Below, piece by piece: positions 1 to 29,371 of a stretch of DNA of 29,371 nucleotides. Origin of the DNA: a virus; IMG/VR virus record IMGVR_UViG_3300047317_000774, positions 1-29,371 of that record, one strand, 5' to 3'. Positions within the stretch are counted from its first letter, which is position 1, and every line of letters starts with the position of its first letter. The position numbers and the translations under genes were made by a program. Below the pieces are notes generated by a model. The model ran no database searches and had not been told where the DNA came from. It saw only the letters and a list, made by a program, of their open reading frames with translations.

Positions 1-848
1 AACGCTTCTGCCGGTAGAGATGGGTATTCCCGCTTCATGTCGTCACCGAGGGTCTTCTCCTTGGCGGCGTACCAGGCGCGCTGGCCAGGGTTCGTGTCGA
101 TGCCGTGCTTAGCGAACAACTCGTTGAAGTAGTCGGTCAGGCGCTGCGGGATGACGACGCCAACCGGGTCAAGCCAGTAGGCCTTGTTCTTCCACCAGGA
201 GAAGAAGAAAAACTTCCAGTCCAGCAGGCCCAAGGGCACACCGGCCAGTTGCTGCCGCTCTGCGCTCTGCGAGTAATCGAAGAAGTAGCCCGCCCGGCCC
301 TCCGCCGTCGATTCAATCGTGACGAAGCAATCGGTGGCGACAGCCTCGAAGGCGCCGGTGACGATCTCGCGCGCCTTGTGCGGAAACTTGGCGCAGATCT
401 TCCCGAACTCGGAGACGTGCAGGTAACGCAGCGTGCCGCCTCGGAACGAGGTGCTGACGTAGAGCGAACCACCCTTGCTGAACACCAGCTCGCCGGCGGC
501 GTCGTTGCTCGCAGGATTGGCGGCGCGGATCTCTTTCGGCAGGTTGTCGTAGGCGTACTTCACCTTCTCCCGGAACAGGCGCTTGGCGTCGTTCAAGGTG
601 TGGGCGATCAGCGCGCACTTGGCCGACTCAAACAGCGCGGCGTCCAGCTGGATGATGCAGCACTCAGTGGTGAAGCCGAGCTGTCGAGCCTTCAGGATGA
701 TGTTGCGGGTGTGCATCCCATCGAAGTATTCAATCTGCTCGTCCGTCATCCGGAAGCGGACTTTCTTGCCGGCCTTGTCGGTGATCGCGTAGAGATTGTT
801 CAACCGCCAACGCTTATCCCGGAGCAGCTTCATGTGCTCGGGCTTCAT
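1..848 (-). CDS. terL: Terminase large subunit (3' end outside the window)
   Basis: This is the ATPase/nuclease motor that packages phage DNA into proheads. The minus frame is open from an ATG at 848 to the window edge, giving 282 residues from MKPEHMKLLRDKRW. Two motifs fit the ATPase domain: the deviant Walker A-like segment ILKARQLGFTT near residue 53 and the Walker B-like segment LHVSEFGKI near residue 135. The stretch VTIESTAEGRAG about 27 residues further on resembles the coupling motif seen in terminases. The nuclease domain is outside the window. Only one base separates the start from the stop of the small subunit gene, so the two are translated together. The start at 848 is preferred for this spacing; an ATG 5 codons on is possible. 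Confidence 0.9.
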   Translation of the reverse strand, partial: MKPEHMKLLRDKRWRLNNLYAITDKAGKKVRFRMTDEQIEYFDGMHTRNIILKARQLGFTTECCIIQLDAALFESAKCALIAHTLNDAKRLFREKVKYAYDNLPKEIRAANPASNDAAGELVFSKGGSLYVSTSFRGGTLRYLHVSEFGKICAKFPHKAREIVTGAFEAVATDCFVTIESTAEGRAGYFFDYSQSAERQQLAGVPLGLLDWKFFFFSWWKNKAYWLDPVGVVIPQRLTDYFNELFAKHGIDTNPGQRAWYAAKEKTLGDDMKREYPSLPAEA

Positions 849-849
849 G

Positions 850-1374
850 TCAGGCGTCCTTCGATAGTTCGTCCATCATCGCGGCCAGGGTGTCGACTGT
901 CTTGTCGCCCTCTTCCGTGTCGAGGTTGTAGGCCTGTCGCTCGCCCTTGATGACCTTTAGCTGAGCGTCGACGCCTGCGTTGAGCGATCGGGAGAAGTCG
1001 CCGATGTTGTCTTCGGTCACTTCGATGTCTTGCAGCGCTTCACGCAGCTTGTTCGAGATGGATCGCCACTGCGCAAGATCCACACGGTGAGCCAGCACAA
1101 CGGAAGCCGCCTCTGTTGCAGCCTCCTCAACAATTTGCGCATCTTCACGCACATCACGCTGCGTGACGTCACTGCGTGAAACTTCGCGTGAAAGCTTTCC
1201 TTTCGTTGCGGCGCGTACCTGCTCAGTGAGGTCACGCAACCAGCCGTGCTTCTTTGCTCTGCTGCGTATCGTGCCTTCGTTGGTGTCGAACTTATCAGCG
1301 ATGGCACGCAGGGAAAGCAGACCAGCCCGGTAGGCTCGTTCGATCGCCTCCCAGTCGGGTTGCTTGGTTGTCAT
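850..1374 (-). CDS. terS: Terminase small subunit
   Basis: This is the DNA-recognition subunit of the packaging terminase. The 174-residue protein opens with a helix-turn-helix region (residues 7-45, WEAIERAYRAGLLSLRAIADKF then TIRSRAKKHGW), the usual start of small terminase subunits that read pac or cos sites. An alpha-helical middle probably forms the oligomerisation core, and the tail is acidic. It sits directly upstream of the large subunit gene with a one-base gap. A bidirectional terminator hairpin lies just upstream (1397-1415), so full expression would need a promoter in a very short gap or read-through from the late promoter. The family call rests on the fold pattern and the neighbour. 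Confidence 0.85.
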   Translation of the reverse strand: MTTKQPDWEAIERAYRAGLLSLRAIADKFDTNEGTIRSRAKKHGWLRDLTEQVRAATKGKLSREVSRSDVTQRDVREDAQIVEEAATEAASVVLAHRVDLAQWRSISNKLREALQDIEVTEDNIGDFSRSLNAGVDAQLKVIKGERQAYNLDTEEGDKTVDTLAAMMDELSKDA

Positions 1375-1388
1375 GTGAAACTCCAGAT

Positions 1389-1426
1389 AAAAAAAAGCCC
1401 CGCAATTGGCGGGGCCTGGATTTTTT
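1389..1426. terminator. Bidirectional intrinsic terminator before terminase
   Basis: A perfect 7-bp stem (GCCCCGC/GCGGGGC, 1397-1403 and 1409-1415) encloses a 5-base loop. Eight A residues lie on the left and six T residues start six bases beyond the right arm. It is strong for leftward transcripts, which end in the T-run made by 1389-1396. It stands between the gene at 1434-1898 and terminase, in the path of late transcription. Confidence 0.8.
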
Positions 1427-1433
1427 CTCGACG

Positions 1434-1898
1434 CTAAGACTCTTTGCCTGCCGCATAAAGAATAGAAAGAGCGAGCGAAACGATGTCGTTGTCTGCACCT
1501 GGAAAACGCTGACGAGATGGTATGGACACTGTTGCTTCATCCCCCTGAAAAACTCGTCCTTGAACATCCAATCTAAGCAACCATATTCTGCGCCAGACAG
1601 ATTGACCTGTTTCGGAAACGCCTTGCTTCTCGATTACATACCGACCCTGAACACCATGATCGTTTACAAATGGAACAAGATCCATCCTGATTGGGCCGAA
1701 GGGGGTCAGTATTTCCGCAGACGGCCCATGGCCTTGCGATTGCAGAGACAACCCCCAAGTCTCCTGTACGTCTTTTTCGGACAGAAGTTTTCTAAGCCTG
1801 TCAAAAACAAAAAGTGCATGCTCTTTTATTGTCTCAATCTCTTGCGGTGCACGTCTTACCAAATCGGCTTGCCGCTCAGTAACCGGTAGATGCTCCAT
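1434..1898 (-). CDS. Hypothetical protein upstream of terminase
   Basis: I do not recognise this 154-residue protein. It has an ATG with a strong Shine-Dalgarno (AGGAGG, 6 bases upstream), which supports it as a real gene. It is soluble, with a helical charged N-terminus (residues 1-45), a central part rich in hydrophobic and glycine residues, and no signal peptide, cysteine cluster or membrane segment. It ends 8 bases before the terminator that precedes terminase. Genes inserted at the terminase edge of Pseudomonas prophages are often cargo, and the flanking terminator fits a unit expressed apart from its neighbours. Function unknown. Confidence 0.65.
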   Translation of the reverse strand: MEHLPVTERQADLVRRAPQEIETIKEHALFVFDRLRKLLSEKDVQETWGLSLQSQGHGPSAEILTPFGPIRMDLVPFVNDHGVQGRYVIEKQGVSETGQSVWRRIWLLRLDVQGRVFQGDEATVSIPSRQRFPGADNDIVSLALSILYAAGKES

Positions 1899-1938
1899 GC
1901 TGCCTCCTGATCAAGTGAAAAATCAGTATGGCATCACT

Positions 1939-2193
1939 TCAATTCGCTGCATCATCCAGCAGCACATCAATCAGCTTCTGCTCACCCAGGCGCATTGCAC
2001 CCAAGCATTGCAGGTCGTCGCACTTTGGGCCGAGCCCGAACACAGTCACTTCGCCTTTCGGCCCCATAAGGGTCAGCGCGCCTACAGTGCATTCCGGATG
2101 CACGCCGGCATCGAGGTCATCTGCGATCTTGCGCAGGGTTTTCGCGGCGTCGCGCCAACCCTCACGCTTGAACTCAACGAGCTTTGCAGTCAT
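1939..2193 (-). CDS. Small phage protein, unknown function
   Basis: An 84-residue soluble protein starting MTAKLVEFKREGWRDAAKTLRKIAD. The first 30 residues form a basic amphipathic helix; the second half has a short beta-rich part (VGALTLMGPKGEVTVFGLG). Its start overlaps the stop of the preceding gene by ATGA (2190-2193), so it is translationally coupled to it and forms an operon with Acb2. No family is recognised. It could be an accessory anti-defence or regulatory protein because of its company, but nothing in the sequence shows that. Confidence 0.7.
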   Translation of the reverse strand: MTAKLVEFKREGWRDAAKTLRKIADDLDAGVHPECTVGALTLMGPKGEVTVFGLGPKCDDLQCLGAMRLGEQKLIDVLLDDAAN

Positions 2194-2381
2194 GCCTTCA
2201 CCATGTTGTGGGTCTGTGCGTGGGCGTGGCCGTGCAGCTCGGCGACGATCAGCCCCTGTGGAAGTCCGGCAGCCTTGGCGGCGTCGACGGCCTTGGCGAT
2301 CGCGCTATCCAACTCGGTCAGCGCCTTGTTGATGTCCTGGCTCAGCGGCAGCGCGTGGCGCAGGCGAGTTATGTTGCTCAT
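2190..2381 (-). CDS. Small phage protein between Acb2 and the 84-residue protein
   Basis: A 63-residue protein. Its ATG shares one base with the stop of acb2 (TGATG at 2379-2383), and its stop overlaps the next start (ATGA). It therefore belongs to a three-gene coupled operon. It is mostly helical, with a long Ala-rich helix (residues 14-42, INKALTELDSAIAKAVDAAK) and a His-rich C-terminus (HGHAHAQTHN) that could bind a metal. No cysteines or membrane segment. I do not recognise the family. Confidence 0.7.
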   Translation of the reverse strand: MSNITRLRHALPLSQDINKALTELDSAIAKAVDAAKAAGLPQGLIVAELHGHAHAQTHNMVKA

Positions 2382-2611
2382 CAGCTGAACGGATCAGCAG
2401 GTTTGGCGATCGAGCGAACGAACCACATGAAGCCCTGCTGCAAGTTGGTCTTGGCCAACGCGAGCAGTCGCGGATCAACGCCTTCAATCTGGCCGATCTG
2501 CTTGAACAGTTCGCCGGCGTCAGCTTCAAGAGCCTTGATCGAGTTCATGCCGTCGATTTCGGACTGGGTCAGGTCGCGGTAGCCGGTGATCTTCTTGTGC
2601 TGGTTATCCAT
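2381..2611 (-). CDS. acb2: Anti-CBASS cyclic-oligonucleotide sponge (Acb2/Tad1-type)
   Basis: The 76-residue protein matches the Acb2 family: a Gly-Tyr-Arg motif (ITGYRDLTQSEIDGMNSIK), then a helix, then an R-LALAKTNLQQGFM-RSIAKP block. Acb2 proteins form hexamers that bind and sequester cyclic dinucleotides and trinucleotides made by bacterial CBASS nucleotidyltransferases, so the effectors are not triggered and the infected cell survives. From memory of the Pseudomonas phage PaMx33 protein, Tyr11 and Lys26 contact the ligand; both fall at exactly these positions here, and Arg66 lies where a conserved Arg is expected. A good RBS (AGGAG, 7 bases before the ATG) follows a double palindrome (2629-2670). 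It is the first gene after holin and leads two small coupled genes. The strict residue match makes me fairly sure. Confidence 0.88.
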   Translation of the reverse strand: MDNQHKKITGYRDLTQSEIDGMNSIKALEADAGELFKQIGQIEGVDPRLLALAKTNLQQGFMWFVRSIAKPADPFS

Positions 2612-2626
2612 GCTGCTCTCCTCGTC

Positions 2627-2670
2627 GCGTGTCGCGACACAATTTGCTGATTCGCGAAACGTGTCGCGAC
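2627..2670. repeat. Bipartite palindrome, copy A (upstream of acb2)
   Basis: A perfect 12-bp palindrome GTGTCGCGACAC (2629-2640) and a near copy GTGTCGCGAC (2661-2670) are separated by 20 bases containing a smaller palindrome TTCGCGAA. The same pair with equal spacing recurs at 9101-9144. The site fills the gap between holin and acb2, which fits an operator or a binding site for a phage regulator. No clear -35/-10 pair is visible beside it. Confidence 0.6.
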
Positions 2671-3003
2671 TTACTCCGCCTTGCGGGTGGGAAGCTTGAA
2701 GTCAGTCACCCGGTCAGCGATGTTCCGGATCTTCTCGACACCCAAGAAGCCAACCCAGCCACCGGCAAAGGTGGCCATGCTCTGTGGCAGGCCGAAGAAG
2801 TCCAGGCCGCTGATTATGGTCAGTGTGAGGCCGCCGCAGATGGCGCCTTCCACTAGCATCTGGCGACGAGTACCGCCGCCGTAAGTGATCCGCAAGACTG
2901 CCATAGCGCAGGACAGCGCAGCCGCATAGAGGATCGGCGAATGCTGGCTCAACCACGCAAGCGCTATCGCCCATGTGTCTGGTTTGTCTGGCATGTTTGG
3001 CAT
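2671..3003 (-). CDS. Phage holin, lambda-S-like
   Basis: This inner-membrane protein forms lesions that time lysis and release endolysin. The 110 residues contain three hydrophobic stretches (about 18-37, 52-72 and 74-92) joined by short charged loops, followed by a basic tail; this is class I holin topology, similar to the lambda-family holins annotated in Pseudomonas phages. A strong RBS (GGGGAGG) precedes the ATG at 3003. No endolysin gene is visible in the window, so the lysis cassette must continue elsewhere, probably with the late genes to the left. It is the first gene after the run of leftward terminators, where late transcription would begin to count. Confidence 0.85.
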   Translation of the reverse strand: MPNMPDKPDTWAIALAWLSQHSPILYAAALSCAMAVLRITYGGGTRRQMLVEGAICGGLTLTIISGLDFFGLPQSMATFAGGWVGFLGVEKIRNIADRVTDFKLPTRKAE

Positions 3004-3034
3004 CTCGGTTCCTCCCCGTCAGGGAGTTAGGAAT

Positions 3035-3058
3035 AAAAAGCCCGCGCAGTGGCGGGCT
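3035..3058 (-). terminator. Leftward intrinsic terminator upstream of holin
   Basis: A 7-bp stem AGCCCGC/GCGGGCT (3039-3045 and 3052-3058) with a 6-base loop is followed on the minus strand by a U-run (A residues 3035-3039). It would stop leftward transcripts just before holin, and so must be bypassed for late expression or lie upstream of a late promoter. Confidence 0.75.
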
Positions 3059-3128
3059 GTTGGCTGAGTGCTATCGTCGAGAGAGTTGCTCACAGTGAAT
3101 ACGCAGATCCAACAAGGCAAGGAATCCT

Positions 3129-3353
3129 ATGAAAGCCAGCGAATTGATCACGGCACTCAACGAATCTATAAAAAAACATGGAGATCATATTGTTTGTACA
3201 TGGTCACCTTTTGAACCAAGCGACGTGCGACCAATTTCTTTCCTGCACCGTATGCATGCAAGGGGAGAAGATGTTTCGGTCATTGATTGTCATCGCAATT
3301 GGCCTAGCAAAACGGGCGAGCCGTCAGGCGACCTCCGAGACAACAACCGCTGA
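3129..3353 (+). CDS. Small plus-strand protein in the late region
   Basis: A 74-residue protein with a start context AAGGAATCCTATG that supports translation. The first 20 residues (MKASELITALNESIKKHGDH) look like the common opening of short phage proteins that begin with an ASELI helix and a HGD turn. After residue 25 the sequence loses that resemblance, so it may be a truncated member joined to unrelated sequence. It is the only plus-strand gene in the lytic half and sits between two leftward terminators, which suggests independent cargo or a remnant. Function unknown. Confidence 0.5.
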   Translation: MKASELITALNESIKKHGDHIVCTWSPFEPSDVRPISFLHRMHARGEDVSVIDCHRNWPSKTGEPSGDLRDNNR

Positions 3354-3635
3354 CCAAGAACGGCTCAGAAACATCGTTGACTTGAGCCCGCCTCGACGAA
3401 ACGCAGAGGCGGTGTAAATAGGTGCGCTCGTCTTTCCGAGCTGTCTGCCAAAGGCCTTCTCAACGTCAACGCCCCATATGCATCGATCTCGCTGATCCAG
3501 TCTCGCGCCACCCCGAAAGCAAGTTTGAGGTCAGGGTGCGCGGGCTGCCGGTGTTGATTCCGTACGTCGCACTATCCGGCTATCGACGTCCAGGCCTTCC
3601 CGAAGGCTGTCCTGGCTACAGGTAAATTTGAGACA
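3354..3635. other. Gene-poor stretch, possible decayed cargo
   Basis: I see no convincing gene here. A GTG-initiated plus frame (3422-3625, 67 codons) lacks a well-placed ribosome binding site and has an arginine/proline-rich composition typical of a chance frame in GC-rich DNA. Two overlapping plus frames each look briefly coding-like, which would fit an old gene broken by frameshifts. No repeat or tRNA was seen. Confidence 0.4.
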
Positions 3636-3660
3636 TAAAAAAGCCCGCGCTATGCGGGCT
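3636..3660 (-). terminator. Leftward terminator of the 3680-4138 gene
   Basis: A 7-bp stem AGCCCGC/GCGGGCT (3642-3648 and 3654-3660), loop GCTAT, with six A residues on the left that give a U-run on the minus strand. It lies 20 bases beyond the stop of the upstream cargo gene. Confidence 0.85.
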
Positions 3661-3679
3661 AAAAATAGGTGCGAACCTA

Positions 3680-4138
3680 CTATCTCTGGCTAACAAGCTC
3701 CTCGAAACGCCTATCCAAAACCGATAGCAACTCACCAAAATTACGGTTTTTGATTACAACCTGAGGGACACTCCCCCCTTGGGATGCAACCAAATGGGTT
3801 TCACCATTTTTAACGATCATCAATGAAATGGTGTGGAAGCTCTTAGGCTTCTCACTAAACTCAGTACTTAGAGCAAGGCCAATGGTAAATCTCAAGAACC
3901 GCTCAGCCTTCTCTAGGTGAGCAGGTTCACATTCAGTGAATTTGGAATCTGAAACCTTCCCGAGATAAAGCCACTTCTCCGATTCTCCAGTAGCTTTATG
4001 GATAGGATCGGGGAGCTCAAGATATCGACCAAAGCTTGAATAAATCTCTTGAACTGTATTTCGCAGGTCCAGCCAATATTCATTATCTGCGGACTTCAGT
4101 TCATCGTATTTCTGTTTTAAAAAACCGAATCTTGACAT
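3680..4138 (-). CDS. AT-rich cargo protein between two terminators
   Basis: A 152-residue soluble protein that I cannot place in a family. The ATG at 4138 is chosen because AGGAG lies 8 bases upstream; a TTG one codon earlier is possible. The protein has a helical, charged N-terminal half (residues 5-60) and a mixed alpha/beta second half ending in a basic helix (LLSVLDRRFEELVSQR). Base composition is clearly more AT-rich than the flanking NinG and holin genes. It has its own terminators on both sides (3636-3660 and 4198-4228), the classic layout of a moron, a gene added to a phage and expressed on its own, often in the lysogen. Function unknown. Confidence 0.75.
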   Translation of the reverse strand: MSRFGFLKQKYDELKSADNEYWLDLRNTVQEIYSSFGRYLELPDPIHKATGESEKWLYLGKVSDSKFTECEPAHLEKAERFLRFTIGLALSTEFSEKPKSFHTISLMIVKNGETHLVASQGGSVPQVVIKNRNFGELLSVLDRRFEELVSQR

Positions 4139-4197
4139 CAAATTTACTCCTGTAAATGTGATCTCAGATTGCCATAAGTGAAATCATTCCCTCAACA

Positions 4198-4228
4198 AAA
4201 AAGCCCGACAAAGTTGCCGGGCTTTTTG
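4198..4228. terminator. Bidirectional terminator after the Q-like gene
   Basis: The stem GCCCG/CGGGC (4203-4207 and 4218-4222) is extended by AA/TT pairs outside and CAA/TTG inside across one mismatch. A-rich sequence lies on the left and TTTTT on the right. It can end transcripts in either direction and stands downstream of the late-regulator candidate. Confidence 0.8.
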
Positions 4229-4315
4229 CTTCACTCCTACACACGCAGGAATGACAGGATGGGTGAATAATGCGACATGGCGACATGACATTGCAAGCCC
4301 TTTTGAGGGACTATT

Positions 4316-4996
4316 TCATGCCGCCTCGCTTTCCAGCACCCCGACCGCCTCAAGCATGTGTTGCGCCTCGACCAGAGCCTCGTTCACAAGCGATTCCAAA
4401 GCCTCCTTGATAGCCTTGTTCCAGCGCTGGTAAGTGCGCTCTGTAAGTCCTTGGGAATCCCAGTTCGTCATGTCGTAGTTCGAATCAGCCAGGACGATCA
4501 TATCGCCGGGCTTGTCTTCTGCTACGGTGCGCGCATGCCTGTTGGCCCGGGCAACGTCAGCATCTGCTGCCGCGTTGCGCCAATCCCACTGGCCCTCCTC
4601 CTTGTTCTCCCGGTGCTTCGGCGCCTTGATCTGGGTTACCGCTCGCTGAATGCCCTTCACCTGCTGCGGCACCGCCCAGACCAAGACGGCCTGTTGCGTG
4701 AAGCGCTGCGGTGCTGGGGTCTTCACGACAGCGACCAGCCGGCCGATGGAATCGATTTTGCGGCCACGGTGAGTACTGTACTTCGCCACCAGGGCGTTCC
4801 AGTGCCGCGGAGAAAGCTGGGCGTGCAGAAGCTTGTGCACGATGCAGTCAGCCAACAGCGCGGCATCCTTCCCGGATATCTCCCCCTTGAGCTTGCTGGC
4901 CTGCACCCGGGGCTCGACGTTGCATCCGCCGGAACTGTTGATCGTCTCGGCGGCCAAGGCCCGGACTACTGCTGAAATCACGTTGTGGTAATTCAT
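4316..4996 (-). CDS. Phage protein in the late-antiterminator (Q) position
   Basis: A 226-residue soluble protein beginning MNYHNVISAVVRALAAETIN. The ATG at 4996 is preferred over longer starts because it overlaps the NinG stop by ATGA (4993-4996). The composition is basic and helical; a segment near residues 185-210 (LTERTYQRWNKAIKEALESL) could form a helix-turn-helix. From memory, close relatives occur after ninG in many Pseudomonas phages, where lambda carries Q, the antiterminator that lets RNA polymerase pass late terminators. Three leftward terminators immediately follow, which fits that role. I cannot see a signature that proves it, and a plain hypothetical label would also be fair. 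Confidence 0.6.
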   Translation of the reverse strand: MNYHNVISAVVRALAAETINSSGGCNVEPRVQASKLKGEISGKDAALLADCIVHKLLHAQLSPRHWNALVAKYSTHRGRKIDSIGRLVAVVKTPAPQRFTQQAVLVWAVPQQVKGIQRAVTQIKAPKHRENKEEGQWDWRNAAADADVARANRHARTVAEDKPGDMIVLADSNYDMTNWDSQGLTERTYQRWNKAIKEALESLVNEALVEAQHMLEAVGVLESEAA

Positions 4997-5580
4997 GCTG
5001 CAGCCCTCTTCAGTTCGCGGGTCTTGGCTCGGTATTCGGCCTTGATGGTTTTGATTTCTTCGACGGTATGCTTGCGGGCCTGGTGCGGTCCTTCCAGCCA
5101 ATCGACCTTTTCCGGGCCGATCAGCAGCAGGAGCGAAAGCCGGTAATTCACCAGGTTGCCGGATAGGTGCGTGTTGCATGGCGCGCACTGCTTCCACACA
5201 TTGAGCGGCTCGAATCGCAATTCAGGGTTCGCTCCCACAGAGCGGTAGTGCCCCGCGTGATATTGGCCTTCGTGGTGCCGACCGCAGCTCACGCAAGGGC
5301 GATCGGCATCACGCAGGCGGATCCACTCGTTGAACGCGGCCTGGGCTTCGCGCATGTGTTCCGCCCTGCTCTTCAGCTTCTCCTTGCGCACCCTGATCTC
5401 GCGGCGGTCACGCTGGGCGATGGCCTTGCGGGCTTTGTCGGCGTTCGCCGGCGCCATGGCGAGCGCGCACTTCGGACTGCACACAGCCTGCCCCAAGCGC
5501 TGCGGCGGGAAGCTGATGCCGCATGCCGGGTTTTTGCACTTCTTTGGCTTGGGCCTCTTGATTGGGGGTTCGGCTCTCAT
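4993..5580 (-). CDS. ninG: NinG (Rap) recombination nuclease
   Basis: NinG/Rap is a structure-specific endonuclease that cuts branched DNA during phage recombination. The 195 residues show the family pattern: an N-terminal zinc finger (Cys15, Cys20, Cys34, Cys38), a long basic coiled segment with many Arg and Lys (residues 45-80), then FNEWIRLRDADRPCVSCG, the HAGHYRSVG motif, and CAPCNTHLSGN, which make up the HNH-like C-terminal zinc domain. Length fits the family. The stop of the upstream zinc protein and the start of this gene share a base, and the downstream gene starts within its stop, so the whole ninB-ninG block is one operon. Confidence 0.95.
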   Translation of the reverse strand: MRAEPPIKRPKPKKCKNPACGISFPPQRLGQAVCSPKCALAMAPANADKARKAIAQRDRREIRVRKEKLKSRAEHMREAQAAFNEWIRLRDADRPCVSCGRHHEGQYHAGHYRSVGANPELRFEPLNVWKQCAPCNTHLSGNLVNYRLSLLLLIGPEKVDWLEGPHQARKHTVEEIKTIKAEYRAKTRELKRAAA

Positions 5581-5975
5581 CAGAGAAAGTCCTCCGAATT
5601 GACACGCTTCCCCGTGCGACGGAAGTACTCAGCGCTTTTTGCATTGGCCAGCAGCTTGCAGCGGTTGCAACATGAGCCCTTAGCTCCAGCTTTAATGGCC
5701 TTCGCCGTTCTCAGGACGTAGTAGCCGCATACACACTTACAAACCCACCGAGCCTTTGTTTCAGCCGATATGCCAAGCGCGATCAGTCGACCGAACTTAA
5801 CCCCTGCGAGGTTCAAGAAACCTGGCAAGCACAGCTCAAGATCGGTCGGCTGCCGGATCGAAAGCGGAAGCTCCGAGTCGGCGTGCTTCTCATCTACGTG
5901 ATAATCAAACGACTCACCGCGCGACACGACTCGCGCCGCCACGGAATTCACCGGGCGCTCATTTCCATTTTTCAT
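5580..5975 (-). CDS. Phage zinc-binding protein between NinB and NinG
   Basis: A 131-residue protein with a C-terminal part typical of a small phage family: a FGRLIALG motif (residues 61-68), then KARWVCKCVCGYYVLRTAKAIKAG and CCNRC. The Cys residues at about 79, 81, 83 and 97-101 could hold one zinc. The first 45 residues are polar and probably disordered. Proteins of this kind are common in the nin region and are often near HNH enzymes, but their role is not established. It overlaps ninB (ATGA) and touches ninG, so it is co-translated with them. Confidence 0.75.
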   Translation of the reverse strand: MKNGNERPVNSVAARVVSRGESFDYHVDEKHADSELPLSIRQPTDLELCLPGFLNLAGVKFGRLIALGISAETKARWVCKCVCGYYVLRTAKAIKAGAKGSCCNRCKLLANAKSAEYFRRTGKRVNSEDFL

Positions 5976-6442
5976 GCGGCCTCCTGGCTCAGCAGATCAT
6001 CGAAGTACACGCCCTGCTGAGAGAAGCGCGCGACGATACGGTCGGTGTACGCCACGCCCTGAGCCCGATTGAACAGGCTGGTCACGGGGAAGCCGTCCGG
6101 GCCGAACAGATGGCAGCCCCCCATCATTTCCAGCTTTGTCGCGTACGGCAGATGACGCATCACTCGGTACCACTCAGCCTGAAACCCGGCATCCTCGTTC
6201 AACAGGATCTGCACGCCGACGTGCAGCTTGCAGTACCGGCGCGCGTCCGCCTCGTCGCCGATCTGGGTCATCTCTGCGATGCGCTTGTACATCGCGAACC
6301 ACAGCCGGTTCTGGTCGAGCGTGCGGTCCTTACCCGGGCGCAGCGACACCACGACGAACTTCTTGTCGCGGTACATGGCACTGATAGCGGTGATAGCCTC
6401 GGAAAGCTTGGCCTGACAGTTCACGGAGATTTTGTCAGCCAT
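5972..6442 (-). CDS. ninB: NinB recombination mediator
   Basis: NinB (lambda Orf) binds single-stranded DNA and helps load the annealing protein in phage recombination, standing in for host RecFOR. The 156 residues carry the family pattern: KLSEAITAIS near the start, a strand ending in RPGKDRTLDQNRLWFAMYKRIAEMT (the DQNRLWF core), a YCKLHVGV segment, and the C-terminal LPYATKLEMMGG part. Length is normal. The start at 6442 overlaps the preceding gene (6435) by 8 bases. The matching annealing protein is probably the Rad52-like gene at 16071. Confidence 0.92.
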   Translation of the reverse strand: MADKISVNCQAKLSEAITAISAMYRDKKFVVVSLRPGKDRTLDQNRLWFAMYKRIAEMTQIGDEADARRYCKLHVGVQILLNEDAGFQAEWYRVMRHLPYATKLEMMGGCHLFGPDGFPVTSLFNRAQGVAYTDRIVARFSQQGVYFDDLLSQEAA

Positions 6443-6662
6443 GGGCGGCCACCTTGTTGGGTAATCCGTCGATCAACTCACTGAGCTGCTGCGTCAGTCG
6501 TTCGTTCTCGGCCAACAGCTCCAGCGCCACCTCCTCCACAGTCTTTTCGCCGAGGAAGTCCTGAAGAGCCTCAGTGTTACGTTTCCAGTTCGCGCAATCT
6601 GCGCGGTATGAAGCTGCCTCAGCCCAGAGCAATTTCTGGAGTTTTTGTTTATCGATGTTCAT
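6435..6662 (-). CDS. Small coiled-coil phage protein
   Basis: A 75-residue protein, almost wholly helical: a helix with Trp residues (LQKLLWAEAASYRADCANWKRN) and then a long leucine-rich coil (VEEVALELLAENERLTQQLSELI). It probably dimerises. Its ATG overlaps the stop of the replication gene upstream by ATGA (6659-6662) and its end overlaps ninB. No catalytic motif. Function unknown. Confidence 0.75.
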   Translation of the reverse strand: MNIDKQKLQKLLWAEAASYRADCANWKRNTEALQDFLGEKTVEEVALELLAENERLTQQLSELIDGLPNKVAAHG

Positions 6663-7456
6663 TGAGCAGCGCTCCCTGCTTTCAGTTGTTCGGCCTGCCG
6701 AATCAGCAGCGCCCGGCGATCAGCAAGCTCGTTGGCTGCCCAAATTCGCAGTTCTGTTTTTTCCTCGTCCGATGCCTTGCGCATCGCCAGCATCGAGCCC
6801 TTCACCGCGGCGAGCTTCTCTCGCAGTTTTGGGGAAGGCCGCGCGACCTCACCAGTGAGCAGCGCAACCACGGCCCGGCCGTCTTCAGTGACCGGCGCGA
6901 CACTCAAGTCGGCCAGGTACTGCTGAGCGCGCTCCTGTGGGATTCGCTGCATTTGCAAGGCCTTGGTGATTGCCTGCGTGCGGCGATTGGCGTCGAAGCC
7001 GACAGACACATGCCAGTTCACCTCCTTGCCATCCTCACGCGCTTGCCCTATCAGACGCTCGTAAGCGCTGTTGAACGCCATGCGCGCACCGACCTTGTCG
7101 CCGGCGTCGAGGACAGGTTTCGCTGCTGCCAGTGCGAGCTGGATTTCGTCGGTCAGCACCACGGTTTCGAATTCGTCGTTGGTCGTCATCGCAATCGCCC
7201 ATGCCTCGTCCTTGCCCGGTCGGCCGTCGGCGGCCTGCACTCGCTGGAGAATGTCGGCCATGGCAAGCTTGCCCTTCACTTCGAAGCGGCAGGCCTTCAG
7301 CGCAGCTTTCACGGCAGCCACCGAGTAAGCGCAGAGGTCTTCAGCCATCATCGCCGCGGTGCCTGGGTTCATTTCCTGACCCATGGCCTCGGCGGTGGCG
7401 CAGATCGCAGCAGCGAGGCTGGCAACCTGGTGATCGTTCATTTCAAATGTATTCAT
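6659..7456 (-). CDS. Phage protein in the replication P (helicase loader) position
   Basis: A 265-residue soluble protein starting MNTFEMNDHQVASLAAAI. The ATG at 7456 has GGGAG upstream and begins 14 bases inside the end of the O-like gene; longer starts would read through low-complexity Pro/Arg sequence. The protein is largely helical and includes an ADILQRVQAADGRPGKDEAWAIA segment that recurs in Pseudomonas phage relatives I remember. There is no Walker A motif, so it is not an ATPase loader of the DnaC type. Lambda P, which recruits host DnaB, also lacks one and occupies the same place. Role inferred from position. Confidence 0.75.
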   Translation of the reverse strand: MNTFEMNDHQVASLAAAICATAEAMGQEMNPGTAAMMAEDLCAYSVAAVKAALKACRFEVKGKLAMADILQRVQAADGRPGKDEAWAIAMTTNDEFETVVLTDEIQLALAAAKPVLDAGDKVGARMAFNSAYERLIGQAREDGKEVNWHVSVGFDANRRTQAITKALQMQRIPQERAQQYLADLSVAPVTEDGRAVVALLTGEVARPSPKLREKLAAVKGSMLAMRKASDEEKTELRIWAANELADRRALLIRQAEQLKAGSAAQ

Positions 7457-8384
7457 TGCGCTCTCCCGCTTGGCGCTTGGCCAAGACCATTTGCGCGGCC
7501 TGCTCGGCGGCGGAGACATTCGCTTCAGTGCGCTCCATCTGGCGTGCGGTCGTCCCGTTGATGCGCTGACCAGTCACCCACTGGGTGTGGTAGCTCTCGG
7601 CATTGGCCAGCAGTTCGTTGAGGCTGTGGCACTTGCGCAGGACGCCGGCGTCGCTGGTCTTCAGGTAGTGAGCGGCGACGTGGTGGGCGACATCGGCGCC
7701 GAGCCGGTCGACCAGTTGGCCGAGCTGACCGCCGACCTTGGCGTTCCACACCGGCCAAGCACCGTGGTAGCGCTTGCGGTAGGCCATGGCGTAGTTCGCC
7801 CAGACTTTGAAGGTTTTGCAGGACTGGTCTTTTGGGCCCGGCATGTCAGCGGGAATCTCAACCCGTGGCGTATCGGTGCGATCAACCACCAGCACCAAGT
7901 TGCGGGACTGAGCCGGCACAACCTCGGCGGAAGCCGGGGGTGCAATTGGTTCAATGACCGGTTCATTGACTGGTTCATTGACTGGTTCAGAAGAGTGACT
8001 GGTTCTGGGTGCAGCTCCTGCACTACCCCCTAGTGCAGGAGATTCACTAGGGGGTGAACCTGCTGCACCACCCTGGTGAATCTGCTGCACTACCCCTGGT
8101 GCAGGAGGTGCACCACCATCAAGGGTCAGGAAGTAAACGTTCGACGAGTTGCCCTTCGGCCCACCCTTCCTAATTTCCTTGCGCAGTAGCCCTGACTCAC
8201 ACAGCGCGGTGATGTGGTTCATAACGGAACGCTTGCTAATCTCGCACTGATCGGCGATGTGTTGGTAGGACGGCCAGCACTCCCCCATATCGCTGGCATT
8301 GTCTGCGAGTTTGATGAGTACCAGCTTGCGCAGGGGATTGCCGACGCGAAGTTTCATTGCGGCAACCATCAGGCCCATGCTCAT
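7443..8384 (-). CDS. O-like replication initiator with N-terminal winged helix
   Basis: This 313-residue protein probably binds the phage origin. Residues 8-75 form a winged helix (LRKLVLIKLADNASDMGECWPSYQHIADQCEISKRSVMNHITALCESGLL), as in other phage initiators. Residues 90-150 are a low-complexity Gly/Ala/Pro/Ser linker with tandem EPVN repeats. The C-terminal part (180-313) carries KTFKVWANYAMAYRKRYHGAWP and a helical tail that may contact the helicase loader. The DNA encoding the linker holds two sets of iterons (7944-8112), exactly where lambda O contains its origin. It overlaps the upstream regulator by ATGA (8381-8384). Start at 8384 follows from this coupling. Confidence 0.85.
   Translation of the reverse strand: MSMGLMVAAMKLRVGNPLRKLVLIKLADNASDMGECWPSYQHIADQCEISKRSVMNHITALCESGLLRKEIRKGGPKGNSSNVYFLTLDGGAPPAPGVVQQIHQGGAAGSPPSESPALGGSAGAAPRTSHSSEPVNEPVNEPVIEPIAPPASAEVVPAQSRNLVLVVDRTDTPRVEIPADMPGPKDQSCKTFKVWANYAMAYRKRYHGAWPVWNAKVGGQLGQLVDRLGADVAHHVAAHYLKTSDAGVLRKCHSLNELLANAESYHTQWVTGQRINGTTARQMERTEANVSAAEQAAQMVLAKRQAGERNEYI
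7944..8112. other. Candidate replication origin (iterons inside the O-like gene)
   Basis: Two repeat families lie in the linker-coding part of the initiator. On the left are 12-bp units TTGACTGGTTCA: two exact copies (7966-7977, 7978-7989), one variant (7954-7965) and partial copies at 7944-7953 and 7996-8005. On the right, read on the minus strand, are about five imperfect 20-24-base units of the type GTGCAGCAG-TTCACCAGGGG between 8112 and 8007. The arrangement parallels lambda ori inside O. No long AT-rich unwinding tract was seen beside it. Confidence 0.65.
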
Positions 8385-9181
8385 GCCGCACCACGCAGTG
8401 CTTTGTCGTGAGTGAACAAGCCGTCCCAGTTTTTCTTCATCGGCAGTGCGCCGGCCAGGTACAGGTCATACAGGCGCACGGCACCCTTCTTGAGTAGGAC
8501 TGGCGTGAAGGAAACGAACGGCTCTTTGCCGTGGGGAGTGACTTCGTGCTGATGCTCGGTCATGTACTTGTCGCGGGCGTAGGACGCCACACGGAAACGC
8601 AGGCCGGATTTGCTCTCGTTGTAGAGCCAGCTGCGGCCCTCGAGGAATTTGCCCACCTGCATGACGTTGACCCCATTGAGGCCCTTGCAGAATTGGGTGT
8701 GGGTCATCCCCTCCTTGAACAGGTTCTCCATGGAGTGGATTTTCGAGGCTTGGGCTTCGACTTGGGCGGTGAGCAACAAGCGGGCCTTTTCAGACTCCAT
8801 GGCAATCTGAAGGATTTGAATGGTGGAGAGCTCAGGCACTTCCAGCGCATTGATCTTGGCGACCACGTTGCGGCGGACCGCTTTTGACTCTCGCATGGAG
8901 ACCCGCAGGCACTGATCCTTGGTGAGCATCAGGCCGTCTGATGCCGGGCCGCGCTGATTCCTTACTACGAAAGTTTCGTAGTATTCGCCGTCCAGTTCAT
9001 CGCGGCACCGCGCGGTGAAATCATTGCGACGAACTTCGCTTTCGCCAAATTCCTTGCGCGCCGCGTTGACCAGGTCGAGCAAGTCGAAGCTGCTCATTTT
9101 GTCACGCGACACGTTTTCAGCGTTGCCAAATTGTGTCGCGACACTGTTGGGGGTATTGCTTGAGATGGGTTGGCTATGCAT
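8381..9181 (-). CDS. Antirepressor-like regulator (Rha/KilAC type)
   Basis: The 266-residue protein looks like a two-domain phage regulator. The N-terminal half has RRNDFTARCRDELDGEYYETFVV and LMLTKDQCLRVSMRESKAVRRNVVAKINALE, like DNA-binding halves of phage Rha or antirepressor proteins. A helical linker follows, then a C-terminal part (FKEGMTHTQFCKGLNGVNVMQVGKFLEGRSWLYNE, then VTPHGKEP and KKGAVRLYDLY) resembling the KilAC/ANT domain. The ATG at 9181 is chosen for GAGG seven bases upstream; an ATG at 9097 would leave the double palindrome 9101-9144 outside the coding part. It lies between the cII-position gene and the initiator and may antagonise CI or tune lytic genes. Confidence 0.7.
   Translation of the reverse strand: MHSQPISSNTPNSVATQFGNAENVSRDKMSSFDLLDLVNAARKEFGESEVRRNDFTARCRDELDGEYYETFVVRNQRGPASDGLMLTKDQCLRVSMRESKAVRRNVVAKINALEVPELSTIQILQIAMESEKARLLLTAQVEAQASKIHSMENLFKEGMTHTQFCKGLNGVNVMQVGKFLEGRSWLYNESKSGLRFRVASYARDKYMTEHQHEVTPHGKEPFVSFTPVLLKKGAVRLYDLYLAGALPMKKNWDGLFTHDKALRGAA
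8963..8983. repeat. 21-bp perfect palindrome inside the regulator gene
   Basis: TACTACGAAA, one base, then TTTCGTAGTA is a perfect inverted repeat with a one-base centre. It encodes YYETFVV of the antirepressor-like protein. As RNA it would make a very tight hairpin; as DNA it could be a dimer binding site. Confidence 0.6.
9101..9144. repeat. Bipartite palindrome, copy B (5' part of the regulator gene)
   Basis: The perfect palindrome GTGTCGCGACAC (9133-9144) and the near copy GTCACGCGACAC (9101-9112) share the spacing of the pair upstream of acb2. Read in the same sense the two loci share 18 identical bases at one end and 12 at the other with a diverged middle. Here it is inside the coding frame if translation starts at 9181, or just before the ATG if it starts at 9097. 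Confidence 0.6.
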
Positions 9182-9209
9182 AATCGGCCTCATCAAGTGT
9201 TAATGAATT

Positions 9210-9235
9210 AGCCGGGGCGCAATCCCGGCTTTTTT
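9210..9235 (+). terminator. Rightward terminator within the leftward operon
   Basis: The stem AGCCGGG/CCCGGCT (9210-9216 and 9224-9230) with a 7-base loop is followed by TTTTT (9231-9235). The U-run is on the plus strand. No plus-strand gene lies just upstream, so it would end an antisense transcript. For leftward transcripts the hairpin is followed only by mixed sequence. Confidence 0.6.
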
Positions 9236-9246
9236 GTGCCCGGGAT

Positions 9247-9864
9247 TCAGGCAAGCTTCAAATTCGGTTTGTGTTTAGCAAGCAGGGTCTCGGCTTTACG
9301 TCCCAACTCCCCCGCCCGGGCCTCGACCTGACGGCATTGCTCGGCGAACGCCGGAAGATGCGGCAGGTCCTCTTCGCACATCACCTGGTCGTCAAATACT
9401 TCGCTGCCGGTATCGATCACGTCGCCCAGTGCGCGGATCAGCGCACCAAAGCTTTTATTGGCGCATTGGTCGCTCTGCATCTGGCGTGCGCCGGTCAAAC
9501 CGTGGCGGCCAGCCAACTCATTGATGCAGTTGTCGCGAAACTCAGGCTCCAGTGCATTCACCCAGGCCTCTTCCAGCCAAGACGGCATTTCCTGATCGCC
9601 CGAGAGCCAGCGCTGCACGCGCTTCAGCCATCGGCCGGTCGCTTTCACGAATTCACCCACGTCGTTAAGGCGCGCCAACTCATTGAAGTCAGGAACCTTC
9701 GATTCCTTGATCCTCTCCGCTGGAACTCGCAGATAGATCTCCCGGGCCAGCGATTGCGCGAAATCGTCCTGGCTCAAACTGGTTCGGGCGATCTGGTTTG
9801 CTGCGTGTGCTACCAGCACTTGGTCACGGGTTTGGGCGCTATGTCTTGGACTGGACGTTTCCAT
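9247..9864 (-). CDS. Phage protein in the cII position
   Basis: A 205-residue soluble helical protein encoded directly after cro. The N-terminal 40 residues (HAANQIARTSLSQDDFAQSLAREIYLRV) could include a DNA-binding helix pair; the middle has WLKRVQRWLSGDQEMPSWLEEAW; the C-terminus is ALIRALGDVIDTGSEVFDDQVMCEEDLPHLPAFAEQC followed by a coil. The combination of a phage-regulatory position and this C-terminal pattern reminds me of CII-like (CP76-type) regulators of Pseudomonas phages, but I cannot confirm the match. No membrane segment or cysteine cluster. A promoter of the CII-dependent type for cI was not identified. Confidence 0.7.
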   Translation of the reverse strand: METSSPRHSAQTRDQVLVAHAANQIARTSLSQDDFAQSLAREIYLRVPAERIKESKVPDFNELARLNDVGEFVKATGRWLKRVQRWLSGDQEMPSWLEEAWVNALEPEFRDNCINELAGRHGLTGARQMQSDQCANKSFGALIRALGDVIDTGSEVFDDQVMCEEDLPHLPAFAEQCRQVEARAGELGRKAETLLAKHKPNLKLA

Positions 9865-9914
9865 GGGAACTGCTCTCTTCTAATCTGGCTTCAACGGATT
9901 GGCGTGCGGGGGTG

Positions 9915-10121
9915 TCAGGCGGCGGTTCTCTGAACCGGCAACTGGCACGGAAAAGGACGAACCTCCTCCGCTGTCAACTTCCCGTCCTCGTGTTCGATGA
10001 CCAAGATTTCCCTGGCCGCCTTCAAGGCTTTGGAGATGGCTGGTGCGCTAACGCCAAGGCCCTTGGCGACAGCGGACTGACCAATTCGCTCGACCAGTTC
10101 TGGCAGTGGCGTCTTTTTCAT
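9915..10121 (-). CDS. cro: Cro-like repressor
   Basis: Cro is the small repressor that shuts off cI and favours lytic growth. The 68-residue protein has a compact helix-turn-helix (residues 8-38, LVERIGQSAVAKGLGVSAPAISKALKA) and then a short beta part (EILVIEHEDGKLTAEEVRPFP), which is the layout of lambda-type Cro proteins. It is divergent from cI across the operator region 10156-10219 and has GAGG eight bases before its ATG. The predicted pR promoter starts transcription about 25 bases upstream. A 50-base gap separates it from the next gene. Confidence 0.88.
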   Translation of the reverse strand: MKKTPLPELVERIGQSAVAKGLGVSAPAISKALKAAREILVIEHEDGKLTAEEVRPFPCQLPVQRTAA

Positions 10122-10152
10122 GTCGTTGCCTCAGCAAACTTTGTCAGACCAA

Positions 10153-10181
10153 ATATTAACCGCCGGTTAGCTTTCTAGCAA
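10153..10181 (-). promoter_or_regulatory. pR promoter of the lytic operon
   Basis: On the minus strand TTGCTA (10181-10176) and TAATAT (10158-10153) are separated by exactly 17 bases, close to the sigma-70 ideal. Operator O1 covers the -10 and the first half of O2 touches the -35, so bound repressor would block it. Confidence 0.85.
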
Positions 10182-10219
10182 CACCGGCGGTTGCCGCAAT
10201 AAAATTAACCAACGGTTAA
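10156..10219. promoter_or_regulatory. Immunity operators O1, O2, O3 between cro and cI
   Basis: Three related palindromes: TTAACCGCCGGTTAG (10156-10170), CAACACCGGCGGTTG (10179-10193, imperfect left half) and TTAACCAACGGTTAA (10205-10219). The consensus TTAACCGNCGGTTAA is the same as at 13254-13292. O1 and O2 lie on pR; O3 lies just before the cI start. A possible -10 for cI is TAAAAT at 10200-10205, with a poor -35, as expected of a promoter helped by its own repressor. Confidence 0.85.
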
Positions 10220-10228
10220 ATTTCACGG

Positions 10229-11095
10229 ATGAGCAAAAAGAAAGAGCTATCCCCGGAACTGAAAGCTGAGTGCGACGCCGCCAAGGCGCTTTTCGTATCG
10301 AAAAAGAACGCCCTCGGATTGACCCAGGCAAGTCTGGCTGCGGAGGCTGATATCTCGGCCGCTGCGGTAGCGATGTACCTGAACGGTACGAATCCTCTGA
10401 ACGCCAAGTTTGCGGCGGTTCTATCGCGCTTACTTGGCGTTCCAGTCGAGCGCTTCAGTAAGCGACTTGCGCGCGAGATCAGCGGGCTGACAAGTGTCGC
10501 CGAAGCGCCATCAAGCTCGGCGCTCTCAGCCGCTGAGATGGTTCGTCAGATGCTAGATAAGCAGGGTAAAGGACTTACAGACACTGCCAGACAAAGATTG
10601 ATGGCGGCAGCTGAGGCAGATGATGCTGGTGGCGCCATCGAGATTGACTACTACAGGCCAGGCGTTGTGGGTGACGAAGTGTGGATCGCACACTACGACA
10701 TTCGCGCTGCGATGGGTGGCGGCCAGATCCCGCACGACTATCCAGAGATGCTGCAGGATGTCCGAGTAAGCCCCCAGCATCTTCGCGAGATGGGTGTCGA
10801 GTTCAGAGAGCATTTTCATCTGAAAATGGTGACCGGTTGGGGTCAGTCAATGGCGCCGACGATAAAGCATCGCGACCCGCTGCTGGTCGACATCAGCATT
10901 CGTGAATTCGTGGGGGATGGGATCTATATGTTTTCGTGGGAAGGTCATCTCTACATCAAGCGCTTACAGTGGCTGGGCGATGAACAGATCAGGATGATTT
11001 CCGATAACGATCGACATCCACCGCAAACCATCCGGGCAGATGAGACATTCATTCAGGCGCGTGTGCTGCTAGTTTGGAATGCTCAATTGGTATGA
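10229..11095 (+). CDS. cI: CI-like repressor with S24 peptidase domain
   Basis: This is the lysogeny repressor. Residues 12-80 are a Xre-type helix-turn-helix (LGLTQASLAAEADISAAAVAMYLNG). The C-terminal half is a LexA/S24 peptidase fold with the catalytic Ser207 in GWGQSMAPT and Lys244 in HLYIKRL, so RecA-stimulated self-cleavage under SOS is expected. The only Ala-Gly dipeptide before it is Ala133-Gly134, further upstream than the usual cleavage site, so the cut point is uncertain. At 288 residues it is longer than lambda CI because of a longer linker. It is divergent from cro and should bind the palindromes at 10156-10219 and 13254-13292. Confidence 0.93.
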   Translation: MSKKKELSPELKAECDAAKALFVSKKNALGLTQASLAAEADISAAAVAMYLNGTNPLNAKFAAVLSRLLGVPVERFSKRLAREISGLTSVAEAPSSSALSAAEMVRQMLDKQGKGLTDTARQRLMAAAEADDAGGAIEIDYYRPGVVGDEVWIAHYDIRAAMGGGQIPHDYPEMLQDVRVSPQHLREMGVEFREHFHLKMVTGWGQSMAPTIKHRDPLLVDISIREFVGDGIYMFSWEGHLYIKRLQWLGDEQIRMISDNDRHPPQTIRADETFIQARVLLVWNAQLV

Positions 11096-11226
11096 AAGCA
11101 TACCGAACGAACCGAAAGAACGTTTACCCAAAAACGTTAGTTATATATCGATACACCCACAACACATAGTGAGCCACTCATTAAATTTGGCCTGCCATTT
11201 GGAAGGCTGCCTTAGGGGAATAGGAA
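11096..11226 (+). promoter_or_regulatory. Upstream region of the cI-linked cassette
   Basis: The gap is AT-rich. An inverted repeat AACGTT-TACCCAAA-AACGTT lies near 11120-11138, and a weak promoter-like pair is GTTTAC (11122-11127) and TATATC (11144-11149) with 16 bases between. No terminator is visible after cI, so the cassette can also be read from the cI promoter. Confidence 0.4.
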
Positions 11227-12120
11227 ATGGCCGAAGCAAACGTAGTTAGTCGCCCTAAAAAGCAAGAGTATTCGGAGGAGAAATTCATTGTATCGTACGA
11301 TGCCAAAGAGAGTGCACTAGCTCGACACGAGATAAACGCAAAAGATCTTGGCGAAGCGATTTTGGGCATGCACAACCTCATCGAGGAAACTGCTAGCATC
11401 ATCAGTAATGGTTCAGCTGACGTCACCTTGAAGGTAACGACGCCGGCCCAAGAGGGATCAGTAGAAGTTGTATTCGCACTTTTGGCAGATCCAGCGACCG
11501 CCCTAAAAGTATTGGGGATACTAGGCTTCGCAACTCCAGCAGCAGCATTTGTAGGTGGCTCGCTGATTGAGCTTGTTCAACAAATAAAAGGTAAGAAAAT
11601 CACCTCCGTTACTATTGAGGGTGATAGTGAGACCGCCGACATAATGACTGCTGATGGCGTGGTTAAAGCGGATAAAAGGATAGCCAAACTAATCACAAAC
11701 AGCAAAATACGTGATGCCTTACATAAGGTTATTCAAGCACCGCTCACCGGAAAAAAAGACGCTCAATTCAAAGTAAAAGGAAGCGAAGAGAAAACGGTGA
11801 TCTCTATTAAAGAGTCTGCCATTGATGACTTCTCACGCCTTCCAAAGGGCACGCTTGAAGAAATTTCTGTTGAAACTGAAATTGTCAGAGCCTCGTTTGC
11901 CCAAATCAACTTTGAGTCCGCGAAAGGTTGGAGAATTCGAAAACATGATGGTTCTGAATTTGCAGTCACAGTGAAGGATAAGAGCTTTCTTGACAAGGTT
12001 AATAGCAACCAAGCAACATTTCAAAAAGATGACAACTACAATATCACTATTGAAACTACGACCACCTCTAGGCCAACACGATCAACTATCGACCGTGCTA
12101 TAATAAAGGTTGAGGATTGA
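11227..12120 (+). CDS. Cassette gene 1: unassigned protein next to cI
   Basis: A 297-residue protein, AT-rich compared with the phage core. The N-terminal part (FIVSYDAKESALARHEINAKDLGEAILGMHNLIEE) has the pattern of a Tyr-Asp start, a His-x-Ile pair and an Asp-Leu-Gly helix. It is followed by a beta part with EGSVEVVF and a hydrophobic hinge at residues 81-120 (ALLADPATALKVLGILGFATPAAAFVGGSLIEL) that could enter a membrane. The second half is mixed beta strands and lysine-rich loops. The opening reminds me of DUF7946-like proteins, unverified. It heads a three-gene plus operon ending at a strong terminator, the place where phages keep genes expressed in the lysogen, such as exclusion or host-defence genes. 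Confidence 0.85.
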   Translation: MAEANVVSRPKKQEYSEEKFIVSYDAKESALARHEINAKDLGEAILGMHNLIEETASIISNGSADVTLKVTTPAQEGSVEVVFALLADPATALKVLGILGFATPAAAFVGGSLIELVQQIKGKKITSVTIEGDSETADIMTADGVVKADKRIAKLITNSKIRDALHKVIQAPLTGKKDAQFKVKGSEEKTVISIKESAIDDFSRLPKGTLEEISVETEIVRASFAQINFESAKGWRIRKHDGSEFAVTVKDKSFLDKVNSNQATFQKDDNYNITIETTTTSRPTRSTIDRAIIKVED

Positions 12121-12149
12121 TTTTCCTTTAATATTAACGGGGGTGATCA

Positions 12150-12407
12150 ATGTCCGCTTGGAGCCAGCACGATATAGCATTGGCGATGGTGTACCTGTTC
12201 ATGATAATGCTTACTCCATTCGCATTTCGAATAGGTCGCTTGTCGGTAAGGTATATTTACCACAAATACTTTTCCATTGAAGATATTTACGTGACCTACA
12301 AACGAAATGGCGTGGTTACCAGTCGTTTCAAAATACAGAGGAAAAAGGACGGGTCAATTCGGGAAATAGACCTCGGAGTTGGACAGCGGAGCGCGAGCCA
12401 TGAGTGA
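12150..12407 (+). CDS. Cassette gene 2: small membrane protein
   Basis: An 85-residue protein with one clear membrane segment (residues 8-28, IALAMVYLFMIMLTPFAFRIG) followed by a basic cytoplasmic part with paired strands (DIYVTYKRNGVVTSRFKIQRKKDGSIREIDLG). The start has GGGGG 7 bases upstream. It begins 29 bases after gene 1 and its stop lies inside the start of gene 3. It could anchor or gate the soluble partner. I do not recognise a family. Confidence 0.75.
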   Translation: MSAWSQHDIALAMVYLFMIMLTPFAFRIGRLSVRYIYHKYFSIEDIYVTYKRNGVVTSRFKIQRKKDGSIREIDLGVGQRSASHE

Positions 12408-12810
12408 CATCGAACGTCCTTCCTCCAATAGCCGCACGGGGCTAACCGCAACGATTACCGGTTTAATTGTTTCTGTTTCTGCGCTTTTTACTGCAGACTT
12501 ATCGCCCGAAGTTAAAACAATAGTACCTATTATCGCTGGAATCTTGAGCCCATTTATCGCAGCTGGAATTTACAGGCTCCAACGAAGAGTTGAGCAGGAC
12601 CCTAAATTGACAGATTTCCTTTCGGCATATGAGAGCGATTTGAAGTATCAAAAGAATGCTTTGAAAGACCAGAGTCTTTCTGCCGAAGCAAAGGCAGAGT
12701 TAGAGAAAAGATACTCAAATACTGTTTTAAAAATGTCGACGGCCCATCAGGACTTTAGAACCGCCGCACTCCAATTTGAAACAAAAGAGCTTCCTGAAGC
12801 TGGAGAGTGA
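12400..12810 (+). CDS. Cassette gene 3: two-helix membrane protein
   Basis: A 136-residue protein. The ATG at 12400 overlaps gene 2 by 8 bases, which supports this start over one 7 codons earlier. Two hydrophobic segments (residues 15-31 and 41-58) form a hairpin in the membrane. A long charged helix with coiled-coil character follows (residues 60-125, QRRVEQDPKLTDFLSAYESDLKYQKNALKDQ). This layout, a membrane hairpin plus a cytoplasmic coil, occurs in phage superinfection-exclusion and abortive-infection proteins, but I cannot show homology. The strong terminator at 12843-12866 follows 33 bases after the stop. Confidence 0.78.
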   Translation: MSDIERPSSNSRTGLTATITGLIVSVSALFTADLSPEVKTIVPIIAGILSPFIAAGIYRLQRRVEQDPKLTDFLSAYESDLKYQKNALKDQSLSAEAKAELEKRYSNTVLKMSTAHQDFRTAALQFETKELPEAGE

Positions 12811-12842
12811 CAATTCGGTCAGTAAGCCATAGGACTTCAAGT

Positions 12843-12866
12843 GCCCGCCAAATAGGCGGGCTTTTT
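12843..12866 (+). terminator. Terminator of the cI-linked cassette
   Basis: GCCCGCC (12843-12849), loop AAATA, GGCGGGC (12855-12861), then TTTTT (12862-12866). It is a strong rightward terminator that closes the lysogenic unit and insulates it from the leftward DUF1654 gene that ends 8 bases further on. Confidence 0.92.
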
Positions 12867-12873
12867 ATGCGCA

Positions 12874-13182
12874 TCAGAAAGGTGCCGACTCCTGCTCCGG
12901 TTCTACCATTTCTCCTGACCGATCTTTGTTTTCGATCGCTTCCCACCTCAGTGTTACCGACTCATCATCATTGAACGTCATGTCTATGCACTCAGTCTCT
13001 GACAGCAATCCCATCACCTCTTCCCACTCCCTTTCACCGTCCGTGTCCAGCCGATGGATCGTCACCCATCGCTGAATCTGCGCGACCGGGTGATTGATCA
13101 TCGACGACACCCTGAGCGATAGCCGCTCCAGGCCTGACATAGCAACTCTCTCAGGTTGATTTTGTTTTTTCGCCATCGCCAT
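12874..13182 (-). CDS. DUF1654 protein behind a LexA box
   Basis: The 102-residue protein fits DUF1654, a family found mainly in Pseudomonas and its phages. The core is LERLSLRVSSMINHPVAQIQRWVTIHRLDTDGEREWEEVMGLLSETECIDMTFNDDESVTLRWE. It reads as an alpha helix with the invariant-looking Pro-x-Ala-Gln and then a beta/alpha part ending in Leu-Arg-Trp. The acidic tail is not conserved in my memory of the family. Function is not established. The gene is divergent from the plus-strand early promoter, and a LexA-type box 18 bases upstream suggests induction by DNA damage. An RBS (AGGAG) lies 9 bases before the ATG at 13182; an ATG two codons later is also possible. Confidence 0.78.
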   Translation of the reverse strand: MAMAKKQNQPERVAMSGLERLSLRVSSMINHPVAQIQRWVTIHRLDTDGEREWEEVMGLLSETECIDMTFNDDESVTLRWEAIENKDRSGEMVEPEQESAPF

Positions 13183-13200
13183 CTACTTCGCTCCTGATAG

Positions 13201-13216
13201 CTGTACATCCATACAG
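13201..13216 (-). promoter_or_regulatory. LexA (SOS) box
   Basis: CTGTACATCCATACAG fits the CTGT-N8-ACAG consensus of LexA boxes in Pseudomonas and Escherichia. On the minus strand a promoter-like pair TTGGTT and TATGGA with 17 bases between places the box over the -10 region of the DUF1654 gene. Confidence 0.75.
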
Positions 13217-13253
13217 TAAAGCCAAAGGATAACCAAGTCTTCCGGAAATTAAA

Positions 13254-13295
13254 TTAACCGCCGGTATTGACCGCAAAGAAACCGGCGGTTAATTT
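13254..13295 (+). promoter_or_regulatory. Early plus-strand promoter (pL-like) with two immunity operators
   Basis: The promoter is TTGACC (13267-13272) and TAATTT (13290-13295) with a 17-base spacer. TTAACCGCCGGTATT (13254-13268) overlaps the -35, and GAAACCGGCGGTTAA (13278-13292) overlaps the -10. Both share the half-site CGGTTAA/TTAACCG with the cI-cro operators, so the same CI and Cro should control both early operons, as in lambda OL and OR. Confidence 0.85.
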
Positions 13296-13299
13296 ACAC

Positions 13300-13622
13300 C
13301 CATCGCAGCGACACGCAGCCACTGCGAAGGGCCTCAAGAGACCCGTCGCTCTTTAACAGTCAGGAATCTTCGCGGATCGATCCCCGGCAACGGGCATAGC
13401 GCGAAACACAAACTTCGATCCCCATGCAGGCTCTGGAACCTGCCGGACTCCCCATATGGGAGGACGCCAAACCATGCAAGCCAGCCGGCGAAGAACACCG
13501 AACACGAAATGTGTGACGCCGGCCAGGTGGGGAAACCGCGGCGCTGCGCGTGGGATGGAAAACAGATTTCACTGGCTGGCCTTGGCGACAGGGCCAGACG
13601 GGAAATCAACGGGAGCGAGACA
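13300..13622 (+). promoter_or_regulatory. Structured early leader with boxA (nut-like)
   Basis: No gene is evident in these 320 bases downstream of the promoter. A boxA motif CGCTCTTTAACA lies at 13347-13358 and is nearly identical to the rRNA-operon boxA that recruits NusB/S10. Upstream is an imperfect hairpin (13328-13343). Downstream is a short hairpin CCCG-GCAA-CGGG (13383-13394) with a GNRA loop, reminiscent of boxB. Further hairpins are near 13426-13443 (GCAGG/CCTGC) and 13448-13463 (CTCCC/GGGAG). I read it as an antitermination leader for the long plus operon. Confidence 0.6.
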
Positions 13623-13799
13623 ATGAACGAAGCCCAGGCAAAACAGATTAACGATATCGTCCAGGAGATTGCAGCAGACGACAGCATCAGCTTCGATGCT
13701 GCCTTCAAAATCGCGGTCGGAGTGCTCAGGCTGCATGCCATTGAAAGCGTGCCGAAAGGAGAGTTCGCAGCTGGAGGGCAAGCCTCACGCCAAGGGTAG
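13623..13799 (+). CDS. First small protein of the early plus operon
   Basis: A 58-residue acidic, helical protein (MNEAQAKQINDIVQEIAADDSISFDAAFKIAVGVLRLHAIE). The ATG at 13623 has GGGAG 8 bases upstream; longer frames read back into leader sequence. In lambda the first gene of this operon is the antiterminator N, but N is strongly basic with an Arg-rich helix and this protein is not, so I do not call it N. Its 3' end overlaps the convergent gene at 13785 by 15 bases. Function unknown. Confidence 0.65.
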   Translation: MNEAQAKQINDIVQEIAADDSISFDAAFKIAVGVLRLHAIESVPKGEFAAGGQASRQG

Positions 13800-14069
13800 A
13801 AAAGCCATCCACGTCTGAGATTCTGACACGAAGATAGATGGACCGGCTGGAGGAGAAAGCGGCGTTGCGATTGCTCTGACCCTATCTCGAATGTCGCTTA
13901 TACCGAAGCTACTTGATCCGAAATAGGTGCCAATAGGAAGTTTTCTTACGCTTCCGTCCTCGTAGACAACCGTCCGTTTCAATCCGAGTAGCTCCATCCT
14001 CTCATGAAGTTCTTTGTATTCGTCGCCTTCTGCTCTGAAGAGCTCAACCCTAACCATGTATTCCGCCAT
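13785..14069 (-). CDS. DUF2622-like small protein (GhoS-like fold possible)
   Basis: A 94-residue protein: MAEYMVRVELFRAEGDEYKELHERMELLGLKRTVVYEDG, then KLPIGTYFGSSSFGISDIRDRVRAIATPL and a short C-terminal strand with WMAFL. The beta-alpha-beta pattern with EY-LH-M--LG and a GTY turn resembles prophage proteins annotated DUF2622, the family that to my memory includes the antitoxin endoribonuclease GhoS. No toxin partner (small membrane GhoT) is evident next to it. It is inverted against the early plus operon and has two copies of TTCCACAGTCGA (minus strand) in its upstream region. Assignment is tentative. Confidence 0.7.
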   Translation of the reverse strand: MAEYMVRVELFRAEGDEYKELHERMELLGLKRTVVYEDGSVRKLPIGTYFGSSSFGISDIRDRVRAIATPLSPPAGPSIFVSESQTWMAFLPLA

Positions 14070-14085
14070 AACAACATCCCTTGTT

Positions 14086-14130
14086 TCGACTGTGGAAGTT
14101 GAAGCATATGGGTTTCACTCGACTGTGGAA
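14086..14130 (-). repeat. Two 12-bp direct repeats upstream of the DUF2622-like gene
   Basis: TCGACTGTGGAA occurs at 14086-14097 and again at 14119-14130, 33 bases apart, three DNA turns. The copies lie 17 and 50 bases before the gene at 14069 on its upstream side, a fitting place for a paired operator. Confidence 0.55.
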
Positions 14131-14158
14131 AGCGAGGAAACAGGGAGCCTGCCCCTGT

Positions 14159-14183
14159 AAAAACAGGTGTCAGCACACCCTGT
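14159..14183 (-). terminator. Leftward terminator after the structured RNA
   Basis: On the minus strand a stem ACAGGGTGT/ACACCTGT with one bulge and loop GCTG (14183-14163) runs into five U residues (14163-14159). It could end a leftward transcript coming from the gene at 14343-14570 or from the structured region. Confidence 0.6.
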
Positions 14184-14192
14184 CGTTAACTG

Positions 14193-14330
14193 CCCGATCC
14201 TCTCTATGAGAGCGCATCGGGGTGTGATCTGAGGCTAAGACTCGGGCGGCGGAAGTGCCAACAGGTAGTCTTCAGGGCTGCCCCATCCGCTCAATTCCGG
14301 TTGAGCCCCGGACAGATCACACCCCGATGC
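14193..14330. ncRNA. Structured RNA element with alternative pairing
   Basis: An 18-bp perfect inverted repeat closes the element: GCATCGGGGTGTGATCTG (14214-14231) with its complement at 14313-14330. Inside are a hairpin GCTCAA/TTGAGC (14289-14294 and 14301-14306) and a stem GGGCGGC/GCTGCCC (14244-14250 and 14277-14283) that is complete only on the plus strand, through a G-U pair. Just upstream, CCCGAT (14193-14198) can pair with ATCGGG (14216-14221) around the hairpin CTCTC-TAT-GAGAG, competing with the long stem. It is flanked by genes on minus. This may be a phage small RNA or a switch in a leader. No known RNA family is recognised. Confidence 0.6.
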
Positions 14331-14342
14331 GGCACCATTTAT

Positions 14343-14570
14343 CTAAGCCTGAGCAGGGCCACCGATAATGATGTTCTTGCTTCCGCATTTGCACACGGGA
14401 ACTCGAGCCTCGGATCGCCCTCGATAATACTCATAATCGCTTGCTGGAACTGTATCGAAGCCCTGCCAGTGCTCTTCTGTTCTGCCAAAGTCATCCGAGC
14501 TGCTGACTTGCACACCTTCGTGACCACAATCCCTGCATGTCGCTTTACGACTGCTATCTGACCAACTCAT
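14343..14570 (-). CDS. Small zinc-ribbon-like protein
   Basis: A 75-residue protein with a first Cys pair in ATCRDCGHEG (residues 12-15) and a second in VPVCKCGSKNI (about 60-62), a spacing that can form a zinc ribbon. Between them is an acidic, aromatic stretch (DFGRTEEHWQGFDTVPASDYEYYRG). The ATG at 14570 has a perfect GGAGGT 5 bases upstream, which fixes the start. It is inverted against the early operon and upstream of the structured RNA, whose transcript it might share. Function unknown. Confidence 0.72.
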   Translation of the reverse strand: MSWSDSSRKATCRDCGHEGVQVSSSDDFGRTEEHWQGFDTVPASDYEYYRGRSEARVPVCKCGSKNIIIGGPAQA

Positions 14571-14738
14571 GTTGACCTCCTTTTCTTGTAGAGCCTTCTG
14601 AAATTTAGCAGGCCTTTCCCGTTTTGCTCTCACAACACAAGTACGAATGCACTCCCCTCCGCGCCCAACGGCAACCAGCGGAGCGGATGAGTGCATCCGA
14701 GTTTTGTTGGATCAACACCCGTCACTCTGGAGGCGACC
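14571..14738 (+). promoter_or_regulatory. Intergenic region with a nested hairpin before the 14739 operon
   Basis: No gene is seen. A nested inverted repeat at 14647-14696 has an outer stem ATGCACTC/GAGTGCAT and an inner stem CTCCGC/GCGGAG around a 15-base loop. It lacks a T-run, so it is not a simple terminator; it may be leader structure or a binding site. A clear promoter was not found. Confidence 0.5.
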
Positions 14739-15176
14739 ATGAACGCAGCAATGAAACTCTGTCAGGCCATGTACGACGCGCAGTTGCCTCCGGCGGTGAG
14801 CGAGTCGGAAGAACAGCTGGAATGGCTGGAAAGCGCCGCTGAACAGCTGGTGTGCGGCTCGGACGTGGAATGGAAGCGCCGGTTTGGCCTGGTGCAGAAG
14901 GTGACCTCGGCGCAGTACGCCGAACATCTTCAGCAGCATCTGACCCAGCGACAGATCGACGGACTTGATGATCGCGACTCGTTCGCCAACCTGGTGTTGG
15001 CGGTGGTCGTAGGCAGCCCGGCCGAGGCGCTTACCCACGCCAAGCACCTGCTGGGCAGCAACAGTCCGGTCACACAGCTTGAGGCGATCGCCGCCGACTT
15101 CCTCCGTCCGCACGCTGCCAACGCGGTGGCTGCCGAACACGAAGCGGCAGAAGACGACGTGGATGGCGACTTGTGA
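14739..15176 (+). CDS. Phage protein, first of a coupled operon
   Basis: A 145-residue acidic, helical protein (MNAAMKLCQAMYDAQLPPAVSESEEQLEWLESAAEQLV). The ATG at 14739 is fixed by GGAGG 6 bases upstream. The end is strongly acidic (EHEAAEDDVDGDL). I remember similar proteins in the same place in Pseudomonas phages without a known role. Its stop overlaps the next start (GTGA at 15173-15176). Confidence 0.78.
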   Translation: MNAAMKLCQAMYDAQLPPAVSESEEQLEWLESAAEQLVCGSDVEWKRRFGLVQKVTSAQYAEHLQQHLTQRQIDGLDDRDSFANLVLAVVVGSPAEALTHAKHLLGSNSPVTQLEAIAADFLRPHAANAVAAEHEAAEDDVDGDL

Positions 15177-15364
15177 GCCCTCACATCCTGATCGACCAAG
15201 CCCTTGATGGTGTGTCGACGCCCGCCGGCGAAGAAGACATCAGCCTGCTGGTGCAGGCGCTGATCACCCGCCTCTTCACCGACGGCGCGATCACCATTGA
15301 CGAGTTCAACCACTACTGCAAACGCCTGCGTGACATCTGTCAGCGGCGCAAGGAGGACGCATGA
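15173..15364 (+). CDS. Small coupled phage protein, GTG start
   Basis: A 63-residue protein (MSPHILIDQALDGVSTPAGEEDISLLVQALITRLFTDGAITIDEFNHYCKRLRDI). It begins at a GTG that overlaps the previous stop and ends overlapping the next ATG (ATGA, 15361-15364). It is helical with an EF-like acidic turn (DGAITIDEF) that may be chance. Typical of small early phage proteins that act on host factors; no function is known. Confidence 0.72.
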   Translation: MSPHILIDQALDGVSTPAGEEDISLLVQALITRLFTDGAITIDEFNHYCKRLRDICQRRKEDA

Positions 15365-15555
15365 GTACGGCACCGGTTAAATCACTGATCGACGAGCAGT
15401 TGGAGGACATCGAACACAAGATCGCCCTGCTCGGCTTCGGCCTTCCCTTCAACGAGGTGATCGGCCGCAAGCGCGAGGATCTGGTCGCCAATCTCCCGCA
15501 GCGCCTGGCGCCTTCGATGAAGGGCAAGCGGATTGCGGTGAGAGTTCGGCCGTGA
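15361..15555 (+). CDS. Small coupled phage protein
   Basis: A 64-residue basic protein with one long helix (SLIDEQLEDIEHKIALLGFGLPF) and a basic end (KGKRIAVRVRP). It overlaps both neighbours by 4 bases (ATGA before, GTGA after), so it is part of a four-gene translationally coupled string. No family recognised. Confidence 0.7.
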   Translation: MSTAPVKSLIDEQLEDIEHKIALLGFGLPFNEVIGRKREDLVANLPQRLAPSMKGKRIAVRVRP

Positions 15556-15668
15556 CCGGTCGCCAATGGGCGCGCCGCCTGATTATCTGGCGCGGCGCGT
15601 TCTCTTCCCTCGGCATTTTCACCTTTCTGATGCCGCTCAGCGCCCTCGCCGACCGCATCACCTCCTGA
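15552..15668 (+). CDS. 38-residue membrane peptide
   Basis: A GTG at 15552 overlaps the previous stop (GTGA) and opens a 38-codon frame: a basic start (TGRQWARRLIIWRG) and one hydrophobic segment (AFSSLGIFTFLMPLSALA). The positive N-terminus and single helix suggest an inner-membrane micro-protein. Coupling to the preceding gene is the main support. Confidence 0.55.
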   Translation: MTGRQWARRLIIWRGAFSSLGIFTFLMPLSALADRITS

Positions 15669-15711
15669 CTTTCAACTTAAAGCGCTGCGCACGTCGCGCC
15701 AAGGAATTGTC

Positions 15712-16029
15712 ATGACCGAACAAAAGCACACGCCCGGCCCGTGGATGGCTCGCCAGATTGGCGGCCAAGGTTTTCCGGGGCAAATCGGCTGGGCTATTGA
15801 TTACAACCAAGATCAGGAGCAGGTCGTCGACTTCGTGTACGAGGAAGCAGACGCGAAGCTGATCGCCGCCTCTCCTGCCCTGCTGGCAGCCGCCAAGAAA
15901 ACGGTTGATGCATGGGCAAAGTTCATCGACTCATTCAGCTACGCGCCAGGCATTGGCGATCGAGCCGAGGACATGGAGTTCCGAGAAATACTTGAGCTTC
16001 GTGCCGCCATCGCCAAAGCCACCGAATAA
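15712..16029 (+). CDS. Phage HTPGPW-type early protein
   Basis: A 105-residue protein with the common phage pattern: HTPGPW near the start, a short beta part, then EEADAKLIAASPALLAAAKKTVDAW and a C-terminal helix ending in LRAAIAKA. Proteins of this kind are found in early operons of many phages of Gram-negative hosts; the activity is not established. The ATG at 15712 follows AAGGAATTGTC. A 43-base gap separates it from the coupled string upstream. Confidence 0.78.
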   Translation: MTEQKHTPGPWMARQIGGQGFPGQIGWAIDYNQDQEQVVDFVYEEADAKLIAASPALLAAAKKTVDAWAKFIDSFSYAPGIGDRAEDMEFREILELRAAIAKATE

Positions 16030-16070
16030 CCCTTCCACAGCGCCCCTCTCCGGTGGCGCGGAGAACAGTC

Positions 16071-16808
16071 ATGTCCGATAAAAACATGCAGATCTGGGAC
16101 AAGGTCAGCACGACCGATACCCGATACACCAAAGCGGCCGAGGTTGGCGGGCAGAAGATCACCAGCCTCAACGGCACCGCGATGATCATGAAAGCGACTG
16201 AGGTTTTCGGCCCGGTCGGCATTGGCTTTGGTTGGTCGATTGTTGAAGAGCGCTTCGATGAGGGCTCGGAAATGGTCAGCGGCGAAGGCGATAAGCGCCT
16301 GGTGCTGGGCCGCGAGCTGAACCACACCATCAAGATTCGCTTCTGGTTTGAGCTGGACGGCAAGCGCGGAGAGATCGAGCAGTACGGCTGCACGCGCTAC
16401 CTCTACAAATCGAAGTTCGGCACCACCACAGACGGGGAAGCGCCGAAGAAGTCGCTGACCGACGCCATCAAGAAATCTCTGTCGATGCTCGGCTTCAGTG
16501 CCGACGTGTTCCTCGGCATGTTCGATGACCACACCTACGTCGAGCAGCTCAAGGAAGAACAAGCAATCGAACTGGCAGTGGACAAGGACGCCGAGATCCT
16601 GCGTCAGAAGCAGGAGCGACTGGAGTGGCTGAACTCGGCTGTGGAAACAATGGGCAAGGCCGTGACGCCCCACGAACTGAAGATGCTGAACGTCAAATAC
16701 ATCCGCGAGGCGACCCGCCGCAACGAGCCGACGTTCATCGCCCGAATCACTCGGGCCTTTGAAGAGCGCAAAGCGGCTTTTGAGCCCGGCAAGGAGAATG
16801 CAGCATGA
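16071..16808 (+). CDS. Putative Rad52-like single-strand annealing protein
   Basis: This 245-residue protein probably anneals complementary single strands in phage recombination. Residues 33-62 form a strand-turn-strand (LNGTAMIMKATEVFGPVGIGFGWSIVEE). The most telling part is residues 124-150 (EAPKKSLTDAIKKSLSMLGFSADVFLG), which matches the Rad52-type signature of a Lys-rich TDA-helix followed by LG. The C-terminal part (160-245) is a charged coil. Its neighbour is Gp157, and NinB and NinG complete a recombination set. The ATG at 16071 is used because the upstream in-frame codons lack an RBS. It could belong to another annealase group; I rate the class as likely, not certain. Confidence 0.68.
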   Translation: MSDKNMQIWDKVSTTDTRYTKAAEVGGQKITSLNGTAMIMKATEVFGPVGIGFGWSIVEERFDEGSEMVSGEGDKRLVLGRELNHTIKIRFWFELDGKRGEIEQYGCTRYLYKSKFGTTTDGEAPKKSLTDAIKKSLSMLGFSADVFLGMFDDHTYVEQLKEEQAIELAVDKDAEILRQKQERLEWLNSAVETMGKAVTPHELKMLNVKYIREATRRNEPTFIARITRAFEERKAAFEPGKENAA

Positions 16809-17368
16809 CCCAGCTCTACGCACTGACCGGCAAGCTCGCTGAACTTCAGGGAATGGCTGACACCGACGACGAGGGCCTGAAAGAGGCCCTGCAGCACGCG
16901 ATGGACGAGATCCAAGGCGAGTTCGAGGTGAAGGCCGACAACATCGTCATGCTGTGCCGCAACATTGAAAGCGACGTGACCGCCATCGAATCGGAAATTG
17001 AGCGGTTGACCGAGCTCAAGCGCATCAAGTCCAACAGTGTTGCGCAGATCAGCGATTACCTGCGCCGAAACATGGAAGCCGCCAACCTCAAGTCAATCAA
17101 GCGCCCGCTGTTCACCATCACCCTGGCCTTGGGCAAGGAAAAGGTCATCGTCGATAACGAGGATGCGGTACCGGACGAGCTGACCGCTGTGAAAACCAGC
17201 ATTGCACCAGACAAAAATGCGATCGCCGCCAAGCTCAAGGAAATTCGTGAGCACAACGAAGCTGTGCGCAAGCGCATGTCCGCCGGCGAAGACGCGGAAC
17301 ACGAACTGATTGAAGAGCCTGCATACGCGCACTTGGAGCGCGGCGAAAGCTCGATCCGGATCAAGTGA
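16805..17368 (+). CDS. Siphovirus Gp157 family protein
   Basis: The 187-residue protein fits the Gp157 family, first noted in Streptococcus phages, where it has been linked to phage resistance and found beside recombination genes. The pattern is LYALTGKLAELQGMAD, a helix pair with DNIVMLCRNIESDVTAIESEIERLTELKRIKSN (coiled coil), LRRNMEAANLKSIKRPLFTITLALGKEKVIVDNEDAVPDEL, and a last helix with a short SSIRIK strand. Start overlaps the annealing gene by ATGA (16805-16808). Length is normal. The molecular role is not settled. Confidence 0.88.
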   Translation: MTQLYALTGKLAELQGMADTDDEGLKEALQHAMDEIQGEFEVKADNIVMLCRNIESDVTAIESEIERLTELKRIKSNSVAQISDYLRRNMEAANLKSIKRPLFTITLALGKEKVIVDNEDAVPDELTAVKTSIAPDKNAIAAKLKEIREHNEAVRKRMSAGEDAEHELIEEPAYAHLERGESSIRIK

Positions 17369-17375
17369 GGCCAGC

Positions 17376-17618
17376 ATGATCAGCAACCACCTCAACCTGG
17401 TCGAGCAGCAGCGACAAAGCGCCGAGGTGATATCGGCGCAAGTCACCCAGTACGTAGCCGCCGGCGGGCGGATCGACCAACTGAAAAGCCCGCCGCACAA
17501 CCCGCTGCCACCGCCCCGCTCCAACAAAATAGACCCTGAAACGGTCCTCAAGCGGCGCCCGAAGCCGATATCGGCGGCCAACCGGAAGGCTCTTCGCAAA
17601 ATGGCGGACTCGATATGA
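17376..17618 (+). CDS. Small phage protein after Gp157
   Basis: An 80-residue basic protein: a helical start (NHLNLVEQQRQSAEVISAQVTQYVAAGGRIDQL), a proline-rich middle (SPPHNPLPPPRSN) and a basic end (RRPKPISAANRKALRKMADSI). The ATG at 17376 follows AGTGAGGCC. It overlaps the next gene by ATGA (17615-17618). It may bind nucleic acid by its tail. Function unknown. Confidence 0.68.
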   Translation: MISNHLNLVEQQRQSAEVISAQVTQYVAAGGRIDQLKSPPHNPLPPPRSNKIDPETVLKRRPKPISAANRKALRKMADSI

Positions 17619-18076
17619 GCAAGCGCAAACCGTGCAATCGTCGGGTGCAGATCGAGCGCAGCATGCGCGCCCTGGTCAACACCCACCACGCAGCTGTGAT
17701 CAACATCGATCCAAGCGGCCTTCAGGTCATGATCAACTGGAAGAACGGCAAGCAGATCCTGTCGAGGGCGGTTTCCGACGCACTCTGCGATGTTGCGCAC
17801 CGCTGGACGATTTACATCGCAGGCATCTGCGTTCGTCAGGACGGCGCCCAATACATCAAGTCGATCGACATCAAGCCCGACGGCGTGCACCTGGTGGAAA
17901 GGCTCTCGGATGTCCTTGAGCATTTCTACGAAGAGGTGATGGCCGACTGCAACCCCAATCACCGCGTCGCCATGGGCTGGCTGGCCGTGCCCGGTGACAG
18001 GCCGGTTCCCGAAGCACAGCTGTCCGCACTACTTGCCTCGGTCGGCGCCTGGAATCAGGTGAAGGTTGCAGCGTGA
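17615..18076 (+). CDS. Phage protein of the recombination operon, unknown
   Basis: A 153-residue alpha/beta protein. A basic N-terminus (KRKPCNRRVQIERSMRALVN) is followed by paired strands (AAVINIDPSGLQVMINWKNG), a helix with conserved-looking Cys and Trp, then a strand pair and the C-terminal segment PNHRVAMGWLAVPGDRPVPEAQ. It is coupled to both neighbours. I do not recognise a family. Confidence 0.75.
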   Translation: MSKRKPCNRRVQIERSMRALVNTHHAAVINIDPSGLQVMINWKNGKQILSRAVSDALCDVAHRWTIYIAGICVRQDGAQYIKSIDIKPDGVHLVERLSDVLEHFYEEVMADCNPNHRVAMGWLAVPGDRPVPEAQLSALLASVGAWNQVKVAA

Positions 18077-18270
18077 GACGAACCACCAACCGGGCGGCCA
18101 CGCGCCGCAAACAGACCTGGCTGGACTTGCCGGCCAGCGGAATTGAAGAGGTAGGCCATGGCCAAGAGCAATTCGCAATTGCAGAAGGACAAGCGAGCCA
18201 AGGAAAAGGTGCTGCTCGATCGGATCGGCGCCGAGAAGCGATCGCTGATTGTTTCGAAAGCTCTCGATGA
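18073..18270 (+). CDS. Possible short gene overlapping the 18158 gene
   Basis: A GTG overlaps the previous stop (GTGA at 18073-18076) and opens 65 codons that run 113 bases into the next gene in another frame. The first 27 residues (RRTTNRAATRRKQTWLDLPASGIEE) look protein-like; the overlapping rest has the Gln/Arg/Ala-rich character of a shadow frame. It may be real only in its first half or not at all. Confidence 0.3.
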   Translation: MRRTTNRAATRRKQTWLDLPASGIEEVGHGQEQFAIAEGQASQGKGAARSDRRREAIADCFESSR

Positions 18271-18484
18271 CGCCTTGCTGGTTCTCGGCGAGCGCCACGA
18301 CTTCGAGGAATGGCAGGAGACGGTGTCAACGTTCATCATCAATCTAGCTGCCGCACCGGCCGAAGACTCAGAGCGCTTCGTGAAGATGTCGCGACCGACA
18401 ATTGTTGTTAAGGAAAAGTGGTCGCGGCAGCTTGAAGAGTTTGCCAAAATCGGAGTCTTAAGCAATTTACTGGCAGTACAATAG
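18158..18484 (+). CDS. Phage protein, last of the recombination operon before cargo
   Basis: A 108-residue basic, helical protein (MAKSNSQLQKDKRAKEKVLLDRIGAEKRSLIVSKALDDALLVL). The ATG at 18158 follows GAGGTAGGCC. The lysine-rich N-terminus resembles phage proteins that contact nucleic acid, and the first half has the spacing of a ribbon-helix-helix-like repressor, though this is not certain. The sequence becomes AT-rich in the last 40 bases and the stop lies 9 bases from the convergent cargo gene, so its C-terminus may have been altered when the cargo came in. Confidence 0.65.
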   Translation: MAKSNSQLQKDKRAKEKVLLDRIGAEKRSLIVSKALDDALLVLGERHDFEEWQETVSTFIINLAAAPAEDSERFVKMSRPTIVVKEKWSRQLEEFAKIGVLSNLLAVQ

Positions 18485-18493
18485 ATACCAGCT

Positions 18494-19396
18494 CTAGTCT
18501 GAATCATCTGAATTTCTTGGTAAAAATGCCGCTTTACCGAACATTTCTAGGTCGTGTTGAAACGCCGCAATGGTTCCAGAAGCAGCTGCTCTCTCGGGGT
18601 TTTTAGCTATAGCTTTTTCAATAACCGCTTGTTGATTTGGATTGATTTCCTTATACAACTGAGAGATCTCCTTTGCCTTGCCGAACATATATTGGGCAAA
18701 ACCCTTCGGCCAATAGTAACTTTGCGGAAAAAGCCTTCCCTCTTTTAGAGAAACGCGACTAGATCTCATCTGCTTTGATTCGCTGTGATTAGCGAGTCCA
18801 AGAAGAATAAACTTCGGCAGTTTGGTATAAACCATGACTTGACCTTCTCCAATCAGCACATCCATGTGCATAGCCCTAAGGAAGTAACGATTTATATTTT
18901 CTGGCAGGCCAACCCCAGCGCTCGCACTATCGATCACGTCCAACGGATAAAGATGCTGTTCGTAGGCGCCGAGATTGCTACTATTCCCGAGAATAAACGA
19001 TGACAACCCTTGCAAAATTGCCATTTCGATCTCGTCAATAGTCTTATCTGATCGTGGGTTAACTGAACGCATATAACTCAATGTTCGCCAGCTAAGAGAT
19101 GCGCAAAATTTTGCCAACCATTCGCCGTAGCGAGCGCTATCCGCCTCATTCTTCACAAACGGATAAAATATTTTGTTTGCAAACTCTCGCTCCCAACCCG
19201 AGAACAGTTGCTCGCACGACTCGCAAAGCCAATAATCTTTAGCTATGTCCTGCGCCCTCTTATTTATATTTTGATTTAACCGTATATACCCTGTTGCTGA
19301 AGAGTCCTTCACCCATTTACCAACGAACTTTGGAATGAAATGACTTAACTTCAACTCCCGATGTTCGCCGCATAGTTTGCAATCCCCTTCGACCAT
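18494..19396 (-). CDS. Cargo: HNH-like zinc protein
   Basis: A 300-residue AT-rich protein inverted against the core operon. The N-terminus has CKLCGEHRELKLSHFIPKFV (Cys6, Cys9, His19) and later WLCESCEQLFSGWEREFANKIF (Cys58, Cys61). Two CxxC pairs with a Ser-His-x-Ile-Pro between them are the mark of an HNH-related zinc fold. The nuclease residues cannot be fixed by eye. The rest is helical with no membrane segment. Proteins of this type are frequent in prophages and defence islands, which makes a nuclease role in defence or exclusion plausible. The start ATG at 19396 has only a weak RBS-like GGGG. I could not find a family name that I trust. Confidence 0.75.
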   Translation of the reverse strand: MVEGDCKLCGEHRELKLSHFIPKFVGKWVKDSSATGYIRLNQNINKRAQDIAKDYWLCESCEQLFSGWEREFANKIFYPFVKNEADSARYGEWLAKFCASLSWRTLSYMRSVNPRSDKTIDEIEMAILQGLSSFILGNSSNLGAYEQHLYPLDVIDSASAGVGLPENINRYFLRAMHMDVLIGEGQVMVYTKLPKFILLGLANHSESKQMRSSRVSLKEGRLFPQSYYWPKGFAQYMFGKAKEISQLYKEINPNQQAVIEKAIAKNPERAAASGTIAAFQHDLEMFGKAAFLPRNSDDSD

Positions 19397-19493
19397 TAAA
19401 ACACCCCGTTTTTTTTCAAAACAATACCTTTTAATACCCCACTTCTACGAATCACGCCAGCCGGCGAGGCAGGCGTATGCCTGGAGAATGCTT

Positions 19494-19892
19494 ATGAGCA
19501 CTTTCGCTGTGTTTGGAATGACCATTGATGTCGCCGCCGCCGAGGCGCGCAAGAAAACGAGCGGCACCCGCAAGAACCTCAAGGCTCCTGGCGGCGTCGA
19601 GCCAATTCCGGAAGCTGAGTGGATGGAGATGGTTCGAAAGCGTGCTGAGAAGATCATGGGGGGGGCTACGGTACGTCAGCTTTCGCCCCTGTTCGATGCG
19701 CCGCAGTACGCTGAGCAGTTCATGGACCTGGCTCGAAAGACTTTGCGCTGTCGTGACTTGAAGATTCGGGCAAAGGCGGTGCTGACCGACGCCAAAGGAA
19801 AGCCGATCCTCAATCCGAAAACCAAGGTGCCAAAGGTTGGTTTTTCCGAGTGGCCACAGAAACCTATTGAGCAGCAAGAGCAGGCGGCGTGA
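19494..19892 (+). CDS. Core phage protein between cargo genes
   Basis: A 132-residue basic protein (MSTFAVFGMTIDVAAAEARKKTSGTRKNLKAPGGVEPIPEAEWMEMVRKRAEKIMGGATVRQLSPLFDAPQYAEQFMDLARKTLRCRDLKIRAK in parts). The ATG at 19494 is preferred over one at 19488 because GGAG is 7 bases upstream of it. GC content and strand agree with the core operon, not with the cargo on both sides. It is a commonly seen Pseudomonas phage protein as far as I remember, with no known activity. Confidence 0.75.
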   Translation: MSTFAVFGMTIDVAAAEARKKTSGTRKNLKAPGGVEPIPEAEWMEMVRKRAEKIMGGATVRQLSPLFDAPQYAEQFMDLARKTLRCRDLKIRAKAVLTDAKGKPILNPKTKVPKVGFSEWPQKPIEQQEQAA

Positions 19893-19908
19893 CCCGCCCT
19901 CATTCATC

Positions 19909-20736
19909 TCACGGAGCTCGATACGGAATTGAAGATTTGATCACATCAATTTTATGTTTAAAGTTATGAATCGTCACTTCACGCTTTAAATGCAACTTTT
20001 CTACAAAAGCTTTCATAGAGATGTAAGCAAGTTCCTGGTCGCGCATTGGCCCGATATGAATTGCTCGAATACTTTCGAAGGGTAAATCGGCCTTAACATA
20101 AGGAATGAGAATATTTCCTCTGGTTCGAAACTCAACATCAAGTCCGTTTTCAATTTCAGGATCAATGTCGTGCCCAAGGATAACCCTTACCTCCTGTTCC
20201 TCTGAAAAACTCTCATGCTTAAATGTGGCAACCAACCCAATGATCTCGGAGAAAGCTTCATAACCTTCTTGGTCCAAAAATCCAGAGTTGATCGACATAT
20301 CTTTCGCGATAGTAATCAAACTTGAAAGCACTTTATCAGATGCCTGATCCAACTTTATATCATCGTCATATACACACCTAAAAAGCCCCTGAGGAACATA
20401 ATCGGCATCGAACTCAATGGAGTATGAACCGTAGGCCCTCCACTGGCTTAAAAGATCACCCTCCTGAGTAAACGATCCTATAAAAATTGGCCGATTATCT
20501 ATTCCGTAACCAGCTTTTCCAACAAGACCACTCTCGACATAGTTAGCCGCATCCTCAAAAAACTCGTGCGGATGTGGGAAATTTGCCACTCGATGCCTCA
20601 TATATTCCACAAGCATGGAGATTCCATTGTGCATCTCTTCTGAGTCATTCAGATAGCGAACGTCGGTCAACCACATCTTTTCATGCTCAAGAATCGACTT
20701 AACCGCAGTTACATCGGTGTAGTGAAAGATTTTCAA
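19909..20736 (-). CDS. Cargo: DUF2971 protein
   Basis: The 275-residue protein shows the DUF2971 pattern: an opening FHYTDVTAVKSILEHEKMWLTDVRYLNDSEE (Tyr-Thr and Leu-Asn-Asp), then PIFIGSFTQEGDLLSQWRAYGSYSIEFDADY, and later HESFSEEQEVRVILG (Glu-x-x-x-Arg). Members of the family occur as cargo in prophages and islands. The biochemical activity is not known to me. AT-rich base use and the opposite strand separate it from its neighbours. Translation starts at a TTG at 20736 with GGATGG upstream; the first in-frame ATG would remove the conserved HYT part, so TTG is preferred. It is divergent from the methyltransferase remnant. Confidence 0.85.
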   Translation of the reverse strand: MKIFHYTDVTAVKSILEHEKMWLTDVRYLNDSEEMHNGISMLVEYMRHRVANFPHPHEFFEDAANYVESGLVGKAGYGIDNRPIFIGSFTQEGDLLSQWRAYGSYSIEFDADYVPQGLFRCVYDDDIKLDQASDKVLSSLITIAKDMSINSGFLDQEGYEAFSEIIGLVATFKHESFSEEQEVRVILGHDIDPEIENGLDVEFRTRGNILIPYVKADLPFESIRAIHIGPMRDQELAYISMKAFVEKLHLKREVTIHNFKHKIDVIKSSIPYRAP

Positions 20737-20787
20737 GTTATGCCATCCATGATTTTAATCAAACCAATATACCGGCGAGAAGCCATC

Positions 20788-20940
20788 ATGCCCACCACCT
20801 ACGAAAGCGTGTGCAGCGGCATAGAAGCCGCGACACAGCCCTGGCACTCGCTTGGCATGCGCGCCGCCTGCTTCGCCGAGATTGAGCCAGCATTTCGCTA
20901 TTGCGTCATCCGCCCGGGCGAGCGAGCATTGACCATCTGA
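20788..20940 (+). pseudogene. Remnant of a phage cytosine-C5 methyltransferase
   Basis: Fifty codons start MPTTYESVCSGIEAATQPWHSLGMRAACFAEIEP, the N-terminus and S-adenosylmethionine motif I region of phage DNA cytosine methyltransferases. After the EP pair the sequence departs from the family (no further motifs, no Pro-Cys catalytic motif) and stops at 20938-20940. The stop overlaps the ATG of the nuclease gene (TGATG). The end of the homology marks a recombination point near 20890, where the rest of the methyltransferase was exchanged for the nuclease. The peptide may still be translated and may serve only to couple translation. Confidence 0.85.
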
Positions 20941-22070
20941 TGAATGCTGCTGCCCACAAGGACGTTTCTTTGAAAATCCCCGCGGTAAAAAAAGAAAAGC
21001 TAGACCAAGCTCTAAAACAGTTCGATGAGAAGTTTCGCCGCGCCCCCGAGTGGAAAGGCTGGACTGAAAACCAAGCGCATCGCTACGCAATCAGCGCGAA
21101 CAGCACTTTATACCCTGCAAAAAAAATAGTTTCTTTGGCCACTGGAACCCCGGTAGGACTGTTTTCAGGTGGTCAGCCCACCAACGGATATTTGAAGCGG
21201 CACGGGTTCACAATCGTTGAGCTGCAACGGTCAACTGATCAAGAGCTGCGCTTTGTGGCGGGTCAGGTTTATGACCGGCAAACTGAGATTCACGATTTGT
21301 TCGGAGGCAGTCACCAGAGCGGAATTGCTCCCTCAGCGCAGGCCCCAGCGGTATTCATTTTCACCGGCGACTCAGGTGGTCAGTACGGATACACCGACTC
21401 TCATAGCGAAGAGCAAGTTTTCAGCTACACAGGCGAAGGCCAGGTCGGTGATATGACTCTGACTAAAGGAAACCTGGCAATTCTCGAGCATTCGAAGCAG
21501 GGGAAAGCGCTGCATGTTTTCGAGATACTCGGCAAAAGTTTAGGCCAGAAGTACCTCGGTGAATACACGTGTGCGAGCCATGAATGGCGCCGCGGCCCTG
21601 ACAAGTTTGGCAACGACAGGGCAATAGTTGTTTTCAACCTAGTCCCTGTAGGGCTCGAGCTCGACTCCCCTATGTTCTCAGGAGAAGACGAAGCTCCAGA
21701 TCCAACTATGTCACTTGCCGAGGCGAGAAAGCGCGCTCTTGCGGCTGCGGAAGCAGGATCTGCTGGAGAAAGTGGGTCGGCACGCAGAACCGTATATCGT
21801 CGCAGCAGAACTATCTCCAATTACGTTTTAAAGAGAGCCGCCGGAAACTGTGAAAGCTGTAAGAAAGCGGCCCCTTTCATGAAGACAAACGGCTCACCAT
21901 ACCTAGAGCCGCACCACGTGAATCGATTATCGGATGGCGGCCTAGACCATCCACGTTACATAGGTGCCATCTGCCCCGCCTGCCATCGCGAAATTCACCA
22001 CGGGCTGCACGGAATGGTGAAGAACGAAGCGTTGAAGACTTACGTGGCCAGTATTGAGCCGAAGTCGTAA
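20940..22070 (+). CDS. SRA-HNH modification-dependent endonuclease (type IV, McrA-like)
   Basis: The 376-residue protein has three parts. Residues 12-96 look like the N-terminal domain seen in some McrA-type enzymes (STLYPAKKIVSLATG, then FSGGQPTNGYLKRHGF). Residues 105-238 form an SRA/YDG domain, with GQVYDRQTEIHDLFGG, a GGQYGY turn, GDMTLTKGNLAI and HEWRRGPD, which in this class flips out 5-methyl- or 5-hydroxymethylcytosine. Residues 290-376 are an HNH nuclease with Cys304, Cys307, EPHH at 324-327, Cys345, Cys348 and His349/His353. Such enzymes cut modified DNA, for example DNA of phages with modified cytosine. The ATG at 20940 overlaps the remnant's stop. Confidence 0.87.
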   Translation: MNAAAHKDVSLKIPAVKKEKLDQALKQFDEKFRRAPEWKGWTENQAHRYAISANSTLYPAKKIVSLATGTPVGLFSGGQPTNGYLKRHGFTIVELQRSTDQELRFVAGQVYDRQTEIHDLFGGSHQSGIAPSAQAPAVFIFTGDSGGQYGYTDSHSEEQVFSYTGEGQVGDMTLTKGNLAILEHSKQGKALHVFEILGKSLGQKYLGEYTCASHEWRRGPDKFGNDRAIVVFNLVPVGLELDSPMFSGEDEAPDPTMSLAEARKRALAAAEAGSAGESGSARRTVYRRSRTISNYVLKRAAGNCESCKKAAPFMKTNGSPYLEPHHVNRLSDGGLDHPRYIGAICPACHREIHHGLHGMVKNEALKTYVASIEPKS

Positions 22071-22119
22071 GTATTTCGTATACGCGGTGCGGCGCGCAGC
22101 CTCACCGGCCGTACATAAC

Positions 22120-22371
22120 TCACGCTATCAACTGGTGGAAGGTTGCTCCGATCCGGTCGATCGCCGCAACACTACCTGATTTTGAATGGACCGCAATAAA
22201 ATGCCGCACACGCTCAACATTGAACCGTAGTTTCGACTGTTCCATCTCTCGAAGCAGCGTACGATTGACTGAGTAGAACCCACAGTCCGGGCATTTGAAG
22301 TCAACAAAGTGTCCAACCTGATAACCCTCCTCAGCTTGTCCCCTACATATAACGCAGACAGTAACGCCCAT
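22120..22371 (-). CDS. Cargo: small zinc-ribbon protein
   Basis: An 83-residue protein, MGVTVCVICRGQAEEGYQVGHFVDFKCPDCGFYSVN. Two CxxC pairs (Cys6/Cys9 and Cys28/Cys31) make a zinc ribbon, and the rest is a basic helical part. The start at 22371 is set by AGGAG 6 bases upstream; longer frames enter the neighbour's intergenic region. It converges with the SRA-HNH gene, 49 bases away. The reader-like zinc ribbon beside a nuclease is suggestive but no partnership can be shown. Function unknown. Confidence 0.72.
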   Translation of the reverse strand: MGVTVCVICRGQAEEGYQVGHFVDFKCPDCGFYSVNRTLLREMEQSKLRFNVERVRHFIAVHSKSGSVAAIDRIGATFHQLIA

Positions 22372-22520
22372 ACCAATCTCCTTTGGCTGATCGCTGAACT
22401 GTAGCTGATCTCTTACTAACCTCCACCGTCCGGGCATGCCCCGGCATGGAACACGCATCTATCAGCAGGCTCAGGACTACACCGACACCCATTTCTACAT
22501 GCTCACCAATCACAAAGAGG

Positions 22521-23483
22521 TCATTGCTTTTTTTCTGGTGATTGATCACCCAAAGCACCAACCCCCATCTCGATATACATTGCGTCCAAATGCTCTCTAT
22601 GAAGCTGCAGGCACATGCCCCTGACATATGTGTCAACATCAGAAAAAAGTTTCCAATGTTCATCAAACTCTATTGTATACGGTCCAAAATCATGAACATA
22701 GGGATAAATGCCGTGAATGTAAACATACTCAGGAAGAGAGGAATTGTCAGACGGCCAAACATATCGTCTGTATATCTTCGCATCATCAATTGATATCGGT
22801 TCTAAAGGAGGCCTCTTGAGTTCAGCATTGCTTCCAACAGTTTGAGCGTGAGGAACTACCGAGCCGAGCACCCTCGGAAGATCCTGTCGAATCAGTCCAA
22901 GTAAATCGCGCTTACCTCTAAGGACCTGCACTACATCAGACTGAGAGTGCCCTCCTCTTTCAATCCACTTAGGGATAAGAGAGGCTACGTAAGCCCCAAA
23001 AGAAACCGAATCTTTCAATATGCTGAGAGAGCGAGCTGCGGCTGGCGACAGCTCTGCCAATGGAACCTGATCAAGCTGGTTTAAAAGCTTTTGCCAGTCA
23101 CGCCCCTTATGAAAGCCTTGATATGCAAACATATTGCTTTCTTCTTTTTCGGGCTGATAAAAAACATTGGTCAGCGTCCACAATGACTCCATTGAATCAT
23201 CTGCGATGACTCCCATAATCCCAAGTAATGTTTGAAGCCTACGTGCCGAAGCTACCTTGGCATGCCAAAATGGGATATATGCTGCAGCAACTATAGCTAA
23301 AATTGAGCCAACTGCCTGCACCCAACTCGCCAACTCGCCGCTATTCGGCTTAAATAATAAAAACAAAATTACAACTAATGAAACGGCCGTCACGCAATTT
23401 GGTAGCGATAGCTCTAGCTTGAAAAACTTTTCCCTGTTTTTTGTACTCATGCTCAGCCACAAACAATAAAGATTAAACTTCAT
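22521..23483 (-). CDS. Cargo: two-helix membrane protein with large cytoplasmic part
   Basis: A 320-residue AT-rich protein with two membrane helices near the start (residues 29-45, VTAVSLVVILFLLF, and 55-73, VQAVGSILAIVAAAYIPFW) joined by a short loop. About 240 soluble residues follow: a helical middle, a long LRGKRDLLGLIRQDLPRVLG segment, and an aromatic end (YVYIHGIYPYVHDFGPYTIEFDEHW). The layout, a membrane hairpin carrying a large sensor-like domain, is seen in abortive-infection effectors, but no family match is claimed. An ATG 11 codons later is also possible. It is divergent from the core gene at 23505 across 21 bases. Confidence 0.78.
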   Translation of the reverse strand: MKFNLYCLWLSMSTKNREKFFKLELSLPNCVTAVSLVVILFLLFKPNSGELASWVQAVGSILAIVAAAYIPFWHAKVASARRLQTLLGIMGVIADDSMESLWTLTNVFYQPEKEESNMFAYQGFHKGRDWQKLLNQLDQVPLAELSPAAARSLSILKDSVSFGAYVASLIPKWIERGGHSQSDVVQVLRGKRDLLGLIRQDLPRVLGSVVPHAQTVGSNAELKRPPLEPISIDDAKIYRRYVWPSDNSSLPEYVYIHGIYPYVHDFGPYTIEFDEHWKLFSDVDTYVRGMCLQLHREHLDAMYIEMGVGALGDQSPEKKQ

Positions 23484-23504
23484 AATATCTCAGCAGGTAT
23501 CCCC

Positions 23505-24167
23505 ATGCCCACAGAAAACAAAACGGCCGAGCCGCTGAAGGTTGAGCGCTCGACTGTGACCAAGCTAGTGATCACCGGCGCGCCGCGTCTCGACGCGATT
23601 ACAGTGTTTCTCGAGGACTTCGGCCGCCGCGACTGCCCAAATGAATCCGACCCGAGCTATCAGACCGCCCAGGGCAAGATCACGATCAACTGCTGGGACA
23701 AGAGTTGGAACGCCTACTGGGGTGGCATGGGACCTCGCACGGTGGCCGAGTTCGTGGCCGATTGTGATTGGCACTACATCCTGAACTGCCTGGATCGCGG
23801 GATCAGCAGCACGCGGTTCAGCGGGAACGCGCTTCACGCATTCGCGAAAAAGTGCATTATCCAGCGCCGCCGGCGGCAGACCGGCCGTCACGACTGGGAG
23901 CTGGACGAGCTGAGCAAAGGTGAGGCCCGTGAGCTTTGGCACGACATCGATGTTCTGCGAAGCGTCGAGTCACCAAACGAATGCTGGCATCACAGCAAGT
24001 TGCTGACTGAGCTTTTCGGTGATGAGTGGCACTACCCCGTCGGCGACAAGGCCGTCGAGGAAAACCACGAATTCACGTACCTGCAGCGCGTTGTCGAGGC
24101 AGTTCAGGAAGCACTTCGTGAGCAGAACCGATTGGTGAATGACGAGCCGCCAACGCTGGAAGGCTGA
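23505..24167 (+). CDS. Core phage protein of the early operon
   Basis: A 220-residue protein with the pattern LDAITVFLEDFG then GKITINCWDKSWNAYWGGMGPRTVAEFVADCDWHYIL, which recurs in early-operon proteins of many phages of enterobacteria and pseudomonads (function unknown). The central basic helix (AKKCIIQRRRRQTGRHDWELDELSKGEARELWHDI) and C-terminal coil follow. GC content agrees with core genes. The start has AGCAGGTATCCCC before the ATG. It is followed by an inverted cargo gene. Confidence 0.82.
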   Translation: MPTENKTAEPLKVERSTVTKLVITGAPRLDAITVFLEDFGRRDCPNESDPSYQTAQGKITINCWDKSWNAYWGGMGPRTVAEFVADCDWHYILNCLDRGISSTRFSGNALHAFAKKCIIQRRRRQTGRHDWELDELSKGEARELWHDIDVLRSVESPNECWHHSKLLTELFGDEWHYPVGDKAVEENHEFTYLQRVVEAVQEALREQNRLVNDEPPTLEG

Positions 24168-24193
24168 AGCGCTGTACAAAAATTAATAACCAC

Positions 24194-24733
24194 CTACTTA
24201 CCAATCTTATCGCAGTCCTCCATATCTCCAGAGTGTGAATCGTTTTCTGGCTCGTTCTCCGTTAACGCAGCCGTATCATAATCATCCATTTTTGAGAAAA
24301 ATCCGATTACGAAATTTCCCCACCTACAATCTGCAATAGCTTTATATTTATCAAACTCAGCAGCATCTTTAGCATGAACCATTTGATCGAATGCGGTTGA
24401 CAGACTTGTCACTTCAATAGTCAACGGTATGTCTAAATAAGGAGTTAGAGCTGCACCCTCTCTCGATAGCTGCAGATACTGACTAATTTTTTTTGATTTA
24501 GGTATAACCGCCTCTTCCCCCGCAAACATCCCCACAAAATCTTGATACGCCGCAAAATACGACGAGGCGTGCTGCCTTGCCAACTGCGCGGTCGTTTGAT
24601 TATTCGCCTTAGTTATACTTTGCACCTGAAGCCTAGCCGCTACGGTTGAAAAGTACCCAGCAATAAGTGCCCCAATCAAAACGCTTATGACCGGCGCCAG
24701 GGCATTAAAAGCATTCTGAGAAGTTAACTTCAC
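24194..24733 (-). CDS. Cargo: small membrane-anchored protein
   Basis: A 179-residue AT-rich protein that starts at a GTG (24733) with AGGA five bases upstream. One membrane helix (residues 9-30, FNALAPVISVLIGALIAGYFST) is followed by a helical part with coiled-coil character and an acidic C-terminus (ENEPENDSHSGDMEDCD). The N-terminal anchor plus cytoplasmic helix suggests a membrane-associated exclusion or toxic protein. No homologue is recognised. It lies alone on minus between two core plus-strand genes. Confidence 0.72.
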   Translation of the reverse strand: MKLTSQNAFNALAPVISVLIGALIAGYFSTVAARLQVQSITKANNQTTAQLARQHASSYFAAYQDFVGMFAGEEAVIPKSKKISQYLQLSREGAALTPYLDIPLTIEVTSLSTAFDQMVHAKDAAEFDKYKAIADCRWGNFVIGFFSKMDDYDTAALTENEPENDSHSGDMEDCDKIGK

Positions 24734-24865
24734 TATTCCTACCCTCTAACCAACATTCGACAGCAATAAAATTATCTTGCATCTCATTGTAGGCAAAAAA
24801 GCTGGCCACACTCTGAGACTCCCCCTTCAAAGTCAGCCGCTATAGCGGCAAGGACGAGCTCGCCC

Positions 24866-25189
24866 ATGGAAACGCTAAAACTGATTCAGCCGGTGCCGGT
24901 TGTGCGCGATGAAAACGGTATGTTCTGGCACCCGGAACTGCCGCCATTTGATGAAGGTGATGGCGAGAAGTGCAAGAAGTGGCTCGCTGAGCAGCGCCTG
25001 GTCGTGAAGATGACCAGCATTGAGGACGCGCCGGACGAGATCTCGGAGCGCTACTTCGACTCCCATGATCCGGATTGCAGCTACTGGGATCAGGATAAAC
25101 CGGAAGGTGAAGACTGGTTCTGCCTGTCAATCCACGACACCGACGATGGCCCTGTCTGCTGGTGGGCACGCCGCGAGGTGACGCCATGA
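24866..25189 (+). CDS. Acidic phage protein
   Basis: A 107-residue acidic protein (METLKLIQPVPVVRDENGMFWHPELPPFDEGDGEKCKKWLAEQRL) rich in Asp, Glu and Trp, with a CWWARREV end. It looks like an early phage protein that occurs beside the following gene in Pseudomonas phages. Its stop overlaps the next ATG (25186-25189). Role unknown; the high negative charge could mimic DNA, which is speculative. Confidence 0.75.
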   Translation: METLKLIQPVPVVRDENGMFWHPELPPFDEGDGEKCKKWLAEQRLVVKMTSIEDAPDEISERYFDSHDPDCSYWDQDKPEGEDWFCLSIHDTDDGPVCWWARREVTP

Positions 25190-25890
25190 CCGCAATCAAG
25201 GAACGGCCGATCCTGTTCTCGGCCCCGATGGTGCGCGCCATTCTGGATGGACGGAAGACCGTAACGCGCCGACCTGTGAAAACCGACTGGATTCAGTCCG
25301 ATCTGGCGCCACTCAATACGGCACCCGGTCTTTTCCATTTCTGGTGCAGCGGTGAGCACGCCTGCCCTTATGGTGAGCCTGGACAGCGACTGTGGGTGCG
25401 CGAGAGTCACGCTCAAGTATTCGAAGTGGATATTCCGCACGGCAGATATGCCGGACCAATCGGAACTGCGGGTAGCCCGGGCAAGCCTGACTGGAAATCT
25501 CGATACGTGTATCGGGCAGACGGCGAAATGCCGAACGTCCAATGGCACCACGTCGGGGATAGCCAGCCAGTGCGCTGGACGCCAAGCATCCACATGCCGA
25601 GAGCAGCCTGCCGCATCCTGCTGGAGATCACCGACGTGCGCGTCGAGCGGCTGCAGGACATCAGCGAAGAGCAGGCAGTTGCCGAGGGGTTGATATGGCA
25701 GGGCCAGGAAAACGGCAAGACGTTTTACTCCCATGCTGAAAGGAAGTATCCGCCTGGCGCTCATCAGCAGTTCGGGATTTCTGGAGTTGATGCCGTATCC
25801 GCGTTCCGCAACCTCTGGAACTCCGTCGGCGGCGAATGGGACGCCAACCCATGGGTCTGGGTCGTTGAGTTCAAACGGGTGCAGCCATGA
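25186..25890 (+). CDS. ASCH-like phage protein
   Basis: A 234-residue protein starting MTAIKERPILFSAPMVRAILDGRKTVTRRPV. This opening is the hallmark of a phage family with an ASCH-like, RNA- or base-binding beta barrel, often annotated as a hypothetical or morphogenetic protein. The centre has RLWVRESH, the end carries a conserved-looking GGEWDANPWVWVVEFKR. The ATG at 25186 overlaps the preceding stop, so coupling fixes the start. It could bind modified nucleotides or RNA; no activity is proved. Confidence 0.75.
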   Translation: MTAIKERPILFSAPMVRAILDGRKTVTRRPVKTDWIQSDLAPLNTAPGLFHFWCSGEHACPYGEPGQRLWVRESHAQVFEVDIPHGRYAGPIGTAGSPGKPDWKSRYVYRADGEMPNVQWHHVGDSQPVRWTPSIHMPRAACRILLEITDVRVERLQDISEEQAVAEGLIWQGQENGKTFYSHAERKYPPGAHQQFGISGVDAVSAFRNLWNSVGGEWDANPWVWVVEFKRVQP

Positions 25891-25967
25891 TCACCAAGTG
25901 CGCACTCAGCTGCACCCTCTTCTTCTGGCTTCCATTGGTACTGACCATAAAGGCGGTGATCGGATGA
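25887..25967 (+). CDS. 26-residue membrane peptide
   Basis: An ATG overlaps the previous stop (ATGA, 25887-25890). The peptide has one hydrophobic stretch (ALSCTLFFWLPLVLTIKAVIG), and its stop overlaps the next ATG (ATGA at 25964-25967). Double overlap is good evidence of translation, but the size is minimal. Confidence 0.5.
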   Translation: MITKCALSCTLFFWLPLVLTIKAVIG

Positions 25968-26530
25968 TTATCGATGATGTGATGACGGACAAAATCACCC
26001 TGCACGGCCTCGGGTTCGTGCAGGTTCAGCTGCAGGGCAATCAGCGCTTGCACGTTTGGCATCCAGATCTGCCGCGCCGCGCTTGCTTCAAGCACTCGGC
26101 AATCCATGACCATCGCTTTAACTTCACCTCGCGGGTGATCGTGGGCAAGCAGATCAATCACTGCTTTGAGTTGGAGCGCTGTGACGATGGCGGATTTGTG
26201 CTGTATCTGCATGAGGGCGCTCGCACACCGGGCGGCGGTAGGCCGTGGACTCCAGACGGCCGCGCCCATCTGATACCGGACGGCGTGATAACCGTTGAAG
26301 CCGGCAACGACTACAACACTCGGGCATACCACTATCACCGCACAGAGCCCGGCGGTGATGGTCGAGTCGCCACGATCATGGCGAAGCGCGGCGAATACCC
26401 GGACGGAGCCCACTCGACTTGCACCTACGGCGTTCAGCCAGATACAGACTTCGACCGGTTCCAGTGGTCGCCGGCTCAACTCTGGGAGGTCGTCAGCGAT
26501 GTGTTGCTCGGCCAGAAGGTGGCGGCATGA
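25964..26530 (+). CDS. Phage protein with a cupin-like His pattern
   Basis: A 188-residue protein. The centre has HSAIHDHRFNFTSRVIVGKQINHCFEL and AGNDYNTRAYHYHRTEP, two His-rich strand pairs that suggest a cupin-like double-stranded beta helix with a metal site. A beta-rich end (STCTYGVQPDTDFDRFQWS) follows. The ATG at 25964 overlaps the peptide gene before it. It is a known type in Pseudomonas phages, without an established substrate as far as I know. Confidence 0.7.
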   Translation: MIIDDVMTDKITLHGLGFVQVQLQGNQRLHVWHPDLPRRACFKHSAIHDHRFNFTSRVIVGKQINHCFELERCDDGGFVLYLHEGARTPGGGRPWTPDGRAHLIPDGVITVEAGNDYNTRAYHYHRTEPGGDGRVATIMAKRGEYPDGAHSTCTYGVQPDTDFDRFQWSPAQLWEVVSDVLLGQKVAA

Positions 26531-26583
26531 TCCTCGCCCCGCTCTACATGGCCTACCTCATCTACAAGGGGCCTTGGCGATGA
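26527..26583 (+). CDS. 18-residue hydrophobic peptide
   Basis: An ATG overlaps the previous stop (26527-26530) and the stop overlaps the next ATG (26580-26583). The peptide MILAPLYMAYLIYKGPWR is hydrophobic with a basic end. It may be a translated linker for coupling or a membrane peptide. Confidence 0.35.
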   Translation: MILAPLYMAYLIYKGPWR

Positions 26584-27035
26584 GTGCGCCGATTGAACCG
26601 CAGGATTACATCTATGGCGTGAAGGTCGTTCAGATCGAAGACCTACGCGTAGCCCGAGGATTAACACGGCGCCCTGCCTCCTCCTGCCGACACAAACAGC
26701 TGGTTTATGACCAAGGAGAGCGGCGCGTCTGGTGCCAAGACTGTGAAGTCGAGGTTGAAGCTTTCGACGCCTTCGTTGGAATAGTCGAGGTTTTCAGCGC
26801 CGGCATGAGCAAGTTGAATACTCGGCGCCGTGAGCTGGCAGAAGCTGAACAGTTTCAGATCCGTAGCCGCGCAGCAAAGGTGATGGACGAAGCGTGGCGC
26901 AGCACGAAGATGGCGCCGCTCTGCCCTCACTGCAATGCCGCGATCCTCCCCGAGGACGTTGCCGGCGGCGTGGCGAAAACATCGAAAGCTTTGGTTGCCG
27001 CTGCACGCAATCGCCAGCAGACCACCAAGCCCTAA
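26580..27035 (+). CDS. Phage zinc-binding protein
   Basis: A 151-residue protein with three Cys sites: CRHKQLVYDQGERRVWCQDC (Cys37, Cys53, Cys56 region), and CPHC near residue 120. The middle is a charged coil (LNTRRRELAEAEQFQIRSRAAKVMDEAW). The pattern is that of a phage protein with two small zinc knuckles, widely seen in Pseudomonas phages. The start at 26580 follows from the overlap with the preceding stop. Function unknown. Confidence 0.72.
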   Translation: MSAPIEPQDYIYGVKVVQIEDLRVARGLTRRPASSCRHKQLVYDQGERRVWCQDCEVEVEAFDAFVGIVEVFSAGMSKLNTRRRELAEAEQFQIRSRAAKVMDEAWRSTKMAPLCPHCNAAILPEDVAGGVAKTSKALVAAARNRQQTTKP

Positions 27036-27086
27036 CCCCTCCCCCAACTCAACAGCCTGCCGGTGTATGGCGGGCGAGGAATTCGT

Positions 27087-27293
27087 ATGCCTGAAGAAAA
27101 CAACTCCATTGACACAACAGTGCTTGAGTTCCTGCAGTGCCAAGCCGGAGGAACGGCCTACTTCATTTCGAACAACATCTGTTACAGCCGCGTCTACGTC
27201 AGCAAATCACTACAGCGAATGAAGCGGCGGGGTCTGGTAACGAACAGCGGATCCTACTGGAAGGCCGTTGACGCCAAAGCCCCAACTCAATAA
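27087..27293 (+). CDS. Small winged-helix DNA-binding protein
   Basis: A 68-residue protein with a wHTH-like outline: helix (SIDTTVLEFLQCQAG), a short turn, a recognition helix (SRVYVSKSLQRMKRRGLVTN) and a strand pair (SGSYWKAVD). The ATG at 27087 has GAGGA seven bases upstream. Its place near integrase suggests a regulator, an excisionase or a controller of the early operon. Confidence 0.68.
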   Translation: MPEENNSIDTTVLEFLQCQAGGTAYFISNNICYSRVYVSKSLQRMKRRGLVTNSGSYWKAVDAKAPTQ

Positions 27294-27330
27294 CCACCTT
27301 CTGCCGCCACGCGCGGCATGGAGCATCACA

Positions 27331-27573
27331 ATGAAAACTGAAATCCTCTCCGACGAGGAGCTGGCCGAACTCACCGGCTACAAGGCCCGCGCCTACCAGC
27401 GCCGTTGGCTGATTGATCGCCAGTGGGTGTTCATCGAAAGCCGTGGCAAGCGCCCGCTAGTGGGTCGGATGTATGCCCGCATGAAGCTGGGCATGATCAG
27501 CCCTACGATTGCCGATCCGAACCCGCCACCGGCTGCGCCGGCATGGACGCCAGACTATTCGCAGGTGAACTGA
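27331..27573 (+). CDS. DUF4224 protein, excisionase-position
   Basis: An 80-residue protein: ILSDEELAELTGYKARAYQRRWLIDRQWVFIESRGKRPLVGRMYARMKLG. This is the DUF4224 pattern, a MerR-like helix-turn-helix found next to phage integrases. The gene ends one base before the integrase ATG, so the two are co-transcribed. It may act as excisionase or directionality factor, an inference from position and fold. Confidence 0.82.
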   Translation: MKTEILSDEELAELTGYKARAYQRRWLIDRQWVFIESRGKRPLVGRMYARMKLGMISPTIADPNPPPAAPAWTPDYSQVN

Positions 27574-27574
27574 T

Positions 27575-28624
27575 ATGCGACCCCGCAAGGCCGACACACG
27601 CAACCTGCCGCCCCGGATGTACCAGTGGACGCGGACACGTAAAAGCGGAAAGGTCTGGATCTCCTATTTCTATCTGGACCTCACCGGAAAAGCGATAGCG
27701 CTGGGCAAAGACCTAGACCAGGCCAGAATCAAATGGGCAGAGCTGGAAGCCAAGGAAAAACCACTCGACCTGCGCACGATGAAGGGGATTTTCGATAGGT
27801 ACATCCGCGACATCGTGCCCAAGAAAGCCCCGCGCACGCAAAAGGACAATATGGCGGAGATCAAGCAGCTACGGACGATGTTCGATAGCGCACCGATTGA
27901 CTTGATCACGCCGGCGACGATCGCAGGTTACCGCGACGCCCGATCAGCAAAGGTACGGGCGAATCGGGAAATCGCCACCCTGTCCCACATTTTCAACATT
28001 GCTCGGGAGTGGGGCCTGACGACAAAGGAAAATCCTTGCCAGGGAGTACGCAAAAACAAAGAGACACCGAGGGATTACTACGCGAACGACGTGGTTTGGG
28101 AGGCGGTTTACAGGAAGGCAGCTCAAGAGCTGAAAGACGCGATGGACCTGGCTTATCTGACCGGTCAGCGGCCGGCGGATGTGCTGGTCATGAGAGACGA
28201 TGATATTCAGGGCGGATACCTCACCGTCCAGCAGAACAAGACGCACAAGAAGCTGCGCATCCAGATGACTGACGGCGGTGAGCTGAACAGTTTGGGGCTA
28301 CTGATCACAGCAATGGCTGAGCGCAATGCCCAGCACATTTGCAGCTATTTGATCGTAAGCGCACGCGGCAAGCGGATGACCGCGAAGATGCTTCGCGACC
28401 GATGGGACGACGCCAGAGAAAGAGCCAAGAAAGAGGCTGAAGAAAAAGGCGATGTTCAGCTGGCGGAGAAAATCGGAGGCTTCCAGTTCAGAGACATCAG
28501 GCCGAAAGCGGCGTCGGAAATCCTCGACGTCGGCGATGCGAGTCTACTCTTGGGGCACACCAAAGGAGACATTACCGAACGCGTCTATCGACGAATTGGC
28601 GCCATTGCCAAGCCATCGAAATAG
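27575..28624 (+). CDS. int: Tyrosine-type phage integrase
   Basis: This enzyme joins phage and bacterial attachment sites. The 349-residue protein has an N-terminal arm-binding part (1-60), a SAM-like core-binding domain (about 66-160, GIFDRYIRDIVPKKAPRTQKDN) and a catalytic domain. Catalytic residues are Arg199 (TGQRPADV), Lys222 (NKTHKK), Arg309 (FRDIRPKAA), His328 (LLGHT) and Tyr338 (VYRRIG). The box II His of the usual HxxR is replaced by Arg306, a known variation in tyrosine recombinases. It lies 124 bases from the tRNA-Ser attachment remnant, as expected. Confidence 0.95.
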   Translation: MRPRKADTRNLPPRMYQWTRTRKSGKVWISYFYLDLTGKAIALGKDLDQARIKWAELEAKEKPLDLRTMKGIFDRYIRDIVPKKAPRTQKDNMAEIKQLRTMFDSAPIDLITPATIAGYRDARSAKVRANREIATLSHIFNIAREWGLTTKENPCQGVRKNKETPRDYYANDVVWEAVYRKAAQELKDAMDLAYLTGQRPADVLVMRDDDIQGGYLTVQQNKTHKKLRIQMTDGGELNSLGLLITAMAERNAQHICSYLIVSARGKRMTAKMLRDRWDDARERAKKEAEEKGDVQLAEKIGGFQFRDIRPKAASEILDVGDASLLLGHTKGDITERVYRRIGAIAKPSK

Positions 28625-28748
28625 CCCCAAAAACCGTTACAAAACTCAAAATCCGCCCCTTGTAGAATGCGGGCTGTAGAGGTGTCAAAAAATAAACGTA
28701 TCGTAACGAAAATCGGCTACAAGCCCCGGTTTCATTGGCTTTGAATAT

Positions 28749-28808
28749 CGGTCTTGAAAACCGTCGACTGTAACAGGTCCATGAGTTCGAATCCCATCGC
28801 CTCCGCCA
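28749..28808 (+). other. attR: 3' end of tRNA-Ser(UGA)
   Basis: Sixty bases correspond to the 3' half of a serine tRNA: an anticodon arm with CTTGAAA (anticodon TGA), a long variable arm, the T loop TTCGAAT, and the acceptor strand ending GCCTCCGCCA. The bases upstream do not make a D arm or an acceptor 5' strand, so this is a remnant, not a gene. The anticodon stem has a T-T mismatch and the T stem an A-C pair, changes acquired or contributed at the junction. The matching intact tRNA should be at the left prophage end. Confidence 0.85.
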
Positions 28809-28816
28809 TCTTATGT

Positions 28817-28850
28817 ACGACAAAGCCCTGATTATTCAGGGCTTTGTCGT
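28817..28850. terminator. Host terminator after the tRNA-Ser end
   Basis: A perfect 14-bp stem ACGACAAAGCCCTG (28817-28830) with its complement (28837-28850) and a 6-base loop. It probably ended the tRNA gene before the phage integrated. It can act in both directions. Confidence 0.85.
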
Positions 28851-28964
28851 TTCTGGGGGTTGAGAATTTCTACGCCCTCCAGAATGTGTTCCATAACTTT
28901 TGTGGGCGAGTTCCATAGCTATCCGTGCTTCAGCCACTTTCCCCGGCGTTCTGCCACCTGAAAA

Positions 28965-29167
28965 ACCAACCGACCTGCTCCCTTCCCTGCTCTTCAAGAT
29001 CAACGAAAACCAGCTCGCCCTCGAAGCCGCCATCATGGAACTGTCCAAATGGGTCGAGCAGCGCTGATCGGCCGATGTCGCCGAGAACGTCCGCGGTGCT
29101 CTGGACGATCGACAGAAATGAGGAATTCATCAAGATGACCTTGGCTGTCTTGATGAAGCCTGACTGA
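28965..29167 (+). pseudogene. Decayed small Pseudomonas gene
   Basis: A plus frame reads PTDLLPSLLFKINENQLALEAAI and continues ELSKWVEQR before a TGA at 29065-29067. The same frame goes on with SADVAENVRG, and after one frameshift near 29102 it reaches TIDRNEEFIKMTLAVLM and a stop at 29167. The pieces together match a small helical protein I remember from Pseudomonas genomes, in which a Gly codon stands at the stop (GGA to TGA). No intact start is seen. This is bacterial sequence beyond the prophage. Confidence 0.65.
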
Positions 29168-29190
29168 CAGCTTTCGGTTAGCAGTCAGGC
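29158..29190. repeat. Inverted repeat overlapping the pseudogene end
   Basis: GCCTGACTG (29158-29166) and CAGTCAGGC (29182-29190) form a 9-bp stem with a 15-base loop. There is no T-run, so it is not an obvious terminator. Confidence 0.5.
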
Positions 29191-29313
29191 AAAAATGAAA
29201 ATATTTGGCCAGCGACGACCGTGTTTGAAATCGACGTTTGTTCTTATTGGAAGTTGTAAACCAACCACAAGGCTGGGAGGCTAGAGGGAGGTTTACCATA
29301 AGGACATGCTGAA

Positions 29314-29371
29314 ATGAGAACACCAAAAGTCCTGGTTACAGGTGCTGCGGGCCAGATCGGTAGCGCTTTTT
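29314..29371 (+). CDS. NAD-dependent epimerase/dehydratase family, 5' end
   Basis: The first 19 residues, MRTPKVLVTGAAGQIGSAF, have the Rossmann GxxGxxG motif (TGAAGQIG) of extended short-chain dehydrogenases such as sugar-nucleotide epimerases. The ATG at 29314 has AAGGA 9 bases upstream. The rest is outside the window, so the substrate cannot be told. It is a host gene. Confidence 0.75.
   Translation, partial: MRTPKVLVTGAAGQIGSAF

Follow-up and report, generated by a model that had tools for sequence, protein, structure and literature searches.

Which function is served by a compact set of genes that lies directly after a phage repressor gene? The question is raised by the window, a stretch of 29,371 nucleotides of viral DNA analysed at its full length, in which the repressor gene of a lambdoid-like prophage is followed on the same strand by genes for one soluble protein and two membrane proteins. 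An earlier sequence-only reading had seen in this cassette a plausible sensor–membrane effector system against other phages. The probable role of the module is to protect the bacterium from other viruses. We propose that the three genes form one prophage-carried anti-phage module, of the superinfection-exclusion or abortive-infection type, which would work in a RexAB-like manner with parts that are unrelated in sequence to RexAB, and we assign this reading a probability of slightly under 0.6.

Organisation of the locus

The repressor gene (10229..11095, + strand) encodes a CI-type protein with a helix-turn-helix and an S24 peptidase domain (Pfam Peptidase_S24, 4.7e-16; HTH_3, 7e-8) and matches the transcriptional repressor family phrog_4 at 2e-37. 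It is followed on the + strand by gene 1 (ORF1; 11227..12120), which encodes a LAPAL/DUF7946-like/PDC-S42 protein of 297 amino acids and is the proposed sensor, gene 2 (ORF2; 12150..12407), encoding 85 amino acids and a proposed membrane partner, and gene 3 (ORF3; 12400..12810), encoding 136 amino acids and the proposed membrane effector. The start of gene 3 is placed at the ATG at 12400, with an upstream TTG at 12379 that is open too. Between the stop codon of cI and gene 1 there are 131 nt, gene 1 is separated from gene 2 by 29 nt, and genes 2 and 3 overlap by 8 nt. The three-gene stretch has a GC content of 43-47%, below the 53-63% that prevails over most of the 10 kb around it. A search for terminators found no candidate site in the interval from cI to gene 1, and the module is closed by an intrinsic terminator on the + strand (12843..12861), composed of a hairpin with seven GC pairs (predicted fold -16.1 kcal/mol) and a following T-run. 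The cassette beside cI, its AT-rich and tightly spaced genes and the placement of terminators are thus as the sequence-only reading had described them. Judging from this position, the module probably depends on cI for its expression in the lysogen. Beyond the terminator, a DUF1654 gene (12874-13182, - strand; profile match 4.3e-24) is convergent with the module. The same gene is found at the same place in most close relatives (L002, L003, L005, L006, L051-L053), and it therefore delimits the slot on its right side.

The genes are real and under purifying selection: measured against the closest relative, dN/dS is 0.02 in gene 1 and 0.07 in gene 3, and gene 2 shows several silent changes and no amino-acid change. 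Just 5' of gene 1 lies a conserved hairpin-like element, TTTGGCCTGCCAnTTGGAAGGCTG (11188..11211, + strand), with a predicted fold of -9.3 kcal/mol. It is common to five related phages (the window, L002, L003, L004 and L006), the surrounding intergenic DNA having diverged, and in two of the relatives its predicted fold has an energy of -8.0 and -8.9 kcal/mol. The element is a possible operator or leader element. An Rfam search of positions 9800-13500 of the window returned no match.

The gene 1 protein and its solo relatives

By profile comparison, gene 1 belongs over its full length to the protein family described as PDC-S42, LAPAL, phrog_3243 and Pfam DUF7946. It matches NCBIfam NF053583 (LAPAL) at 1.8e-58 over residues 20-296, with 198.3 bits against a curated cut-off of 60, PADLOC PDC-S42 at 3.4e-33 over residues 16-296 and phrog_3243 at 1.4e-64. 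PDC-S42 is also matched by 22 of the 23 gene 1 family members that were scanned. With regard to what this implies, PDC entries are 'guilt-by-embedding' defence candidates (PMC10855318), and the match of gene 1 is evidence of association only, since PDC-S42 is itself such a candidate. The NCBI title of NF053583 is 'putative phage structural protein'. A literature search on PDC-S42, LAPAL and DUF7946 found no paper on function. Among the phage records of INPHARED, gene 1 of the window matches none, and the homologue from P. sp. LD120, used as query, retrieves one distant solo match in a Bifidobacterium phage.

The AlphaFold2 model of gene 1 (pLDDT 83) and the predicted regions comprise an N-terminal alpha/beta part, a hydrophobic hinge at residues 81-115, a middle domain and a C-terminal OB fold at residues 212-297. 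The hinge had already been pointed out by the sequence-only reading and is conserved across the family. The best structural match of the modelled OB fold is the mitochondrial SSB Rim1, with a Z score of 8.2, a level that the search tool rates as possibly a common arrangement, and an rmsd of 2.4 over 79 residues. The matches that follow are mainly to SSB, RPA, POT1, ExoVII and HIN-200 domains, such that nucleic-acid binders of the SSB/RPA type dominate. OB folds bind proteins too. For residues 15-210, the search of PDB structures gave no usable match.

Outside the three-gene clade, the relatives of gene 1 are mostly solo genes. They occur throughout Pseudomonadota, with 15 genomes above the cut-off in a sample of 398, and in the Bifidobacterium phage. 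In their last 14 residues, 19 of 29 distinct solo sequences carry a loose sliding-clamp-binding pattern, with tails such as QLKLPF, QINLDL or QQSLF (the end of L037), compared with 4.5% of other ORF ends and none of the 23 three-gene members. The binomial probability of this excess, 3e-19 with kinship ignored, is descriptive, as the pattern was chosen after the first tails had been seen, many of the solo sequences having been fetched afterwards, and the 29 rows count L092, discussed below, as solo. Solo LAPAL/PDC-S42 loci covered by the tail survey were L033, L034, L037, L038, L047, L086-L089 and L104-L114. These tails, read from sequence, suggest that the wider family may dock on the replisome, and they offer a direct idea of what the family senses. 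The ancestral protein may have been one that is recruited to replication; in the three-gene branch, membrane partners would then have taken the place of this docking. At one solo locus (L079:8415-15542), three methylase-like genes with PglX-like, type II and type IIG profiles come after the gene 1 relative; this cluster lies downstream of a phage-type integrase and is a probable defence island.

The membrane proteins encoded by genes 2 and 3

The one-helix protein and the membrane hairpin announced by the sequence-only reading are recovered by transmembrane prediction. Gene 2 is predicted to encode one transmembrane helix at about residues 8-26, followed by a basic juxtamembrane stretch and a short cytosolic tail. 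Gene 3 is predicted to encode a hairpin of two transmembrane helices and a helical, coiled-coil-like C-terminal part, and its AlphaFold2 model (pLDDT 76.5) contains helices at residues 10-33, 36-65, 68-88 and 95-120. Conserved prolines are found in the transmembrane helices of both proteins, including P23 of gene 2, which at least 90% of 18 homologues share.

As judged from these searches, neither gene 2 nor gene 3 matches a described effector convincingly. Gene 3 matches phrog_35868 at 1.1e-10, and a fold search with its model returned nothing below an E-value of 0.9. For both proteins, profile searches against solved structures gave chance-level matches only, and neither was matched in the PADLOC scan. 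Several candidate identities for gene 3 were rejected. The similarity to CyanoTRADDas_TM (E 0.002; 18.7 bits against a cut-off of 24.3; E<=1 in 4 of 22 members) and to SLATT_4 (E 8.6; 6.2 bits against a cut-off of 55) lies below the curated cut-offs, although gene 3 shares with these two-transmembrane effectors a hairpin and a helical cytosolic part. Matches to TIR proteins were sub-threshold. An assignment as holin was rejected as well, the match to phrog_1299 reaching only E 0.011 and the gene lying, in the window, beside the repressor and outside the late operon.

Co-occurrence, distribution and origin

The co-occurrence of the genes was assessed in 399 Pseudomonas genomes, one per species. 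The gene 3 profile gave a strong match in seven of them, and the gene 1 family was found above its curated cut-off in the identical seven without exception, the three genes being adjacent and in order, with gene 2 between genes 1 and 3. If the genomes were independent, the chance of obtaining the same seven would be about 3e-15, a figure that shared ancestry makes less extreme. The sequence-only reading had called for such a search and had conceded that it would fall if the genes did not travel together, which they do. One of the seven Pseudomonas copies (G605; L053/L058) has an in-frame stop in the gene 3 region and is possibly a decayed module.

Among viral contigs, plasmids and genomes, all loci of the gene 1 clade carry the three genes unless the contig ends (L004/L017), and the gene order is kept down to a gene 1 identity of about 31-38%. 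The carriers are Pseudomonas prophages and megaplasmids and elements of Azomonas, Nitrincola, Actinobacillus and Proteus. In a tree of 48 gene 1 relatives, all three-gene members fall on one side of a branch with a support of 100/98, and the three-gene clade is thus monophyletic and of single origin. Its sister (support 100/99) is a sequence from G930 (L092), which was first labelled solo, as the gene 2 and gene 3 profiles fail to recognise its neighbours. Reading of the DNA shows in the same order a gene encoding 289 amino acids, a second encoding 80 amino acids with one hydrophobic helix and a third whose product of 171 amino acids combines a long, charged helical part with two hydrophobic helices, the latter two genes overlapping by 4 nt. 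Since L092 shares the gene order beyond the reach of sequence detection, the three-gene architecture is more ancient than any similarity that can still be detected between the small proteins.

Genomic settings of the module

The module follows a repressor gene on the same strand in prophages of several types. These include lambdoid-like prophages (the window, L009, L024, L030, L081, L083 and L085), the P2-like prophages L010 and L020, in which the module and the tail hub gene converge, and the Mu-like prophage L014 of Actinobacillus, with the module 3' of the repressor. The repressors themselves differ: those of L006 and L004 align to the CI protein of the window in their C-terminal parts only, yet the module follows. 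Other surroundings are found in a Proteus prophage, with the module between a methylase-like gene and holin/lysozyme-like genes, and in L092, whose copy sits among baseplate genes. The gene just upstream of the Proteus module (L008:3666-4691) reads as a DNA adenine/cytosine methylase with a DPPY motif.

Off phages, two chromosomes carry the module beside restriction-modification genes instead of a repressor. In Nitrincola (L013) it adjoins a type III restriction-modification system and SoFic, and in G636 (L082) an Eco57I-type methylase beside tRNA-Phe. Conversely, the two nearest deposited relatives of the window, PseuP_222 and Aurca01, have different, unrelated genes after cI, which is consistent with an exchangeable slot. 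Neither the annotated LptE-like gene nor the 305-aa gene of PseuP_222 is related to the module. Taken together, the settings are the pattern of exchangeable immunity-region cargo. The proposal of a sensor–membrane anti-phage system gains from the recurrence beside repressors of several phage types and beside restriction-modification genes and from the PDC-S42 match, and the function itself stays at the level of a proposal.

Proposed function and alternative explanations

From the gene structure, the co-inheritance and single origin, the locations beside repressors and restriction-modification genes, the match to a candidate defence family and the predicted OB fold, we infer a defensive role together with its trigger, the protein contacts and the membrane damage. 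The module would be co-expressed with the repressor in the lysogen, where gene 1, by means of its C-terminal OB fold, would sense an infecting phage via its nucleic acid or its replication machinery. The hydrophobic hinge would then let gene 1 contact the products of genes 2 and 3 at the inner membrane, and these two proteins, with their in-membrane prolines, may assemble into or open a membrane-damaging complex, such that the infection is stopped. RexAB-type systems are thought to act by such sensing and membrane disruption (PMC12894663, PMC6426606).

The same membrane proteins could also be accommodated by a block at an early step of infection. Genes 2 and 3 would here obstruct DNA injection or adsorption at the inner membrane, with gene 1 as a regulator or stabiliser and with no killing or arrest of the cell. 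Small prophage membrane proteins beside the repressor often block DNA entry or adsorption, as P22 SieA does, and the products of genes 2 and 3 are predicted to be purely small membrane proteins. However, a cytosolic OB-fold protein of 297 amino acids and the clamp-like tails of its solo relatives point to an input linked to DNA or replication, and chromosomal restriction-modification islands retain the module too, making an early block unlikely. If gene 1 instead bound phage DNA in order to tune the lysis-lysogeny switch, exclusion would be a side effect or absent. The position beside repressors in most prophage loci fits such a role, for which the bias that RexA exerts on the lambda switch provides a precedent (PMC11077077). 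Nevertheless, there is no switch to serve on megaplasmids, in chromosomal restriction-modification islands or in a tail-gene cluster, where the module also occurs, and a switch regulator would need no two obligate membrane partners; we consider lysogeny control rather improbable.

Two further explanations dispense with a specific anti-phage role. A toxin-antitoxin or addiction module would account for the compact operon, the small membrane proteins and the carriage by large plasmids, but the three obligate genes, with the largest first, and the lack of any toxin-antitoxin family match in the profile searches render it very improbable. Barely probable is the reading in which gene 1 encodes a virion protein and gene 3 a holin. 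It could draw on the NF053583 title, on the weak holin profile matches of gene 3 (0.011) and on two locations of the module, just 5' of genes for a holin and a lysozyme in Proteus and amid baseplate genes in L092. Against it, the module is, from its position, transcribed with the repressor in most prophages and antiparallel to the tail genes in the P2-like loci; it occurs off phages, and the Proteus phage has a separate holin-like gene. The module could also serve the lysogen in another way, for example by fine-tuning immunity or by modifying the host.

To return to the RexAB-like defence reading, a more specific history may be sketched, which we hold tentatively and with some doubt. A solo, clamp-docking OB-fold ancestor would have been brought, in a single event, into one operon with two small membrane proteins, would have lost its clamp tail and would have become the replication- or DNA-sensing trigger of a membrane effector. 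In the module, the Rex strategy would then have been invented a second time, independently, and a new class of prophage immunity system would have arisen.

Comparison with known systems

Rex-type exclusion is an old puzzle with regard to what is sensed and how the membrane is hit. RexAB-type systems, of which five were counted in early 2026 (PMC12894663), combine a soluble protein with one or more membrane proteins, all transcribed together with the repressor from the immunity region, and a DNA-linked sensing coupled to a membrane effector has been proposed for them (PMC12894663, PMC6426606, PMC11077077). Those compared here were lambda RexAB, P. putida RexABpp, CarolAnn gp44/43 and Sbash gp30/31. 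The module resembles them in pairing a soluble protein with membrane proteins, and its repressor-linked position on the same strand (10229-11095 followed by 11227-12810 in the window, and in most prophage homologues) is that of lambda rexAB, the classic slot of exclusion genes (PMC12894663).

At the sequence level, gene 1 was rejected as a homologue of RexA (PF15969), as this family was not matched in Pfam at E<=10. In a comparison by hhalign with RexA, based on a thin two-sequence RexA profile, the probability was 0.2 and the E-value 0.38, and BLAST gave only a chance-level match of 29 residues. Furthermore, an RdgC-like fold has been reported for RexA (PMC11077077), whereas gene 1 ends in a predicted OB fold. 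RexA is absent among the fold matches listed for gene 1, which is evidence neither way, as the matches listed concern mainly the OB domain and the N-terminal 210 residues are unmatched. With regard to the effector, RexB-type proteins have four transmembrane segments in a single protein, whereas the module distributes one and two predicted helices over two proteins, neither of which matches PF15968 (RexB) in Pfam. A conserved module that has the Rex layout but is not detectably related to RexAB would show the strategy to have evolved more than once and would provide a second compact system to dissect.

The claim of the sequence-only reading that no system of this composition had been described does not hold, given that gene 1 is catalogued (PDC-S42, NF053583, phrog_3243) and that a system of a TIR protein and transmembrane proteins has been validated (PMC9122126). 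The latter, a prophage defence of the P2-like phage AC1 with three genes for a cytosolic TIR protein and transmembrane proteins (PMC9122126), is the closest described composition. The likeness concerns the composition, namely three prophage genes with one cytosolic protein and transmembrane partners, and the cytosolic component differs, being a TIR protein in AC1, whereas gene 1 has no TIR match in Pfam at E<=10.

PDC-S42 is catalogued as a single-gene candidate, whereas gene 1 of the clade to which the window belongs always occurs with two membrane genes and without the clamp-like tail. The three-gene clade is thus part of the PDC-S42 family and no one-gene system, since its loci carry genes 2 and 3 unless the contig ends, and this corrects the catalogue in that a part of PDC-S42 is an obligate three-gene operon. 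For the same reason, tests of gene 1 alone in the three-gene clade could give false negatives. Another PDC entry was encountered on a P2-like viral contig, where a KAP P-loop NTPase that matches PADLOC PDC-S20 at 2.4e-87 (L023:5336-6736) lies directly after the module.

Follow-up and report, generated by a model that had tools for sequence, protein, structure and literature searches.

Phages use DNA methylation against restriction, and Type IV nucleases punish methylation. A conflict between a C5-cytosine methyltransferase (MTase) and a methylation-dependent HNH nuclease has been reported for PcaRCI and PcaRCII, where the nuclease gene is silenced by methylation (PMC8989522), and conflict between a methyl-specific nuclease and an MTase has also been described in PMC2614495. 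TagI, in which an SRA domain is followed by an HNH domain, has been reported to cut DNA carrying 5mC or 5hmC (PMC6212794). A Type IV precedent on a prophage-like element is McrA of E. coli K-12 (EcoKMcrA), which is located on e14 (PMC12707154) and senses modified DNA via an N-terminal NEco domain and not via SRA (PMC7145662). In the archaeal virus enzyme HHPV4I, which has the order SRA-wH-HNH, cleavage has been reported to be m6A-dependent through the wH domain, the SRA domain not being needed (PMC10101028).

The window analysed here is the whole of an IMG/VR virus record of 29,371 bases, which may be a phage fragment; it appears to be a phage or prophage of a type found in Pseudomonas genomes, with Pseudomonas as the host. 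It encodes a predicted nuclease that shares with ScoMcrA, a Type IV enzyme of SBD-SRA-HNH architecture (PDB 5zmm and 5zmn), the order of N-terminal domain, SRA and HNH, but has about 100 residues before the SRA domain where ScoMcrA has about 256, which leaves no room for a sulfur-binding domain. As in TagI, SRA precedes HNH and aromatic and acidic residues are conserved at pocket positions; unlike TagI, the window nuclease has an extra N-terminal domain, the two are 21% identical over the SRA domain, and activity is predicted here. The HNH domain is 36% identical to that of EcoKMcrA over 86 residues and both enzymes are carried on prophage-like elements, but sensing in EcoKMcrA is by NEco whereas the window nuclease has SRA. 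HHPV4I is likewise a virus-encoded modification-dependent nuclease with SRA and HNH domains (predicted here), but it recognizes m6A via wH, and MTase remnants flank the window nuclease while the account of HHPV4I consulted describes none. As with PcaRCI and PcaRCII, a C5 MTase is set against an HNH nuclease, but here it is the MTase genes that have disappeared from the locus of the nuclease. A literature search retrieved no published description of this exchange between MTase and nuclease. The explanation that we favour, with a probability of roughly 0.72, is that an SRA-HNH Type IV nuclease replaced C5 MTase genes at a variable slot, leaving stubs of them behind, and that the predicted activity of this enzyme protects the lysogen from modified DNA.

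The nuclease and the methyltransferase remnant in the window

The features of the locus, in window coordinates, are as follows.
17615..18076, plus strand: phrog_5434, a conserved phage gene upstream of the slot; marks the variable locus on the left
20763..20787, plus strand: spacer and ribosome-binding stretch before the MTase A start, common to phages with an intact MTase A
20788..20889, plus strand: C5-cytosine MTase A remnant, codons 1-34, delimited by 85% amino acid identity and the end of DNA homology
20788..20940, plus strand: open frame of the remnant, 50 codons, the last 16 mostly nuclease leader and not MTase
20890..20939, plus strand: junction, with the nuclease's native 5' leader, a shared block from about 20898
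20940..22070, plus strand: predicted modification-dependent endonuclease (N-terminal domain, SRA, HNH), 376 aa
20979..21224, plus strand: N-terminal domain, residues about 14-95 (own AlphaFold2 model, Foldseek)
21240..21656, plus strand: SRA domain, residues 101-239 (VIA-align, conservation)
21792..22004, plus strand: HNH nuclease domain, residues 285-355 (VIA-align, conservation)
22071..22458, minus strand: ORF 22120-22458 with spacer, in the place of the MTase C-terminal stub of most relatives
23505..24167, plus strand: phrog_3451, a phage gene downstream of the slot; marks the variable locus on the right in some relatives

The preliminary description had proposed that the first 34 codons of a phage cytosine MTase remain in front of the nuclease, and this was borne out. 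Codons 1-34 share 85% amino acid identity (E 8e-12) with the intact MTase of relative L128, and comparison with relatives carrying an intact MTase A, which had been suggested as a way to find the breakpoint, places the last homologous base at 20888/20889. On the left, blastn homology to L128, L130 and L133 starts at 20763-20765, and L128 and L140 have similar sequence ahead of the ATG. The MTase body was not found, with 0 matches to PF00145 in the 29,371-base record, itself possibly a phage fragment, and the PC and ENV catalytic motifs of C5-cytosine MTases (PF00145) are absent from the stub, which ends at codon 34. Codons 35-50 of the remnant frame are mostly nuclease leader, since homology to the window begins at 20898 in L010 and L012, where no left stub is detectable; this leader can also be recognized, by eye, in L014 and L015, again without a left MTase stub.

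The TGA of the remnant (20938-20940) is overlapped by the ATG of the nuclease (20940-20942), as had been noted, but the overlap is a feature of the window, L005 and L006 and is not conserved. In an alignment of 14 stubs, including that of the window and omitting L019 as too decayed, four (window, L005, L006 and L008) combine a start codon with an open frame, eight are broken by stops or frameshifts, and two (L002 and L016) have lost their ATG. Judged on these sequences, the left stub is a pseudogene, a remnant only. By comparison, dN/dS of the nuclease against the window is 0.07-0.20 in pairs with usable dS, indicating strong purifying selection; taken with the open frame in only 4/14 stubs, this shows that the nuclease has been kept and the stub peptide has not.

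Pfam scores for the nuclease are weak (SAD_SRA 21.3 bits and HNH 19.5 bits, both under the curated cut-offs), NCBIfam gave nothing over its cut-off, and PADLOC called a Type IV enzyme on the HNH end only, but both domains are clear by structure. An AlphaFold2 model built from a 55-sequence alignment (pLDDT 83.1) aligned in VIA-align over its SRA domain with the ScoMcrA SBD-SRA chain (5zmn; Z 13.9), the SUVH5 SRA domain with methylated DNA (Z 13.4) and TagI (Z 11.8), and over its HNH domain with EcoKMcrA (Z 9.9). Modelled alone, the N-terminal domain (pLDDT 81.7) had chains of 5zmm (ScoMcrA) as its top Foldseek matches (E 6e-3, probability 1.00, TMq 0.59), and given the domain order we read it as the N-terminal domain of ScoMcrA. 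A sulfur-binding domain before the SRA domain was not found in the window nuclease, where the N-terminal domain fills the available residues; in phmmer, residue 101 pairs with ScoMcrA residue 257.

In the SRA domain, Y151, D153, Y163, G165, E166 and G167 are invariant across the 55 sequences and appear to occupy the positions of the flipped-base pocket of TagI and UHRF1, which has been reported to consist of aromatic walls and a carboxylate (PMC6212794). An SRA domain with a flipped-base pocket and a C-terminal HNH domain, two features of SRA-HNH modification-dependent restriction endonucleases, are both found here. In the HNH domain of the same 55 sequences, H325/H326, H349, H353 and C304 are invariant, and C307, C345 and C348 are present in at least 90%; we take the histidines to be of the catalytic type and the pairs C304/C307 and C345/C348 to be zinc-type cysteines. 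The locus adds a predicted prophage-borne family of enzymes with an N-terminal domain, SRA and HNH for testing.

Methyltransferase stubs around the nuclease in related phages

In sister phages, the interval between phrog_5434 and phrog_3451 is occupied either by MTase A, of about 310-580 aa, or by a different enzyme of about 690 aa, MTase B. A search for MTase sequence within 600 nt of the nuclease (E 1e-3) in 22 close relatives, the window included, found at least one stub in 18; 15 relatives have a left stub, 12 a right stub and 9 both, in agreement with the earlier proposal that an SRA-HNH enzyme replaced the rest of an MTase. The left stub is the N-terminus of MTase A, ending in most loci about 50 nt before the nuclease start; it was absent at this threshold in L010-L012, L014, L015, L045 and L046. 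The right stub is MTase B in 10/22 (L004, L006-L010, L013, L016, L045 and L365; the last 25-94 codons), and in L012 and L019 it comprises the 38 C-terminal codons of MTase A. The same search beside 22 nucleases with 48-58% identity, from genomes of the same genus as Pseudomonas fluorescens genome G060, found stubs in none (0/22; Fisher 1e-8 versus the close relatives). Moreover, in a second nuclease lineage (L017, L018 and L054) the last ~24 codons of an MTase A directly follow the nuclease.

The left junction is nearly constant, at MTase codons 30-36 save in the decayed L013 and L019, and the right junction is variable. No right stub was found in the window, L001-L003, L005 and L366, while L365, nested among them in the tree, has one. 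Homology to the window on this side extends to about 22450 in L001, L003, L005 and L366 and runs past 24100, neighbouring genes included, in L002; where the MTase B stub has been kept, it stops at 22066-22071 in the nine relatives examined. The left junction recurs even where nuclease identity is down to about 76% (L008). Both MTase types have been displaced, since the right stub is usually MTase B and the left MTase A. The displacement therefore looks old, ancestral to the clade and inclusive of both MTase types, and the recent one-step swap in this phage that had first been envisaged is not supported. A locus in which one side of a conflict has physically replaced the other, with the stubs of the losers flanking it, is a natural record of that conflict and offers a way to date and count switches.

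On the replacement reading, the SRA-HNH nuclease would have taken the place of C5-cytosine MTase genes in a variable slot between conserved phage genes, probably by gene exchange via short homology, with the first ~34 codons of MTase A staying on the left and the C-terminus of MTase B (or A) on the right; in the window's own line the right stub would have been lost later. The lysogen would make the nuclease, whose SRA domain would bind 5mC or 5hmC on phage or plasmid DNA entering the cell and whose HNH domain would then cut nearby, as in TagI. The nuclease should spare the prophage, because the prophage's own cytosine MTases are gone. Activity, substrate and a role in defence of the lysogen are what we infer from the modelled fold, and the presence of an SRA domain is not proof of 5mC dependence, since in HHPV4I the SRA domain is not needed and the target is m6A.

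The most serious competing explanation is ordinary cargo mosaicism, in which the MTase had decayed to a pseudogene beforehand, or any cargo can enter the slot, so that loss of methylation and gain of the nuclease have no functional link. This is quite possible, if on balance doubtful. MTase A has decayed without a nuclease in L173 and in L227, where a decayed MTase A lies upstream of an intact MTase B, so the gene may already have been defunct when the nuclease arrived; at 35 of 80 loci anchored on phrog_5434, the MTase A or B sequence found amounts to less than 200 aa and there is no nuclease, partly because contigs end; and L014 and L015 have the nuclease in the vicinity of the same phage genes but lack any MTase stub. 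Against a purely fortuitous succession, MTases A and B are both missing or stubs in the examined nuclease-bearing phages, the second nuclease lineage also lies directly before a C-terminal stub of MTase A, and broken nucleases occur together with MTases in 8/8 genomes, as described below.

The L173 record holds two MTase A copies, the second of which (7845-8056) has been reduced to a fusion of codons 1-36 with codons 517-551 and contains no cargo at the junction.

HNH domains also occur in homing endonucleases, and a free-standing enzyme of this kind spreading into MTase genes, not a restriction enzyme, could account for L019, in which the nuclease lies inside MTase A sequence with an A stub on both sides. 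We consider this highly improbable, as the centre of the MTase is missing, and has thus been replaced rather than interrupted; the clade of 48-58% identity does not adjoin MTase sequence, the SRA-HNH architecture is that of the restriction enzymes TagI and ScoMcrA, and the right junctions vary widely. A last alternative is that the 34-codon peptide works with the nuclease as a conserved partner, which the preliminary description had named among the findings that would overturn its interpretation, or serves it as a leader for translational coupling. This would fit the left stub in 15/22 loci, mostly ending about 50 nt upstream, and the stop/start overlap in the window, L005 and L006, but is largely refuted and can be rejected, as the frame is broken or startless in 10/14 and, at E 1e-3, no left stub accompanies the nuclease in 7 close relatives or any stub in the 22 nucleases that are 48-58% identical.

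Co-occurrence of the nuclease with cytosine methyltransferases

The preliminary description had held the nuclease and self-modification to be incompatible. Among 19 phage records with the nuclease, none had an intact C5 MTase and 4 had stubs only (1/19, a 100-aa stub frame, when counted like for like by cut-off); none was found in 25 further, more distant nuclease-bearing viral records either (44 in all). By comparison, a C5 MTase match over the cut-off was found in 27/40 nuclease-free relatives (Fisher 4e-7 versus 0/19), which had been hand-picked from 80, mostly as longer loci, after the slot contents were known. A recount over all 80, taking MTase A or B of at least 200 aa, gave 26/40 for the chosen loci and 19/40 for the others, so the choice raised the comparison rate somewhat and 45/80 is the fairer figure. 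The 80 were drawn from 98 loci anchored on phrog_5434, and as none of them carried the nuclease the sample served only as the nuclease-minus comparison. The exclusion in phage records is partly trivial, because both genes use one slot; moreover, these records may be incomplete, and those that are related do not count as independent observations.

Whole genomes give a less strict picture. Of 29 Pseudomonadaceae genomes whose nuclease is intact, 12 had a C5 MTase match beyond a stub, one of the 12 (G486) with an internal stop; G188 and G196 had only partial matches, the matches in G328 and G361 cover the Pfam model partially, in open frames of 652 and 654 aa, and G152 combines a nuclease with 97% identity and an open MTase B frame. 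The 29 genomes comprise 26 from a draw of 398 and, in addition, G061, G063 and G064. Within the draw, 11/26 genomes with an intact nuclease had a C5 MTase, against a genus base rate of 132/199 (p 0.028; 13/26 and p 0.13 with partial matches counted). As a strict rule, the claimed incompatibility fails, given these 12/29 genomes. Full-length MTase A was found in none of the intact-nuclease genomes examined for it (G188 has a C-terminal part and G361 a stub only), which says nothing firm about exclusion of MTase A specifically, as its base rate is only 29/398. No C5 MTase match was found in 9 genomes outside Pseudomonadaceae that match the nuclease, counted irrespective of its integrity.

All eight genomes with a disrupted nuclease (G062, G065, G134, G151, G274, G344, G416 and G484) had a C5 MTase match, versus 12/29 with an intact one, in a comparison made post hoc (Fisher 0.004); the draw alone gave 6/6 versus 11/26 (p 0.019), or 6/6 versus 13/26 (p 0.059) if stubs are counted as MTases. 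Five genomes (G061-G065) were added to this count, and eight of 40 genomes (G116, G161, G171, G320, G348, G420, G425 and G462) were left out of it, as their match, at 29-43% identity, is confined to SRA plus HNH or to HNH alone; G075 (39%, no MTase match) was also left out, G151 (43%, with the N-terminal domain) was kept as broken, and G486 (SRA-HNH part only, 56%) was kept as intact. The broken-nuclease pattern, though post hoc, suggests a conflict, perhaps dependent on the sites that the MTase methylates. Taken together, the earlier interpretation is partly supported: it was right in outline, with an old, clade-wide displacement of two MTases and an incompatibility that is partial.

In L394, the nuclease locus of G151, the HNH domain is cut by what by eye is an IS3-type transposase-like gene, and this genome has C5 MTase matches.

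Stub divergence and possible exchange at the slot

Divergence of stub and nuclease was compared over 91 pairs, two near-identical pairs being set aside. From the near to the far bins, mean four-fold divergence of the nuclease rose from 0.125 to 0.605, and mean stub divergence only from 0.17 to 0.28. Where four-fold divergence exceeded 0.35, the stub was the less diverged in 35/35 pairs, which are not independent of one another; in the nearest bin, the stub was more diverged than the four-fold sites of the nuclease. Stub divergence thus stays, unexpectedly, near that among intact MTase A alleles, whose starts differ from one another by about 0.20 (869+779+2317 differences, 190 pairs, up to 102 nt). 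Divergence of the 50-nt nuclease leader, likewise non-coding, reaches 0.31, so constraint on the short upstream DNA is a possible contributor. Stub and nuclease distances are correlated (Mantel r 0.65, p 0.004, n 14), which favours common descent with some later exchange over exchange alone. These comparisons hint that the stubs may still recombine, occasionally and on top of common descent, with MTase A genes of other phages.

A stronger version of this proposal is that the stubs serve as recombination arms, with MTase-bearing and nuclease-bearing phages exchanging the body of the slot via shared sequence at the MTase A 5' end and the MTase B 3' end and so toggling between methylation and cutting. 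We regard this as unlikely; if it were true, opposite strategies could be switched in one exchange. Left homology edges fall inside the stub in L002-L004, L006, L007 and L009, and the window encodes a candidate Rad52-type annealase at 16053-16808 (Pfam Rad52 match below cut-off; the PHROG annotation is exonuclease). Phage Rad52-like recombinases, among them the predicted Erf of Pseudomonas phage D3, have been associated with mosaicism and reported to act on short, diverged sequences (PMC3945230); the exchange considered here would be of the same kind, but that account, in the parts drawn on, does not apply it to MTase or nuclease slots. Direct repeats in the window between 17500 and 25500 amounted to 7 two-copy families, a chance-like number.

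Of 77 MTase A starts, 8 have a linker of the ACGAATCACGCCAG type ahead of them, as do 13 of 71 starts of MTase B, which is suggestive only. A ~25-30 nt linker, ACGAATCACGCCAGCCGGCGAGG, occurs in the window at 19433-19475 and also upstream of MTase A or B in L131, L135, L213, L218 and L226; the cargo genes that immediately follow it are unrelated from phage to phage, which gives it the look of a common gene-exchange boundary.

Three further genes near the nuclease are on the minus strand. Between the nuclease and phrog_3451, 22521-23483 encodes a 320-aa protein with no confident family match, on the strand opposite to these two genes. Directly left of the MTase stub, 19909-20736 encodes a DUF2971 protein (24.5 bits, over the Pfam cut-off; phrog_1762), which had no PADLOC match and is possibly another defence cargo gene. 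The gene at 18494-19396, opposite in strand to its phage neighbours, encodes a 300-aa protein with an N-terminal CxxC motif (phrog_26326) and is likely another cargo gene of the same variable region.
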